DNA of 64,000 nucleotides from Pigmentiphaga aceris (lineage in GTDB: Bacteria; Pseudomonadota; Gammaproteobacteria; Burkholderiales; Burkholderiaceae_B). This document shows positions 1 to 64,000 of the stretch, piece after piece. Positions within the stretch are counted from its first letter, which is position 1; each line of letters starts with the position of its first letter. The position numbers and the translations under genes were made by a program. The DNA lies in NCBI RefSeq assembly GCF_008119665.1, contig NZ_CP043046.1, positions 4,340,001-4,404,000 of the forward strand. Direction: 5' to 3'. The notes beneath the pieces were generated by a model. The model searched no databases. It was not told where the DNA came from and saw nothing but the letters and a program-made list of their open reading frames with translations.

Positions 1-900
1 CGTGAACACGTAGTCAAGCGCCTTGGCGTAGCCGTCCCATTGTTCGACCGTGCGCGGCCCGGCAATGGCCGAGGTGATCAGGCGATTGTTCAGCACCCAG
101 CCCAGTGCAAAGGCGACCGGGTCGATGCCGCGTGCAGCAATGTGTTCACGAATCACGCGGGCAATATCGACCGACTCTTGTCGCCATTCGGTTTCCAGCA
201 GGCGCTTGTCCTTGCGGGCGGCACGCGAGCCTTCGGCCGGCGCATCGACGCTGTCGTACTTGGCAGTCAGCACGCCACGGGCGAGCGGGCTGTACGACAC
301 CACGCCCACACCAAATGCGTGGGCGGCGGGCAGTTGTTCGACTTCGGCCGTGCGATTGACCAGGTTGTAGAGCGGTTGACTGGCCACGGGGCGATCGATG
401 CTTTCGGCATCGGCCAGGTAAGCCACTTCAGCCAGACGCCAGCCGGTGAAATTGGACACGCCGAAGTAGCGGATCTTGCCCGAGCGAACCAGGTCGCCAA
501 TGGCGCGCACGGCCTCGCCCAAGGGGGCGTTGAAGTCGGCGCGGTGGAAGTACAGGATGTCCAGGTAGTCGGTGCCCAGACGACGCAGGCTGTTTTCCAC
601 CGATTCGATGATCCACTTGCGCGAGCTGCCCCGACGATTCGGGCCTTCACCCAACGGATTGCCGAACTTGGTGGCCAGCACCCAGTCGTCACGATCGCCG
701 CGAATGGCGCGCCCCACGACTTCTTCGGTCTTGCCCTTCTGGTAGACGTCAGCAGTGTCGATGAAATTGACGCCACTTGCCTTTGCGCGCGCAATGATTT
801 CATGCGAAGTGGCCTCGTCGGTCGGGCCACCGAACATCATGGTGCCCAGGGCAAGACGAGAAACTTGCAGGGCGCTGCGCCCCAGATAGCGATGACTCAT
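1..900 (-). CDS. Aldo/keto reductase, 3' end outside window
   Basis: NAD(P)H-dependent carbonyl reductase of the aldo/keto reductase superfamily. The start is the ATG whose complement is at 898-900; the reading frame stays open to the left edge, so about 300 codons are present and the C-terminus is missing. The N-terminus reads MSHRYLGRSALQVS, typical of the family. The catalytic tetrad can be placed: Asp48 and Tyr53 (NFIDTADVY), Lys78 (LATKFG) and His119 (LYFHR). Later segments such as YFGVSNFTGW and VVSYSPLARG also fit. It is divergent from the monooxygenase cassette that begins near 1389. Substrate cannot be told from sequence. Confidence 0.9.
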   Translation of the reverse strand, partial: MSHRYLGRSALQVSRLALGTMMFGGPTDEATSHEIIARAKASGVNFIDTADVYQKGKTEEVVGRAIRGDRDDWVLATKFGNPLGEGPNRRGSSRKWIIESVENSLRRLGTDYLDILYFHRADFNAPLGEAVRAIGDLVRSGKIRYFGVSNFTGWRLAEVAYLADAESIDRPVASQPLYNLVNRTAEVEQLPAAHAFGVGVVSYSPLARGVLTAKYDSVDAPAEGSRAARKDKRLLETEWRQESVDIARVIREHIAARGIDPVAFALGWVLNNRLITSAIAGPRTVEQWDGYAKALDYVFT

Positions 901-1388
901 GAGAAACCGTTTCGATTAAGAGTATTTGCCGACCCGAGCGCAATAAGGCTCGAATCCGATTATTGGATATAGCTACGAGATATGAACCAGCTCGCACCGA
1001 CAACAATAAATACTAAGAAATGCCCAACACCAGCGTCAAAGACTGATATCGCGTTAGCAAATACTTATAAGCAAACACCCGTCTGGCTGACCGAAACGCT
1101 TATCCCCTGAGCCGACAGAAGCCAACGCGTGCCATCACAAAAGGTTATTTGCGAAGATCAAATGATTGTTTGACGCGATCGCATCGAAATTCGGACAATA
1201 ACTTTACGCAGATACCCACCATATCTGCGTTCAACCTCCATTATCAAATTCCATTTCTCGCGGCATTAAATAGATTGCCGCTGGCACAGTGTTGCTGACA
1301 CCTGCGCCGCTTATCGATCAGCCCGGCATTTCCACCCCGTGTGTCGAATATCTTCTTCGGCATGTCGGCGTGTGCGCCCAAAGGAAGC
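901..1388. other. Intergenic region between divergent genes
   Basis: AT-richer stretch of about 490 bp between the aldo/keto reductase (leftward) and the flavin monooxygenase (rightward). It must carry both promoters, but I could not fix -35/-10 pairs with confidence. No gene, repeat or RNA was recognised in it. Confidence 0.5.
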
Positions 1389-2573
1389 ATGAGTGTTATT
1401 GAATCAGCCGAATCTTCGGCCAGGCTCGACCACCCCGTTTCACCGTCAGACTTCCCAGACAGTCCGTATTCGCAAGCACTGAAACAGCCTGTGCTGCTGG
1501 GTCTGTTTCTGCCGATTCAGGCAGGCGGATGGAGCGCATCGACGCTCCCGCGTACCACCGACTGGAGTTGGGAATACAACCGCGACCTGGTGTTGCATGC
1601 CGAAGCGCTAGGCTTTGACCTGGTGTTTGCGCTGTCGCAATGGCTGCCCAAGGGCGGTTACGGCGGCGTCTTCGACGGCAATGCGCTGGACTCATTCCAG
1701 ACCACCGCTGCGCTTACGTCGATCACCAAACGCATTCTGTTGGTATCGACCATCCACGTGCTGTACGGCCCCATGCACCCTTTGCATCTGGCGAAGTGGG
1801 GTGCAACGCTGGATCACATTTCCGGTGGCCGCTGGGGCATCAACCTGGTGACCGGGCACCGTGCGGTGGAACACGAGGCATTCGGTTGGAACCGAATCGA
1901 GCACGACAAGCGTTATGCCTTGGCAGATGAGTTTGCCCAGGTCTTGCAACGCCTGTGGTCAGACGACGAGCCTTATTCATTCGAAGGTGAGTCGTCGTGG
2001 AAGCTGAAGAACGCTTTTGTCACCCCCAAGCCGCGCTACGGCCGCCCGCTGCTGGTCAATGCGACGGGGTCGGATGCAGGCATTGCCTTCGCTGCCCGGC
2101 ATTCGGACATCGTGTTCATCACCAGCCCCGGTGCGTCGGACTTTGCCAGCGCCATCCAGGTGCTGCCCGCGCATGCACAGCGAGTGAAACAGGCCGCCCG
2201 CGATCAAGGTCGTGAAATCCGCACGCTGCTGAATCCAATGGTCATCAGCCGCGCAAGCGAAGCGGAAACGCGTGACTACTACAACGCCATCGTGGCCCAC
2301 CAAGACTTCCGCACGCCCGAAGGTTTCCAAGCCTTGGACAGCGATGCACACGCCTGGAAAGGCCGTGCCGGCATCGACCCACCCAGCCGCCGTGCCATCG
2401 GCGGCAACATCGAAGTGGTCGGCACACCTGAACAGGTGGTCGAACAGTTCATTCAATTGAAGCGCGCAGGCATCGACGGCCTGCAACTGAGCTTCTTCGA
2501 TTTCAAGCCCGACCTGGAATTCTTCGGCGAGCACATTCTGCCGCTGATGAAACAGGCCGGACTGCGGTTCTGA
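1389..2573 (+). CDS. LLM-class flavin-dependent monooxygenase (SfnG/RutA-like)
   Basis: Bacterial-luciferase-like TIM barrel that uses reduced flavin and O2, 394 aa from the ATG at 1389. In-frame alternatives are ATG 1362 and GTG 1341. ATG 1389 was chosen because of the purine-rich AAAGGAAG just before it, although the spacing is short. Typical family segments are seen: TDWSWEYNRDLVLHAEALGFD near the N-terminus, then LDHISGGRWGINLVTG and KPDLEFFGEHILPLM near the end. These resemble dimethylsulfone monooxygenase (SfnG) and related enzymes that cleave C-S or C-N bonds. The gene is 25 nt upstream of a peptide-type binding protein and then an amidase, which suggests an uptake-plus-degradation cassette. 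The true substrate is not visible. Confidence 0.85.
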   Translation: MSVIESAESSARLDHPVSPSDFPDSPYSQALKQPVLLGLFLPIQAGGWSASTLPRTTDWSWEYNRDLVLHAEALGFDLVFALSQWLPKGGYGGVFDGNALDSFQTTAALTSITKRILLVSTIHVLYGPMHPLHLAKWGATLDHISGGRWGINLVTGHRAVEHEAFGWNRIEHDKRYALADEFAQVLQRLWSDDEPYSFEGESSWKLKNAFVTPKPRYGRPLLVNATGSDAGIAFAARHSDIVFITSPGASDFASAIQVLPAHAQRVKQAARDQGREIRTLLNPMVISRASEAETRDYYNAIVAHQDFRTPEGFQALDSDAHAWKGRAGIDPPSRRAIGGNIEVVGTPEQVVEQFIQLKRAGIDGLQLSFFDFKPDLEFFGEHILPLMKQAGLRF

Positions 2574-2598
2574 TATTTCCCTTCTTCACGGACGACAC

Positions 2599-4191
2599 AT
2601 GACGAATACCACCTGGGCGCGCGCGTTTGCGCTTGCCGTGCCATTGATGCTTTGGAATGCCAGCACGTCGGCACAAGCGTCGCCACAAGCGCCAGTACGC
2701 GGCGGCACCTTCACCTATGCAATGGCGCAGGAACCCACCACGTTGGTGTCCTTCCTGGATACCAAGACCGACAACCGCAATGTCAGCGCCAAAGTGACCG
2801 AAGGCCTGCTGCGCTACGACCTGAAGTTCAAACCCCAGCCCCTGCTGGCAACAGCATGGGAAGTCAGCGCCGACGGCCTGCGCTACACCTTCACGCTGCG
2901 CAAAGGCGTGAAGTTCCACGACGGTTCGGACTTCACCTCGGCCGATGTGCGGTATTCGATTCTCAAGCAGAAAGAACTGGGCCCGCGCGGCCGCATCACC
3001 TTTGCCAACGTGCAGGCGGTCGAAACGCCCGATGCCCACACTGCGGTCATTTCGCTGGCCAAACCCGCGCCCTATCTGATCAACGCCCTGTCGTCGGCCG
3101 AGACGCCCATCGTGCCGCACCAGCGCTACGGCGACGCCAGCCCGCTTGCGCATGCAAACACCAATCAGCCGATCGGTACCGGCCCGTTTGTCTTCAAGGA
3201 ATGGGTCAAGGGCAGCCACGTGGTGCTGGAAAAGAACCCCAGCTACTGGCGTGAAGGCTACCCCTACGTGGACCGCGTGATCTTCCGCTTCATCAAGAAC
3301 GCGGCATCGATTTCAGCGGCCATCGAAGCAGGCGAAGTCAACGCCGCGCTGAACGTGGCAATCGCCGACATCGACCGCCTGGCCAAAGACCCCAAGCTGG
3401 CGGTGGACGACACCTACGACGCCTTCCTGAACAACGCCCTGTTCCTGGAGTTCAATCACAACAACCCCATTCTGGCCAACCAGAAAGTGCGCTACGCAAT
3501 CGCCCATGCGATCGACCGCAACTTTATTGCCAACACCGTTTATTACCGTCGCGCCCAAGTCGTCAATTCTCCGATCCCGGCAATCTTGACGGACTATTAC
3601 GACGACAGCACCTTCAACTACACCGTAGACGCAGCCAAGGCCAACGCGCTGCTGGACGAAGCAGGCTACCCCCGCAAAGACGGCCAGACACGTTTTGAGC
3701 TGCGCCTGAGCTTCCTGCCCTCGGCCGATTTCAAACGCGCATCTGAATACATTCGCGCGTCGTTGAACCGCCTAGGCATCAAAGTAGAAATCGTCGACGG
3801 CGACCTGCCCACCTTCCTGAACCGGGTCTACAAAGAACGCGGCTTCGACCTGAACGTCAACGGCCTGGGCCGCCTGTTCGATCCGACCGTGGGCGTGCAG
3901 CGCATCTACTGGTCCGATGCGATCAAAAACCCGATTCCATGGGTCAACGCATCGCACTACAACAATGCGCGTGTAGACGAACTGTTCCGTGCAGCCGCCG
4001 TGGAAACCGACGCCACCAAACGGGCCGCGCAATTCAAGGAAATCCAGCAGACCGTTGGCCGCGAACTGCCGGTACTGCCGCTGGTGACCGTGCCGTCCGC
4101 CTTGCAGGTCTATCAGAAGCGGGTGCACCAGTTGAACAACAACGTCGAACTGACCGCAGGCGATTGGTCCGACCTGTGGATCGCCCCCTGA
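2599..4191 (+). CDS. ABC transporter substrate-binding protein, family 5 (peptide/opine type)
   Basis: Periplasmic binding protein of the DppA/OppA family (SBP_bac_5), 530 aa, the usual length. A Sec signal peptide (MTNTTWARAFALAVPLML, cleavage after AQA) is followed by the family core GGTFTYAMAQEPTTL, a WEVSADGLRYTFTLRKGVKFHDGS segment split over the first lobe, and FVFKEWVKGSHVVLEKN. It is the middle gene of a three-gene unit, 25 nt after the monooxygenase and 17 nt before the amidase. No permease or ATPase genes are next to it, so it must use a transporter encoded elsewhere. Ligand unknown; an amide or peptide-like compound is an inference from the neighbours. Confidence 0.92.
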   Translation: MTNTTWARAFALAVPLMLWNASTSAQASPQAPVRGGTFTYAMAQEPTTLVSFLDTKTDNRNVSAKVTEGLLRYDLKFKPQPLLATAWEVSADGLRYTFTLRKGVKFHDGSDFTSADVRYSILKQKELGPRGRITFANVQAVETPDAHTAVISLAKPAPYLINALSSAETPIVPHQRYGDASPLAHANTNQPIGTGPFVFKEWVKGSHVVLEKNPSYWREGYPYVDRVIFRFIKNAASISAAIEAGEVNAALNVAIADIDRLAKDPKLAVDDTYDAFLNNALFLEFNHNNPILANQKVRYAIAHAIDRNFIANTVYYRRAQVVNSPIPAILTDYYDDSTFNYTVDAAKANALLDEAGYPRKDGQTRFELRLSFLPSADFKRASEYIRASLNRLGIKVEIVDGDLPTFLNRVYKERGFDLNVNGLGRLFDPTVGVQRIYWSDAIKNPIPWVNASHYNNARVDELFRAAAVETDATKRAAQFKEIQQTVGRELPVLPLVTVPSALQVYQKRVHQLNNNVELTAGDWSDLWIAP

Positions 4192-4208
4192 CAAGCAACG
4201 AGGCATCC

Positions 4209-5747
4209 ATGACGCACGCATTGGACATCGCCGCTGACATCATTGCGCCGGATCGCTCTGCCGACTTGCCGGCACTGGTCTTTGCACCGGCCCACGAGCA
4301 AGCGCGGGCACTGGCAGAAGGACGGGTAAGCGCCGTTGAACTGCTGGCCTACACGCTGGCAAGAATCGACAGGCTCAACCCCGTCATCAACGCGGTGATC
4401 GTGCGTGACGACACGTCCGCCTATGCCGCCGCCCGGGCCGCCGACGCGGCTTTAGCGCGCGGCGAACGCAAGCCCTTGCTGGGCGTGCCCATCACCTTCA
4501 AAGAGAACTTCGACGTAGCCGGACTGGTCACCAGCGTGGGCGACCCGGCCTGGGCAGACAACCGCGCCCAGGTCGACGCACCGGCCGTCACGGCACTGCG
4601 CGAGGCCGGCGCAGTGGTCATCGGCAAAACCAACGTCCCGCTGGCGCTTGCCGACCTGCAAAGCTTCAACGCCATCTACGGCACCACCAACAACCCGTGG
4701 AACCTGGCCCACACCCCGGGCGGCTCGTCGGGCGGATCGGCCGCAGCCGTCGCGGCCGGGTTCTCGGCGCTGGACCTGGGCACCGACATTGGCGGCTCGA
4801 TCCGTATTCCGGCGCACTTCACCGGCACCTTCGGCCACAAGCCCAGCTACGGTTTGGTCTACAACGGCGGGCTGGGCGTACCGCCCGGCAAACAATCGCT
4901 GCGCGACCTGTCAGTGGCAGGCCCGCTGGCACGCAGTGCCCAAGACCTTGAACTGGCGCTGACCCTGCTGCTGAACCGCGACCCGCAGGCAAACAAGACG
5001 TGGCGCGCAGAATTGCCCGCGCCAAGGCAGCACAGGCTGAGAGACTTTCGGGTGCTGCTGCTGACCCAATGGCCCGGCCAGGACCGCAGCGAATCGGAAC
5101 AATGGGTGCATGATCGTTTGGTGGCTGTAGTCCAAGCAGCAGGTATCACGCCGCTGACAATTGAAGACCTGCCCGATGGTCTATGGCCCGATCTGCCTGC
5201 GACACATCGGCTTTATCGCAGTTTATTAACAGCTACCCGGCCAGCACCGCGACCAGATACCCCGCACGCCAAAGCCGAGGCACAGGCCCTGCGCGAAGGC
5301 AGCGACGACAGTGACGAAATCGCCGGCCGACGCGGGCCGCATCTGACACATGGCGAATGGCTGGAGAAAAACGAAGCGCGCATGCAGCTGCGCCAGCGCT
5401 GGAGCCGCATTTTCGAACACATCGATTTGGTGTTGACACCGAACTTGGTGACGACGGCGTTTCGGCATGATCCGAATCCGCCCAAACAGACGCGCACCAT
5501 TCCGGTTTCGTATGCGGATGGGGTGCGGCAGCTTGGATTTTTTGAGCTGTTCAACTGGGCAGGGTTGCCGGTGCTTCCGGGCTTGCCAGCGACGGCGTTT
5601 CCGTTGGGGCTTGATGCCCTGGGGCTACCCGTTGGTGCGCAGGCGATTGGTCCGTTTCTGGAGGATCTGACGCCGATCCGGTTTGCGCATTTGTTGCAGC
5701 AGGCCGGGCTGAGCCAGTTTGTGGTGCCGCCAGGGTTTGCGGGGTGA
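4209..5747 (+). CDS. Amidase (amidase signature family)
   Basis: Amidase-signature hydrolase, 512 aa from the ATG at 4209, 17 nt behind the binding-protein gene. The frame is open much further upstream but that part overlaps the previous gene. The Ser-cisSer-Lys triad is in place: Lys98 (PITFKENFD), the GGSSGGSAAA loop at about 171-180 with the cis-serine, and the nucleophile Ser197 in GTDIGGSIR. The end TPIRFAHLLQQAG is also family-like. It probably hydrolyses an amide released or imported by the two genes before it. There is no clear terminator between its stop and the distal end of CRISPR array 1, about 100 bp further on. Confidence 0.93.
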   Translation: MTHALDIAADIIAPDRSADLPALVFAPAHEQARALAEGRVSAVELLAYTLARIDRLNPVINAVIVRDDTSAYAAARAADAALARGERKPLLGVPITFKENFDVAGLVTSVGDPAWADNRAQVDAPAVTALREAGAVVIGKTNVPLALADLQSFNAIYGTTNNPWNLAHTPGGSSGGSAAAVAAGFSALDLGTDIGGSIRIPAHFTGTFGHKPSYGLVYNGGLGVPPGKQSLRDLSVAGPLARSAQDLELALTLLLNRDPQANKTWRAELPAPRQHRLRDFRVLLLTQWPGQDRSESEQWVHDRLVAVVQAAGITPLTIEDLPDGLWPDLPATHRLYRSLLTATRPAPRPDTPHAKAEAQALREGSDDSDEIAGRRGPHLTHGEWLEKNEARMQLRQRWSRIFEHIDLVLTPNLVTTAFRHDPNPPKQTRTIPVSYADGVRQLGFFELFNWAGLPVLPGLPATAFPLGLDALGLPVGAQAIGPFLEDLTPIRFAHLLQQAGLSQFVVPPGFAG

Positions 5748-5845
5748 GTGAGCGGCGTGATGGTTATTCGGGTAAGACCATCTGCCTGGTTAAAGTTATC
5801 AGCCCGGCGGGAAAATTTGCCAGGACGAAGCACGTGTTGGTGGAC

Positions 5846-7340
5846 CATATCATCCCCGCTGACGCGGGGAAACACGCAGACCAAGCGTGTTAACCAGGCC
5901 CGGTTCGGCGGTTCATCCCCGCTCGCGCCGGGAACATGTCAGCTGATTGCCGTCGTAGTAGTCGGCGCACGGCTCATCCCTACTAGCGCGGGGAACACTA
6001 TGTCTTCGTGCCTGCCAGCAGTGCACGCACCGGTTCATCCCCGCTCACGCGGGGAACACGCGTCGAACAGCGGAGAAACAGCGGCGGTGGGCGGTTCATC
6101 CCCGCTCGCGCGGGGAACATTATGCGTCCTTGAACGCCATCCGAGCACCGACCGGTTCATCCTCGCTCGCGCGGGGAACACGGCTGATGTGGGTGTCGAT
6201 CCTGCCTCGAAGCCGGTTCATCCCCGCATACGCGGGGAACACTGCGCCATCGATTGATTGGTGACGCCGACGGCCGGTTCATCCCCGCATACGCGGGGAA
6301 CACCAGCGATGGCGACGGACTGACGTTTACCCTGACGGTTCATCCCCGCATACGCGGGGAACACGACCGTCGGAACAGCCAGGGTTCTGGCTACAACGGT
6401 TCATCCCCGCATACGCGGGGAACACCACGGCTACTCGCCCGAGGCCGTTCTGATTGGCGGTTCATCCCCGCATACGCGGGGAACACAGATGGCAGCGCCA
6501 CACACGCCAAAGAAATTGCGGTTCATCCCCGCATACGCGGGGAACACTTTGCTCGGGTATGCCATCAAACATCTCCCTGCGGTTCATCCCCGCATACGCG
6601 GGGAACACGCCCACATAGGCACACCAGCCGGGACCACCAACGGTTCATCCCCGCATACGCGGGGAACACGCCTCCGCCCAATAGCGCAGCTATAAGGGTG
6701 CCGGTTCATCCCCGCATACGCGGGGAACACTCTTTGTGGCCACGCTGACCGGCGCATAGAGCCGGTTCATCCCCGCATACGCGGGGAACACTCTATGAGC
6801 AAATGGCCGCTGCTGCCGCTAGCCGGTTCATCCCCGCATACGCGGGGAACACTTCCGCGAGTGGAACGCGCTGGAGTACGAGAACGGTTCATCCCCGCAT
6901 ACGCGGGGAACACGTCGTGACGCTCGCTTGCAAGTCAGTGACCTGCGGTTCATCCCCGCATACGCGGGGAACACGCACTGGGAGCGCCAGAAGAACCGCG
7001 AGGTAACGGTTCATCCCCGCATACGCGGGGAACACCGAGGATCACCAAGGGCGGGGACCAAAAGCTACGGTTCATCCCCGCATACGCGGGGAACACCTCG
7101 ACGCCGTGATAGAAATCAGTAGTAGCCACGGTTCATCCCCGCATACGCGGGGAACACTAGAGAACATGGCGTCCCTTCCCGCCATTGGGCGGTTCATCCC
7201 CGCATACGCGGGGAACACTAAACCCGCCGCCAGCAAGCGAAATCATTGAGCGGTTCATCCCCGCATACGCGGGGAACACGATTTCCGCTCATCGAAGTTA
7301 TCAGCAAAGTCCGGTTCATCCCCGCATACGCGGGGAACAC
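5846..7340 (-). CRISPR. CRISPR array 1, type I-E, 25 repeats / 24 spacers
   Basis: 29-nt repeats with 32-nt spacers (period exactly 61) start at 5909 and recur to 7312-7340; a degenerate 30-nt copy at 5846-5875 precedes them. On the plus strand each repeat begins CGGTTCATCCCCGC and ends GCGGGGAACAC, with a 4-nt loop between. The handle reads ATGAACCG in the other direction, so transcription is leftward with the leader at 7341. The old end is at the left: repeats 5846, 5909 and 5970 carry point changes. Copies at 5909-6153 have loops such as TCGC or TCAC, and all 19 copies from 6214 to 7312 have loop ATAC. The newest spacer is 7280-7311. Plus-strand ORFs across it are artefacts of the repeat. 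Confidence 0.99.
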
Positions 7341-7423
7341 ACTTAGCCTACATCATTGTTTTTAAAGAGAAAAACCACCCTCGAAAATTCTACCGATTTT
7401 CCAGGCAGATTTTCACCCCTGTT
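7341..7423 (-). promoter_or_regulatory. Leader of CRISPR array 1
   Basis: AT-rich segment directly abutting the leader-proximal repeat. Its first roughly 65 bp (ACTTAGCCTACATC, then a run GTTTTTAAAGAGAAAAA and CCACCCTC) are almost identical to the sequence after array 2 at 12261. It therefore marks the acquisition end and should hold the leftward array promoter; I could not assign -35/-10 boxes safely. The cas3 stop codon lies at its right border (7424). Confidence 0.85.
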
Positions 7424-10183
7424 TCAGCCCTTGCCGACCGCCTCAAACACCAACCCAATCACTGCGTCATACACGGCCCAAACCACCTTGCCATCCGCCC
7501 GTACGGTTTCGGCTTGCCAGCGTCCGTCCGCAGCCACCAGCGGCAACAACAACGCAGGTGCTTCCAGCAATCGATGCCGTGCTCTCAGCGCATCGATCTG
7601 CGTACCAAAGCGCTGACTCCACGCCGGCGACAAGGCCTCAATATGGCGAGCGTCAACCGTCACGGCGGACTGCTCCCATGCAAAGGCTCCGTCATTACGC
7701 CAAGCCTGTAGTTCCGACCCAGTATCCCGGCACAGAAAAATCTTCACCGTTGCTTCACCCAATCGCGTGGGTACCTGGGTGTCTTCATACCAGTGGTGAC
7801 TGCTTTCCACGCAGTACCCGTTTTCCATGCGCAGCGCGTTGAAGCGTGCCTGCGCACCTTCGGCCATCACGACGCCCATGTAGGCCGACGTGGCTTTTTG
7901 CAGGGCGTCTGGTATTTCTTCCGCAGCATCGCCATAGACCGCTTCGACCAAAGTCCGAACCCCGCCGATCTGCCCTGGCTCGCCAGGACTGACAATCCGC
8001 CCTGCATTCACCAATGCACGCTGCGTAAGCCACAGGTTGCCGACATTGGGGTACACGTATCGCCCGCGTGGAAAGGTCAGCGAATACCAGTCTTGCCTTG
8101 GTGTCGTTGTCCACACCGGAGCCAGAATGTGCAACACAGGTTCAGGGCGCTGTTCATGGGCAGACGGTTCACCATCTGCTGCTCGCGTGTGACGATGCAA
8201 GCGCCCTGCTCGCTGGATCAGCAGGTCGATAGGCGCAAGGTCTGAGATGAGCACATCAAAATCGAGATCCAGCGATTGTTCGACAACCTGCGTTGCCACC
8301 AACACCTGCGATCTGCGCATTGCTGCGGTGGACGTTTTGCCGAAACGTGCTAGCACGCTGTCTTCGATGTCCAGACGGTCACCCATCGCATATCGGCTGT
8401 GGAACAAAGTCAGCGTAGACGCATGCATGTCGCTGCTCAGTTTTGCGTAGGCTGCGCGTGCGTCGCCAACCGTGTTCCGTATCCAGCAAACGCTTTTGCC
8501 TGCCGCCGCCTGTTCCCGAATCAAGGTGATCACCGCATCTTCGTCATGCAAGCAACGCACTGCTACCTGTCGCACCAGAGACGAACGCGTTTCGCATGCG
8601 TAGGTCTGTGTGGTGTCGTGAACATGCGTGACCAGCGGGTAACGCAGGTCTGCCGCAAGCGGTTCGCCTTGGTTGCCTTTGCCCGCCTGGAATGCTTGCA
8701 CCAGTTCTGCCCGCATGTCGTTAGCCAAGGTCGCCGACAGCAAGATTGCAGAGCCGCCCTGGCTGGCATGCGCGGCCAACAACTTGGCAAGCAAGGCACG
8801 CATGTAGGGATCGTAGGCATGCACTTCGTCAACCAGCAATACCTTGCTTGCGAGGCCCAACAGCCGCAGTGACTGATGCCGAACGGGCAGCACAGACAAC
8901 AGGGCCTGGTCCAGCGTGCCGACGCCAACGTGCGCCAGCAAGGACTTCTTGCGACTATCGGCCAACCAGGCAGCGCACTGACTGCTTGCGCTGGTGTCGT
9001 CATGCCGATAGTCGGCGTCACCTGACTGCGCGTGCGCATACAGCACACTTTCTCGGAAGGCATCCACCAACTGCCTGGCACCATGCGCGAGCACCAATGA
9101 AGGAGACGCGTCGTCTTCGTACAGGCGTCGATATACCGACCCGACGCGCTGGTACATCTGGTTGGCGGTTGCCATTGTGGGCAGCCCAAAATACAGGCCG
9201 TGCGCAAGATTGGCCGACATCAGGCGATACGCCAGCATCAACGCGGCTTCGGTTTTTCCAGCGCCGGTGACGTCTTCAAGCAAGAACAATTGCGGGCCTG
9301 AACCGAGTGGCATCGTCGCCGCCAACTGCTGCAAAGGCGTGGGTGAAGCAAGGTAATCGAAGAGCTTGAAAGGACTGCTCCAATCGCGGATTGGCTCGGC
9401 ACCGACACCCGCAGCCTGAACGACTTTTTTGGCAACGGGCAATGCCGTGCGGTCCCAGTACTCGTCCAGCGCGACTGGCTGCGACTGATATGCAAACGCC
9501 CGCTGGTCAGACCCCAACCAATCTGCCAACACGGCAGTCCCCGCCAGCCGCCACGCATGCTTTTTCAGAACCACCAACGATGCTTCGTCAGGCGTTGGAA
9601 TGTCTGTGCGGATAAGCAGCCTTGCCGCCTCGACGTAGAACGCACGCGCGGCATCGATATCTGCGGTGCAGAAAAAATCGTCAGGGTCCAACGCCCACGC
9701 ACCACTTGTGCTTGTCTCTTTAGGCGGCACACCGTGGTGACCAGTGCAGATGCGCGCCCAATCTGCCCAGAAATAATCGTCAGGATTGGGAAGCGGCTGG
9801 CCATCGAAATCTTGCGCCAGATAGTCGCGCCACAGCAGCCAACCCAAGGTGTCGTGTCGTTCGTCATAGCGCTTGGACGCGACGACAGGCACCAAGTCAG
9901 CAGACATGCCGGGGACGAGCCGCTGAAAAGCGCGCGCGAATTTTCCGAGGTCGTGGATGGCCAGGAAAAACCGGTGTAGCGCTGCGACGGTTTTCAGCGG
10001 CCAGCCCAAGTCTTGGGCAAAGTCGTGCAGGGAGAAAGCAGGCAGATCAACGATGCGACTTCCCGCAGCGGCAACTTCCAGCGAGTGATAGGCCAGCAGG
10101 TGATAACGGGACGAATCCGACTGGGAGACGGGCATGGCCTTGCCCCAGTAGGCGTAGTAGGAAGGTCTTGGGGGAGCGGTCAC
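7424..10183 (-). CDS. cas3: CRISPR-associated nuclease/helicase Cas3 (type I-E)
   Basis: Full-length 919-aa Cas3, the nuclease-helicase recruited by Cascade to unwind and degrade target DNA. The N-terminal HD nuclease domain shows His33 (YHSLEV) and His77-Asp78 (AIHDLGK), then GHHGVPP near 149-154. The SF2 helicase follows: Walker A EDVTGAGKTEAAL at about 303-315, LLVDEVHAYD (DEVH box), LLSATLA, and VVEQSLDLDFDVLI with IQRAGRLHRH. The start is a GTG at 10183, preceded on its strand by AAGG at a spacing of 7. It is unusual in lying apart from the other cas genes, between the two arrays, downstream of array 2. The 95 bp between its start and the old end of array 2 contains an inverted repeat TCGAAT/ATTCGA (10253-10269). 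It may have its own promoter there or be read through from the array. Confidence 0.97.
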   Translation of the reverse strand: MTAPPRPSYYAYWGKAMPVSQSDSSRYHLLAYHSLEVAAAGSRIVDLPAFSLHDFAQDLGWPLKTVAALHRFFLAIHDLGKFARAFQRLVPGMSADLVPVVASKRYDERHDTLGWLLWRDYLAQDFDGQPLPNPDDYFWADWARICTGHHGVPPKETSTSGAWALDPDDFFCTADIDAARAFYVEAARLLIRTDIPTPDEASLVVLKKHAWRLAGTAVLADWLGSDQRAFAYQSQPVALDEYWDRTALPVAKKVVQAAGVGAEPIRDWSSPFKLFDYLASPTPLQQLAATMPLGSGPQLFLLEDVTGAGKTEAALMLAYRLMSANLAHGLYFGLPTMATANQMYQRVGSVYRRLYEDDASPSLVLAHGARQLVDAFRESVLYAHAQSGDADYRHDDTSASSQCAAWLADSRKKSLLAHVGVGTLDQALLSVLPVRHQSLRLLGLASKVLLVDEVHAYDPYMRALLAKLLAAHASQGGSAILLSATLANDMRAELVQAFQAGKGNQGEPLAADLRYPLVTHVHDTTQTYACETRSSLVRQVAVRCLHDEDAVITLIREQAAAGKSVCWIRNTVGDARAAYAKLSSDMHASTLTLFHSRYAMGDRLDIEDSVLARFGKTSTAAMRRSQVLVATQVVEQSLDLDFDVLISDLAPIDLLIQRAGRLHRHTRAADGEPSAHEQRPEPVLHILAPVWTTTPRQDWYSLTFPRGRYVYPNVGNLWLTQRALVNAGRIVSPGEPGQIGGVRTLVEAVYGDAAEEIPDALQKATSAYMGVVMAEGAQARFNALRMENGYCVESSHHWYEDTQVPTRLGEATVKIFLCRDTGSELQAWRNDGAFAWEQSAVTVDARHIEALSPAWSQRFGTQIDALRARHRLLEAPALLLPLVAADGRWQAETVRADGKVVWAVYDAVIGLVFEAVGKG

Positions 10184-10278
10184 CGTTTGGCCTTGGAGGG
10201 AAATTTTTGACGTTGAGTTTGCTGTGATTTGATGGGAGGCGAAAACGAAAAATCGAATTACGTATTCGAGAATGGACG

Positions 10279-12260
10279 TAGCTCATCCCCGCATGTGTGG
10301 GGAACAAATATAGATGGCAATCGCAGCGCCAATCTAGGCGGTTCATCCCCGCATGCGAGGGGAACGCTCGAACGTGACGCTCTCGGCGTTGGAGATGTAT
10401 AGTTCATCCCCGCTCACGCGGGGAACACTCAGCCTGCGCCGTGGCGTAGTCGGACCATTGCGGTTCATCCCCGCTCGCGCGGGGAACACGATGACATCAC
10501 GGTCGCTGCACTGCGCGCGGCCGGTTCATCCCCGCTCACGCGGGGAACACAAGGTCGTTCTAGTCCACCTTGTTTCGGCCTACGGTTCATCCTCGCCTGC
10601 GCGGGGAACACCGACGGATGTAGCCAGCGCGTGCGCGCAATCCCGGTTCATCCCCGCCTGCGCGGGGAACACCAATTGCAGCCCGTAGCGATGCCTGGGC
10701 AGATCGGTTCATCCCCGCATACGCGGGGAACACGACAACGCCGTGGCCTGCACGCCGTCGACCAACGGTTCATTCCCGCATGCGCGGGGAACACGGCCGA
10801 AGTTCTCTGCGTACTGGTCACGAATGCGGTTCATCCTCGCTCGCGCGGGGAACACTACGCGGAACAAATCCGGGCCGAGCAGAAGAGCGGTTCATCCCCG
10901 CTCGCGCGGGGAACACTTGGACCACCAGAAACCCTGGTCGAGATCGACCGGTTCATCCCCGCTCGCGCGGGGAACACACCAGACGAATCGCCGCGGCTGC
11001 ATCTCCGGCCGGTTCATCCCCGCTCGCGCGGGGAACACTCTTCCAACGGGCGAAAAGCAAGTCCCGCTCGCGGTTCATCCCCGCTCGCGCGGGGAACACG
11101 TCTCTGCTTGGCGTGGCCCCGCGCATCCTGGTGGTTCATCCCCGCTCGCGCGGGGAACACCGTTTGGTGTCGTTGCGCAGCCGAGCCAAGCGCGGTTCAT
11201 CCCCGCTCGCGCGGGGAACACGGGTGTAGAGGTGCGCACCAAGACCAACGAATCGGTTCATCCCCGCTCGCGCGGGGAACACTTTTCCGTTCACCTTGAG
11301 CCACTGGGGGATATACGGTTCATCCCCGCTCGCGCGGGGAACACCGTATGTGTTCTTTTGCTCATTCCTCATCTCCCGGTTCATCCCCGCTCGCGCGGGG
11401 AACACGCGCGCGGGTCAAGGGCGATGCGTAGAAGTGGCGGTTCATCCCCGCTCGCGCGGGGAACACGCCAAGTGGAACGCCTCCCGCAGCTGAACATCCG
11501 GTTCATCCCCGCTCGCGCGGGGAACACGACAGGTACGAGCGCACGGCGTGGTCGAGTTCCGGTTCATCCCCGCTCGCGCGGGGAACACGCGACAGTGACC
11601 GATGCGCCGGCACTGCCAAGCGGTTCATCCCCGCTCGCGCGGGGAACACGGCTCCTACGCGGGGTGGGTATTCGTGGCTCACGGTTCATCCCCGCTCGCG
11701 CGGGGAACACGAGAAAAAACGGGAGTCCAGCCAATGAAGACACGGTTCATCCCCGCTCGCGCGGGGAACACATCCTAGCTGGGCTGCAAGTTGCAACCCA
11801 GCACGGTTCATCCCCGCTCGCGCGGGGAACACGACGCTGAGGAAGCTCAGCATGTAGTAGCCAACGGTTCATCCCCGCTCGCGCGGGGAACACGGCGGCT
11901 CCTCGGGTCGAGGCAGGAAGTTTTCCGGTTCATCCCCGCTCGCGCGGGGAACACTCAAGGCACCGTGCCTGCCAATCACGGACCGGCGGTTCATCCCCGC
12001 TCGCGCGGGGAACACGTGCAAGAAAGCGAAGGAATGTGTGCCTACGCCGGTTCATCCCCGCTCGCGCGGGGAACACTCTTGAATGGCTTTCGGGTTAGCC
12101 TTTACCTGCGGTTCATCCCCGCTCGCGCGGGGAACACTCAATCGGAAGACGCCCACGCCAGCATGAACCCCGGTTCATCCCCGCTCGCGCGGGGAACACC
12201 CGCCCAGCCCGGACTCATTGAATTCGTAAAGCGGTTCATCCCCGCTCGCGCGGGGAACAC
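10279..12260 (-). CRISPR. CRISPR array 2, type I-E, 33 repeats / 32 spacers
   Basis: Same repeat family and orientation as array 1. Repeat starts run from 10279 to 12232, with period 61 except 60 after the first copy and 62 before 11316 and 12171 (33-nt spacers). The stem CCCCGC/GCGGGG is constant and the loop varies. The first ten copies are heterogeneous: for example a changed stem at 10279 and 10339, loop CTGC at 10583 and 10644, loop ATAC at 10705, and a CCTC change at 10583 and 10827. From 10888 to 12232 nearly all copies have loop TCGC (11132 starts with T). The leader is on the right at 12261, so the newest spacer is 12200-12231 and transcription is leftward towards cas3. Confidence 0.99.
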
Positions 12261-12319
12261 ACTTAGCCTACATCCTTGTTTTTAAAGAGAAAAAACCACC
12301 CTCAAAATTCCACCAACTT
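12261..12319 (-). promoter_or_regulatory. Leader of CRISPR array 2
   Basis: AT-rich block between the last repeat and the cas2 stop codon, near-identical to the leader of array 1 (ACTTAGCCTACATC, then TTGTTTTTAAAGAG). The similarity continues a few bases into the end of cas2 (TTTCAGGCG here, TTTCCAGGCAG in leader 1). It should contain the integration signal and the leftward array promoter. Confidence 0.85.
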
Positions 12320-13541
<1,222 letters not shown>

Positions 13542-13545
<4 letters not shown>

Positions 13546-14219
13546 GAGACGCGCTTGACCAATAACAGCCCGCAGCCAAACGCCCGCGCGTGTCCTACCC
13601 CACCCACCAATTTGGCTGCCAGGCGTGCTGGGTCTGTCACTTGCGCCAGGCCCTGGTAGTCAAACGACGAGAACTCGATGCTGCGTTTTTTGTGGTGCAG
13701 CCTGTGCTGGGTATAAGCGGTCGTCAGAACACTTTCTTCCTGAAATTCGAGCCCCCAGTCTTCCCCGCGCGATGACAGCCAGGCAAGCGACCGTTCGGTG
13801 ATCAAGTCATTTCGCGATGCTTCCGGCAGGCTGGCACCTTGGCGCTTTGCTTCCATCAGGACGTCGTGCCGTCGTGACTTGCCACCCGCCGCATCGCGGC
13901 GGGCAACGGTGGGATTGGCGCGCAGGTCGAAACGGACCCAGTCGCCGGACTCGAAGACGGGTGCGTAGGGCTTGGACTGCACGGCCAGCAGCCCAGCTTC
14001 CGCGATGGGGGCGCGCGCAGACACCACGTAATAGAAGGCTTTGCCGCGTGCATCCAGTTCGCGTCGGAACAGGAAGTCACGCTGTTCGTTATCGCCAGGG
14101 AACAAGCGCCATACCAAGGCGTGATCGCGGTAGGCATCGCCATGCCTGCTGAGTGACGCCAGCAGCGCCATGTCGAGTGGACGGTCCAACAATTGAGCAC
14201 GCGAGAAATAGTGGCTCAT
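13542..14219 (-). CDS. cas6e: CRISPR RNA endonuclease Cas6e/CasE
   Basis: 225-aa Cas6e. It cuts pre-crRNA at the foot of the repeat hairpin and stays bound to the 3' hairpin in Cascade. It begins MSHYFSRAQLLDRP; His26 (LSRHGDAYRDH) is a plausible catalytic histidine by family position. The C-terminal glycine-rich segment GGVGHARAFGCGLLLVKRV is typical of RAMP proteins. It overlaps cas5e by 4 nt (ATGA, 14216-14219) and cas1 by GTGA. The sequence elements it must recognise are the array stems and, if the guide at 18366 is real, the altered stem CTCTTG/CAAGAG. Confidence 0.96.
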
Positions 14220-14983
14220 CGGGATTCCTCTGCCGCCAGAAATACCGATTCCTGGCGAGGCGCAAACTGCCAGCGTAGCCGCGACAAGGGCTGGTCATGG
14301 CGATCTGTGTGGAAGCTTGCTTCCATGCCCGCGTCCATGCCGGATTCCCAGTAATAGCGCGCTGCGGAAAGTCTGAAGCCGATGCGATCTTCACGCGTGG
14401 GCCACGCGTGTTCGCCTGTCGTGTTCAACAAGGAAAAAAGGGAATATTGAGGCGTGTCATCCAGCGCGCTGCGCAGCGTGACACCACCTACCTGTTGGGG
14501 CGACAAGGGAACGGCCAAGGGGCAGGATTTTCTTCCCAGATAAAGCGGAAACACGGGGTGACGCAAGGCGTGGTCAAGTGCCGACAAACTGGCCGGTGCA
14601 CCAGACAATGCCTCTACCGCAACCAATGCAATGCTGTCGCAGCGATATTCACGAGCTGACAGCAAGGTGCCCACGCGCGTCGGGTCAGCCAGTTCCTGGC
14701 GGCGCGTGCGGTAGCGGATTTTTCGCTGCTGTTCGGGTGCTTGAATGGTGTGGTAGTCGCGCAGCGGCGTGCCTACGCTGACCAGCTTCACCCCAAAGCG
14801 ATACCCGGCGATGAGCGTGGCTTGGCCGGTGTCGTCATCGCGTTTGATGCCAAGCGCGGCCCCCAGCAGCCCGATCAGCGCCGACTTGGACGGATGCACG
14901 GCGGAATGCCGCGACTCGCCTACCGCGATTTCCCCCCAGCTTGCCAGTGGCCCGTACAGGCGCATTACAAGATAGTCGGCCAT
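14216..14983 (-). CDS. cas5e: Cascade subunit Cas5e/CasD
   Basis: 255-aa Cas5e, the RAMP protein that holds the 5' handle of the crRNA at the foot of Cascade. The start MADYLVMRLYGPLASWG and the following HPSKSALIGLLGAALG are diagnostic. It is the fourth gene of the operon, 4 nt behind cas7e, and its stop overlaps the cas6e start. The 8-nt handle it should bind is ATGAACCG in RNA form, shared by both arrays and by the guide-like element at 18387. Confidence 0.96.
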   Translation of the reverse strand: MADYLVMRLYGPLASWGEIAVGESRHSAVHPSKSALIGLLGAALGIKRDDDTGQATLIAGYRFGVKLVSVGTPLRDYHTIQAPEQQRKIRYRTRRQELADPTRVGTLLSAREYRCDSIALVAVEALSGAPASLSALDHALRHPVFPLYLGRKSCPLAVPLSPQQVGGVTLRSALDDTPQYSLFSLLNTTGEHAWPTREDRIGFRLSAARYYWESGMDAGMEASFHTDRHDQPLSRLRWQFAPRQESVFLAAEESR

Positions 14984-14987
14984 GCGT

Positions 14988-16022
14988 TCATTCCGTTGCG
15001 ACGAAGTCGATCAGTGCAGCAAGCGTTCCTTTGCCCGCCAGCACATCGATGTCCAGATGCGCATCCGAACACGCGCCATAGACCTTGTCCATGTTGTTGC
15101 GCACGGTGGTCAGCGCGTCGATGGCGTCCTTTGCATAGTCGATGCCCGTCACGGGTTTGACGAAGGCCAAGGACAGCGAGCGCGGTTGCTGGCTGCCCTT
15201 TTCCGCCAGAACATAGTGCGCGCGAGCGCGGCTGGCAAAGCTGTTCTGTTTGCCAGTGGGGCCAACGGTAGCGGCGGCTTCGGTCAGTGCGCCCAGGGCT
15301 TGCTTGGTCAGGGTTTCATCACCGCCAAGATTCTCTTTCAGGCGGTCACGGTCGATGCAGATGTACTGGTAGAACACGGCGGCGGCAAAGCCGGCTTCGC
15401 CAACGTGACCGGCACCGGAATCATCGTTGTTCAGATCATCAACCGCGGTGAAGTAATCGTCTTCGACCACAGATGCATGTACGCCGATGGCGTGCGCTAC
15501 TTGCACGGCAGCTTCTGCGTTGAATTGGTTTTTGCCGGCCAGCATGCGGCCAAACATAGCGATATCGACGGCATGTTGAACGTGCAGCAGGCCTTTTAGC
15601 TCCGACTCGGTCGGCGCACGTTTGTCGGCAATGACGTTGGCAATCAATTGATTCAGTGACGCCCGTTCTTCAGGGGCGACATGAACGAGTTGCTCGATAT
15701 CGAGCGGGCTTTCTTTCTTGGTCGTACCGTACACGCTGGCGATTTGGGACGCCCATTCAGTAGCCTGCTTTTCAGCAATACCCGCCTTTAAAAATGCCTC
15801 ATAGGCTTCGCGTCCCAAACGCTTGGTGCGCGTGCCAATGTTGCCTGCCAAGTGTTGTTGAAAAATCTCTGAGGTACGCCATGCGCGCTTCAGGCTCTGC
15901 GAAGAAATACGAAGCCGTTCAACACCACCCACGCGTGCTGTTTTGGGATTGCCCGTGTCATCGCGATTGAGGTTGGCCGGCGGATAAGAGGTCAACAGGT
16001 GCAACTGAACGAAGCGGGTCAT
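14988..16022 (-). CDS. cas7e: Cascade backbone subunit Cas7e/CasC
   Basis: 344-aa Cas7e, present in six copies along the spacer in canonical Cascade. It begins MTRFVQLHLLTSYPPANLNRD (read as MTRFVQLHLL and TSYPPANLNRD) and contains KTARVGGVERLRISSQSLKRAWR, a signature of the CT1975 family. The start ATG overlaps the cse2 stop (16019-16022). Length and motif order are normal. Confidence 0.96.
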   Translation of the reverse strand: MTRFVQLHLLTSYPPANLNRDDTGNPKTARVGGVERLRISSQSLKRAWRTSEIFQQHLAGNIGTRTKRLGREAYEAFLKAGIAEKQATEWASQIASVYGTTKKESPLDIEQLVHVAPEERASLNQLIANVIADKRAPTESELKGLLHVQHAVDIAMFGRMLAGKNQFNAEAAVQVAHAIGVHASVVEDDYFTAVDDLNNDDSGAGHVGEAGFAAAVFYQYICIDRDRLKENLGGDETLTKQALGALTEAAATVGPTGKQNSFASRARAHYVLAEKGSQQPRSLSLAFVKPVTGIDYAKDAIDALTTVRNNMDKVYGACSDAHLDIDVLAGKGTLAALIDFVATE

Positions 16023-16645
16023 GAGCGGATCTCGGCAGAAGTGGATTCAATGGATTTTTCAACGACAGCGCGGTCACGCGCAGGCAGGTAGTAATCGCGC
16101 GCCCAGCGCGACTTCAGCTTGTGATTGGGGTCTTGTACGGGTTGACGCTGTTCAACGCACCAGGCGATCACATCGTTGGCAAGCGCCACCACATCGGCCT
16201 TGTTTCCAGCAAGCTGGATGGCGCGCTTCAACTGGCGATAGAAGTCGTCGACGTCGCTGGTACGCATCAAGCGCAAAAATCTCAGCTCGCTCAGTTTGGC
16301 GTCATCACCGCCTAGCTGGGCGGCAAGGCTGCGGCCATCACGCACGTCATCCCTAACGGCAGCGACCGCACCGGCAACCAGGGCAACTGCGGCGTAGTCG
16401 TCCGCAAAATGTTTGAACTGCTTGTCGGCTTCGATCTTCATCAGCCCGGATGCCAGGCGATTGGTAGACGCTTCGACAATCAGTTCGTCAACACCAGCAC
16501 AGCGTTTGAGTGCTGCCCTGGCCCCGCGCCCCAAGCCCAGCAGCCCTGGGTGGATAGCCGGTGAACCTTGCTCTTGCGGATGTATGGCCGCCCACCACGC
16601 GCGAACCCAGCTCGCCTGGGCGTCATTCAGATATCGGTGCTTCAC
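16019..16645 (-). CDS. cse2: Cascade small subunit Cse2/CasB
   Basis: 208-aa small helical subunit, two copies per Cascade, stabilising the R-loop. The GTG at 16645 was taken as start because it overlaps the cas8e stop in a GTGA tetranucleotide; the frame is open further upstream inside cas8e. Segments such as LRFLRLMRTSDVDDFYRQLKRAIQLA and a final RWARDYYLPA fit the CasB family. Confidence 0.93.
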   Translation of the reverse strand: MKHRYLNDAQASWVRAWWAAIHPQEQGSPAIHPGLLGLGRGARAALKRCAGVDELIVEASTNRLASGLMKIEADKQFKHFADDYAAVALVAGAVAAVRDDVRDGRSLAAQLGGDDAKLSELRFLRLMRTSDVDDFYRQLKRAIQLAGNKADVVALANDVIAWCVEQRQPVQDPNHKLKSRWARDYYLPARDRAVVEKSIESTSAEIRS

Positions 16646-18207
16646 ACAGCTTCCTTCAGATGGGTGTTGACGATGTCCCGAAGCGGTTTCATGGCCTTGC
16701 TGGCGTGCAGCCACTTCACCAGGTCTGCACGTGCCTGAATCACGCGCCGCATGTTCGTATCTTCGATAGGCGCGGTTTGCACCCATTGGTCGAACAGGCC
16801 AAGCGCATGCTTGCGGGTGTCCCGAAGCCAGCGTTGATACGGTTCGGCCAGCATCGCTTCGTTGTCGAAATCGACTTGCGACAGTTGTTCCAGCAAAGCG
16901 TAGAAATGGGGTTCTGATTGCTGCCAGAAGCTCAGGGGAACGGCAGCGTCACTGGCCACATCCCCAGGGCGGTTGAAGCGTGCGGCTTTGACGTATTTGC
17001 CCAGCAGGCTGGCAGACTCGGACGCGACATCGATAGCCAGGCGGGCGGCTTTGGCGAAGTGACGCAGTTGCCATTCGGATTCGATGTTGTGGAATGGCAA
17101 GGTGCTGTCATACCAGCAGCGAGCCTTCATGTTGTCCATGTCGTAGCCGAAGCACCACAGCTTCACAGGCAGCTTTCCCTGTTTGCTGTTCATGTGCTCT
17201 ACCACCCGGGCGGCCTTGGGTTTGGCATCGTCGCTGCCGATCGCCAAGCCCAACCAATGCCGATAACCGATACCGCCCTTCTGACCCTTGATCGACAAGG
17301 GCAGCGTCTTGGGATCAAAGCTGTAGGGCGTCAGCGGGTGCACCCAGTGGCCGTTGTAATTGGTGCCGTAGTTGCGGGTACGGTACTGCGTCAGCAGCGT
17401 TTCACTGTGCTGTCCACACAAGTCGCAATGGCCTGTTTGCACGTTTGCGAAATCCAGCCGAATGCGGCGTGGCGTGCTCCAGTAGGCCTGTAGCGGATGG
17501 ACGTTTTCAGGTGTGGTGTCGCCCACGCCTTTTGGGTCGCTGGTACGGGTCGGCCCCATCCAGGGCAGGACGGAAGACAAGTCTGCAAGCTCGGGGTACC
17601 CCAGCCAATCTTTGGGGATCACATTCAGCCAGAGTTTCTGCCAAAGCGTGGCGGCAGGGTTGCGAGGCATCAGCAAAGTCGTCAGCGGCCCGCCGCCACG
17701 CACCGACACGCGGTGCCCTGCTCCACCAGACGGCGCGTTGATCTGCAAAGTGAACAAGGCCGTTGCGGCGCATGTGGGACACATTCCGTTCACTGCGCCC
17801 CGGTGGACAAAGTGATCGAGATTTTTCTTGGTGGTGTTTTCGCCGGGTGACTCGATCAGCAGCGCAGCGATGGGGGATGCTTCGCTGTCGCTCAGCAGGT
17901 CGACATCCTGCATGAATGCAGGTTTGTCGGTGTCGAGTTCGAAGGCGTGCAGATAGGGTTCGAAGGCGGCTTTCAGCTGCGCTTCGGTGGGGGGTGCGTC
18001 CCAGTACTTTTTCCAGTCGCTAAGCTTTGCGGGTGCGAAGCTGAGTTGAAGGACGCCGATCAGATATTGAAATAGTGCCGCGCGGAAATCTGGTCTTGGT
18101 GAGATCAAGTCATAAATGTCAGGCCGCCATACATCTACGGCACGAATACGACATTCATCACCGTCACGGGTACGTACATCAAGGAATGGATCACATAGCG
18201 TGTTCAT
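16642..18207 (-). CDS. cas8e: Cascade large subunit Cas8e/Cse1/CasA
   Basis: 521-aa large subunit that reads the PAM and recruits Cas3. The start is ATG 18207; a TTG 15 nt upstream is possible but less likely. A zinc-binding pair is visible: CPTC near residue 145 and CDLC near residue 265. The N-terminus NTLCDPFLDVRTRDG is typical, and the C-terminal four-helix bundle region follows. It is the first gene of the seven-gene leftward operon. Its 5' flank at 18236-18250 carries an AAG PAM followed by 12 nt that match the pseudo-spacer of the guide-like element at 18366, so Cascade may control its own synthesis. Confidence 0.96.
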   Translation of the reverse strand: MNTLCDPFLDVRTRDGDECRIRAVDVWRPDIYDLISPRPDFRAALFQYLIGVLQLSFAPAKLSDWKKYWDAPPTEAQLKAAFEPYLHAFELDTDKPAFMQDVDLLSDSEASPIAALLIESPGENTTKKNLDHFVHRGAVNGMCPTCAATALFTLQINAPSGGAGHRVSVRGGGPLTTLLMPRNPAATLWQKLWLNVIPKDWLGYPELADLSSVLPWMGPTRTSDPKGVGDTTPENVHPLQAYWSTPRRIRLDFANVQTGHCDLCGQHSETLLTQYRTRNYGTNYNGHWVHPLTPYSFDPKTLPLSIKGQKGGIGYRHWLGLAIGSDDAKPKAARVVEHMNSKQGKLPVKLWCFGYDMDNMKARCWYDSTLPFHNIESEWQLRHFAKAARLAIDVASESASLLGKYVKAARFNRPGDVASDAAVPLSFWQQSEPHFYALLEQLSQVDFDNEAMLAEPYQRWLRDTRKHALGLFDQWVQTAPIEDTNMRRVIQARADLVKWLHASKAMKPLRDIVNTHLKEAV

Positions 18208-18232
18208 CTCACCCTCAAGCAAAACATCAAGT

Positions 18233-18250
18233 TATAAGTCTTATAGCTAG
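18233..18250. promoter_or_regulatory. cas operon upstream region: PAM + 12-nt pseudo-protospacer in a palindrome
   Basis: This site lies 26-43 bp upstream of the cas8e ATG. It contains the perfect palindrome TATAAGTCTTATA (18233-18245), which reads TATAAG like a -10 box on both strands. AAG at 18236-18238 is a canonical I-E PAM, and TCTTATAGCTAG at 18239-18250 is identical to the first 12 nt of the pseudo-spacer at 18395-18406. A -35-like TTGACT on the minus strand lies at 18295-18290. Whether the -10 belongs to cas8e, to a rightward transcript, or both, is unresolved. Confidence 0.65.
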
Positions 18251-18301
18251 ATCGTCGACTTATCTATCTTGTGTGCTTCTTGCTTGATGAGTCAAGGAAA
18301 A

Positions 18302-18361
18302 ATGGCCGGACTTTACGCACCGAAGGCAGCATTTCAACGGCAAGACGATCGGTACTTGTAG
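18302..18361 (+). CDS. 19-codon mini-ORF between Cascade target site and guide (CreT candidate)
   Basis: A small reading frame, ATG at 18302 to TAG at 18359-18361, encodes MAGLYAPKAAFQRQDDRYL. A purine-rich AAGGAAAA sits directly upstream (18294-18301), a good Shine-Dalgarno with short spacing. The ORF ends 4 nt before the first pseudo-repeat. Known CreTA modules have the order target promoter, creT, creA, with a tiny toxin ORF or RNA, and this position fits. Nothing in the peptide proves toxicity: there is no membrane helix and no run of rare codons. It could also be chance or a leader peptide. Confidence 0.35.
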   Translation: MAGLYAPKAAFQRQDDRYL

Positions 18362-18365
18362 ACTG

Positions 18366-18443
18366 GCGGTCTCTTGGAACCAAGAGATGAACCGTCTTAT
18401 AGCTAGGCGGACCAAACGTTCCCCGCCTAGCGGGGATATAGGG
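18366..18443 (+). ncRNA. crRNA-like guide element (CreA/CreR-like), pseudo-repeat / pseudo-spacer / pseudo-repeat
   Basis: Pseudo-repeat 1 (18366-18394) keeps the exact 5+6+4+6+8 layout of the array repeat. Its stem is CTCTTG/CAAGAG instead of CCCCGC/GCGGGG, so the two arms changed together. The 8-nt handle ATGAACCG (18387-18394) is unchanged. A 21-nt pseudo-spacer follows (18395-18415), starting TCTTATAGCTAG. Pseudo-repeat 2 (18416-18443) has the normal stem CCCCGC/GCGGGG, a 3-nt loop CTA and a decayed handle ATATAGGG. That handle would not be needed, because only the hairpin stays on a mature crRNA. Cas6e cleavage at both stem feet would give a 49-nt RNA (18387-18435) against 61 nt for an array crRNA. 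The 12-nt seed matches 18239-18250 next to an AAG PAM. By analogy with CreA/CreR guides it should direct Cascade to repress, not cleave. Confidence 0.8.
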
Positions 18444-18455
18444 CGAAAGACGGCG

Positions 18456-18490
18456 CATGCGTTGGGTAGCTAAAACCTGCCCAACGCATG
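18456..18490. terminator. 11-bp hairpin between guide element and hipA
   Basis: Arms CATGCGTTGGG (18456-18466) and CCCAACGCATG (18480-18490) pair perfectly around a 13-nt loop. It lies 18 nt after the hipA stop and 12 nt after pseudo-repeat 2, so it could end either transcript. Neither side has a U-tract, so intrinsic termination is not proven. Confidence 0.5.
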
Positions 18491-18507
18491 ATTGCAGACC
18501 ATGATCT

Positions 18508-19872
18508 CTACAAGTCTTCTGCCCGAACCTGCGCAACCATGTCAGCCATGGCCAGTTGCCGCGCGCAGTTTTCTTGAACTACTTCAGTTATCCGATGCTT
18601 CACCGCATCAGGTACGACTGGGTCGCCGCCAACACCCGGCAATGCCTTCAGCACAAGATCAGCAAGCAGCTTGATCTGCCGCCCCACCAGCGCGCCTGAC
18701 AAGCCGTTGTCTTTCGCAAAGCTGGCCCATTCGAATGCGCTCAGCGCGTCGGCGGTAAATGCGTCGCCAATCGCCATTGCGTAGGTGTTACCTAGCTGCG
18801 CATCATCAAGCGCAGGCACGCACACCATGTCGTAGGCGGGGGCAAGCGTAAGTCCTGCGGCATTCACAAAGAAAGACAGGTTTTTTCCGTGCGCATCGGT
18901 GTTGCCGATCAGTACCTGGAAAATGACCCATTGAAGCAAGGCCAGTTTGTCGATGGCGGGTTGCATGCTGAAGCGTGCAATCAGGTCGAACAACTTTGCA
19001 TAAGTCACGCCGTCACGAATGTTGCGCACATCAACGCCATCACCATAAGGACGCTCATATTTCATCGACACGGGAAGCCCCAAGGCCTGACACCCGTCGA
19101 TAAGATGCAAGCGTTCCACCCGGTCTGCGCGCTCAAGTCGATCGAAACGACTTACCAACAGTACCGGCTCGGGTACGGTAGCGACGCGCGTATTGGCGGC
19201 CTTCACACCCACGCGTTGGGCAAGCTGCATGCAGAAGTATTCGTTGTACGGCAGGCTGGCGAGCGCCGGCCGCGCTGGCACGGGTTTGACGATCACGGTC
19301 GATGCAAGCCTGGGCCCTTCTACCAGGAACCACTCGCTGTCGCGCTCGTAAATGGCAATCTTGTCTTGATAGCCCGCTATCGATAGCCGGACTTTGCCAT
19401 CCCAGACGGAAAAAGGGCGTTCCGCACGCCGACGAATTCGTTCTGACAGCTCTTCCTGGGTAACGCGGCGAAGTTGATTCGCGTCGGATACAGCAGCCCG
19501 GACAGGCGGGCTGTCGGCTGCGTCCTCCGCAGTGCCGGCTTCCATCAAGACACGCAGCGCGCCAGCCGTCTCTTTGCCCAAGGCAAACATCAAACCAACC
19601 AGATTTGCCTTGGATATCCCGTAAGCCTGCGCCGCGTGATCAAGTGCCTCTCCTTCGGGCAGTAGATTTTCGAAAAACTGGCGTACCTCGGCGCTGTGTT
19701 TTTCAGGGCTTTGCTCGGGCTCCTTTTTCAGCGGAAGACGTGGGCTTATCGCAAAGGCGTGCTTTGCAGCTGTCCACGTACCGGCATAGTCGAACGAGAA
19801 CAGGTTCAACGCGGGATCATGACCTACCCATCCGATCGGGGCGTCATCAAGCCATATCGCGAGACGCGTCAT
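18508..19872 (-). CDS. hipA: HipA-type serine/threonine kinase toxin
   Basis: 454-aa HipA toxin of a type II toxin-antitoxin pair; family members phosphorylate glutamyl-tRNA synthetase or similar targets and cause growth arrest. The N-subdomain 1 (MTRLAIWLDDAPIGWVGHD) is followed by the ATP-binding core. The catalytic loop is LIGNTDAHGKNLSFF and the metal-binding DFG-like motif is APAYDMV. The length is normal, with no frameshift, so it appears intact. Its ATG overlaps the hipB stop by 4 nt (19869-19872). It sits directly upstream of the cas regulatory region, sharing orientation with the cas operon and separated from cas8e by about 300 bp. Confidence 0.93.
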   Translation of the reverse strand: MTRLAIWLDDAPIGWVGHDPALNLFSFDYAGTWTAAKHAFAISPRLPLKKEPEQSPEKHSAEVRQFFENLLPEGEALDHAAQAYGISKANLVGLMFALGKETAGALRVLMEAGTAEDAADSPPVRAAVSDANQLRRVTQEELSERIRRRAERPFSVWDGKVRLSIAGYQDKIAIYERDSEWFLVEGPRLASTVIVKPVPARPALASLPYNEYFCMQLAQRVGVKAANTRVATVPEPVLLVSRFDRLERADRVERLHLIDGCQALGLPVSMKYERPYGDGVDVRNIRDGVTYAKLFDLIARFSMQPAIDKLALLQWVIFQVLIGNTDAHGKNLSFFVNAAGLTLAPAYDMVCVPALDDAQLGNTYAMAIGDAFTADALSAFEWASFAKDNGLSGALVGRQIKLLADLVLKALPGVGGDPVVPDAVKHRITEVVQENCARQLAMADMVAQVRAEDL

Positions 19873-20162
19873 GACGTGCGCTCGCTCAGCAGTTGTCGGC
19901 GAACGATTTCTCGATCCTCGGGTGCGGCAATGAAGACCCCCACGCCAAAAGCGCGCGCAACATTGATCGCGGTGGCCAAGCCTACCGACGCACGAGCTGT
20001 CTCCAAGTCGGCAAGGGTTTGTTTAGAGACGCCTACAAGCAGCGCCGCATCGGCGATGGTCATGCTGCTGGCGGTTCGAGCTGCGCGTATGGCTGCGCCG
20101 AAGTCCGCAGCGTTTTGCACCAGCGGGTCGGAGGGAAACGGAAGTGGTACGACACGGCGCAT
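19869..20162 (-). CDS. hipB: HipB-type antitoxin, XRE-family DNA-binding protein
   Basis: 97-aa helix-turn-helix protein, start ATG 20162 with AGGA at a good distance. The HTH reads MTIADAALLVGVSKQTLADLE, seen here as TIADAALLVGV then SKQTLADLE. It is the antitoxin and autorepressor of hipBA by family knowledge. The C-terminal tail FIAAPEDREIVRRQLLSERTS follows. It overlaps hipA, so the two are co-translated. Confidence 0.92.
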   Translation of the reverse strand: MRRVVPLPFPSDPLVQNAADFGAAIRAARTASSMTIADAALLVGVSKQTLADLETARASVGLATAINVARAFGVGVFIAAPEDREIVRRQLLSERTS

Positions 20163-20416
20163 GATTAATCCTGCTATTCCAGTTTTATAGACAAGATATG
20201 CGAAAAATCCTGAATAGGTCTACTTTTCTAGGTTTTTAACAAGCATATTTGCTGAAATCACTAAAAACCTGCAATAACGTGTTTTTAACTTCGTTTCACC
20301 AAGTCCAGTTGCCCCTTGTAACGTCGGAAATCAGAGCTTCAATTTTCAGCCGGCCCCCTGCGCCACTCAGTCCTTTAGACTCAAGCCCCTCGAATTTCCC
20401 CAAGGCAAGCGCACTT
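20163..20416. promoter_or_regulatory. Divergent intergenic region, hipBA promoter
   Basis: AT-rich stretch between hipB (leftward) and the 505-aa gene (rightward). It has an imperfect inverted repeat, AAAAATCCT at 20203-20211 and AGGTTTTTA at 20230-20238, with a smaller CCT/AGG pair inside. It could be the HipB operator, but it does not match the E. coli HipB consensus closely. AT-content is well above the flanking genes. Confidence 0.35.
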
Positions 20417-21934
20417 ATGACGCCCACGCCCGGAGACATCTTCGCGTTTTACAACGCTCGCCTGAACGCCTACACGGCTATTCAAGTCACCCATGTGGAG
20501 ACTGACAAGAAACCTGCAAAGGTCGCGGTGCTTACCCTCGACTGGAGGGGCAAGACACTGCCAAGCGATGCTGAAATCGCGGTGATGCAGCCCAAGGTTT
20601 TTGATTTCTTTTTCTGGAACGCGCGCTTCGTTCATCGGTGGGTGTCGCTTCCCGTGCCGCCGGGCTTCACACACGTTGGGCACAAGCCTTCGTTGCACGA
20701 TGCCGAAGTAAACAGCTACAGCGGCTGGCCGACAGGGTCGTCTTTCTATTCCCAACAGCAATGGGATGCCCGGCCGAAGGCGCAGCGTGATCGCTTCAAA
20801 GAGGCCGCGGCGACGCGCGACAAGACGCCTTTGCTTACCCTGGGCGATGTCTCGGTCAATCTGTCTACGCAGCGATTGGATGGGGAGCGGCTGGCTATGG
20901 CGGGGGACTTGTCGGTCTTCGACGCGCTACCCTTGTTGACCAATGTGACGACGGATCGCCCGATTGCGGGTCTGTTCGATTTCCTGCGCAAACATGCTTT
21001 TGTCTACGAGGCGGAGCTATGCAATCACGGGGAAGCTCGGGTGGATTTGCGTGGCACGTATCTGACGCGCTTGAGCCTTGATGTTACGGGCGTGACCGAG
21101 CTGTTCCTGAATGACGATCTGGAACATCTGTCTTTGCTGGGCACCCCAAGCAGCGACTTGCGGATTCATGCAAATGCGGACGGCCGTTGGTTGACCGTGA
21201 TGTTGATCGATCCCGATGTGCCTTGGCAGGGGCTGGATGCTCTGGGTGCCTTGAACGTGCGACAGGGACGCGATGTAGATGTGGCGAAGATCGTGACGCG
21301 CTTCCCTGCTTTGTCGGAACTGCGTATCTGGGGTGCGCCAGGGTATGTGCGCAACTTGCCTTCGCTGGCTGCCTTGTCAGGCTTGCAGACCTGGACGTTC
21401 TACGATGTGTTCGGCTTCGGGCCCGAGGATATTCCGGCATCGTCGAATTTCCCGATGCTGGGGATGTTCTGGACGCACAGTATTCCCGCCGATGCGGCGG
21501 CAGCCATCAAGAAGGCCTATAAGGCGGCGACGGCCAATGGTCTTGACCTGGCAGTGCGTCAGCCGCGCAAGCCGGAATGGCTGGCGGCCAATCTGGATAA
21601 TCCGTTCCGCGATTGGGATGGCACGGAAGGCATTACGGCAGCCCAGGCAAAGAAGGGGGCAGCGCTGTACAAGACGGCGCGTGCAGATGCGTTGAAGGTG
21701 GCGGGTGAAGCGGATTCGCTGGCGGCGCTTGGCCCGATTGTGCGGACCTATATCGAGGCGTTCAACAAGCTTGATGCCCGCAACAATTTCATCTTCACTG
21801 AAGAGCGTGAACAGATCTGCATGGCCTGGCAGCAGATTGTGGATGCGGTTGACGAGAAGCGGCGTGAGCTTGATGCCGGGCCGGTGGACCGCACTGCGTT
21901 GGACGAGCTGATGGATAGCATCAGGGACTTCTGA
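20417..21934 (+). CDS. Hypothetical protein with leucine-rich, repeat-like middle
   Basis: 505 aa from ATG 20417; the frame is open to a TTG at 20249, but that extension is AT-rich and non-coding in character. No signal peptide or membrane helix is seen. The N-terminal third (GDIFAFYNARLNAYTAIQVTHVETDKKPAKVAVL) looks like a beta-rich domain. The middle, from about 230 to 370, has regularly spaced leucines (LTRLSLDVTGVTELFLNDDLEHLSLL, then FPALSELRIWGAPGYV) like an irregular leucine-rich repeat solenoid. The C-terminal 130 residues are helical (DALKVAGEADSLAALGPIV). Function not recognised. It borders hipBA and the CRISPR locus, so a defence role is possible but is only guilt by association. 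Confidence 0.75.
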   Translation: MTPTPGDIFAFYNARLNAYTAIQVTHVETDKKPAKVAVLTLDWRGKTLPSDAEIAVMQPKVFDFFFWNARFVHRWVSLPVPPGFTHVGHKPSLHDAEVNSYSGWPTGSSFYSQQQWDARPKAQRDRFKEAAATRDKTPLLTLGDVSVNLSTQRLDGERLAMAGDLSVFDALPLLTNVTTDRPIAGLFDFLRKHAFVYEAELCNHGEARVDLRGTYLTRLSLDVTGVTELFLNDDLEHLSLLGTPSSDLRIHANADGRWLTVMLIDPDVPWQGLDALGALNVRQGRDVDVAKIVTRFPALSELRIWGAPGYVRNLPSLAALSGLQTWTFYDVFGFGPEDIPASSNFPMLGMFWTHSIPADAAAAIKKAYKAATANGLDLAVRQPRKPEWLAANLDNPFRDWDGTEGITAAQAKKGAALYKTARADALKVAGEADSLAALGPIVRTYIEAFNKLDARNNFIFTEEREQICMAWQQIVDAVDEKRRELDAGPVDRTALDELMDSIRDF

Positions 21935-22052
21935 CCACAGGACGTCCAATTATCCCCGCCCCACCAATCGCGTATTCAGATTTTACGAAACTTGTTTGCG
22001 CCAGCGGTGGGCGCTATCTTGACGCCACCTATCTGCCAAGAAGCCTTTTTCT

Positions 22053-22703
22053 ATGCATCTTCGATTGATTGCTCCACTTTTGCTGGCCTCTGCCACTCTG
22101 CTGCCGCTGACCAGCGCGGCCGAGCCGAAGACAGCAGAAGAAGCGATGCAGTCCATCGCGTCCCAAGCCAATTTTTTCTTGCGCAGGGCCGAGCGGTGTC
22201 CACAGTTCAATGAAGCCGAACGCAAAGCCTTGTCATCGAAGATTCTGGGCTGGATAGACGCCGAAGCAGCAAGAGTGGGGGTGTCGCCTGCGGCGTTGGC
22301 AGTGGGCACCAAGGAAGGCATCAATTACGCGGATGAGCGCTTTCCCACCATGTCTGCAGACGATTGCAAATACATCATGCATGACGTCAGAACGTATTAC
22401 AAACCAATGGTGGCCCAACGCAAGGCGGGGCAAGTACAGCTGTTCGATTTGGCCTCGCGTGCGCATTTCCATCTGCGCATGGCCAAGTTCTGCAAGGTGT
22501 TCGATGAAGCCGAGCAGCAAGCCATGGCGGCGAATCTCGACAAGGCGCTGACGGCATTCGCCGCAGAGGCCGGCGCACTACCAGACCAGATTGCCGAGTA
22601 CACCACCCGGGCCGCTGACGCGGCCGAGGCCGCCTACAAGGAAGATCCGTCTGCCGCAAATTGCAGCCGTAGCACACGCTCCTTGCAGGCTTTGGTGGGA
22701 TAA
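22053..22703 (+). CDS. Secreted hypothetical protein, 216 aa
   Basis: It starts at ATG 22053 with a clear Sec signal peptide (LRLIAPLLLASATLLPLTSA, cleavage near 22). The mature part is mostly helical and holds two similar halves of about 90 residues. Each begins with a helix of the type FFLRRAERCPQFNEAE or HFHLRMAKFCKVFDEAEQQ and has Cys residues near the start and end. This suggests an internal duplication with two disulfides. I do not recognise the family. Periplasmic location is inferred from the signal. Confidence 0.7.
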   Translation: MHLRLIAPLLLASATLLPLTSAAEPKTAEEAMQSIASQANFFLRRAERCPQFNEAERKALSSKILGWIDAEAARVGVSPAALAVGTKEGINYADERFPTMSADDCKYIMHDVRTYYKPMVAQRKAGQVQLFDLASRAHFHLRMAKFCKVFDEAEQQAMAANLDKALTAFAAEAGALPDQIAEYTTRAADAAEAAYKEDPSAANCSRSTRSLQALVG

Positions 22704-22730
22704 GGCCCGATCGGCCCTACCGCTGCGGCA

Positions 22731-24023
22731 TCAAGCGTCGCCTGATTCGGCAGCCGCTGCTGCTGCCGCTCGCAGCTTGTCTTTCTTGCTGGGCCGCTTG
22801 CCTTTGATACCGCCGGTGGCGGCGTCAGAAGCAGCCTTGTCCTGCTGCGGGGTAAGCACGTCTTCGGGCTCGAAGCCTGCTACTTGTTCGCGTCCCAGGC
22901 GCATGCCCTGGCGTTTTTCGATGACCCGCAAGTGGGCTTCGGTATCGGCGCTGACAAAGGTCACGGCCATGCCGCGTTTGCCTGCTCGGCCAGTGCGGCC
23001 GATGCGGTGGACGTATTCCACGGGAGAACGCGGCAGGTCGTAATTCAGGACGACCGGCAGTTCTGCGATGTCCACGCCGCGCGCGGCCACATCGGTGGCG
23101 ATGACGACTTTCACGCGTCCGGCCTTGAAGTCGGCCAGTACCTGGGTGCGCTTGCCTTGGCTGAGTTCGCCGTGGAAGGGTTCGGCCGAGATGTCGGCGC
23201 GGCGCAGTTTGGTAGCCACGTGGTCACAGCCATGTTTGGTGGCCACGAAGACCAGCACACGTGACCATTTTTCTGTGGCGATCAAATGGCGCAGCAACAT
23301 GGTGCGGCGCTCGGCATCGACCTGGATGGCGCGTTGGTCGATATCGGGCGTGGCCAGCTCGGACGCCGGAATGTCGATGACGACCGGGTCGTGCATCAGC
23401 TGCGCGACCAGCTTCTGCATGCTGGCCGGGAAGGTGGCCGAGAAGCACAGGTTCTGACGTCGTGCCGGCAACAGGCCAAGCACGTCTGCCAGTTCGTCGG
23501 CAAAGCCTTGATCCAGCATGCGGTCGGCTTCGTCCAGCACCAGCGTGCGCACTTGCTCCAAGGACAAGGCGTTGTGGTCGATCAGGTCAAGCAGGCGGCC
23601 CGGCGTGGCAACCACCAGGTCGGCACCGCCGCGCAGCGCCATCATCTGCGGGTTGATCGACACGCCACCGAATACCGCAATCGATTTGATCGATACAGAC
23701 AGGTGCGCAACGAAGCGGGCAATGGTGTCCTGCACCTGAACTGCCAGTTCTCGCGTGGGCACCAACACCAGCGCACGCACGGGTCGGCGCTTGGACGCGG
23801 GTGCGTCATCAGCCGCCAGCCGTTGCAGCAAGGGCAGACAGTAGGCGGCGGTTTTGCCTGCGCCGGTTTGCGCAGCACCTTGCACGTCACGACCGGCCAG
23901 GATGGCGGGAATCGCCGCGATCTGAATCGGCGTGGGCGTGGCGTAGGCGTTTTCGGCAATCGCGCGCAGCAGCGCCGCGGACAAGCCAAGGGAGTCGAAC
24001 GAAGAGGCAGGTGTGGAAGTCAT
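22731..24023 (-). CDS. rhlE: DEAD-box ATP-dependent RNA helicase, RhlE type
   Basis: 430 aa from the ATG at 24023 (MTSTPASSFDSLGLSAALL); the open frame continues upstream without coding character. All DEAD-box motifs are present in order: Q-motif (TPTPIQIAAIP), AQTGAGKTAAY, PTRELAVQ, GGVSINPQ, TPGRLLDLI, DEADRMLD, SATFP, ATDVAARGVDI and HRIGRTGRAG. A basic C-terminal tail (GIKGKRPSKKDKLRAAAA) is typical of the RhlE group, which acts on rRNA maturation and mRNA decay. It is transcribed towards the secreted hypothetical (convergent). Confidence 0.93.
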   Translation of the reverse strand: MTSTPASSFDSLGLSAALLRAIAENAYATPTPIQIAAIPAILAGRDVQGAAQTGAGKTAAYCLPLLQRLAADDAPASKRRPVRALVLVPTRELAVQVQDTIARFVAHLSVSIKSIAVFGGVSINPQMMALRGGADLVVATPGRLLDLIDHNALSLEQVRTLVLDEADRMLDQGFADELADVLGLLPARRQNLCFSATFPASMQKLVAQLMHDPVVIDIPASELATPDIDQRAIQVDAERRTMLLRHLIATEKWSRVLVFVATKHGCDHVATKLRRADISAEPFHGELSQGKRTQVLADFKAGRVKVVIATDVAARGVDIAELPVVLNYDLPRSPVEYVHRIGRTGRAGKRGMAVTFVSADTEAHLRVIEKRQGMRLGREQVAGFEPEDVLTPQQDKAASDAATGGIKGKRPSKKDKLRAAAAAAAESGDA

Positions 24024-24289
24024 GCGGCGAGAATGCGGGAATATGGCGTGGGCATCAAGGGCGTTGGGACAATGCGTAGGTGGATAGTCGGTATCGGGCC
24101 ACAGCCATCGATTCCTGTCCCCGTGAAATGTACTGAGCAAGTCATGGCCGAACGGGCACAACGCTGGGCACGGCGCTTGAGCAACACTAGGCAACGTTCG
24201 TGGACCCACCAAAGCACTTCTGTTTTCATGGGAGGCATCACCCTGGCGTAAATCATGCTCAGGGAACACGTCAAAGGAGGCTCGAAGGT

Positions 24290-24805
24290 TTGTCCATGTT
24301 CAAGCGATTTCGTCCGTCACGCGCCAGGCACCGGATGGTTCTGGGTTCCTGTATCGGACTGTTGTCTGCCACCGCATTTGCCGAGGTGCCAGACTCGGCG
24401 GACGGCCCGTCGTGGCAGTTGTTCGCATCGCCTTACACCATGCACTGGAGCCACGACGACGATCACAAGCCGGTCTTTGCGTTGGGCATCGAGCGCATCG
24501 ATCAGGACCGTTCCTTGTGGGGCGCGTCCGCATTCAGGAATTCTTTCGGCCAGGCTTCGGCCTATGTGTACTACGGCAGGCAGTGGGACCATTTCCTGGG
24601 CCAGCCAGCGCTGTATGCAAAGATTTCCGGTGGACTGATGTACGGCTACCGGGGCAAGTTCCGCAACAAGGTGCCGCTTAACGTGGGTGGTGTTTCGCCC
24701 GCCATCGTGCCAGCAATCGGCTACCGGGTCACGCCGCAGAGCGCAGTGCAGTTGAACGTGCTGGGCACGGCAGCGCTCATGTTTTCGTACAACCGGAATT
24801 TCTGA
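24290..24805 (+). CDS. Small outer-membrane beta-barrel-like protein
   Basis: 171 aa if the TTG at 24290 is used (AAAGGAGG at 24273-24280, spacing 9), 169 aa from ATG 24296. It has an N-terminal signal (MVLGSCIGLLSATAFA, cut before EVPDSA), then alternating aromatic strands such as WQLFASPYTMHW, SLWGASAFRNSFGQASAYVYYGRQW and AALMFSYNRNF. The terminal Phe is a hallmark of outer-membrane barrels. Size and pattern resemble small lipid-modifying barrels (PagP/PagL-like), but no catalytic motif was identified. A hairpin follows the stop at 24829. Confidence 0.65.
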   Translation: MSMFKRFRPSRARHRMVLGSCIGLLSATAFAEVPDSADGPSWQLFASPYTMHWSHDDDHKPVFALGIERIDQDRSLWGASAFRNSFGQASAYVYYGRQWDHFLGQPALYAKISGGLMYGYRGKFRNKVPLNVGGVSPAIVPAIGYRVTPQSAVQLNVLGTAALMFSYNRNF

Positions 24806-24828
24806 AAACGAGCTTCTGAAAAACAAAA

Positions 24829-24857
24829 AACCCGTACAGCCAAGGCCGATACGGGTT
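24829..24857 (-). terminator. Intrinsic terminator (tRNA-Ser transcript)
   Basis: Arms AACCCGTA (24829-24836) and TACGGGTT (24850-24857). On the minus strand the hairpin is followed by TTTTTTGTTTTT, so it ends the leftward tRNA-Ser transcript. It may also act weakly on the plus-strand gene ending at 24805. Confidence 0.8.
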
Positions 24858-24950
24858 CATCGTTTCTTGCTACTACTGGTCATTCTGGGTTTGCGTTCTC
24901 CACTACGGGTTAGGTAGCTTCAATCAGCAAATAGTCGCTGGTTAAACGAC

Positions 24951-25041
24951 TGGCGGACAGGGAGGGATTCGAACCCTCGATAGGCTATTAACCTATACAC
25001 GCGTTCCAGGCGTGCGCCTTCAACCGCTCGGCCACCTGTCC
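24951..25041 (-). tRNA. tRNA-Ser (anticodon GGA)
   Basis: 91 nt on the minus strand including an encoded CCA. The acceptor stem is GGACAGG/CCTGTCC with discriminator G, the D-arm is GCCGAGCGGTTGAAGGC, and the anticodon loop reads CTGGAAC. A long variable arm (GTATAGGTTAATAGCCTAT) as expected for serine tRNAs and a T-arm GAGGGTTCGAATCCCTC are seen. Confidence 0.97.
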
Positions 25042-25103
25042 GTGTCCACCAAGATGGTCTGATTAATCAGTCATCTCGACAACAGCCGCGCATTCTATCA
25101 GAG

Positions 25104-26750
25104 TTATGCGCGCCCTGCTTTGGCCCCGCGTGCAAATTTTTCATCTCGCGGAGTTTGGCCGCTTTTCAGCTTGCGCCCCAGGCGTCGCCAGCCAATCACA
25201 ACGCTGGTCAGACTCAGCACCGCGCCACCCAGGCTGAGCACCACCATCAGCACGTCCCAGATGGGTCTGCGTTCCAGCAAAGGGAGCCAATCCCAGCTGT
25301 GCAGCATGGCAAACAGCCAGCGGCTGGTGCGGCGATGGCTGTCGCTGCGGTCCAGCACTGCGCCGGTGTGCGGGTCAAGATGCACCCACGTGCCAACCTT
25401 GTCGTCGAACACCACCCGCCATATCGGCAGCGGTTTATAGCCGCCGCCCATCATGGCGCTTTCCACTCGTGCGTAGTAGTACAGGTCGTAGGCGGTCAGC
25501 ACCTCAACCCGGGCCACAGGTGCGGCAACCAGTTTTGCAGCGGCCGATTTCAGTCGCTCGGGGTCGATGTTGATGGCTTGCCCGGAGCCGGCGTCCAGCA
25601 CGACAGGCTTACCCCCTGCATGACGCGCCAGGACCAGCGATTGGCCTGCCACCTGCACCCAGCGCAGTTCCCGCACGTTGCCATGTGCGGCGAGCAGCAG
25701 GTTGGCGGGCGTGGCGTCTGTGGCGCTGGGCAGCAAGGGGCTGCCATTCATGTCGGCCATTTTCAAGGCAGGTGCACCGGCATCGAAGATTCGCCACGGG
25801 TTCATGGACATCAAGCCGCTGAACATCCACGTCAGCGTAATGGCCGCGAACAGCAAACCACTGATGTGATGCCAGCGCATCATGCCGCTTGGATATGGCG
25901 AGCGCGACCCGCTTTTATAGCGCCGGGTGAAGCGCCACCGCATGATGCCGACTATGGTGCCGGTCAGGATCACAGCAATCCCGACGATCGACAGCCAGTT
26001 GACGATGTCGGTCCAGTAGGCGTTCAAGGCTCCGCCCCGGAAGGGATAGAGCCAGTGAATCCACGCCCCTGCATAGTTCCACAAGCGTTCTGCTCTTGGC
26101 GCATCGCGGACTACTTCGCCTGTGCTGCCAGAGATGTACAGCAAGGTGGATGCGGCGTCGTCAAGCTGCACCCGGTGCAAGGGCCGATGCGCATCCAGTC
26201 CACGCGAGTGGGTGAAGGCATCTTCGTCGATGGTGTCCACGTAGGTTGTTGATACACCGTCTGACGCAAATGCAGCGGCGCTGGCCAATGCCAGCGTCGG
26301 TGTGACCTGGCCCAGCACGACACCTGTGTTGGCATCGATCACGACCGTCTTGGCAGGCCGTGCGCGACGCGGTGGCGGTGCGGCAGCCACCGCAGACGCC
26401 GCAGCAGATTGCGTGGCCGAGGCGGACGCAGCATCCGCCGCCGGGGCCGTCTGCCGCGACGACTCAACTGCTGCCGGCACAGCCAGATAAACCGCCCTTC
26501 CCCCACTGGCGACGGCCAGCCGCAAGTCCTGCAACGGCCCTGTGATGCCCGCGGCATCAAGCGCCTGCCGAGGACTCAAGGCCACGTCACGCAACACCGG
26601 AAGCTGCGCAAGACGTTCGCGTTCCGTGAGCTTCGGGTAGCCGACATACATCATCACCACGCCAGACACGAACCACATGGCGAAGAACACGCCCAGCGCA
26701 ATGCCCAGCCACCGATGGATCAGAAACAGCCAACGTTTTGCGCGTTGCAT
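25104..26750 (-). CDS. PepSY-domain inner-membrane protein
   Basis: 548 aa with the family pattern of iron-regulated PepSY proteins. It has an N-terminal helix (RWLFLIHRWLGIALGVFFAMWFVSG, split at the HRW motif), a periplasmic part with an Ala/Pro-rich insert near 110-135, and paired TM helices (LSIVGIAVILTGTIVGIM and GLLFAAITLTWMFSGLM). A C-terminal helix GGAVLSLTSVVIGWRRLGRKL precedes the cytoplasmic tail. Conserved His residues in the helices suggest haem or electron transfer, possibly ferric-siderophore reduction by family analogy. It lies 10 nt behind the TonB receptor gene and is surely in the same operon. Confidence 0.9.
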   Translation of the reverse strand: MQRAKRWLFLIHRWLGIALGVFFAMWFVSGVVMMYVGYPKLTERERLAQLPVLRDVALSPRQALDAAGITGPLQDLRLAVASGGRAVYLAVPAAVESSRQTAPAADAASASATQSAAASAVAAAPPPRRARPAKTVVIDANTGVVLGQVTPTLALASAAAFASDGVSTTYVDTIDEDAFTHSRGLDAHRPLHRVQLDDAASTLLYISGSTGEVVRDAPRAERLWNYAGAWIHWLYPFRGGALNAYWTDIVNWLSIVGIAVILTGTIVGIMRWRFTRRYKSGSRSPYPSGMMRWHHISGLLFAAITLTWMFSGLMSMNPWRIFDAGAPALKMADMNGSPLLPSATDATPANLLLAAHGNVRELRWVQVAGQSLVLARHAGGKPVVLDAGSGQAINIDPERLKSAAAKLVAAPVARVEVLTAYDLYYYARVESAMMGGGYKPLPIWRVVFDDKVGTWVHLDPHTGAVLDRSDSHRRTSRWLFAMLHSWDWLPLLERRPIWDVLMVVLSLGGAVLSLTSVVIGWRRLGRKLKSGQTPRDEKFARGAKAGRA

Positions 26751-26760
26751 ATGCGGCGGC

Positions 26761-28956
26761 CTAGAACGCGACGCGCAGCGTCAGGTCGGCCGTGCGCGGG
26801 GCACCCAGATACGCCATGCCACTGACCACATTCGCCGCATACACCTTGTCGGTCAGGTTGCGGATGCGTGCTGTCAACGTCATGGAACGGTCAATGCGCC
26901 AGCCCAGGCCGACATCCACCAATGTGTAAGACGGCCAGTATTGGGTATTGGCACCATCGGCATACGCTTTTCCCACGTGACGCAAACCCAGCGTGGCCTG
27001 CCATGCAGGCGTGAACGCATACGACAACCACAGATTGCCGACGACGGCAGGCGTGTTGGTCGGCCGTTTGCCGGCCAGCGATACACCGGCTTGCTGGAAG
27101 GTTTCGTACTGCGCATCAACATAGGTCAGGTTGCCCTGCACCGACCAACGTGGCGCAGGTTGCAAGCCCACGGCCAGTTCAACGCCTTGCGCGGACTGTT
27201 CGCCCACCAGCGCGGTCAAGGCGCTGTTGTTCGGGTCTTGCGTGGCAATGTTCTTGCGGGTGATGCGGTAAGCCGAGAGCGTCGCCGTGCCCTTGTTTTC
27301 CCAGAAGTCGAGCTTGGCACCGACTTCCGCCTGGCGGCCGGTGGTCAGTTCGCTGTTGTTCATCACATCAGCAAAACTCGCGGTGGACAAGACGCCCGAC
27401 GGGGGATCTGCTGCCGTGGCGTACTGGGCATAGACACTGGCGTTCTGCGTCGCGTCCCACACCAAGCCGATGCGGCCCGTGGTGGGTGAATAACTACGCG
27501 AATAGCTGGCCGGGCTGGCGGCTGTCACAGCACGACGGTTGGTCAGGTCCAGATCGATGCGCTCGTGACGCAGCGCGGTGATCAGGTTCAGGCTGGGCAG
27601 CAAGGCCGTGCGGTTTTCCAGGTAGGCCGCAGCCGTGGTGATCTTGTTATTGCGGTCGGGCACGAAACCGGGGCGCATTCCCGGCACGTCAAAGAAATTC
27701 TCGGTGCCGAAGTTGTACGGGTTCACGGTGCTGACCACGGCTGGCAAGCTGTTCGGGAACCGCGTCTGTTTGTTGACGCTGTAGTCCACCCCAAACGACC
27801 AGTCGCTTTTCAAGCCACCCAGCGTGCCGCGATACAGGCCTTCCACCCTGTTGCCTATCAGGTGTTGGTCGTGGCGTTGCAGCAAGGCGGCTGAGCGAAT
27901 GACTGCGGTATTGGACGCGTTGTAGCGGTAGGTCTCCACGTTGCGGTAGTCACGCAAGGCGTCGTAGACGTACAGCGTGTTCTTGAAGGACAGCGCACTG
28001 GACGCCTTCCAGTCGGTAACGGACCGCAGCCATTGCACGCGCTGCTGGTAGACGCCATCGGCACTGTTGTAGTTCTTGTCTCGAATGCCTTCGTCTATCC
28101 GCATGCGACCAACTGCTGGGTTCAGCGTTGGCGTGCCCCAATAAGGACGGTCAACATCTTCGTCCTGGAATTCATAGGCCAAGGTGTGCGACAACCCACT
28201 GCCCAGGTCTGACAGCAACGAGGCCGCCACCTGGGTCGAACGCCTGCCGGTGCCATCTGTCCAGCTGTCTGCGTCGCGGTGGTTCACGTCCAGCCGGGCG
28301 TAGTGGTCCCCTGCCCCGCTGCCATCGCCTGCGATGCGCCGATTGATGCCGAACGAGGTTTCCTTCAGACCATACGAGCCCAGTCGCACCTGGGCTTCAC
28401 CAAAGTTCTGCCGCTCGGCGACCTTGGTGATGTAGTTGATCGAACCACCCACCGCACCCGATCCGAACAGGAAACTGGACGGTCCACCGATGGCTTCCAC
28501 GCGGTCGTAGATCCAGCTGTCCACCGGGCGCGCGGCAATCGAATACTGCACGTTCACGCCGTTGAACAACTGACTGATCGAGTTGCTGGAAAAGCCTCGG
28601 TAGAACACGCCGACCGACCCCGGGGCATCGTGGGCAGTCACGCCAGGGATGCTGCGCAAGATGTCCTGGGTGTTCTGCGCACCGCGGGCGTCGATGGTGG
28701 CGCGGTTGACCACCGTGACGGTGGCAGGGGTTTCGCGCGGCGTCAGACCCAGGCGGCTGCCGGTATCGGAAGGGGTGTCCAGATCGAGCCGTCCGTTGAC
28801 GACGGGGCTGGTGTCAACGACGTCGATCTGCGGCAGTTGCGACGCAGTGGTCTGGGCATGAAGGGGGGAAACAGCAAGCAGAACAACAGGGAAAAGCGCG
28901 CAGCCAAGCGCCGCGCGACGCGCCGCAATGGCAGCGTCGTGGGAAATTCCAGACAT
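26761..28956 (-). CDS. TonB-dependent outer-membrane receptor
   Basis: 731 aa. Signal peptide (ALGCALFPVVLLAVSPLHA), then a plug domain with TPRETPATVTVVNRATI, the siderophore-receptor type plug segment VRFxG equivalent GVFYRGFSSNS, and GPSSFLFGSGAVGGSINYITK. A 22-strand barrel follows, ending in TADLTLRVAF with the terminal Phe. ATG 28956 has GAGG 8 nt before it. Downstream is the PepSY protein and upstream a DUF2946 gene, a neighbourhood also seen around copper receptors, so iron-siderophore or copper uptake cannot be separated by sequence. Confidence 0.92.
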   Translation of the reverse strand: MSGISHDAAIAARRAALGCALFPVVLLAVSPLHAQTTASQLPQIDVVDTSPVVNGRLDLDTPSDTGSRLGLTPRETPATVTVVNRATIDARGAQNTQDILRSIPGVTAHDAPGSVGVFYRGFSSNSISQLFNGVNVQYSIAARPVDSWIYDRVEAIGGPSSFLFGSGAVGGSINYITKVAERQNFGEAQVRLGSYGLKETSFGINRRIAGDGSGAGDHYARLDVNHRDADSWTDGTGRRSTQVAASLLSDLGSGLSHTLAYEFQDEDVDRPYWGTPTLNPAVGRMRIDEGIRDKNYNSADGVYQQRVQWLRSVTDWKASSALSFKNTLYVYDALRDYRNVETYRYNASNTAVIRSAALLQRHDQHLIGNRVEGLYRGTLGGLKSDWSFGVDYSVNKQTRFPNSLPAVVSTVNPYNFGTENFFDVPGMRPGFVPDRNNKITTAAAYLENRTALLPSLNLITALRHERIDLDLTNRRAVTAASPASYSRSYSPTTGRIGLVWDATQNASVYAQYATAADPPSGVLSTASFADVMNNSELTTGRQAEVGAKLDFWENKGTATLSAYRITRKNIATQDPNNSALTALVGEQSAQGVELAVGLQPAPRWSVQGNLTYVDAQYETFQQAGVSLAGKRPTNTPAVVGNLWLSYAFTPAWQATLGLRHVGKAYADGANTQYWPSYTLVDVGLGWRIDRSMTLTARIRNLTDKVYAANVVSGMAYLGAPRTADLTLRVAF

Positions 28957-29013
28957 GAAAAAAACCTCGGGATGTATGTAGCGACCGGCCCGTTCAGGAC
29001 CGGAACAAAACCA

Positions 29014-29526
29014 TCAACCGAGGTGGGCAGGCGGCGCGCGTGAGCCCAGCGGCGGGCCTTGCGCAGTGATTGGCGACGGGCCGACATAGACAGCAACCGG
29101 CACGTCGCTGGTGGCAAGCGACGCCACGTGCAGCACGATGTCGGCGGTCGGCAACATGGCTTGCGAGGTGGCCATACAGAACGGACAGTTCTGCATGGAC
29201 ATGCCCTGATCGTCCTGCGTACTGGCAGCATCGGCCTGCGCATGACTGTCGCCGATGTCCAGCACAAAGGCGGTTTCCACGCCTGCGGGATTGCACAGCA
29301 TCAGCACAACCTGATTGCCGTGATGCGCATCCATGCCAGGCATGAAGCCCATGGGCATCAGCGCCCGCAATACGAACGCCAGCAGCGCCAGTCCAAGCAG
29401 ATACTGCCGGACAGCGTAAGCAGGACGAGGTGTGCGCAACCAGGCGCGGATCGGCGACATGCGCAGGATTCTATCTGCAAGCACGCGCACACGCCTCGAA
29501 CTCCGGGAAATAAACAAAGCGCTCAC
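29014..29526 (-). CDS. DUF2946-family membrane-anchored protein
   Basis: 170 aa from a GTG at 29526 that overlaps the symporter stop (GTGA). A shorter start at ATG 29460 would give MSPIRAWLRT. One N-terminal TM helix (QYLLGLALLAFVLRALMP) precedes a periplasmic part with MGFMPGMDAHHGNQ, many Met and His residues, and a CPFC pair. Such Met/His/Cys content fits metal binding, and DUF2946 genes are often near copper transport genes. It lies 57 bp upstream of the TonB receptor on the same strand. Confidence 0.75.
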   Translation of the reverse strand: MSALFISRSSRRVRVLADRILRMSPIRAWLRTPRPAYAVRQYLLGLALLAFVLRALMPMGFMPGMDAHHGNQVVLMLCNPAGVETAFVLDIGDSHAQADAASTQDDQGMSMQNCPFCMATSQAMLPTADIVLHVASLATSDVPVAVYVGPSPITAQGPPLGSRAPPAHLG

Positions 29527-31622
29527 TCCCCTTTCTGATCGGGATCAAGCACAGCCGGACGAGGCAGTGAGGGCACGCGGATGAAATCCACCAGGGCGCG
29601 TGTGGCGGCATCGGGCGGACGGGTCAGCAGCGACACGATGATCACCGCTGCAAATGCTGCGGGCACACCGAAGACCCCCGCCGATAAAGGCTGGATATCC
29701 CACAGCAGGCGCACCGGCTGGCTGCGGGGAATCTGCAACAGCAGTTCCCGCAGCGGCGGGTGGGTGGCCACCATGTAGGCGAAGGTCACGCCCAAACCAC
29801 ACACGAAACCGGCGACTGCCCCCCACTTGTTGGCGCGCTTCCAGAAGATGCCCAGCACCAGCACCGGGAAGAAGGTCGAGGCCGCAAACGAAAACGCGGC
29901 CGTGACCGTGAACAGGATGTCGGCAGGTTTGCGCGCCGCCACGTAGGCAGCAGCCAGCGCGACGATCAGCAACAGCAGTTTCGACACCATCACCCGCCGA
30001 CCGGGCGATGCCAGCGGCGAAATCACCTTGTGATAGGTGTCGTGCGACAAGGCGTTCGATATAGTCAGCAACAGGCCATCTGCTGTGGACAAGGCGGCCG
30101 CCAGCCCGCCCGCGGCCACCAGCCCGGAAATCACATAGGGCAAGCCGCCGATTTCCGGCATGGCCAACACCACGATGTCGGCACCAATGCCGATCTCGGC
30201 CAGTTGCACCAGGCCGTCACGGTTCACGTCGGTGATCGACAGCAGGCTCGCATCGACGGAATTCCACGCACTGACCCAGGCCGGCAGTCGCATGAACTCC
30301 GACCCAACCACCACGTTGTACATGTCGTACTTCACCAGCACGGCAAGCGCCGGAGCCGTGAAGTACAGCAGGCAGATGAAGAACAGCGACCACACCACCG
30401 AGCGCCGCGCCTCGCGCACCGAGGGCGTCGTGTAGTAGCGCACCAGGATATGCGGCAGCCCCGCCGTTCCCAGCGTCAGGCAGAACACCAGCGCCAGGAA
30501 ATTGCGCCGCAGCGTGTCGCTGCCTGCCTCGTCTGCCGCCGGAAACGGTTCGGCATGCGGCAGTGGCGGACCTGCACGCGCTTCGAACGCGGCCCGCTCT
30601 TCGGTCCAACGCACCCGCGCCTGCTCGGGGCTTGCGGGGTAGGTATTGAGTTCACGTTCAGCCGCCTTGATATCGGCCAGGGGGGCGTTGCTCTGGTTGT
30701 ACTGCTGCAAAGTCTTTTGCAGCGCCACCTTTTCGCTGACCCAGGAACCGGGCAGGCGCGACAGCCGGTCGCCCAGCACATCGGCGTTGTGCTGATAGAT
30801 GCGGCGCACTTCCAGTTCGGCCGGATCGTTCGCCAGTTGCTTCTCGCGTTCGCTGACCTGTTCCAGCACCGACCCGTAGACCAACTGGGGCACCGGGATG
30901 CCGGTATGTTTGACCGACAGCCAGATCACCGGGATCAGGTAGGCAATCATCAACACGATGTACTGCGCCACCTGCGTCCAGGTGATCGCGCGCATGCCGC
31001 CCAGGAACGAGCAGACCAGCATGCCACCCAGGCCGATGAAAATGCCAAGCTCGAAGGCCACGCCCGTCATGCGGGTGGCGATCAGCCCCACGCCGTAGAC
31101 CTGGGCAACCAGATAGGTGAAGGAACAGACCAGTGCGCACAGCACGCCCAACAGACGAGGCAGATTGCCGCCGTAGCGCGCGCCCAGAAAATCGGGAATG
31201 GTGTACTGGCCGAACTTGCGCAGGTAAGGCGCGAGCAGCAAGGCCACCAGACAGTAGCCGCCCGTCCAGCCCATGACATAGGCCAAGCCGCCGTAACCGC
31301 TTAGATACAGCGTGCCGGCCAGGCTCAGGAAAGACGCGGCCGACATCCAGTCGGCACCGACGGCCATGCCGTTGAAGATGGCGGGAACGCGACGCCCGGC
31401 TACGTAGTATTCGGCGGCATCCGAAGTACGGCTCATGATGCCGATACCGGCATACAGGCTGACCGTTGCCAGCAGGAAGATGTAGCCGATCCAGTCGCGC
31501 GGCAGACCGAAGCGTTCCATGATCGCCAGCAGGCCTACGAACACCAGAACGCTCAGCGCAAACCACAGGTAAACGCGCTTGAGCGACGCTTCGAACGCGC
31601 GTTGTGTCGCGCCGCCCGCCAT
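29523..31622 (-). CDS. Sodium:solute symporter (VC_2705 / ActP-like)
   Basis: 699 aa SSS-family transporter, longer than ordinary ActP (about 550). Motifs are GRRVPAIFNGMAVGADWMSAASFL and GGLAAALSTADGLLLTISNALSHD (given as GGLAAALSTADG then LLLTISNALSHD). The extra length is a hydrophilic, partly coiled-coil insertion at about residues 250-370 (EREKQLANDPAELEVRRIY onward). This is known from the VC_2705 subfamily, which pairs with a DUF4212 protein. That partner gene is immediately upstream with abutting reading frames. The substrate is likely a small carboxylate such as acetate (inference). Confidence 0.9.
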   Translation of the reverse strand: MAGGATQRAFEASLKRVYLWFALSVLVFVGLLAIMERFGLPRDWIGYIFLLATVSLYAGIGIMSRTSDAAEYYVAGRRVPAIFNGMAVGADWMSAASFLSLAGTLYLSGYGGLAYVMGWTGGYCLVALLLAPYLRKFGQYTIPDFLGARYGGNLPRLLGVLCALVCSFTYLVAQVYGVGLIATRMTGVAFELGIFIGLGGMLVCSFLGGMRAITWTQVAQYIVLMIAYLIPVIWLSVKHTGIPVPQLVYGSVLEQVSEREKQLANDPAELEVRRIYQHNADVLGDRLSRLPGSWVSEKVALQKTLQQYNQSNAPLADIKAAERELNTYPASPEQARVRWTEERAAFEARAGPPLPHAEPFPAADEAGSDTLRRNFLALVFCLTLGTAGLPHILVRYYTTPSVREARRSVVWSLFFICLLYFTAPALAVLVKYDMYNVVVGSEFMRLPAWVSAWNSVDASLLSITDVNRDGLVQLAEIGIGADIVVLAMPEIGGLPYVISGLVAAGGLAAALSTADGLLLTISNALSHDTYHKVISPLASPGRRVMVSKLLLLIVALAAAYVAARKPADILFTVTAAFSFAASTFFPVLVLGIFWKRANKWGAVAGFVCGLGVTFAYMVATHPPLRELLLQIPRSQPVRLLWDIQPLSAGVFGVPAAFAAVIIVSLLTRPPDAATRALVDFIRVPSLPRPAVLDPDQKGE

Positions 31623-31891
31623 CAGTCTTCCTCTTCCGCGACACCATCACGCAGGTCCATGGCTTCCATCCGGCGGGCGTACCACCAGACGATCGCGACA
31701 TAGACAAAAAGCGCACCCTGGGCTGCCACCCAGAATGAGAAGGGCCAGCCGAAGAAGGAAAACTGAAGGGATCGTGCGAAGAAACTGATGCCGAAACTGA
31801 CTGCAGCGCCTGCGGCGAGCAAGATGAGAATCAGGCGTAGATGACGGCGCCAGTGCGCGCGCAAGTCGGGGTACGACACGGCAGGCGGCAT
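31622..31891 (-). CDS. DUF4212 small membrane partner of the symporter
   Basis: 89 aa from ATG 31891 (MPPAVSYPDLRAHWRRHLRL). The frame is open up to 32137, and ATG 31990 would add about 33 residues without obvious function. Two TM helices are seen (LILILLAAGAAVSFGISFFA and FWVAAQGALFVYVAIVWWYA), with the characteristic WPFSFWVAAQG. The stop overlaps the symporter start. Known family members form a complex with VC_2705-type symporters. Confidence 0.85.
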   Translation of the reverse strand: MPPAVSYPDLRAHWRRHLRLILILLAAGAAVSFGISFFARSLQFSFFGWPFSFWVAAQGALFVYVAIVWWYARRMEAMDLRDGVAEEED

Positions 31892-32261
31892 GGGGGTGGG
31901 CGTCTGGACAAACGACGGGTCGAGGTTTGAAACACTCGGCCGCGTTTGATGGGTGCCTTGAGTCTGAACGCCTGTCTCTGGATGGAACATCGCAGGACCG
32001 GATTCAGCGCTTATTTGCCGGCGGCCGGCACTCTGTGTTGCCAGGCCGCCTGCAGTTTGTTCTTCTGTGCCAGCAAGGTAGATGTCTCCTCCACCTGCAT
32101 GGCCGGTATTTTGCATAAGGTTAAACCATTGTGACATCCGGAATCACCCTGATCGTTCAAAACAATGAGAACAGATAGACACAAAACCTGAAACAATTAT
32201 TGAGAACAATTCTCAATCACTCTACCATTTGGCGTCTTCAACTCGCCGTCAGGTAGCTGTC
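31892..32261. promoter_or_regulatory. Divergent intergenic region with Fur box
   Basis: A 370-bp region between the DUF4212 gene (leftward) and the siderophore operon (rightward). Part may code for the N-terminus of DUF4212. The palindrome ATTGAGAACAATTCTCAAT at 32199-32217 (8-bp arms, 3-nt centre) is a Fur-box-like operator, 45 bp before the receptor start. The surrounding AT-rich sequence presumably holds the promoter. Confidence 0.8.
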
Positions 32262-34382
32262 ATGATGAAGCGTTTGACCTCCCGCGCGCGTACCCGCACC
32301 CTGCCACTACTGGCCATTGCCGTTCCGCTCCCTTTCACCGTCTACGCCCAGGAGCCGGCCCAACTGGAGACCGTGGTCGTGTCGGCAACACGGTCCAATA
32401 TCACTACCGACAAGTCACCACAGACGGTGCAGGTGATCACGCAGGAACAGATCGAACAGCAACTGTCGATTTCCACCAATGCGTCAGACGTGCTCAGCAA
32501 CCTGATTCCATCGTATACGCCCAGCCGGGGCAAGCTCACAGGCAGCGGCGAGACATTGCGAGGCCGCACCCCCCTGATTCTGATCGACGGCGTGCCGCAG
32601 TCCAACCCGATTCGCCCTACCGGCCGTGAAGTCCACACGATTGACTACAGCATGCTGGAACGCATCGAGGTGATCCAGGGTGCCAACGCGGTGAACGGCC
32701 TGGGTGCAACAGGCGGTGTCATCAACCTGGTGACCAAGCGCCCGGAAGACGGGACGCTGAACCAGCATATCGACGTGCAGATGACCATGCCCACCGAGCG
32801 CGTGGACGGCGATGGCCTGAGCTTGCGCACCACCTACGGCCTGAATGGCCGACAAGGCGCATGGGACTACCTGCTGTCCTTGAGCTACGACGATCAGGGT
32901 ACGTATCGCGACGCCAAGGGCCGCTTGATCGGCGTGGACAACACGCAGGGCGACATGATGGATTCGCGCAGCTACGACGTGCTGGCCAAGCTGGGCTACC
33001 AGATCGACGGCAAGCAGCGTCTGCAGATGTCGGTGAACCGCTATCGCATCAAGAACAACGCTGACTACCTGAGCGTGACGGGCAATCGCCAGTTGGGCAT
33101 TCCGACCACCTCACGCGAAGGCACGCCGCCCGGTTCGGCACCACGGAACGACGTGTGGACATCGAGCGTGAATTACCAGAATACCGACTTCGCGGGCATG
33201 GAATTGTCGGTAATGGCGTTCAATCAGGAATTCGAGGGTCTGTTCGGGGCCACCAACACGGCTACGTTCCAGGACGTGCGTTTCGCACCGCTCGGCACCT
33301 TGTACGACCAGAGCCGCTCAGTGGCATCGAAGTACGGCAGCAAAGTGACCTTGACCAAGTCGGACCTGATGGACCGCCGCCTGAAGCTGACAGGCGGCTT
33401 CGATACCTTGTTCGACAAGGGCAAGCAGGATTTGTACGGCACGGGCCGCACGTATGTGCCTGAATCCAAGTACAACAACCTGTCATTGTTCGGTCAGGCC
33501 GAATTCCAGTTGACCGATGCGCTGACCGTGCACGGCGGTGTGCGCCGCGAAGATGCTGAACTGAAGGTCGGCAGCTACCGCACCCTGGCTGCGAACAACG
33601 GCGTGCTGGTGGAAGGCGGCAAGATCGATTTCAAGGACACGGTCTATAACGCAGGCCTGGTGTACACGCCGGTGAAGGGCCTGAGCCTGTTCGGCAGCTA
33701 TTCCGAAGGCTTTGGCATTCCTGACGTGGGCCGCACGCTGCGGTCGATCAACCAGCCGGGCCAGCGCATCGACAATCTGTCGGCGCTGCAGCCGATCATC
33801 ACGGAAAGCAAGGAAGTCGGCGTGCGTGGGGCGCAGGGTGCGTTCGATGGCAGCCTGAGCTACTTCCAGTCGGACTCTGACCTGGGGGCCCGGGTAACCT
33901 CTGTGGGTGGCGTGTTCCTCACCGCACGTGAGAAGACGCGCATTCAGGGCGTGGATGCCTCGGTTGGCTTCAAGATCAACCCGCAGCACAAGGTGAAGCT
34001 GTCGTATGTGCATACGCGTGGCCGCTATGACAGTGACGAGAACGGCAGCCTGGATGCCAAGCTCGACGGCTTGAACGTGTCTCCAGACCGCGTGGTGGCA
34101 AGCTGGTCGGCGGACTGGTCGCGTGAAGTGTCCACCTACGTGCAAGTACAACACGCCTTCACCCGCAGCTTCGACGAATCGGCCAAGCATTTCAGTGGCT
34201 ACACCCTGGTCGATGCCGCGCTGCGTTACCAACTGCCCAAGGGCGAACTCAAGTTCGCCATTGCCAACTTGTTCAACGAGGACTACATCACGTACTACTC
34301 GCAAAGCGCACTGGTCGAACCCGATCGTTATTTCGCAGGCCGCGGCCGCACCCTGACGATTGGCTACTCGCTGTACTTCTAA
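32262..34382 (+). CDS. TonB-dependent siderophore receptor
   Basis: 706 aa from ATG 32262 (AGGTAG upstream); an in-frame upstream extension to 32229 is unlikely. The signal peptide is LLAIAVPLPFTVYAQ. The TonB box region ETVVVSATRSN is followed by the plug (LRGRTPLILIDGVPQ, IEVIQGANAVNGLGATGGVINLVTK in two parts), then the barrel, with NLFNEDYITYYSQS and the end TLTIGYSLYF. It opens a six-gene ferric-siderophore operon under the Fur-box-like palindrome at 32199. The type of siderophore is not visible. Confidence 0.93.
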   Translation: MMKRLTSRARTRTLPLLAIAVPLPFTVYAQEPAQLETVVVSATRSNITTDKSPQTVQVITQEQIEQQLSISTNASDVLSNLIPSYTPSRGKLTGSGETLRGRTPLILIDGVPQSNPIRPTGREVHTIDYSMLERIEVIQGANAVNGLGATGGVINLVTKRPEDGTLNQHIDVQMTMPTERVDGDGLSLRTTYGLNGRQGAWDYLLSLSYDDQGTYRDAKGRLIGVDNTQGDMMDSRSYDVLAKLGYQIDGKQRLQMSVNRYRIKNNADYLSVTGNRQLGIPTTSREGTPPGSAPRNDVWTSSVNYQNTDFAGMELSVMAFNQEFEGLFGATNTATFQDVRFAPLGTLYDQSRSVASKYGSKVTLTKSDLMDRRLKLTGGFDTLFDKGKQDLYGTGRTYVPESKYNNLSLFGQAEFQLTDALTVHGGVRREDAELKVGSYRTLAANNGVLVEGGKIDFKDTVYNAGLVYTPVKGLSLFGSYSEGFGIPDVGRTLRSINQPGQRIDNLSALQPIITESKEVGVRGAQGAFDGSLSYFQSDSDLGARVTSVGGVFLTAREKTRIQGVDASVGFKINPQHKVKLSYVHTRGRYDSDENGSLDAKLDGLNVSPDRVVASWSADWSREVSTYVQVQHAFTRSFDESAKHFSGYTLVDAALRYQLPKGELKFAIANLFNEDYITYYSQSALVEPDRYFAGRGRTLTIGYSLYF

Positions 34383-34401
34383 GGGACTGACTGCGCGTGC
34401 C

Positions 34402-35331
34402 TTGAATTCGCCTGCCCTGGCCGCGCAGCTTCCGCCCAATCACACACGCCGTCGGCTGATCACCGGCGGCGTGTTGCTGGCCGCCGCTGGCCGCTTGCAT
34501 GCCGCTGATGCACGTGATGCGACCGCTGCCAGCCAGCGGGTGGCCACGCTGTACCAGGGCGCGACCGACATCGTGGTTGCGCTGGGTGTAAAACCTGCGG
34601 CCGTGGTGGAATCATGGAGCGAGCGGCCGACGTATCGGTATTTGCGCGATGCATTGAAGGGCAGCTTGCCGTTGGGCCTGGAGACGCAGCCCAGCCTGGA
34701 AGATTTGATCTATCTGCGCCCCACCCTGATTGTTGGCTCGCGTTTTCGGCATGCGCGCATCGAGCCACTGCTGGCGCGCATTGCACCTACCCTGATGCTG
34801 GACGATGTCTACGACTTCCGTACCGGCATGCGGGAAATCGGCCGGGCAATTGGTCGTTCCGCCTTGGCAGACCGTCTGCTTGCGGCGTTTGCCGATCGCA
34901 CTGCACAGCTTCGTACACGCTTGGCTGCGAGCTTTGGTGCACGGTGGCCGTTGACCGTGTCGGTGCTGGACTTCCGTGACGACCATGTGCGCGCCTATCT
35001 GGAAAACAGCTATTCGGGCCTGATTCTGGGTCAGCTTGGCTTTGCGCGCATGCCAGTGCAGCGCGGGCCGACGCGGGTGATGGAGAAACTGGTGTCGGCC
35101 GAGCAGATTCCGGTGGCTGATGCGGACGTGTTTTTTGTATTGCAACGATCGGGCAGCGCTCAGGTGCAGCGCACCTTGCGTGCCTGGCAGGCGCACCCCT
35201 TGTGGACCACACTGCGCGCCCCGCGTGAGGGCCTGGTGTTCCCGGTGGACAACGTCAGCTGGAGCCTGGCGGGCGGTTTCCAGACCGCGCACAAGGTGCT
35301 GGACGATGTCGAACGGGTGCTGCTGACGTGA
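34402..35331 (+). CDS. Iron-siderophore ABC binding protein (FecB/FhuD-like)
   Basis: 309 aa from a TTG at 34402; a TTG at 34360 inside the receptor gene is the alternative, and no ATG fits. A twin-arginine-like signal is present (TRRRLITGGVLLAAAGRLHA). The fold features of class III binding proteins follow: VALGVKPAAVVESW, LEDLIYLRPTLIVGS and a long linking helix. It is 19 nt behind the receptor and 12 nt before the first permease, so it is in the operon. Confidence 0.88.
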   Translation: MNSPALAAQLPPNHTRRRLITGGVLLAAAGRLHAADARDATAASQRVATLYQGATDIVVALGVKPAAVVESWSERPTYRYLRDALKGSLPLGLETQPSLEDLIYLRPTLIVGSRFRHARIEPLLARIAPTLMLDDVYDFRTGMREIGRAIGRSALADRLLAAFADRTAQLRTRLAASFGARWPLTVSVLDFRDDHVRAYLENSYSGLILGQLGFARMPVQRGPTRVMEKLVSAEQIPVADADVFFVLQRSGSAQVQRTLRAWQAHPLWTTLRAPREGLVFPVDNVSWSLAGGFQTAHKVLDDVERVLLT

Positions 35332-35343
35332 TGTGGTGCTGAC

Positions 35344-36363
35344 ATGGCTTTTCCGAACATGAATCGCCCGGCTCGCCTTGCGCCCGCCGCCTGGTTGTTG
35401 CTGGCGGGCGTCTTGTGGCTGGTGATTGCGCTGGTCAGCCTGAGCACCGGACCGCTGCGCATTGCGCCACGCACGGTGATCGACGCCCTGTTGCACCACG
35501 ACCCCAGCGTTGCGGAACATGTGGTGGTCACCACCACTCGCCTGTCGCGCCTGATGATTGCCACGCTGGTGGGTGCTGCGCTTGCCGTGGCAGGCGCACT
35601 GATGCAGGCCATGACACGCAACCCATTAGCCTCGCCAGGCCTGTTCGGCGTGAATGCCGGAGCGGTGCTGGCCATCGTGCTGGTGTCGTTGTACGTGGCC
35701 CTTTCGCCTGCCGCACTCATCACCGGCGCTGCATTTGCGGGCGCAGCGTTGGCCGGTGCCGCTGTACACCTGCTGGGCAATGCACGCCATGCAGGCCCGA
35801 CAAGACTGGTGCTGGCAGGTGCCGCCATCACGGCCCTGTGCGTGGCCATCACCCAAGCCATTCTGATCGTGGACCAGGAAAGCCTGGACAACATTTTGTT
35901 CTGGCTCGCGGGTTCAACGTCTGCGCGTGACATGCGCGATGTATTGGGTTTGGTGCCAGTGTTGATCTTGGGCCTGATCGGTGCGCTGCTGCTTGCTCCA
36001 CACCTGGATGTATTGGCAGCGGGCGATCAGGTAGCAGCCGGGCTGGGCCAGCGCATGGGTCGCATCAAAGCCGCGACCGGCCTGGCCGTGGTTTGCCTGG
36101 CTGGGGCTGCGGTATCGATGGCGGGCAGCATCGGCTTTATCGGCTTGATCGTGCCGCACCTGGCGCGTCGGCTGGTATCGCCCCGACATGGCTGGCTCTT
36201 GCCTGCCTGTGCGCTGTTTGGCGCAGTACTGCTGGTGGCGGCCGATGTACTGGCGCGTGCCACGGGCAGCATTCAGGAACTACCGATTGGTGTGCTGACG
36301 ACGATAGTGGGTGTACCCGTGTTCATCGTGATGTTGCGGCGGGGTCAGCATGGCCGTGGCTGA
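35344..36363 (+). CDS. FecCD-family ABC permease, first copy
   Basis: 339 aa with ten predicted TM helices, including RLSRLMIATLVGAALAVAGALMQ and the family motif TRNPLASPGLFGVNAGA. The coupling region is GSIGFIGLIVPHLARRLVSP. It overlaps the next permease gene (36350-36363). Together they make a heterodimeric permease for the ferric siderophore. Confidence 0.92.
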   Translation: MAFPNMNRPARLAPAAWLLLAGVLWLVIALVSLSTGPLRIAPRTVIDALLHHDPSVAEHVVVTTTRLSRLMIATLVGAALAVAGALMQAMTRNPLASPGLFGVNAGAVLAIVLVSLYVALSPAALITGAAFAGAALAGAAVHLLGNARHAGPTRLVLAGAAITALCVAITQAILIVDQESLDNILFWLAGSTSARDMRDVLGLVPVLILGLIGALLLAPHLDVLAAGDQVAAGLGQRMGRIKAATGLAVVCLAGAAVSMAGSIGFIGLIVPHLARRLVSPRHGWLLPACALFGAVLLVAADVLARATGSIQELPIGVLTTIVGVPVFIVMLRRGQHGRG

Positions 36364-37399
36364 CATGCAGCGCGCGTGGCGCATCGGTGCGTTCTCGCGC
36401 TTGCCGCCCGGGCCGGCGCTCGGACGCCTGGCGGTGTTGATCGTGCTGCTGCTGGCGGTCGCGGTGTTGTCCCTGAGTGCGGGTCAGCACTGGCTGTCAC
36501 CAGCAAAAGTATTCCAGGCCTTGACCGCACCAGGCCATGATAGCGACGCACTGGTGATCCATCTGCTTAGACTTCCCCGCGTCGTGCTTGCCCTGCTGGC
36601 CGGCGGCGCGCTTGGCGTAGCCGGACTGCTGCTGCAAACCCTGGTGCGCAATCCGCTGGCCTCGCCCGACCTGATGGGCGTGGGCCCGGGTGCGGCAGCA
36701 GCCGCCGTGCTGTTCCTGGCTTACGGTGCAGGGGTGGCTGCACCGAACTGGTTGCCGGTCGCCGCCATTGCCGGGGCGCTGACATGCGGCGCGGCGGTCT
36801 ATGCACTGGCGTGGCGCGGCGGCGTGACGCCGGTGCGCCTGGTGTTGACCGGGGTGGCGGTGGCATCCCTGGCCAGCGCCGTCACCACCTTCGTGCTGGT
36901 GCGCGGACCGGCCAACGCCACCATGTCGGCTTATGTGTGGCTGACCGGCAGCGTGTTCGGCGCTACCTGGACCGACATCGGACGACTGGCCGCATGGCTC
37001 GCGCCACTGGCCATCGCCTTGGCGGTGCTGGCGCGTCATGCAGCCATCGCGGGCTTGGGCGACGCGCTTGCCCAAGGTCTGGGTCAGCGCGTGGAAGTCA
37101 TGCGCGCTGTGTTGCTGACGGTTGCGGTTGCCATGGCAGGTGCGGCGGTATCCTGCACCGGGCCACTGGCGTTCACTGGCTTGATCGCACCGCACCTGGC
37201 ACGCCGCCTGATCGGCCATTCCTTCGGCGTGGCGGCATGGGCCAGTGCGGCCATTGGCGGCCTGCTGGTGATGGTGGCCGATTTGGCAGGCCGTGTGCTG
37301 TTTGCCCCGCGCGATTTGCCGGCCGGCATTTTCGTGGCGGCGCTGGGCGCAGTCTTCTTTGTTCAATTGATGCTTCGTTCGCGTCATCGCGCCGACTGA
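36350..37399 (+). CDS. FecCD-family ABC permease, second copy
   Basis: 349 aa from ATG 36350, overlapping the previous gene by 14 nt; ATG 36365 would avoid most overlap. It has the same family motifs as its neighbour: LVRNPLASPDLMGVGPG and GPLAFTGLIAPHLARRLIGH. A 118-bp AT-rich gap separates it from the ATPase gene, larger than other gaps in the operon, and could hold an internal promoter. Confidence 0.92.
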   Translation: MAVADMQRAWRIGAFSRLPPGPALGRLAVLIVLLLAVAVLSLSAGQHWLSPAKVFQALTAPGHDSDALVIHLLRLPRVVLALLAGGALGVAGLLLQTLVRNPLASPDLMGVGPGAAAAAVLFLAYGAGVAAPNWLPVAAIAGALTCGAAVYALAWRGGVTPVRLVLTGVAVASLASAVTTFVLVRGPANATMSAYVWLTGSVFGATWTDIGRLAAWLAPLAIALAVLARHAAIAGLGDALAQGLGQRVEVMRAVLLTVAVAMAGAAVSCTGPLAFTGLIAPHLARRLIGHSFGVAAWASAAIGGLLVMVADLAGRVLFAPRDLPAGIFVAALGAVFFVQLMLRSRHRAD

Positions 37400-37517
37400 T
37401 CTACTTGATTTCCAGATACTTGCTTTCTATCTACCAGCCTCTTATTGACCTGTTTTCATCCATCCGATTCTTATCCGGCTGCTCTTTGCCTGACCACCGA
37501 TTACCCATTTGCCTCAA

Positions 37518-38336
37518 ATGACTGCATCGCCCGCTCCCCTTGCCTGCCAGAACCTGCACGTGCGCTACGACGCCGTGCCCGTGCTGCGCGGGCTTGACCT
37601 GAGCTTGCCTCCCGGTCGCATCACCGTGTTCGTGGGCAGCAATGGTTGTGGCAAAAGCACCTTGCTGAAAAGCTTCGCGCGCCTGCTCGCACCCAACCAG
37701 GGCACGGTGCTGCTCAATGGCCGCGACATTGCGCAGCAATCGTCAGCACAGGTGGCGCGCGAACTCTCGATGCTGCCGCAATCGTCCACGGCACCCGACG
37801 GACTGACCGTGCACGACCTCGTGCGTCTGGGGCGTTACCCCCACCAGAACTGGTTACGCCAGTGGTCCCGTGAAGACGAGACACAGGTGAACGCAGCCCT
37901 GCGCGACACCGGTCTGTCCGACCTGCGTGACCGTGCTGTCGATACCTTGTCGGGCGGCCAACGCCAGCGTGCCTGGATTGCGATGACACTGGCGCAAGAC
38001 GCGCCCATCATGTTGCTGGATGAACCCACCACCTTCCTGGACCTGGCCCATCAGATCGACGTGCTGGATCTGGTAGACCGCTTGAACACCGAGCGAGACA
38101 AGACGGTCGTGATGGTGTTGCATGACCTGAATCTGGCGGCACGTTATGCCCATCACATGGTGGCTTTGCGCGAAGGCGTGGTGGTGGCAGCAGGTGCCCC
38201 GGCCGAGATCATGGATGCTGCGCTGGTGAAGCAGGTATTTGACTTGGACTGCCGCATCATCGCTGACCCGCTGTTCGGTACGCCGCTGTGCGTGCCCTTT
38301 GGCAAAGGGCGCCAACCCAGCCGCCCACAGCGATGA
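37518..38336 (+). CDS. Iron-siderophore ABC transporter ATPase (FecE/FhuC-like)
   Basis: 272 aa from ATG 37518 (TTG 37509 also possible). Walker A is GSNGCGKSTLL, the Q-loop MLPQSS, the signature LSGGQRQRAWIAM, Walker B IMLLDEPTTFLD and the H-loop VLHDLNLA. This order and the DLNLAARYAHHMV segment are typical of siderophore importers. Its stop overlaps the fhuF start (ATGA). Confidence 0.94.
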   Translation: MTASPAPLACQNLHVRYDAVPVLRGLDLSLPPGRITVFVGSNGCGKSTLLKSFARLLAPNQGTVLLNGRDIAQQSSAQVARELSMLPQSSTAPDGLTVHDLVRLGRYPHQNWLRQWSREDETQVNAALRDTGLSDLRDRAVDTLSGGQRQRAWIAMTLAQDAPIMLLDEPTTFLDLAHQIDVLDLVDRLNTERDKTVVMVLHDLNLAARYAHHMVALREGVVVAAGAPAEIMDAALVKQVFDLDCRIIADPLFGTPLCVPFGKGRQPSRPQR

Positions 38337-39178
38337 TTTTTCGAGCAGCGCGTTGTAAAGCTGAAACTTCTCGAGCTGAAACCTTTCGGGCCGAGCTGAG
38401 CGCTGCGCAATGGGCACCGCTGACCGGCAAACTGGCACTGGCGCTGCCGGAGCCAGGCCGGGAATCATGGGAGTCGGGCAACCAGTCAAAAGGTGAATCA
38501 CTAAGTGCCCTGTTCGACCCCACACGTTGCGCCGCGCTGCTGGATGAACTCGGCCCACGGATAGGCTCGCCATCACGCACGATCACGGCGTCGATGCTTG
38601 GCAAACGACATAGCTTTCTTGCCACGGGTGCAAGCCTGTACGCCATGTCGGTCTACAACCGTGCGTTTGACCTGTCCCCCGAAAACACCTGCGTCGACGT
38701 CACCCATGACGGCAAGCTGTGGCGTTCGCACTTGCGCCTGCGCACTCTGCATACATGCGCGGCCCCCGATGATGCGAATGCCCGTCACGCTTGGCGCGAT
38801 ACCGTGATTGCGCAGTTGTTCGCTCAGCATCTGGCACCGCTGTGGTCCAGCTTCTGTGCCGTGTCGCGCCTCGCGCCTCGCATCTTGTGGGAAAACATGG
38901 CGGTGCGCGTGTATTCCTTGTACGAAAGCCGCATGCCTGGCGACGCCACGCCAGCGCAACGCGCCCGCATCGACGCAGACTTCGCTTACTTGGTGAGCGA
39001 GGCCCCAGGCACGCTGTTCGGGCTGGATCACAACCCGCTTGCCCGTTACTTTCATTCGCTCACGCCGACGGTGGATGACGAAGACGGCACTCGTTTTCGC
39101 AAGACCTGCTGCCTGTACTACAAGCTGCCGTCTGGCGAGCTATGCAGCACCTGCCCGCTGTTGCGCAAGAAAGGCTGA
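38333..39178 (+). CDS. Siderophore-iron reductase, FhuF family
   Basis: 281 aa from ATG 38333, overlapping the ATPase stop. The C-terminal [2Fe-2S] motif is complete: CC, then ten residues, C, two residues, C, in KTCCLYYKLPSGELCSTCPL. By family knowledge it reduces ferric siderophores in the cytoplasm to release iron. It completes the receptor-binding protein-permease-ATPase-reductase operon. Confidence 0.9.
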   Translation: MIFRAARCKAETSRAETFRAELSAAQWAPLTGKLALALPEPGRESWESGNQSKGESLSALFDPTRCAALLDELGPRIGSPSRTITASMLGKRHSFLATGASLYAMSVYNRAFDLSPENTCVDVTHDGKLWRSHLRLRTLHTCAAPDDANARHAWRDTVIAQLFAQHLAPLWSSFCAVSRLAPRILWENMAVRVYSLYESRMPGDATPAQRARIDADFAYLVSEAPGTLFGLDHNPLARYFHSLTPTVDDEDGTRFRKTCCLYYKLPSGELCSTCPLLRKKG

Positions 39179-39257
39179 AGGCGGTCTGTCTTGTTGCGTG
39201 CCCCCGACGGCATGATCACATCAATGCGAATACCAACAGAATCCTTCGGGCGATAAA

Positions 39258-39296
39258 AAACGCCGCCCGTCATCAGATGGTGACCGGGCGGCGTTT
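39258..39296 (-). terminator. Intrinsic terminator after acs
   Basis: A 12-bp perfect stem, AAACGCCGCCCG (39258-39269) with CGGGCGGCGTTT (39285-39296). On the minus strand it is followed by a run of six T, so it ends the acs transcript. It may also serve the plus-strand fhuF operon. Confidence 0.88.
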
Positions 39297-39385
39297 CATG
39301 GAAAGTCCAGCCTCATGTTCAAAAGCTCGAACGGCAGCCTCTTGAACGTTTGGGGCAAGACCCCGCTGAACCTAGCTGCAAACCT

Positions 39386-41365
<1,980 letters not shown>

Positions 41366-41657
41366 CGCAGCACATCCTTCTTCTGTGGTGAATATGAGGT
41401 CAGGGCTGCGGCCACGGTATCGGCAGCCGCTTACTTCAGGCTTACCAATCCGCCAGCCGGTCGCCGTCTGCTGGAAACCCCCAAGGGTACCGAAACCAGC
41501 GGCTGTCGCGGCTTGCAACGCAATATTCTTACTGCGGACAAACCCTGCCAACGTACAATCCGGGCCGCGCCGGTCCTTACATCGGCCTGACTTTTTGGTC
41601 GCCGGGAACGCCCGGCACCCTGTGAGCTGCGCTCGTCACCCCTGGAAATCTCTGTAC
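41366..41657. promoter_or_regulatory. Divergent intergenic region acs / UPF0114
   Basis: About 290 bp between two divergent genes. No operator, repeat or small gene could be supported. Open frames reaching into it are extensions of the neighbours without plausible starts. Confidence 0.4.
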
Positions 41658-42272
41658 ATGTCGAAACCGTCGGCCCCGCTCGACCTGACGCGACCCATGC
41701 GTCCCCTGCCCCGCCTGATCTTCATGAGCCGCTGGCTGCAGCTTCCGCTGTACCTTGGCCTGATCCTGGCTCAGTGCGTTTACGTCTTCCACTTCTGGGT
41801 GGAACTGGTCCACCTGATCGAAGCCGCCTTCGGCAACACGGAAGCCGTGGCGCTGATCGCGCAGACCGTGCTGCCCACCGGGCCGGGACAGGTCGCGATG
41901 GCCGTACCGACCAAACTGTCGGAAACCACCATCATGCTGGTGGTGCTGGGCCTGATCGACGTGGTGATGATCTCGAACCTGCTGATCATGGTGATCGTGG
42001 GCGGCTACGAAACCTTCGTGTCGCGCATGCATCTTGAACAGCACCCGGACCAGCCGGAATGGCTGTCGCATGTGAATGCGTCGGTGCTAAAGGTGAAGCT
42101 GGCCACGGCCATCATCGGGATTTCGTCGATCCACCTGCTGAAGACTTTCATCAACGCGGCGCATTACGACGTGAAGACACTGGTCGCGCAGACCGGCATT
42201 CACACCGTGTTCCTGATTTCGGCAATGGCAATTGCGATGTGCGATCGCTTGCTGGCGGTGGAAAAGCACTGA
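41658..42272 (+). CDS. UPF0114 family membrane protein (YqhA-like)
   Basis: 204 aa from ATG 41658. The motif RLIFMSRWLQLPLYLGLILA opens the first TM helix, followed by TIMLVVLGLIDVVMISNLLIMVIVGGYE, an unusually conserved segment of the family, and two further helices (IIGISSIHLLKTFI; FLISAMAIAMCDRLL). Function is unknown in the family. A strong terminator follows at 42363. Confidence 0.9.
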   Translation: MSKPSAPLDLTRPMRPLPRLIFMSRWLQLPLYLGLILAQCVYVFHFWVELVHLIEAAFGNTEAVALIAQTVLPTGPGQVAMAVPTKLSETTIMLVVLGLIDVVMISNLLIMVIVGGYETFVSRMHLEQHPDQPEWLSHVNASVLKVKLATAIIGISSIHLLKTFINAAHYDVKTLVAQTGIHTVFLISAMAIAMCDRLLAVEKH

Positions 42273-42362
42273 AAGCACTGAAAGCAGTGAGTACACGCTG
42301 CGATCAAGACCTGTATTGACCAGACTCATGCCTTGCCGGGCGTGTCTGGCAGACAGATGACT

Positions 42363-42386
42363 GGCCCGCCTCAAGCGGGCCTTTTT
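42363..42386 (+). terminator. Intrinsic terminator after UPF0114 gene
   Basis: Stem GGCCCGC (42363-42369) and GCGGGCC (42375-42381) with a 5-nt loop, then TTTTT. Confidence 0.92.
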
Positions 42387-42438
42387 ATTGGCTGGCGAGG
42401 CCGCAAAAACGGGCTATCAGGTGCAACACCGACAGTTG

Positions 42439-42457
42439 ATTGAGAGTGCTTCTCAGT
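42439..42457. promoter_or_regulatory. Fur-box-like palindrome upstream of fumarase
   Basis: ATTGAGAGTGCTTCTCAGT has the same half-sites as the site at 32199 (6 of 8 arm positions pair). It lies about 85 bp before the start of the iron-sulphur fumarase gene. Iron control of that gene is an inference. Confidence 0.45.
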
Positions 42458-42542
42458 ACCGATTTTCTGCGTCCGGCAGCCATCCCAAACCGGCTTACAC
42501 TGACGCCCGTCGCTTATCCCCCCTCGTCAGCCGGACACCGTC

Positions 42543-44063
42543 ATGACCACCGTAATCAAGGAAGAAGACCTTATCCAGTCGATCGCTGATGCTGTGCAGT
42601 TCATCAGCTATTACCATCCGCTGGACTACATTCGCCACCTGGCGCGCGCTTACGAGCGTGAAGAAAGCCCCGCCGCCAAGGACGCCATCGCGCAGATCCT
42701 GACCAACTCGCGCATGTGCGCCGAGGGCAAGCGTCCGATCTGCCAGGACACGGGCATCGTCAATGTGTTCCTGAAAGTGGGCATGAATGTCCGCTTCGAT
42801 TCCTGTAAGAGCTTGCAGGATATTTGCGACGAAGGCGTTCGTCGCGGCTACCTGAATCCGGACAACAAGCTGCGCGCGTCCGTCTTGGCCGATCCGCACT
42901 TCGAGCGCAAGAACACCCGTGACAACACGCCCTGTGTGGTCAGCGTCGAGCTGGTGCCCGGCGATGTGGTGGATGTGCAGGTCGCGGCCAAGGGCGGCGG
43001 CTCGGAAAACAAGACCAAGTTCGTGATGCTGAACCCGAGCGACTCGCTGGTCGACTGGGTGCTGAAGACCGTCCCGACCATGGGTGCCGGCTGGTGCCCG
43101 CCGGGCATGCTGGGCATCGGTATTGGCGGTACCGCAGAAAAGGCCATGCTGATGGCCAAGCAGTCGTTGATGGAAGACATCGACATGTACGAGCTGCTGC
43201 AACGCGGTCCGCAGAACAAGCTGGAAGAGCTGCGCATCGAGCTGTACGAGAAGGTCAATGCGCTGGGTATCGGCGCGCAGGGCCTGGGCGGTCTGACCAC
43301 CGTGCTGGACATCAAGATCAATATGTTCCCGACGCACGCGGCGTCCAAGCCGGTTGCGATGATCCCGAATTGCGCCGCTACGCGCCACGCGCACTTCACG
43401 CTTGACGGCTCGGGCGCTGCCCGCCTGGACCCGCCGTCGCTGTCTGAATGGCCGGATGTGAAGTGGGCACCGGACTACAACAAGTCCAAGCGCGTTGACC
43501 TGGACACGCTGACCAAGGAAGAAGTGGCGTCTTGGCAGCCGGGCCAGACCTTGCTGCTGTCGGGCAAGATGCTGACCGGCCGCGATGCTGCGCACAAGCG
43601 TATCCAGGAAATGCTGGCACGCGGCGAGAAGCTGCCGGTGGACTTCACCAACCGCGTGATCTACTACGTGGGTCCGGTCGATCCGGTGCGTGACGAGGCC
43701 GTGGGCCCGGCAGGCCCGACCACGGCTACCCGCATGGACAAGTTCACCGACATGATGCTGGCCCAGACCGGCCTGATCTCGATGGTGGGCAAGGCTGAAC
43801 GTGGTCCGGTTGCGATCGAGGCAATCCGCAATCACAAGTCGGCTTACCTGATGGCGGTGGGCGGCGCGGCTTATCTGGTGTCGAAGGCGATTCGTCAGGC
43901 CAAGGTCGTTGGCTTCGAAGACCTGGGCATGGAAGCGATCTACGAGTTCGAGGTCCTGGACATGCCGGTGACCGTGGCAGTGGATTCGACCGGTACGTCG
44001 GTGCACAACACCGCGCCGAAGATCTGGCAGGCAAAGATCGGCAAGATTCCGGTCATTGCCTGA
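42543..44063 (+). CDS. fumA: Fumarate hydratase, class I (4Fe-4S)
   Basis: 506 aa, the standard length of the oxygen-sensitive iron-sulphur fumarase, which interconverts fumarate and L-malate. Cluster-ligand regions are visible: KRPICQDTGIVNVFL, PNCAATRHAHFTL and the family signature MVGKAERGP. GAGWCPPGMLGIGIGG and the C-terminal SKAIRQAKVVGFEDLGMEAIYEF (read in parts) agree. A Fur-box-like site lies upstream. No ferredoxin or second fumarase is adjacent. Confidence 0.95.
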   Translation: MTTVIKEEDLIQSIADAVQFISYYHPLDYIRHLARAYEREESPAAKDAIAQILTNSRMCAEGKRPICQDTGIVNVFLKVGMNVRFDSCKSLQDICDEGVRRGYLNPDNKLRASVLADPHFERKNTRDNTPCVVSVELVPGDVVDVQVAAKGGGSENKTKFVMLNPSDSLVDWVLKTVPTMGAGWCPPGMLGIGIGGTAEKAMLMAKQSLMEDIDMYELLQRGPQNKLEELRIELYEKVNALGIGAQGLGGLTTVLDIKINMFPTHAASKPVAMIPNCAATRHAHFTLDGSGAARLDPPSLSEWPDVKWAPDYNKSKRVDLDTLTKEEVASWQPGQTLLLSGKMLTGRDAAHKRIQEMLARGEKLPVDFTNRVIYYVGPVDPVRDEAVGPAGPTTATRMDKFTDMMLAQTGLISMVGKAERGPVAIEAIRNHKSAYLMAVGGAAYLVSKAIRQAKVVGFEDLGMEAIYEFEVLDMPVTVAVDSTGTSVHNTAPKIWQAKIGKIPVIA

Positions 44064-44150
44064 TTGGTGTCGTGACAGGCCGATGCGGCCCATTACGACA
44101 GCGCCGCAGCCTGGTTGCGGCGTTTGTCTCTCTTTTTTCTAGGCATTCCG

Positions 44151-44405
44151 ATGAAAGACCAAGTCGCGCAGGATCTGCTGGAAGTCTCCAAAGAGCTGGC
44201 CAAGACCGTTGAGCTGCTCAACGCGACGGTAGCTCGCAATGACGCGTTGCTGTTTGCGTTGGCCGATGCGGCCTTCAGCGTGGACGACGATGTGTTGCCG
44301 AAGACCCTGTCGTGGCTGCGCCGCCATGCCGACAGCGAACCCGAGGGCAGCTTGCTGCGCGAGGGGTCGATCGAGGCAATCAAGGCGCTGGGATTCGAGC
44401 CTTGA
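44151..44405 (+). CDS. Small hypothetical helical protein
   Basis: 84 aa from ATG 44151, 87 bp after fumA. Helical, acidic, with a possible short coiled coil (LLEVSKELAKTVELLNATV). No signal or membrane segment. A strong terminator follows 7 nt after the stop, so it is probably the last gene of the fumA transcript. Family not recognised. Confidence 0.65.
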   Translation: MKDQVAQDLLEVSKELAKTVELLNATVARNDALLFALADAAFSVDDDVLPKTLSWLRRHADSEPEGSLLREGSIEAIKALGFEP

Positions 44406-44411
44406 AAAGAT

Positions 44412-44449
44412 AACGGGGGTGACGCCAAAAGCGTCACCCCCGTTTTTTT
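44412..44449 (+). terminator. Strong intrinsic terminator
   Basis: A 14-bp stem (44412-44425 with 44431-44444), loop CAAAA, then a run of seven T. Convergent with the terC gene end, where it could also act. Confidence 0.95.
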
Positions 44450-44508
44450 ACCCCGGTCTGCAAGCCGTTCCGGTTATCCCGGCACGGCTTCATGCGGTCA
44501 GATGTCGA

Positions 44509-45267
44509 TCACGCCCCGGCGACCGGCGGCTTCTTCTTGCTCGACGCACGTCGCGCGAACAGATTCAGCAATTCAACCAGGCCCGAGAACGCCATTGCTG
44601 CGTACACGTAGCCCTTGGGCACATGGGCACCAAAGCCTTCGGCAATCAGCGTCATGCCGATCATCACCAGGAAGCTGAGCGCCAGCATGACCACGGTGGG
44701 ATTGCGTTCGATGAACGCCGACAGCGGATTGGCAGCGACCAGCATCACGACCACGGCAAAGATCACGGCGATGAACATGATTGGCACGTGTTCGGTCATG
44801 CCAACGGCGGTGATGATGCTGTCGATCGAGAACACCAGGTCAAGCACCAGAATTTGCGCAATCGCGGCCGCAAAGCTGGGTACCACGGCCTTCTTGCCTT
44901 CAAACATGTCGCCCTCTTGCGGGGGATCGACATGGTGATGGATTTCCTTGGTGGCTTTCCACACCAGGAACAGACCACCGGCGATCAGGATCATGTCACG
45001 CCATGACAGGCCCTTGCCGAAGATCTCGAAGACCGGCTGAGTCAGCTGAACGATGAAGGCAACCGTACCGAGCAAGGCCAGACGCAGGAACAGCGCCATG
45101 CCGATACCCAGCATGCGCGCGCGCTTCTGTTGATGCGCGGGCAGCTTGTTGGTCAGGATCGAGATGAAAACCAGGTTGTCGATGCCAAGCACGACTTCCA
45201 TCGCGATCAGCGTCACGAGCGCCACCCAGGCAGCGGGCTGCTGGGCGAGCGAGATGAGGTAATCCAC
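44509..45267 (-). CDS. TerC-family integral membrane protein
   Basis: 252 aa, start GTG 45267 with GGAG at spacing 9. Seven TM helices are expected; the family signatures are [21 protein letters not shown] (in two parts: [21 protein letters not shown]) and [15 protein letters not shown]. TerC proteins are linked to manganese export or metal loading of secreted enzymes. I looked for a yybP-ykoY riboswitch upstream and saw none. Confidence 0.92.
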
Positions 45268-45375
45268 TATTTACTCCGGGGCAGATACAGCGTGGGCGCT
45301 GCGAGCATCGGAGTTTGCCTGTCAGCTTGCAGTCAGGCTAGTGAAGGCTGCGCTAACAGGTGTGATTAAGGTAAC

Positions 45376-45397
45376 AAAGCCCGCAACAGCGGGCTTT
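45376..45397 (-). terminator. Intrinsic terminator after MFS gene
   Basis: Stem AAAGCCCGC (45376-45384) and GCGGGCTTT (45389-45397) with loop AACA, 26 bp beyond the MFS stop. The T-rich run is short on either strand. Confidence 0.6.
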
Positions 45398-45422
45398 TCG
45401 GTGGTTTTTCCTGTCAATCCTG

Positions 45423-46724
45423 TCAGCTGATCTGCTTGGCCAGGGCTGCGCCGCGCACCATGTCGATCTTGCGTAACACCAATAGCCCGAAGACGAAGAA
45501 GACGCCGGTGATGAGAATTGCCAAGCGGTGATTGCCGCCCGTTACCCAGGTCACCAGGCCGTAGGTGATCGGTCCGATGATCGAGGCCAGCCGCGTGGCG
45601 AATCCCCACAGCGCAAAGAACTCGGTCACGCGTGCCGTGGGGGCCAATGCGCCGATCATGGCGCGCCCGGCGCTCTGGCTGGACCCCATGCAGATGCCCG
45701 CCAGGCCTGCGGCAATCCAGAAACCGATGTCGGCGGTTGCGAAGTAGGCCATCAACACCATGGCGATCCAGCCGAACAAGGTCAGCGCCAGAGTGGTTCG
45801 ATGGCCGATCCGGTCTTGCAGATAACCGAATCCGAAGGCACCCAGCGTGGCACTGATGTTCACCAGGAACACCAAGGTCATGATCTGGGGTGCTGAAAAG
45901 CCCATTTCCTGCTCGGCATAGACGGCCGCCAGGGTGATCACCACCGCAATGCCTGCCTGATACCAGACGCCGCAGATCAGCAGGCGGCGGAAATCCGGGT
46001 AGTGGTGCGTGTCACGCCAAGACACCAGCAGTTGCCGGAACACGCCTTTTACCGGGGCGACTGCGCCGGCTGCGCGCTGCGGGCTGGCCCGTTCACGCAG
46101 CACCAGGAACACCGGCAAGGCGGCCACGGCAAATACCCCGGCCGTGAGCAACATGGTGACCGGCACGAAGTCGGCCGGCCCGCGCCCGACCTCTTGCGCA
46201 GACAAGACCACCGCGAGCGACAATCCCAGCGTCAACATGCCGCCCAGATAACCGAAGCTCCAGCCCCAGCCGGATACGCGGCCCAGGGCCTCGGGCCGGG
46301 CCAGTTCCGGCAGGAACGCGCCTGCGACCGACTCCCCGACGCTGAACGCCACGTTGGAGATGATGATGGCCGCCACCGCCAGCCAGATATCGCCCGGCCC
46401 GACCAGCGCAAGCGCGGTGGTGGCGATCACGCAGCCCGTCGTGCTGATCAGCAGCAAGCGTTTTTTAGCCGCCCGCGCATCCGCCCAGGCACCCAGCGCG
46501 GGCATCGCCAGCATGACGATCAGATAGGACGCAGACAGCGCTGCCGTCCAGGCCAAGGTGGCCCAGTCGGCATTGCCCGCCACGACGCCTACGAAGTAGG
46601 CGTTGAACACCGCCGTCAGTACCACCGTCGTGTAGCCGGAGTTGGCGAAGTCAAACAGTGCCCAGGCACCGACTTCGCGCGGGCGCACGCCCGGATTCAG
46701 GGCGTCGCGTATCCAAGGTTTCAT
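45423..46724 (-). CDS. MFS transporter, UMF1 / Atg22-like family
   Basis: 433 aa from ATG 46724 (MKPWIRDALNPGVRPREVGA), twelve predicted TM helices. The early motif WALFDFANSGYTTVVLT and MLAMPALGAWADARAAKKR (the loop 2-3 motif of MFS) are typical of UMF1 proteins. YLQDRIGHRTTLALTLFGW repeats the motif in the second half. Substrate unknown. Confidence 0.88.
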   Translation of the reverse strand: MKPWIRDALNPGVRPREVGAWALFDFANSGYTTVVLTAVFNAYFVGVVAGNADWATLAWTAALSASYLIVMLAMPALGAWADARAAKKRLLLISTTGCVIATTALALVGPGDIWLAVAAIIISNVAFSVGESVAGAFLPELARPEALGRVSGWGWSFGYLGGMLTLGLSLAVVLSAQEVGRGPADFVPVTMLLTAGVFAVAALPVFLVLRERASPQRAAGAVAPVKGVFRQLLVSWRDTHHYPDFRRLLICGVWYQAGIAVVITLAAVYAEQEMGFSAPQIMTLVFLVNISATLGAFGFGYLQDRIGHRTTLALTLFGWIAMVLMAYFATADIGFWIAAGLAGICMGSSQSAGRAMIGALAPTARVTEFFALWGFATRLASIIGPITYGLVTWVTGGNHRLAILITGVFFVFGLLVLRKIDMVRGAALAKQIS

Positions 46725-46820
46725 GCAATCCAACCAGTCATGGTCATGCTCGCAACGGCCCCGCGCACCGAGGCGGAAAAAAGCGGGCGATCCTGAGTCA
46801 AGTGCTCAGGCGGTCTTGGC

Positions 46821-47228
46821 TCAGCCCTTGGTCAGCGCGTCGATGCCAGCCTTGGCGATCTGCGCATCTTCCACCGACTTCACACCCGACACGCCGACTG
46901 CGCCTACCACGTGGCCGTCGATCACGATCGGCACGCCGCCTTCCAGGAAACCGTTGAACGGCGCGGTCAGGAATGCATGACGGCCGTTGTTGATGATGTC
47001 CTCATAGACCTTGGTTTCCTTGCGGCTGATCGCCGAGGAATTGGCCTTGGCCTGGCAGATCTGTGCCGACATGGCAGACGCGCCATCCAGACGCTGGAAG
47101 GCCAGCAGATGGCCGCCGTCGTCCACGATGGCAATCGACACCGGCCAGCTGTTGCGCAGCGCTTCGGCTTCGGCGGCATTGGCGATGATCTTGACGTCGG
47201 CGGCGCTGAGGTAAGGCTTGGTCGGCAT
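46821..47228 (-). CDS. GlcG/HbpS family protein (DUF336)
   Basis: 135 aa, complete domain from MPTKPYLSAADVKIIANAAE to KAGIDALTKG. Segments SIAIVDDGGHLLAFQRLDGA and GGVPIVIDGHVVGAVGVSG define the family, whose members bind haem or small organic acids. No signal peptide, so cytoplasmic. It stands alone between the MFS transporter and propionyl-CoA synthetase genes. Confidence 0.88.
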   Translation of the reverse strand: MPTKPYLSAADVKIIANAAEAEALRNSWPVSIAIVDDGGHLLAFQRLDGASAMSAQICQAKANSSAISRKETKVYEDIINNGRHAFLTAPFNGFLEGGVPIVIDGHVVGAVGVSGVKSVEDAQIAKAGIDALTKG

Positions 47229-47408
47229 TGAATGCTTCCTGGAAAAGTTGAAAGTCGCTTCCGGTCTGGAAACGAGAAAGGCGATTCTACCGGGAGCTTG
47301 TGGTGGGTGGCGGGCGGCTGTTCAGGAACAGCCACCCGCTAATTTGAATAGGCTTGCCGCAGCTTCGGCACCAGGCATCCCGAAGCTACCGCAACATCCG
47401 TGTAAAAC

Positions 47409-49298
47409 TCACCCCACCGCCGCCTGAATCTGCGCCAGCGCTGCGGGGTCTTCCATCGTCGTCACATCCCCCGGTGCCCTGCCCTCGCATACGGCCTGGA
47501 TCACGCGGCGCAGTACCTTGCCTGAACGTGTCTTCGGCAAGGCGGTGACGAAATAGACGCGCGCCGGGCGCGCGACTGCGCCCAGTTGCTGATCAACTTG
47601 CCGCATGATTTCTGCTTCGTGGGCCGATCGCTGTGCTTCGGATTCGATCACGGTGGTGTTCTTCAAGACCGCAAAGGCCACGGCTACTTGCCCCTTCAGG
47701 GCATCCGCAATGCCCACCACGGCGCATTCGGCGATGTTCGAATGGCTGCTGATCGACTCTTCGATCTCGCGTGTGCCCAGCCGGTGCCCCGCCACGTTGA
47801 TCACGTCGTCGGTACGGCCCAGGATGAACCAGTAGCCGTCCTTGTCTACCAATCCCCAATCGAAGGTCGAATACACCTGCTGGTTCGGAATCGATGAAAA
47901 GTAGGTGTCGACGAAGCGCTGGTCGTCGCCCCACAGCGTGCTGAGCGCGCCGGGTGGCAAGGGCGGGACGATGGCGACCACGCCTTTTTCGCCGGCCGGC
48001 AATTCTTCACCCGTGCTTTCATTGAACACACGCACGTCAAAACCGATCACCGGGAAGGACGGACTGCCGAACTTCAAGGGCGTCTGTTCGATGCCGGGCT
48101 GTGCCGACAGAATCGGCCAGCCGCTTTCGGTCTGCCAGTAGTTGTCGATCACTGGCTTGCCCAGGCCTTGTGAAATCCAAGTGGCGGTGGGTTCGTCCAG
48201 GGGTTCACCGGCCAGGTAAAGGGCACGCAGGCTGGACACGTCGTGGCGGGACAGCAGCGCCGGGTCTTGCTTCTTCAAGACACGGATGGCGGTCGGCGAT
48301 GAGAACAGCACATTGACGCGTTCTTGTTCCACCAGCTTCCACAAGATCGCACCGTCGGGACGCACGGGCGTGCCTTCATACAGCACGGTTGCCATGCCGC
48401 TCAATAAGGGTCCATACACAATATAAGAATGGCCAACGACCCAGCCGATGTCGCTGGTGCAAAAGAAGGTGTCGCCCGCCTTGCACTGGAACACGTAGTC
48501 CATCGAGGTTGCCAGCGCGACTGCGTAGCCACCGGTGTCTCGTTGAACGCCCTTCGGTTTGCCCGTCGTACCCGATGTATACAGTATGTAACTCGGCTCG
48601 GACGATTCCAGCCAGGCAACGGGCACCTCTGCGCCCAGATGACGCGCTCGCAGCGCGGCGTAATCGTGGTCGCGGCCGGCCACTTTCTGGAACGCGGCCA
48701 GTTGGCGATCGACCATCACCACCGCTCTTGGCGGGTGCTGACTACGGGCGATGGCATCGTCCAGCAGCGGCTTGTAGGGAAGGATTTTTCCGGCGCGAGA
48801 GCCCGCATCGGCAGAAACGATCACATCTGGACGCGCGTCGTCGATGCGGTTGGCCAGACTGACGGCGGCGAATCCGCCGAAGACAACCGAGTGCACGGCA
48901 CCGATTCGCGCGCAGGCCAGCATGGTGAAAACGGCCTCGGGAATCATCGGCATATAGATCAACACACGATCGCCGCGCCCAACCCCGAGTTCTACCAGCC
49001 CGGCCGCGACCGCTTGAACCTCTGCCAGTAACTCGGCGTAACTGTAACGATTCTCTCGCTCGACTTCCGTGGAGTGCCAAATCAGTGCCGTATGCTCGGG
49101 TTGCTTTTTTGCCCACCGATCAACCGCGTTGAAACACAGGTTGGTCCGTCCCCCGACAAACCACTGCGAAAACGGTGGTCGAGAGGCATCTACAACATCC
49201 GTAAACGGCGTCTCCCAATGGATTCGGGCGGCTTCGGCAGCCCAGAATTCGTCCCGTTCGTTGATCGATTGACGATGTGCGCGGTGATACTGATTCAT
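47409..49298 (-). CDS. prpE: Propionyl-CoA synthetase
   Basis: 629 aa, the usual PrpE length. P-loop YTSGTTGKPKG, then DIGWVVGHSYIVYGPLL, GHRLGTREIEESI and the modifiable lysine in KTRSGKVLRRVI. The N-terminal YHRAHRQSINERDEFWA and VGGRTNLCFNAVDRW separate it from Acs. It activates propionate to propionyl-CoA. The other prp genes are not nearby. With the methylmalonate-semialdehyde dehydrogenase at 52746 it suggests propionyl-CoA-forming metabolism. Confidence 0.94.
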   Translation of the reverse strand: MNQYHRAHRQSINERDEFWAAEAARIHWETPFTDVVDASRPPFSQWFVGGRTNLCFNAVDRWAKKQPEHTALIWHSTEVERENRYSYAELLAEVQAVAAGLVELGVGRGDRVLIYMPMIPEAVFTMLACARIGAVHSVVFGGFAAVSLANRIDDARPDVIVSADAGSRAGKILPYKPLLDDAIARSQHPPRAVVMVDRQLAAFQKVAGRDHDYAALRARHLGAEVPVAWLESSEPSYILYTSGTTGKPKGVQRDTGGYAVALATSMDYVFQCKAGDTFFCTSDIGWVVGHSYIVYGPLLSGMATVLYEGTPVRPDGAILWKLVEQERVNVLFSSPTAIRVLKKQDPALLSRHDVSSLRALYLAGEPLDEPTATWISQGLGKPVIDNYWQTESGWPILSAQPGIEQTPLKFGSPSFPVIGFDVRVFNESTGEELPAGEKGVVAIVPPLPPGALSTLWGDDQRFVDTYFSSIPNQQVYSTFDWGLVDKDGYWFILGRTDDVINVAGHRLGTREIEESISSHSNIAECAVVGIADALKGQVAVAFAVLKNTTVIESEAQRSAHEAEIMRQVDQQLGAVARPARVYFVTALPKTRSGKVLRRVIQAVCEGRAPGDVTTMEDPAALAQIQAAVG

Positions 49299-49399
49299 GC
49301 AATCTCCCGTGAGATCCGCTGCTGTTACGTGTTTTTGTTACCCTTTTGACGGCTTTTTTTGTAGTATTACTTTTTTAGCGCGATCGTGAGAGCCACCGG

Positions 49400-50098
49400 A
49401 TGACTTTGCCGCTTGCCCGTACCCTTGCCATCCTGGCGCTGTGCGCTGCCCCTCTGGCACATGCTCAGGAAATCATGGAGTTCGGCAATGCCGCTCCCCG
49501 CAACCTCCACGAACCCCTGATTGCGGACCCAACCGGTCCCAAACTGAATCGCCCCAGCAACACAAACAAACAGCCGATTTCGCTTGACCGCCCGCTGGCC
49601 CGACCGGACATGACGGTCAAGCCGGACATGCTGAGCCTCAAGCCTGACCTGATGAGCATTCTGCCGCAGGAGCTCAGCGCCGACGACGGGGATGACCCCA
49701 TGGTTGACGGCACCGCTGAACTGGCCTTGCGCGCCGTGCAGTACCTGGGCATCCCCTACCGCCGTGGCGGCACCGGCCCCACTGGCTTTGATTGCAGCGG
49801 CCTGGTGCGATTTGTATTCGGCGAAGTCCTGGGTCTGAAACTTCCGCACCGCGCGGAAGAAATCGTGAACATGGGCCAGGAACTGAAGAGCAAAGACCTG
49901 GAGCCGGGCGATCTGGTGTTCTACAACACCATGGGCCGCCGCAATTCCCACGTTGGCATCTATCTCGGCGACAACCGATTCGTCCACGCACCGTCCAGCG
50001 GTGGCGTCGTGCGTATCGAAAGCATGGAACTCGCCTACTGGAAGAAGCGCTTCAACGGTGCCCGCCGCATTGACGTAGCGTCGCTGTCTTCTCGCTGA
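49400..50098 (+). CDS. NlpC/P60 family peptidoglycan hydrolase
   Basis: 232 aa, ATG 49400. Signal peptide LARTLAILALCAAPLAHA, a Pro/Asn-rich linker of about 80 residues, then a C40 peptidase domain. The catalytic Cys is in GFDCSGLVRFVFGE and the His in NSHVGIYLGDNRFVHA. It likely cuts stem peptides in the periplasm. A good terminator follows. Confidence 0.92.
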   Translation: MTLPLARTLAILALCAAPLAHAQEIMEFGNAAPRNLHEPLIADPTGPKLNRPSNTNKQPISLDRPLARPDMTVKPDMLSLKPDLMSILPQELSADDGDDPMVDGTAELALRAVQYLGIPYRRGGTGPTGFDCSGLVRFVFGEVLGLKLPHRAEEIVNMGQELKSKDLEPGDLVFYNTMGRRNSHVGIYLGDNRFVHAPSSGGVVRIESMELAYWKKRFNGARRIDVASLSSR

Positions 50099-50171
50099 AC
50101 ATGCAGCACAGATGCGCCGCTTCAGCAGCGGCGCGGTACTGATCCAGTCCCCTTCAGTACCAACGCAAAAA

Positions 50172-50197
50172 AGCGCTCTGCATGAGCGCTTTTTTTA
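50172..50197 (+). terminator. Intrinsic terminator after NlpC/P60 gene
   Basis: Stem AGCGCTC (50172-50178) and GAGCGCT (50184-50190), loop TGCAT, seven T after it. The A-run before the left arm makes it usable in both directions, so it may serve the convergent DUF2325 gene too. Confidence 0.92.
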
Positions 50198-50241
50198 TTC
50201 ATCGCTGATCGGTATCGGCAGGCAATGCCCGCCAGCAGGAA

Positions 50242-50634
50242 TCAGTGGTGCGTCACGTGCTGGTGACGTCGCGAGGTCGGTCCACTGATCACGGCTTCCT
50301 TCATGCCATCTTTCGGACACGCGCCCGGCACGCCTTGGCACAGTCCACAGTTCTCGAGCGCTTGCTGCATGCTGCAGACCGAACGGCGGCATGCCACCAC
50401 CTTGATTCCCGAGCGCTGCGCAGCCTGTCGGAAGGCTTTCATCACATTGTGACCGAGGAAGTCGGTCAACAGAATCACCAGTTCCGTGCCCGAGGGCAGG
50501 TTCAAGGTTTTCTTCTGATGTGAGGGATCACGACCGCTGATGTGGTGCGTGATCGCAATGTTGTGCCCCTTGAGCAGATCGGGGATATTGCCAAGCCGAT
50601 CCGCCCCGACGATGACTGCGCTGACTGATTGCAT
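50242..50634 (-). CDS. DUF2325 family cysteine-containing protein
   Basis: 130 aa from ATG 50634 (MQSVSAVIVGADRLGNI); ATG 50691 is in frame but lies at the edge of the Fur-box-like site. It has a Rossmann-like start (AVIVGADRLGNIPDLL) and a cluster of Cys in VVACRRSVCSMQQAL and ENCGLCQGVPGACPKDG. The two palindromes upstream suggest iron control. Function is unknown; Cys clusters may bind a metal. Confidence 0.85.
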   Translation of the reverse strand: MQSVSAVIVGADRLGNIPDLLKGHNIAITHHISGRDPSHQKKTLNLPSGTELVILLTDFLGHNVMKAFRQAAQRSGIKVVACRRSVCSMQQALENCGLCQGVPGACPKDGMKEAVISGPTSRRHQHVTHH

Positions 50635-50669
50635 GCCTATTACCCCGATAGCTGAACTCAATAGACTCA

Positions 50670-50721
50670 AATGATAAATGTTCTCATTCAATAGTCAATA
50701 AGAATAAGAACGTATCTCATT
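50670..50721. promoter_or_regulatory. Two Fur-box-like sites upstream of the DUF2325 gene
   Basis: AATGATAAATGTTCTCATT (50670-50688) has 7 of 8 pairing arm positions, and AATAAGAACGTATCTCATT (50703-50721) has 6 of 8. They are 36 and 69 bp upstream of the chosen start. The half-sites match those at 32199 and the known Bordetella-type Fur consensus. Confidence 0.6.
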
Positions 50722-50777
50722 TAATTACAATTAAGACAGGCTGGGTCAGGCATCCGAACGCGTGAAAACCCCATGGC

Positions 50778-51725
50778 TCATACGTTTTCTGGGGGTTTGA
50801 TGGCAGATTGGATAACATCACGCGTCAGGCTGGGGGCCAGCAATTCCAGGAAGGTGTACACATAGTCGCGCAGGAAAACGCCCGACTTCACGCCGACCCG
50901 GGTGGTATGCAGGCCAAACAGGCGTCCAACGGGAATGCCTACCAAGCGATCGTCACGCTCTGGGTCAAACGCCATGCCGGCAATGATCCCTACCCCCATG
51001 CCAAGTTCGACATAGGTCTTGATCACATCGGCGTCGATGGCTTCCAGCACGACATCGGGGTGCAGGTTCTTGGCAGCAAACGCTTGGTCGATTGCCGTCC
51101 GGCCCGTGAAGGCGCGGTCGTAAGTCACCAGGGGATGTTCGGCCAGTTGCTCCAGCGTCAGCTCGTTGGCTTGTGCCTGTGTCAGCTGCGCCAGCGGATG
51201 GCTGTGCGCCACCACCAGAATGTGCTCCCAGCTGTAGCACGGCAGCGTCGCCAGGCCTGGTGTCAGGGCCAGTGACTCGGTGGCGATTGCCACATCGGCC
51301 TGCTCGGTCAGCACCATCTCGGCCAATTGCGCCGGCGTACCTTGCATCAGCGACAAGTGCACCTTGGGGAACTGCGCACGGAAAGCGGGGATCACCTTCG
51401 GCAAGGCGTAACGCGCCTGGGTGTGCGTGCACGCAACCACAAGGCCACCTTCGTCACGGCGCGCGAATTCGTCGCTGACCTTACGCAGGTTGTCGATCTC
51501 GCGCATGATGCGGTCAACAATCTGGGACACGGCCACGCCGGGCTTGGTCAGCCCCTTGATGCGTTTGCCGTGGCGTTCGAAAATTTTCACGCCCAGTTCG
51601 TCTTCAAGCTCGATGATGGCCTTGGACACGCCGGGCTGCGAGGTGAAGAGCATCCGCGCAGCTTCGGTCAAGTTGAAGTCACGCCGGACGGTTTCGCGGA
51701 CGAATTTGAATTGCTGGAGGTTCAT
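50778..51725 (-). CDS. cysB: CysB-type LysR transcription regulator
   Basis: 315 aa, start ATG 51725. The first residues MNLQQFKFVRETVRRDFNLTE and the HTH segment MLFTSQPGVSKAIIELEDELG are diagnostic of CysB/Cbl. The effector domain contains CTHTQARYALPKVI and YDRAFTGRTAID, as expected for a sulphate- or O-acetylserine-responsive regulator. It should control sulphur assimilation genes. Its 5' flank has a palindrome TATCTA/TAGATA at 51819-51836. Confidence 0.93.
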   Translation of the reverse strand: MNLQQFKFVRETVRRDFNLTEAARMLFTSQPGVSKAIIELEDELGVKIFERHGKRIKGLTKPGVAVSQIVDRIMREIDNLRKVSDEFARRDEGGLVVACTHTQARYALPKVIPAFRAQFPKVHLSLMQGTPAQLAEMVLTEQADVAIATESLALTPGLATLPCYSWEHILVVAHSHPLAQLTQAQANELTLEQLAEHPLVTYDRAFTGRTAIDQAFAAKNLHPDVVLEAIDADVIKTYVELGMGVGIIAGMAFDPERDDRLVGIPVGRLFGLHTTRVGVKSGVFLRDYVYTFLELLAPSLTRDVIQSAIKPPENV

Positions 51726-52009
51726 GGCTAGCCACTATCGAAAAACGTTCAGCTGGCGCCCAACATGGACGCTGCGGCAGAATTTGATTCTAAGTTATAA
51801 GCAAGCCAATCTTTATTCTATCTAGCTATGTAGATAAAACCGTGGCGAATTGCGTCAACGATTCGCTATGCAGAACGAGAGCCTGGAGGAACAGTGCGAT
51901 GCAGCCCTTTCTGCTTCTTAGGTAACAAGGGTCTGCGTTGAGAAAAGCCGCCGTGATGTCTCGCACTCACGACATTGCCCGAACCACACCTCGCAAATCC
52001 TCAACAAGA
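51726..52009. promoter_or_regulatory. cysB upstream region
   Basis: The part next to cysB (51780-51840) is AT-rich and contains an inverted repeat, TATCTA (51819-51824) and TAGATA (51831-51836), with a 6-nt centre. It may be an autoregulatory site. Further right I see nothing up to the stop of the next gene at 52010. Confidence 0.4.
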
Positions 52010-52483
52010 CTAGCTCCGCGACTTGGCCATCGCCCTGCCCAGCACCTCGGTGACGAACTCTTTGAGCACGGGTTTGGTGGCGGCACTGATATCCTGCTCA
52101 ATGACAGTTTGCTTCTGCACGAACTTTGCCCTGTGTGCCGATGCTCCCCCTTCTGCAGTCAGCGACGACAACTCCTGAGCAGTGAAATGCTTGGCGAATA
52201 CGTTGGCCAAACTTCGTTCCCAGCGTGTCAGATAAACATCAATCCGTGCATTGAATTCATCGGAAACCAGGCGTTTCGCTTTGACTGCACCGAGCTGCTG
52301 AACCAAGCCCATATAAGGTGCCGATTCCTCGATCAGGCCACGAGCTGTAGTTTCGAAGTTATGCCCCAAGCGCTGCTTCGTCACGAACGAATAAGCGGCA
52401 TCCTGTGCAGAATTTGCGCTCGACACCGCCGGAAAGATATTGATCGCAGCAAACAGAACAATCGTCAGGAGATTTTTCAGCAT
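52010..52483 (-). CDS. Secreted hypothetical protein, 157 aa
   Basis: Start ATG 52483. Signal peptide LKNLLTIVLFAAINIFPAVSSA, then an all-helical mature domain with LGHNFETTARGLIEESAPYMG and VLKEFVTEVLGRAMAKS. The helix pattern is reminiscent of DUF2059-like periplasmic proteins, but I could not confirm it. GC content and codon use look lower than in the neighbours. Confidence 0.65.
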   Translation of the reverse strand: MLKNLLTIVLFAAINIFPAVSSANSAQDAAYSFVTKQRLGHNFETTARGLIEESAPYMGLVQQLGAVKAKRLVSDEFNARIDVYLTRWERSLANVFAKHFTAQELSSLTAEGGASAHRAKFVQKQTVIEQDISAATKPVLKEFVTEVLGRAMAKSRS

Positions 52484-52703
52484 GCCGAAGTTGCCTGATT
52501 AGGAGGAATAGGCCGACGCTTCGTGCCGTTTACGCTGGCGCGATCACACATCGAGACATGCTTATCCTAGACCACTCTTTTCATCAGACACAGGCTAACT
52601 GCGCACTCGCAAAAACTGAATCAAACAGTTCTGTCGATTCATGAGAAACGCTTGATTTTCGGGTGTTTCCACCGCAAGGCGGGAATATGTCCGGGCCTTG
52701 GAA

Positions 52704-52742
52704 TCTGGCCCTCTTCCCATCTTTCTCAGGAAGAGGACCAGA
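52704..52742 (-). terminator. Hairpin after mmsA
   Basis: Long imperfect stem: 52704-52717 (TCTGGCCCTCTTCC) pairs with 52729-52742 (GGAAGAGGACCAGA), one mismatch. It begins 4 nt after the mmsA stop. No long T-run, so termination is likely but not certain. Confidence 0.6.
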
Positions 52743-52745
52743 CCC

Positions 52746-54248
52746 TTACTTCATCGTGATCGTCGTGTTGATTCCGCCGCCACCACTCCCCCGCGGAGCC
52801 CAGCGTGCGCTCACCGTCTTGGTCTGCGTCCAGAACTGAATGGCCTGCTTCCCATTCGGCCCCAGATCACCCAGCTTCGACGCCCGTGACCCGGTGAAGC
52901 TGAACCACGCCACCGGCACCGGGATCGGCAGGTTGATCCCTACCTGCCCTACGTCGATGGAATTCTGGAAGTAACGTGCGGCACCGCCATCCTGGGTAAA
53001 CAAGGCCACGCCGTTGCCATTGGGGTTGTCGTTGACGAAGGCAATTGCTTCATCCAGGGTGTCCACCCCGGTTACGCACAACACCGGTCCGAAGATTTCT
53101 TCGCGGTAGATGTCCATGTCGGCACGGACGTTGGTGAACATGGTGGGGCCGACGAAGTTGCCCTTGGCGTAGCCTTCCACCTGGATGCCCCGGCCGTCTA
53201 GCACCAGTTCGGCACCTTCATCGACACCGCGCTGGATCATGCGCTCGACCCGTGCGCGCGCGGCGGCCGACACCACCGGCCCGAGGTCGGCGCTGCGATC
53301 GCTGCCTGGTCCCACTTTCAGGCCCTTGGCACGTGCCAGCAGGTCTGGCACCCATTGGTTGGCCTCGCCCACCAGCACTGCTACTGACGTGGCCATGCAA
53401 CGCTGCCCGGCAGCGCCGAATGCGGCACCGGTCAGGTGGTTCAGCGCCAGTTCACGGTCGGCGTCTGGCAGGATCACGCAGTGGTTCTTGGCACCCATCA
53501 TGGCTTGGCAGCGCTTGCCGGCTTCGGTCGCGCGGCGGTACAGCTCGGTGCCCACGCGCGTGGAACCGATGAAGGACACGGCCTTGATATCCGGGTGCTC
53601 GCACAGGCCGGTGGCAATGTCCGGACCGCCGTGGACCACGTTCAGCACGCCGGGTGGCAAGCCGGCTTCCTGTGCCAGCTGGGCCAGGCGCATGGTCGAG
53701 CTGGGATCTTGCTCGGACGGTTTCAGCACGAAGGTGTTGCCGCACGCAATCGCAATGGGGAACATGAAGCTGGGCAGCATCACCGGGAAGTTGAAGGCGG
53801 TAATGCCCGCGACCACGCCCAGCGGCTGGATCACGGTGTAGACATCGATGCCGGTGCCTGCGTTTTCGGCGTATTCGCCCAGTTGCAGCGACGCAATCGC
53901 GCAAGCATGTTCGATCACTTCCAGCCCGCGCCCGACTTCTCCTTCGGCGTCGGGCAAGGTCTTGCCGTGTTCACGGGTGATCAATTCGGCCAGTTCGCTG
54001 GCGTGTTCGCGTACCAGTTGCTGCAGCTTCAGCATGACGCGCATGCGCGTGCCCTGCGAGCTGTTGCGCCAGGTGGCGTAGGCTTTTTTGGCGACCGCAA
54101 TGGCGCGGTCCAGTTCTTCACGCGTAGCGAACGGCACCTGGGCCACGACTTCCTGGGTGGCCGGGTTGATCACGTCGCGCCACTCGGTGGATACGGACTG
54201 GACCAGTTCACCGCCGATCAGCAGCGGTATGCGGGGAATATCACTCAC
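52746..54248 (-). CDS. mmsA: Methylmalonate-semialdehyde dehydrogenase (acylating)
   Basis: 500 aa from GTG 54248 (AGGAG at a spacing of 6). CoA-acylating aldehyde dehydrogenase: MVRxx-type N-terminus replaced by SDIPRIPLLIGGELVQS, cofactor site GVVAGITAFNFPVML, SFIGSTRVGTELY, and the nucleophile Cys in AAFGAAGQRCMATSVAV. It turns methylmalonate semialdehyde (valine, thymine or inositol breakdown) into propionyl-CoA. It lies 67 bp behind a branched-chain type binding protein, which fits amino-acid catabolism. Confidence 0.92.
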   Translation of the reverse strand: MSDIPRIPLLIGGELVQSVSTEWRDVINPATQEVVAQVPFATREELDRAIAVAKKAYATWRNSSQGTRMRVMLKLQQLVREHASELAELITREHGKTLPDAEGEVGRGLEVIEHACAIASLQLGEYAENAGTGIDVYTVIQPLGVVAGITAFNFPVMLPSFMFPIAIACGNTFVLKPSEQDPSSTMRLAQLAQEAGLPPGVLNVVHGGPDIATGLCEHPDIKAVSFIGSTRVGTELYRRATEAGKRCQAMMGAKNHCVILPDADRELALNHLTGAAFGAAGQRCMATSVAVLVGEANQWVPDLLARAKGLKVGPGSDRSADLGPVVSAAARARVERMIQRGVDEGAELVLDGRGIQVEGYAKGNFVGPTMFTNVRADMDIYREEIFGPVLCVTGVDTLDEAIAFVNDNPNGNGVALFTQDGGAARYFQNSIDVGQVGINLPIPVPVAWFSFTGSRASKLGDLGPNGKQAIQFWTQTKTVSARWAPRGSGGGGINTTITMK

Positions 54249-54315
54249 ATCGAACTCCTGGGTGAAAGGAATGCCGTCGCGCCTCACCACTGTGGGCGCG
54301 ACGCCGCATCCACGA

Positions 54316-55536
54316 TTATTTCTTGGCGACCAGCGAGCAAGCGCTGCGTTCGAGGGGCTGGAAGGCTTCCGCAGCCGGCACGGTGGCGGCCAGCTTGTAG
54401 TAGTCCCACGGTGCCTTGGATTCGGCCGGCGTCTTCACCTGGAACAGGTACATGTCGTGGATCACGCGACCATCGGGACGAATCGATGCGTTGCGCATCA
54501 CGTCATCTTTGATCGGGATCTCACGCATCTTGTCGGCCACCACTTTGCCGTCGGTGCTGTTGGTGGCGGCAACTGCCTTCAGGTAATGGCGCACGCTGGA
54601 ATACACACCGGCCTGGACCATGGTGGGTTTCAGGTTGCGGAAGGACTGCTGGAAACGGTTGGACCATTGGCGGGTCTGGTCGTCGAAGTCCCAATAAAAG
54701 CCATCAACGAAGCTGAGCCCTTGCGCGGTCTGCAAGCCCAGCGCGTGGATATCGGACAGGAACACCAGCAGCGCGGCCAGCTTCTGGCCGCCCGCCACAA
54801 TGCCGAATTCCGATGCTTGTTTAAGCGTGTTGACGGTGTCCTGGCCGCCATTGGCCAGCGCCACCACTTGTGCCTTCGAGCTTTGTGCCTGCAACAAGAA
54901 GGATGCGAAGTCAGGTGCGTTCAGCGGGTGGCGCACACTGCCCATCACGGTGCCGCCAGCCGCTCTCACGATGTCGCTGGCTTCTTTTTCCAGTGAATGG
55001 CCGAAGGCGTAATCGACGGTCAGGAAGTACCAGGACTTGGCCCCGGTGCTGACCAGGCCGCGCGCCGCCGCGGCCGATTGCGAGTAGCTGTCGAACATCC
55101 AGTGGAAGCCGGTGGCAGAGCAGTCTTCGTTGGTCAGGCGGGTGGTTGCCGGGCCGGAGAACAGCGCCACGCGGTTCTTTTCCTTGGCAATCTGCTGCAC
55201 AGCCAATGCAGCTGCCGAGTTGGTCAGGTCGGCCACCACGTTGACGTTGTCGCGGTCGAACCATTCGCGCGCACGGGCGGCGGCGACATCGGCCTTGTTC
55301 TGGTTGTCGGCCGAGATCACTTCGATCGTCATGCCTTTGCACTCGGCTTGCAGGCAGTCGTCAACCGCCAGCTTGGCAGCTGCCACCGAGCCCGCGCCGC
55401 CCATGGCGGCGTAGGTGCCGGACATATCGGTCAAGATGCCGATCTTGACGGCGGGTTTGGCCTGGGCGGTGGCTGCGTGGGGGACGACTGCCGTGAATCC
55501 GGCCGCAAACATTGCGGCAAGCAGGGTGCGCTTCAT
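54316..55536 (-). CDS. ABC transporter substrate-binding protein, branched-chain amino acid type
   Basis: 406 aa LivJ-like protein. Signal peptide KRTLLAAMFAAGFTAVVPHAATA, then VKIGILTDMSGTYAAMGGAGSV, the first beta-alpha unit of the Peripla_BP_6 fold, and SWYFLTVDYAFGHSLEKEA. It has no neighbouring permease or ATPase. It is upstream of mmsA in the same direction, so it may import the carbon source that mmsA helps degrade. Confidence 0.9.
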   Translation of the reverse strand: MKRTLLAAMFAAGFTAVVPHAATAQAKPAVKIGILTDMSGTYAAMGGAGSVAAAKLAVDDCLQAECKGMTIEVISADNQNKADVAAARAREWFDRDNVNVVADLTNSAAALAVQQIAKEKNRVALFSGPATTRLTNEDCSATGFHWMFDSYSQSAAAARGLVSTGAKSWYFLTVDYAFGHSLEKEASDIVRAAGGTVMGSVRHPLNAPDFASFLLQAQSSKAQVVALANGGQDTVNTLKQASEFGIVAGGQKLAALLVFLSDIHALGLQTAQGLSFVDGFYWDFDDQTRQWSNRFQQSFRNLKPTMVQAGVYSSVRHYLKAVAATNSTDGKVVADKMREIPIKDDVMRNASIRPDGRVIHDMYLFQVKTPAESKAPWDYYKLAATVPAAEAFQPLERSACSLVAKK

Positions 55537-55811
55537 TGCCTATCTCCTGGGACTGCTTGTTTTCGCGATGCCGTCGTGACGCGGCACGCATAGGGGGCTT
55601 CTCTTAGGGGCTTCTCTTTGTTATCCAAAGAGTCTAGCTGCGCGAAAACGCTTGTGCGCACCACCTAAGGGCTTGTCCGCAGAGGGACGCCCCGGGGTTC
55701 CCAAGCAGGCAATAGACAGGTGCGCGGGGATAAAAAAATCCCGCCGGCGGCATCTGCACGCGGGCGGGATCATCGAAGCGGACGACGCTGGTCAGGCGTC
55801 GCAAGCCAAGT
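55537..55811. terminator. Intergenic region with lptF terminator
   Basis: The inverted repeat ATCCCGCC (55738-55745) and GGCGGGAT (55762-55769) is followed on the minus strand by TTTTTTT, so it ends the lptF transcript about 40 bp after its stop. The rest should contain the promoter of the binding-protein gene; nothing else is recognised. Confidence 0.8.
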
Positions 55812-56909
55812 CTATGCAGCTTTGCTGCGTCGTTGCCGTTTGGGCGCTGGCAGCTTGAGCCGGAAGTACAGCAAGGTCGCAGTCAGCCCTGCGACGATGG
55901 CATGAATCGCCCACACACCAATGCTGAAACTCAGACGCCCGCTGTTCACCGATGCCTGCGACAAACTCACCAGATTCAGGTAAAGCAGCGCCACCAGCAA
56001 GGCAATCACCACGTCACCGGATCGGCCCAGACGCGGATTCACCGCACCCAGCGGAATCGCCAGCAGCGCCAGGTTCACGGCCAGGATCGGCAGGCCGATA
56101 CGCCACAGCAGCTCGCCCAGCGCCCGGCCAGCCGGGTTCTGGATCAGGTCGGGCGTGGACCGCAGCTTGGTAGACGGGTCGGACAACAGGAAGTCGTGCG
56201 CCCGTTCCAGCCGCACGCCGTAACGCTCGAAGTCCATGATGCGGAAGGTGGGCTGGCCAGGGGTCAGCTCGTAGCGGTTGCCGGTCTCCAGCACCATGAA
56301 ACGGTCGCCGTTGGGCATTTCCTCGATGCGCCCACCGCTGGCGGTGATGATGCTGATCCGGCCAGCTTCGATGGCACGCACGAATACGTTGGACACCCGA
56401 TCGGCCGTGTCGTTGGCCGATTCCACGAAGAACACACGATCGGTGCCGCCGGATTCACCGAATTGCCCAGGTGTGACCTTGGCGATGTCGGACCGGTTTT
56501 CGTAACGTTCGCGGTATTCGCTGATCTGCCGGTAAGACCACGGCGAGACCCCCAGGGTCAGGGCCGCGACCACCAGGCCACAGGGAATCGCAAATTGCAG
56601 CACGGGCCGAATCCAGCCAAGCAGGCTGATGCCGCTGGCGAACCACACGACCATCTCGGATTCGCGGTAGTTGCGGGTGACCGTGGTCAACACCGCGATG
56701 AACACGGTGACCGACACAATCGTTGGCAAGGCATTGATCGTGGAGAAGGTGGCCATGCCGATCACGGCGTCCGCGCCGATGCGACCGGCTGCGGCTTCGC
56801 CAAGCAGGCGTACCAGCAACACGCTTAGCCAGACCACGACCAGGGTGGAGAACACCACGCTGGCATGACTGGTCAGTTCATTACGGACAGAGCGCTGAAA
56901 CAGGGACAC
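55812..56909 (-). CDS. lptF: Lipopolysaccharide export permease LptF
   Basis: 365 aa if GTG 56909 is the start (SLFQRSVRNELTSHA follows, the family's usual beginning); no Shine-Dalgarno is obvious and the frame is open to 57002. TM helices flank a periplasmic beta-jellyroll (about 130-260: VFFVESANDTADRVSNVFV). With LptG and LptB2 it extracts LPS from the inner membrane. lptG should be next but is not in this location. Divergent from pepA, as in many beta- and gammaproteobacteria. Confidence 0.9.
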   Translation of the reverse strand: MSLFQRSVRNELTSHASVVFSTLVVVWLSVLLVRLLGEAAAGRIGADAVIGMATFSTINALPTIVSVTVFIAVLTTVTRNYRESEMVVWFASGISLLGWIRPVLQFAIPCGLVVAALTLGVSPWSYRQISEYRERYENRSDIAKVTPGQFGESGGTDRVFFVESANDTADRVSNVFVRAIEAGRISIITASGGRIEEMPNGDRFMVLETGNRYELTPGQPTFRIMDFERYGVRLERAHDFLLSDPSTKLRSTPDLIQNPAGRALGELLWRIGLPILAVNLALLAIPLGAVNPRLGRSGDVVIALLVALLYLNLVSLSQASVNSGRLSFSIGVWAIHAIVAGLTATLLYFRLKLPAPKRQRRSKAA

Positions 56910-57012
56910 GAGGAATTCGGGAGTAAGGCTTGAGCGGAAAAAAGCGGTGACGCGTGCATCGGGAAGATTCTGCGGGATAATCGCAGATCGGCCGGACGCC
57001 AACCGGAGCGGT

Positions 57013-57085
57013 TGCAGCTACTGAATTGCAGCCACTGAGTTGCAGCCAACAAAATCGCAGCCAACGAACTTGCAGCCAAGAAACT
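57013..57085. repeat. Five tandem 14-15-nt repeats in the lptF / pepA intergenic region
   Basis: Units start at 57013, 57027, 57041, 57056 and 57071, each of the form TTGCAGCYAMYRAA with small changes (TTGCAGCTACTGAA, TTGCAGCCACTGAG, TTGCAGCCAACAAAA, TCGCAGCCAACGAAC, TTGCAGCCAAGAAAC). They lie between the divergent start of lptF and pepA, inside the region that must hold both promoters. Confidence 0.85.
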
Positions 57086-57155
57086 GCGTTCGACGTGAAG
57101 TCGGACATGCAGCCACACTGGCAGTCACACACTGAAGAAACGAGGAAAAACGTCA

Positions 57156-58679
57156 ATGGAATTTAGCACACAGACCGCCTCCGTCGAGAAGATCAAGACC
57201 GCCGCACTGGCAGTCGGCGTCTATACGAATGGCGTACTGAGCCCCGCCGCAGACGTGATCGATCGCGCAAGCGCCGGTGCGGTACGCGCGGTGGTCGGCA
57301 GCGATTTCAAGGGCCGTTCCGGCGAGACCCTGGTGCTGCGCAACCTCGCTGGCGTCGCCGCCAAGCGTGTGGTGCTGGTGGGCCTGGGTGCCCAGGAAGA
57401 CATCAAGCCGCGCAGCTTGCAGGCAGCGCACCGCGCCGCCGCAGGTGCCCTGGTGTCGCTTGGCGTGACCGAAGGCGTGTCGGCGCTGGCGGCTATTCCC
57501 GTGGAAGGCACCGACCCGCGCTGGAGCGCGCGCATTGCCGCGATTGCAGTTGGTGACGCTACCTATCGTTACGACACCACCTTCGGCAAGAAAGACCCGG
57601 AAGCAGCCGTCAAGCTCGTCAAGCTGGGCCTGGCGCTGGAACGCGCTGCCGTCAAGGAAGCCGATGCCGGCCTGCGCGAAGGCTCGGCAATCGCCACTGG
57701 CATGTCGCTCACCAAGGACCTGGGCAATCTGCCGCCGAACATCTGCACCCCCACCTACCTGGGCCAGACCGCTCGCAAGATGGCGCGCAGCCACAAGCTG
57801 AAGGTGGAAGTGCTGGACCGCAAGCAGATCGAAGCCCTGAACATGGGCTCGTTCCTGTCGGTGGCACGCGGCTCGGACGAACCGCCGAAGTTCATCGTGC
57901 TGCGTCACGAAGGTGCCAAGCTGGCTGCACCGGTCAAGACCGTGCGCGGCAAGCCCGCCCCGGCAGCCGCCCCCATCGTGCTGGTCGGCAAGGGCATCAC
58001 CTTTGATTCGGGCGGCATCTCGCTCAAGCCCGGCGCGGGCATGGACGAAATGAAGTACGACATGTGCGGTGCCGCCAGCGTGTTCGGCACGCTCAGCGCC
58101 GTGGCTGAACTGCAACTGCCCATCGACGTGATCGGCGTGATCCCGACCTGCGAGAACATGCCCAACGGCCGTGCGCTGAAGCCGGGCGATGTGGTCACCA
58201 GCATGTCGGGCCAGACCATCGAAATTCTGAACACCGACGCCGAAGGCCGTCTGATTCTGTGCGATGCGCTGACCTACGTGGAGCGCTTCAAGCCGGCCGC
58301 CGTGATCGACTTGGCTACCTTGACCGGCGCGTGCATCACCGCGCTGGGTTACATCAATTCCGGTCTGTTCAGCCCCGACGACGCGCTGGCCGACGAACTG
58401 CTGGCAGCCTCTCGCACCGCCCTGGACCCGGCATGGCGCATGCCGCTGGACGAGGCCTATCAGGAACAGCTGAAGTCCAACTTCGCTGACATGGCCAACA
58501 TCGGTGGTCCCCCGGCTGGTGCAGTGACCGCTGCTTGCTTCCTGTCGCGCTTCACCAAGCAGTACCGCTGGGCGCACCTGGACATCGCCGGCACCGCGTG
58601 GCGCAGTGGCAAGGACAAAGGCGCGTCGGGCCGTCCGGTGCCGCTGCTGATGCAATACCTGTTGTCGACGGTGAAATGA
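57156..58679 (+). CDS. pepA: Leucyl aminopeptidase PepA
   Basis: 507 aa M17 peptidase, ATG 57156 with GAGGAAAAA before it. The metal and catalytic motifs are [29 protein letters not shown] and the family signature [10 protein letters not shown]. It cleaves N-terminal residues from peptides in the cytoplasm; E. coli PepA also binds DNA. Its stop overlaps the holC start (ATGA). Confidence 0.96.
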
Positions 58680-59107
58680 CGTCTATTGCATTTGCTTTCG
58701 GTGCGCCGGATCGCCTGCGCACCGCTTGCGAGATCGTCAAGCGGCACTACCAGGCCGGCCACAAGGTGGTCGTCTGGTGTCGTGATCCCGCGCGTCTGGC
58801 CGCGTTCGACAAGCTGCTGTGGAGCTTCGAAGACATTTCCTTCGTGCCCCATGTGTTTGCCAAGGATGCCTTGGCCGCACAGACGCCGGTGGTATTGACC
58901 GCCGATGAAGGTGAAACCCCGCACCATCAGTGGTTGCTGAATCTGGACGATGCGTGGCCACCGATCTACGCGCGTTTCGAGAAGCTCATTGAAGTGGTGT
59001 CCAACGATGCCGCCGACCGCGAGGCGGCACGGAATCGTTGGCGGTTCTATCAAGGCTGTGGACATCCGATTGCACGCCACGATCTGACGCGCAACGAAAT
59101 GCCCTGA
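58676..59107 (+). CDS. holC: DNA polymerase III chi subunit
   Basis: 143 aa. Start ATG 58676 overlaps pepA. Segments [20 protein letters not shown] and [31 protein letters not shown] (given in two parts) fit the chi family, which links the clamp loader to SSB. Coupling with pepA is conserved across proteobacteria. Confidence 0.92.
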
Positions 59108-59182
59108 GTGCGTGGCGTGATGCCCCAAGACCGGCGTCACGCAGTACGATCTTTCGAACCTCTTTTATATAGTTGGACGGCC

Positions 59183-59905
59183 ATGATCACGGCACGCCCC
59201 GGCACAAATACGACAAGCATCCCCATCCTGACCGAAGTGCTGGAGTTGCCGCAGCAGTTGGCAACCCCGGTGCCCGTGGTGCCGCAGGAACTGGTTCCTC
59301 AACACCTGACGCCCGAACCCGTGGTCCCGCCGCCGCCCGAGCCGCTGGTGATGCGCACGCGTGGCAGCAGCGGATCGGCCACGTTTTCGACGCAAATCGT
59401 CGATGCAGCCGGTTTGTCGGACCACGTGATACCGCCTCCCCCGGTTGGTGAACCGGCCGCACCGGTCGTCACGGCCAGTGCTGCGCCCGAAGCCGCCGCG
59501 CCCTCCGTTGATGCCGAAGCGCCTGTATCACCTTTAATGAACGCAACGACGCCCTCGGTCTTTGTCCCCGCGCCAGCGCAACCCGCCGCAACGGCATCGT
59601 CCACCGTGACGCCGATCAGCGCAGCGCCTTCTCGCCCCACGGCATCGCTGTCGATCGTGCCGCCGGCACCGGCTGCGCCCGCGCTGGACTTGGATGCGCT
59701 GGCCGAACGCCTGCGCAACAATGTGCTGGCCGACTTGCAGGAACGTATCGAACCGGTATTGCGCGCACGCATGGCTCAACGTCTGGAACCGATCCTGCGC
59801 ACGGCCTTGGCAGATATATCCGGCGGGCTGCAGGAAGAACTGGCCAGCATGGTCGACGAAGCGGTGGAAAAGGCATTGATCCACCACGTCACGACGCAGA
59901 ACTGA
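59183..59905 (+). CDS. Pro/Ala-rich hypothetical protein (DUF2486-like)
   Basis: 240 aa from ATG 59183. The start MITARPGTNTTSIPILTEVL is followed by about 150 low-complexity residues rich in Pro, Ala and Val. A conserved-looking helical C-terminus is ALAERLRNNVLADLQERIEPVL and then AQRLEPILRTALADISGGLQEELASMV (in parts). The short N-terminal IPILTEV motif plus C-terminal amphipathic helices are seen in Burkholderiales proteins next to holC. Function unknown. Confidence 0.7.
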   Translation: MITARPGTNTTSIPILTEVLELPQQLATPVPVVPQELVPQHLTPEPVVPPPPEPLVMRTRGSSGSATFSTQIVDAAGLSDHVIPPPPVGEPAAPVVTASAAPEAAAPSVDAEAPVSPLMNATTPSVFVPAPAQPAATASSTVTPISAAPSRPTASLSIVPPAPAAPALDLDALAERLRNNVLADLQERIEPVLRARMAQRLEPILRTALADISGGLQEELASMVDEAVEKALIHHVTTQN

Positions 59906-59926
59906 ACCAGCACTGCAAGAAAGCAA

Positions 59927-59965
59927 AAGGCGCTGCAGGCCATGATGGCTTGCAGCGCCTTTTTT
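59927..59965 (+). terminator. Intrinsic terminator after pepA-holC operon
   Basis: Stem AAGGCGCTGCA (59927-59937) and TGCAGCGCCTT (59951-59961), followed by T-rich TTTTT. Confidence 0.92.
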
Positions 59966-60098
59966 ATTGGGTGCTGACTGAAATGGGTACAACTGGATAA
60001 GTCCAATCCAGGCAGGCGCTGACTGACGCAGCGCCCATCAGCTCACCACGCCAGGTAGCGCAGCAACAGATTTACCGGGCAGGATTTAACAAGCAGAT

Positions 60099-60896
60099 TT
60101 ACCAAGCCGGAATCAGCGATCCCTTGTACTTCTCTGCCATGAAGGTCTTCACTTCCGGCGAGTTGTAAGCCGCCACCAGCTTCTTCGCCCAGGGCTTGTC
60201 CTTGTCCTCGGTGCGCACGACGATGATGTTGGCGTAGGGGCTCTTGGCATCTTCCACCGCAATGCCGTCCTTGCTGGCCGACAGACCGGCCTTGAAGGCG
60301 AAGTCGTTGTTGATGGCGGCGGCATCCAGATCATCCAGCGAGCGCGGCAATTGTGCGGCGTCCAGCGGGATCAGCTTCAGCTTCTTCGGATTCTCGATCA
60401 CGTCACGCGGCGTGGCGTTGCCGTTCTTCACGGCTTCCGGGCTCAGCTTGATCAGGCCGAACTGCTGCAACAACAGCAAGGCGCGGTTGCCATTCGACGG
60501 ATCGTTCTGCACACCGACCGATGCACCTTCCTTCAGGTCGTTCAGCGACTTCACCTTGCGCGAGTAGTACGCCAGCGGCGCGGTGAAGGTGTAGCCGACG
60601 GTGGTCAGCTTGTAGCCGCGCTGCTTGATCTGCGCGTCGAGGAAAGGCTGGTGCTGGAAAGAATTTGCGTCCAGATCGCCTGCGTCCAGCGCGGCGTTGG
60701 GCAGTTGATAGTCGTTGAAGGTCACGACTTTCACGGTCAGTCCGTCGCGCTCGGCGACCTTGCTTACGACCTTGAAGATTTCTTCGGAATTGCCGACCGT
60801 CACGCCAACGGTGACGGTGGACTTGTCTTGTGCGAATGCGCCGCTTGCAGCAACAACCAGCGCAAGGGCGGCAACAGATTTGAACAGCAACTGCAT
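60099..60896 (-). CDS. MetQ/NlpA-family binding protein, paralogue 1
   Basis: 265 aa. Signal peptide LLFKSVAALALVVAASGAFA, then the family start TVTVGVTVGNSEEIFKVVSKVAER and the core YQLPNAALDAGDLDANSFQH. The ending is YKGSLIPAW. There is no lipobox Cys, so it is a soluble periplasmic form. It is the downstream member of a tandem pair with about 75% visible similarity to paralogue 2. No metN or metI is next to it. Methionine or a related compound is the family ligand. Confidence 0.9.
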   Translation of the reverse strand: MQLLFKSVAALALVVAASGAFAQDKSTVTVGVTVGNSEEIFKVVSKVAERDGLTVKVVTFNDYQLPNAALDAGDLDANSFQHQPFLDAQIKQRGYKLTTVGYTFTAPLAYYSRKVKSLNDLKEGASVGVQNDPSNGNRALLLLQQFGLIKLSPEAVKNGNATPRDVIENPKKLKLIPLDAAQLPRSLDDLDAAAINNDFAFKAGLSASKDGIAVEDAKSPYANIIVVRTEDKDKPWAKKLVAAYNSPEVKTFMAEKYKGSLIPAW

Positions 60897-60965
60897 GATG
60901 CCTCGGGGAAAAACGAAATATGTGGGAAGCGAATCATGCCACCACAGTTATTCCCAGAAAACACT

Positions 60966-60990
60966 AAAACGGCATTTTTCATGCCGTTTT
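60966..60990 (-). terminator. Hairpin between metQ paralogues
   Basis: Arms AAAACGGCAT (60966-60975) and ATGCCGTTTT (60981-60990), 5-nt loop. It lies 26 bp after the stop of paralogue 2 and suggests separate transcription of the two genes. Confidence 0.75.
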
Positions 60991-61015
60991 AGTTATTAAG
61001 CGTTTGCAGCGCGGC

Positions 61016-61813
61016 TTACCAGGCGGGGATCAGCGATCCCTTGTACTTGGCTTCGATGAACTCGCGCACTTCCGGCGACTGGTAGGCAGCCACCAGCGGC
61101 TTGACCCACGACTTGCCCTGATCTTCAGTACGCACCGCGATCAGGTTGGCGTAGATGCCCTTGGCGTCTTCCACCGCAATACCGTCCTTGGCAGCGCTCA
61201 GGCCAGCCTTGAATGCGTAGTCGTTGTTGATCGACGCAACATCCAGGTCATCCAGCGAACGCGGCAGTTGGGCGGCGTCCAGCGGCACCAGCTTCAGCTT
61301 GCGCGGGTTCTCGATCACATCCTTGGGCGTGGCGGTGTTGGCGGCCACGGCTTCAGGCTTCAGGGTGATCAGCTTGTACTTTTGCAGCAACAGCAGCGCA
61401 CGATTGCCATTGGACGGGTCGTTCTGAATGCCGACGCTTGCACCTTCCGGCAGTTGGTCCAGCGACTTGTACTTCTTGGAATAGAAGGCCAGCGGTGCGG
61501 TGATGGTGTAGCCGACCGGGGTGAGTGCAAAGCCACGCGCCTTGATCTGGTTGTCCAGGAAAGGCTTGTGCTGGAACGCATTGGCGTCCAGATCCCCCGC
61601 CGCCAAGGCAGCGTTGGGAAGCTGGTAGTCGTTGAACACCACGACCTTGATCTTCAGGCCGCTGCGCTCAGCCACCTTGCTGACCACCTTGAAGATTTCT
61701 TCGCCATTGCCGACCGACACGCCCACCGTGATGGACGTCTTGTCTTGGGCGGATGCGCTCAGGGCGACGGCAGTCAGTGCGACGGCCGCGGCCGCCTTGA
61801 ACAGGAACTTCAT
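61016..61813 (-). CDS. MetQ/NlpA-family binding protein, paralogue 2
   Basis: 265 aa from ATG 61813 (MKFLFKAAAAVALTAVALSA); the frame extends to 61870 but the signal peptide and GGAGA at a good distance fix this start. It has the same layout as paralogue 1 with TSITVGVSVGNGEEIFKVV, YQLPNAALAAGDLDANAFQH and the identical final YKGSLIPAW. It also lacks a lipobox. Both copies are intact and clearly arose by tandem duplication. They may bind D- and L-methionine or different sulphur compounds; this is inference. Confidence 0.9.
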   Translation of the reverse strand: MKFLFKAAAAVALTAVALSASAQDKTSITVGVSVGNGEEIFKVVSKVAERSGLKIKVVVFNDYQLPNAALAAGDLDANAFQHKPFLDNQIKARGFALTPVGYTITAPLAFYSKKYKSLDQLPEGASVGIQNDPSNGNRALLLLQKYKLITLKPEAVAANTATPKDVIENPRKLKLVPLDAAQLPRSLDDLDVASINNDYAFKAGLSAAKDGIAVEDAKGIYANLIAVRTEDQGKSWVKPLVAAYQSPEVREFIEAKYKGSLIPAW

Positions 61814-62083
61814 GAAATCTCCGGAACGGATTCGAATTGATGAACGAATCGTGCCAGCGGGCTTATCCATAGAGAAATACTATCGCGGCATGTCCATATG
61901 CAACCAAGGAATATATGGGCCTGCCAAATCACCGCCCAGGGAATAAAGAAATCTCGTTGTCGATATGCCTGTACGCGCTCAAAGACGCCATAGCGCCCCG
62001 GTTCAAGCCGGTGGCACGCTAAACTAGACGGTTTTCCGCCCCGGCTTCGATTCCGGCTGCGGTCGCCACCCCCGGATATCCTG
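61814..62083. promoter_or_regulatory. Divergent intergenic region metQ / valS
   Basis: About 270 bp between two divergent genes. The part next to metQ is AT-rich (TATGGATA-like stretches near 61866-61918). I could not assign promoters or a T-box/SAM-type leader. Confidence 0.4.
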
Positions 62084-64000
62084 ATGACACAAGTTTCCCC
62101 CGCCACTCCCTCGCCTGAGCAAGACGAACTGCCCAAGAGCTTCGATCCGGCACCGATCGAGTCGTGCTGGTACCCCGAGTGGGAAAGCCGTGGTTATTTC
62201 GCCGCTGGCACCCACACCAAGACGGCCGACGCCGACAAGACTTTCGCCACCCAGTTGCCGCCGCCGAACGTGACCGGCACGCTGCACATGGGCCACGCCT
62301 TCAACCAGACCATCATGGATGGCCTGACGCGCTACCACCGCATGCGCGGCTTCGACACCGTGTGGGTGCCGGGCACCGACCACGCCGGTATCGCCACGCA
62401 GATCGTGGTTGAACGCCAGCTGGACGCACAGAAGGTGTCGCGCCACGACCTGGGCCGCCCCGCTTTCCTGGAAAAAGTCTGGGAATGGAAGAAGTTCTCG
62501 GGCGGCACCATCACCGGCCAGATGCGTCGCCTGGGCGCATCCACCGACTGGAAGCGCGAATACTTCACGATGGACGACACGATGTCGCGTGGCGTTGTCG
62601 AAACCTTCGTGCGCCTGTTCGAACAAGGCCTGATCTATCGCGGCAAGCGCCTGGTCAACTGGGACCCGAAGCTGGGTACGGCAGTGTCCGATCTGGAAGT
62701 GGTCAGCGAGGAAGAAGACGGCCACCTGTGGTTCATCCGCTATCCGGTGGATGGCAGCGACGAATCGATCACGGTTGCCACCACCCGCCCGGAAACCATG
62801 CTGGGCGACTCGGCCGTCATGGTCCACCCGGAAGACGAGCGTTATCAGCACCTGGTTGGCAAGAACGTGCGCCTGCCGCTGTCTGATCGCCTGATCCCGA
62901 TCATTGCCGACGACTACGTCGAGCGTGAATTCGGTACCGGTGCCGTGAAGGTCACGCCTGCGCATGACTTCAACGACTATGCCGTGGGCCAACGCCACAA
63001 GCTGCCGCTGATTTCCGTGCTGACGCTGGAAGCCAACATCAACGACAACGCGCCGGCCAAGTACCAGGGCATGGAGCGCTTTGCCGCCCGCAAGGCCGTG
63101 GTTGCCGATCTGGAAGAACAAGGTCTGCTGGTCGAAACCCGCAAGCACAAGCTGATGGTGCCGCGCGGCGACCGCACGCAGTCGGTGATCGAGCCGATGC
63201 TGACCGACCAGTGGTTCGTCGCCATGAGCAAGCCGGCCCCCGAAGGCACGCTGAACCCGGGCAAGTCGATCGCCGAAGTGTCGCTGGACGTGGTGGCCAA
63301 GGGCGAGATCAAGTTCTACCCGGAAAACTGGACCAACACCTACAACCAGTGGCTGAACAACATCCAGGACTGGTGCATCTCGCGCCAACTGTGGTGGGGC
63401 CATCAGATCCCGGCCTGGTATGCGGAAGACGGCCAGATCTTCGTGGGCCGTAGCGAGGCGGAAGCGACCGAGAAAGCCCGCGCCGCTGGCGTGACCGGCG
63501 TGCTTACCCGCGATCCCGACGTGCTGGACACTTGGTTCTCGTCGGCACTGGTGCCCTTCACCACCATGGGCTGGCCCGACAAGACGCCTGACCTGGACCG
63601 CTACCTGCCGTCGTCCGTGCTGGTCACGGGCTTCGACATCATCTTCTTCTGGGTAGCGCGCATGGTCATGATGACCACGCACTTCACCGGCCAGGTGCCG
63701 TTCAAGGACGTGTACGTGCACGGCCTGATCCGCGACGCGGAAGGCCAGAAGATGAGCAAGTCCAAGGGCAACACGCTTGACCCGGTGGACCTGATCGACG
63801 GTATCGACCTGGAAACCCTGGTGGGCAAGCGCACGACCGGCTTGATGAACCCGAAGCAGGCAGAATCGATCACCAAGAAGACCCGCAAGGAATACCCGGA
63901 CGGCATTCCGTCCTTCGGTGCCGATGCACTGCGCTTCACCATGGCTGCCTACGCCACGCTGGGCCGCAACATCAACTTCGATCTGAAGCGCTGCGAGGGT
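62084..64000 (+). CDS. valS: Valyl-tRNA synthetase, 3' end outside window
   Basis: The first 639 codons of ValS from ATG 62084; the family has about 950 residues. The class I signature is [13 protein letters not shown] at residues 59-71, the editing domain region [18 protein letters not shown] follows, and [18 protein letters not shown] starts near residue 556. It attaches valine to tRNA-Val and edits mischarged threonine. An antisense open frame over this gene is a GC artefact. Confidence 0.97.

Follow-up and report, generated by a model that had tools for sequence, protein, structure and literature searches.

Beside the type I-E cas operon of Pigmentiphaga aceris stands a single crRNA-like unit that lies outside both CRISPR arrays, and the question is what such a unit does there. 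The window, a 64,000-nucleotide stretch of the genome, contains a complete type I-E gene set (Table 1). The unit (18366-18443, plus strand) is located between cas8e and a hipA-like gene, while the handles of both arrays and all cas genes are on the minus strand. The first-pass annotation had described a lone plus-strand unit opposite in direction to both arrays, which the coordinates and strands bear out, and had taken it for a CreA/CreR-type guide whose short seed directs the I-E Cascade to a promoter.

Table 1. Features of the guide unit, its target and the cas locus (window coordinates)
Feature	Coordinates	Strand	Remarks
CRISPR array 1 and leader	5905..7401	-	61-nt period
cas3	7424..10183	-	between the two arrays
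CRISPR array 2 and leader	10335..12321	-	61-nt period
cas11e, cas7e, cas5e, cas6e, cas1e, cas2e	12320..16645	-	gene annotation
cas8e (casA/cse1)	16642..18207	-	leads the operon presumed to be repressed; start taken as ATG
Candidate cas promoter	18231..18258	-	-35 TCGACG (18253-18258), 16-bp gap, -10 TATAAC (18231-18236); consensus 9/12
PAM AAG of the target	18236..18238	+	sequence
Target seed match	18239..18250	+	12/12 to the pseudo-spacer; protospacer would reach 18259
Pseudo-repeat 1	18366..18394	+	GCGGTCTCTTGGAACCAAGAGATGAACCG; degenerate stem CTCTTG/CAAGAG
crRNA handle, 8 nt	18387..18394	+	ATGAACCG, same as array handle
Pseudo-spacer, 21 nt	18395..18415	+	seed TCTTATAGCTAG is its first 12 nt
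Pseudo-repeat 2 hairpin CCCCGC/GCGGGG	18416..18435	+	predicted RNA 3' end
Decayed handle of pseudo-repeat 2	18436..18443	+	ATATAGGG; 4/8 handle matches

The anatomy of the unit is also as first described. The stem arms of pseudo-repeat 1 (18371-18376 and 18381-18386) differ from the array stem CCCCGC/GCGGGG at four of six pairs, each of them altered on both arms together as had been noted, and every pair is still Watson-Crick. The handle is unchanged from the arrays, and the pseudo-spacer and a second repeat hairpin follow, with a loop of 3 nt in pseudo-repeat 2 against 4 nt in the array repeat. Only the handle of the second repeat has decayed. The predicted guide RNA spans 18387-18435 and is 49 nt long, in agreement with the earlier prediction from sequence coordinates. 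The unit is therefore a stand-alone repeat-spacer-repeat outside the arrays and adjoining the cas operon, which is one of the marks of CreR. A scan of 18150-18550 against Rfam gave a single sub-threshold match (asX2, 17.7 bits against a gathering cut-off of 70, E 0.43) that we took as chance, and the promoter scan found no good promoter for the guide unit itself.

AAG is the PAM of type I-E systems, and bases 6 and 12 of a guide are left unpaired in Cascade. The first-pass annotation had named no target, but the genome has one. The site that matches the seed is flanked by AAG and is separated from the cas8e ATG by 31 bp, PAM included; an upstream TTG start for cas8e is also offered in the ORF list. 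Past position 12 the match between guide and target declines. The genome, a single contig of 6,165,255 bp, has two copies of the 12-mer TCTTATAGCTAG, one in the guide and one in the target, while the reversed-pattern control had no copy. When position 6 was left free, A[A/T]G followed by TCTTANAGCTA (positions 1-11) had one genome-wide match, at the target; since its reversed-pattern control matched twice, the single match is unsurprising alone and its weight rests on its place. Complementarity at positions 1-5 and 7-11 next to a PAM in front of cas8e, where a promoter is predicted, is the other mark of CreR. Because the target precedes cas8e and no toxin ORF fits, the guide unit is most probably CreR-type and not CreA. 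Thus, the CreR half of the combined CreA/CreR label suits the unit and the CreA half probably does not.

The candidate cas promoter overlaps the PAM and the protospacer. A rival minus-strand candidate at 18310-18337 also scores 9/12 and is the one listed by a stricter scan, in which 0.5 were expected by chance; the tie at 9/12 was resolved in favor of the candidate nearer cas8e. Were transcription to start from the promoter at 18310-18337, the target would act downstream of it, as a roadblock. Of the 40 regions with an AAG-flanked target, 19 have a best-scoring sigma70-like promoter that overlaps this target, with 7.0 expected under random placement. Promoter targeting is therefore likely across the group, and the exact promoter in the window is a consensus candidate.

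The most serious competitor is a CreA, in which the guide would be an antitoxin that silences a toxin and would affect the cas operon only through a shared promoter. The unit has the same anatomy as CreA in the available text of PMC8501985, several relatives have small ORFs between target and cas8e, HicA/HicB-like ones included, and in the window the unit has as neighbors genes resembling hipA and hipB, of which the HipB-like one scores short of its family cut-off. However, the 31-bp gap leaves no room for a toxin ORF here, and the target is the only 10/10 seed site next to AAG or ATG in the genome, the hipBA region included. A very short RNA toxin may lie in the leader at 18208-18238. Altogether we consider a CreA improbable. 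The HipA-like and HipB-like genes occupy 18508-20162, adjoin the guide and run in the cas direction.

The window unit most likely belongs to the already described CreR kind. According to the accessible part of PMC13131331, CreR RNAs repress cas genes in type I-B, I-E, and V-A systems through partial complementarity to the promoter. They sense the abundance of crRNAs as well as anti-CRISPRs (PMC12737573 and PMC12948488, as far as their available text goes), and they generally lack a toxin gene in the sections available of PMC13131331 and PMC12737573. Like them, the window unit is crRNA-like, has partial complementarity in front of its cognate cas operon and has no toxin ORF; it differs in its host and sequence, which are new, in its 21-nt guide class and in its self-complementary guide that would mask the seed. 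CreA of CreTA modules has been studied in type I-B, with a type I-F case in PMC10097628, in the text that could be consulted. CreA requires seed positions 1-5 and 7-11 while 6 and 12 are free (PMC8501985, accessible text), and the same seed rule applies here. CreA and the window unit also share a pair of pseudo-repeats that have both diverged, the first further than the second (PMC9458426, in part). In contrast, the target of CreA precedes a toxin gene and that of the window precedes cas8e, and the haloarchaeal repeats have no conserved hairpin in the available portion of PMC9458426, whereas the hairpins here are kept by compensation. Compared with the array crRNAs of its own type I-E system, the window guide shares the handle, the Cas6e-type hairpin and the AAG PAM at its target, but it has a 21-nt instead of a 32-nt spacer, lies on the opposite strand, and has a self target with a match of 12 nt only.

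The first-pass annotation had predicted the same unit in related loci, and we surveyed 118 cas8e upstream regions: the window (L003), the best 80 of 134 relatives, and 37 from further searches, two of which covered 399 and 369 genomes sampled from larger groups. L008 (a 27% partial match) and L120-L125 (duplicate loci) were left out. The orientation of L107 and L113 is undecided and probably the wrong flank was read, so both were counted as misses; the upstream DNA is short in L031 (279 bases) and L070 (8 bases). Motif scans blind to the target found one unit each in 45 of the 118 regions, and near-identical units such as L027/L030/L032, L076/L080, and L106/L116 are not independent. A second scan, blind to the stem and to the second repeat, was run on both strands of all 118 regions and required a handle of at least 6/8 plus an AAG-flanked 10/10 match in the own upstream region. 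Its 35 hits came from as many different loci and each ran antisense to cas8e; the stem was present in 32 (random positions 0.148) and the second-repeat motif in 31, which puts the unit beyond chance. Four loci were added (L005, L024, L037, and L090), and thus 49/118 regions have a unit. Both scans, and an extra look, found none in the other 69 regions, so the prediction holds for a part of the relatives and the unit is not obligatory.

Guide and target change together across these loci. With no PAM required, 42 of the 45 target-blind units match their own region at 9/10 or better over positions 1-5 and 7-11 (31 of them at 10/10), and the PAM at these 42 sites is AAG in 40, AAC and ATG in the other two. 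An own-region target of at least 9/10 is absent for L017 (best 7), L111 (best 8), and L127 (best 8). Foreign pairings of seed and region reached 9 or more in 69 of 1980 cases, near-identical relatives included. In a pilot with 21 units, the observed match sum was reached by none of 20000 permutations. Across the 40 AAG sites, guide and target agree with a frequency of 0.95-1.00 over positions 1-5 and 7-11, in part because sites were selected for 9/10, and at about chance level for positions 6 (0.25) and 12 (0.33). The frequency of agreement is 0.82-0.85 at positions 13-14, 0.45 at 17, 0.28 at 18, and near chance beyond. Free positions 6 and 12 with paired positions 1-5 and 7-11 are, as read from these alignments, a signature of Cascade. 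The AAG-flanked 12-nt target and the co-variation support the earlier proposal of a guide with a short seed that brings the I-E Cascade to a promoter.

The pseudo-repeats diverge to different degrees. There are 36 distinct stems among 43 copies of pseudo-repeat 1 and six kinds among 45 copies of pseudo-repeat 2, and 64 of the 258 pairs of pseudo-repeat 1 are altered on both arms relative to CCCCGC/GCGGGG. Possession of a stem was a criterion for the 45 target-blind units; the unbiased figure for the stem is the 32/35 of the stem-blind scan. In CreA, repeat 1 likewise diverges more than repeat 2, as far as the accessible text of PMC9458426 shows. A diverged repeat on the leader side would plausibly resist the insertion of spacers and recombination with the arrays. 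The stretch past pseudo-repeat 2 matches the handle at no more than 4/8 positions in 39 of the 45 units, in agreement with the earlier argument that parts are selectively kept and that the unit is not a dead remnant.

A dead array remnant that matches the cas leader by chance would be degenerate, have a single spacer and lack an array-like leader, as the unit does. However, remnants decay without compensation and their spacers are unrelated to the host, whereas the changes in pseudo-repeat 1 are compensated, the AAG-flanked 12-nt match is found nowhere else in the genome, and own-region matches (42/45) far exceed the foreign pairings (69/1980); we therefore regard a remnant as very unlikely. 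A conventional antisense small RNA, acting on the cas mRNA leader by pairing and independently of Cascade, would explain an antisense-oriented, structured unit upstream of the operon, but it is hardly credible since AAG stands at 40/42 sites, positions 6 and 12 drift, and Cas6e-type hairpins and the handle are kept, all of which point to Cascade, since target matches among the relatives occur on either strand, and since the window target would lie in the predicted promoter and outside the predicted transcript if the promoter at 18231-18258 is right.

The cas operon of several relatives opens with small genes. A family of peptides with a single membrane span occurs in 13 loci (L023, L024, L027, L029, L030, L032, L038, L040, L045, L047, L058, L060, and L065). 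They are mostly 36-47 aa long (64 aa in L029) with the consensus ..VNxFSPxPxALIALALxLAII.., and none of the three that were scanned reached a Pfam cut-off. In 12 of the 13 loci, those with a unit, the peptide is downstream of the guide target; in L038, which has no unit, it is just upstream of cas8e. These peptides are possibly membrane toxins repressed by Cascade or cas accessory proteins. Among the two longest ORFs of each locus, HicB-like small genes lie between target and cas8e, in the cas8e direction, in L023, L025, L027, L030, and L032, and HicA-like ones also in L025 and L030; the Pfam test was run on the L025 pair only. In these relatives the guide may also control a HicA/HicB-like toxin-antitoxin pair. 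L059, L073, L076, and L080 have a peptide of 43-45 aa ending in ..KYGLKAWPI(K/R).. just upstream of cas8e, whose L076/L080 copy had no Pfam match. L010 and L011, both from Bordetella ansorpii and the rows nearest to the window on the Cas8e tree, have between target and cas8e a peptide of 32 aa that combines a hydrophobic stretch with a basic tail (..ELLLGLIICGLLGLRKITLKIKI..), for which the window has no room.

The guides fall into two lengths. In the target-blind scan, which allowed 12-35 nt, 19 units have a pseudo-spacer of 20-22 nt and the other 26 have one of 31-33 nt, and no pseudo-spacer of 23-30 nt was found among the 45. A quick Cas8e tree was built for the 45 loci; its details are uncertain because it has several long branches. 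It requires at least 11 changes of the length class, and six of these changes are forced by starred branches. One genome (G771) has three cas8e loci (L101, L118, and L119), two of them with short-class units and related guides. Two Cas7 footprints cover 11-12 nt. Since the two classes are about 11-12 nt apart, we infer two sizes of Cascade, and the earlier view that a 21-nt guide would assemble a Cascade about two Cas7 subunits short gains weight.

Another property of the guides is self-complementarity. The seed, with the last handle base included, pairs better with the 3' half of its own guide than with foreign ones (-5.89 against -3.24 kcal/mol, 40 units, 0/5000 permutations). The difference persists after stricter de-duplication (own -5.36 against -3.08 kcal/mol, 33 units, 0/5000) and in 29 de-duplicated units (own -5.70 against -2.98 kcal/mol permuted, 0/5000). 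The hairpin is not universal: the fraction of the 40 units whose own pairing ranks within the best tenth is 0.53. G-U pairs make up 28 of the 230 predicted pairs, which proves nothing alone. Several other accounts were tried and rejected. The hairpin is unlikely to be a general property of I-E spacers, since 50 array spacers of the window gave -6.10 against -6.15 permuted (2734/5000). The inverted repeat in the guide is not a second Cascade site on the opposite strand, since AAG stands at the best such site in 0/45 units. An inherited palindrome in the target is not the general cause, as target seed against target 3' half was as low in 1321/5000 permutations, and the guide seed against the target 3' half gave no signal (570/5000). 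By eye, the targets of L073, L076, and L080 seem palindromic.

In the 49-nt RNA of the window, CCGUCU is predicted to fold onto AGGCGG (p 0.025 by spacer shuffles, handle included), while the window spacer alone gives no hairpin signal (z +0.80) and the duplex of its seed with its own 3' half has a rank of 0.24. The predicted folds thus suggest that a seed-masking hairpin characterizes the group, most of all its long class, and it is weakly shown for the window guide. For a longer precursor (18360-18450), the predicted fold of lowest energy (-35.5 kcal/mol) has pseudo-repeat 2 and its decayed handle paired to the pseudo-spacer; with the pseudo-repeat 2 hairpin enforced the energy is -33.6 kcal/mol, and the probability of the pseudo-repeat 2 stem is 0.04. 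This probability is below 0.5 in five of the 45 units, the window unit included. Such a fold could be an obstacle to Cas6e, or a switch. Seed-masking hairpins and two fixed guide lengths are unmentioned in the available text of the CreR reviews and CreA papers compared, a set that did not include the original 2023 CreR paper, and we claim no priority.

Taken together, we put at about 0.9 the probability that the unit is a CreR-type mini-CRISPR guide gene, the RNA of which would load the host's own I-E Cascade and repress the cas operon with no recruitment of Cas3. The guide RNA would be transcribed, cut out by Cas6e, and loaded into the type I-E Cascade of the host. Its seed would bring Cascade to the AAG-flanked match 31 bp before cas8e, and the cas operon would be repressed. 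Pairing would end by about position 17, and the R-loop would then not be long enough for Cas3. The crRNAs of the arrays would be competitors for Cascade and would thereby lift the repression, a sensor loop such as reviews describe for CreR, and a self-complementary guide with a hairpin over its seed would be a poor competitor for Cascade and would so tune the sensor.

A further proposal, which we hold tentatively and at somewhat less than even odds, is that the type I-E CreR guide is a tuned sensor of crRNA abundance, with a seed-masking brake and two fixed sizes that include a smaller regulatory Cascade. If this is true, the guide would load or seize DNA only when Cascade outnumbers the array crRNAs, and the part of the guide free of the target match would have evolved to fold onto the seed. 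There would also be a second, smaller Cascade with four Cas7 subunits dedicated to regulation, and CreR would be more than a plain repressor.

These results bear on how bacteria set the level of CRISPR defense, as the operon seems to carry its own thermostat. The pairing of guide and target lets this self-regulation be read from sequence alone, and the set of 45 units is a natural mutational scan of the seed rules of Cascade. Two design features are made testable, namely a hairpin that hides the seed and a class of short guides that would build a smaller natural Cascade.
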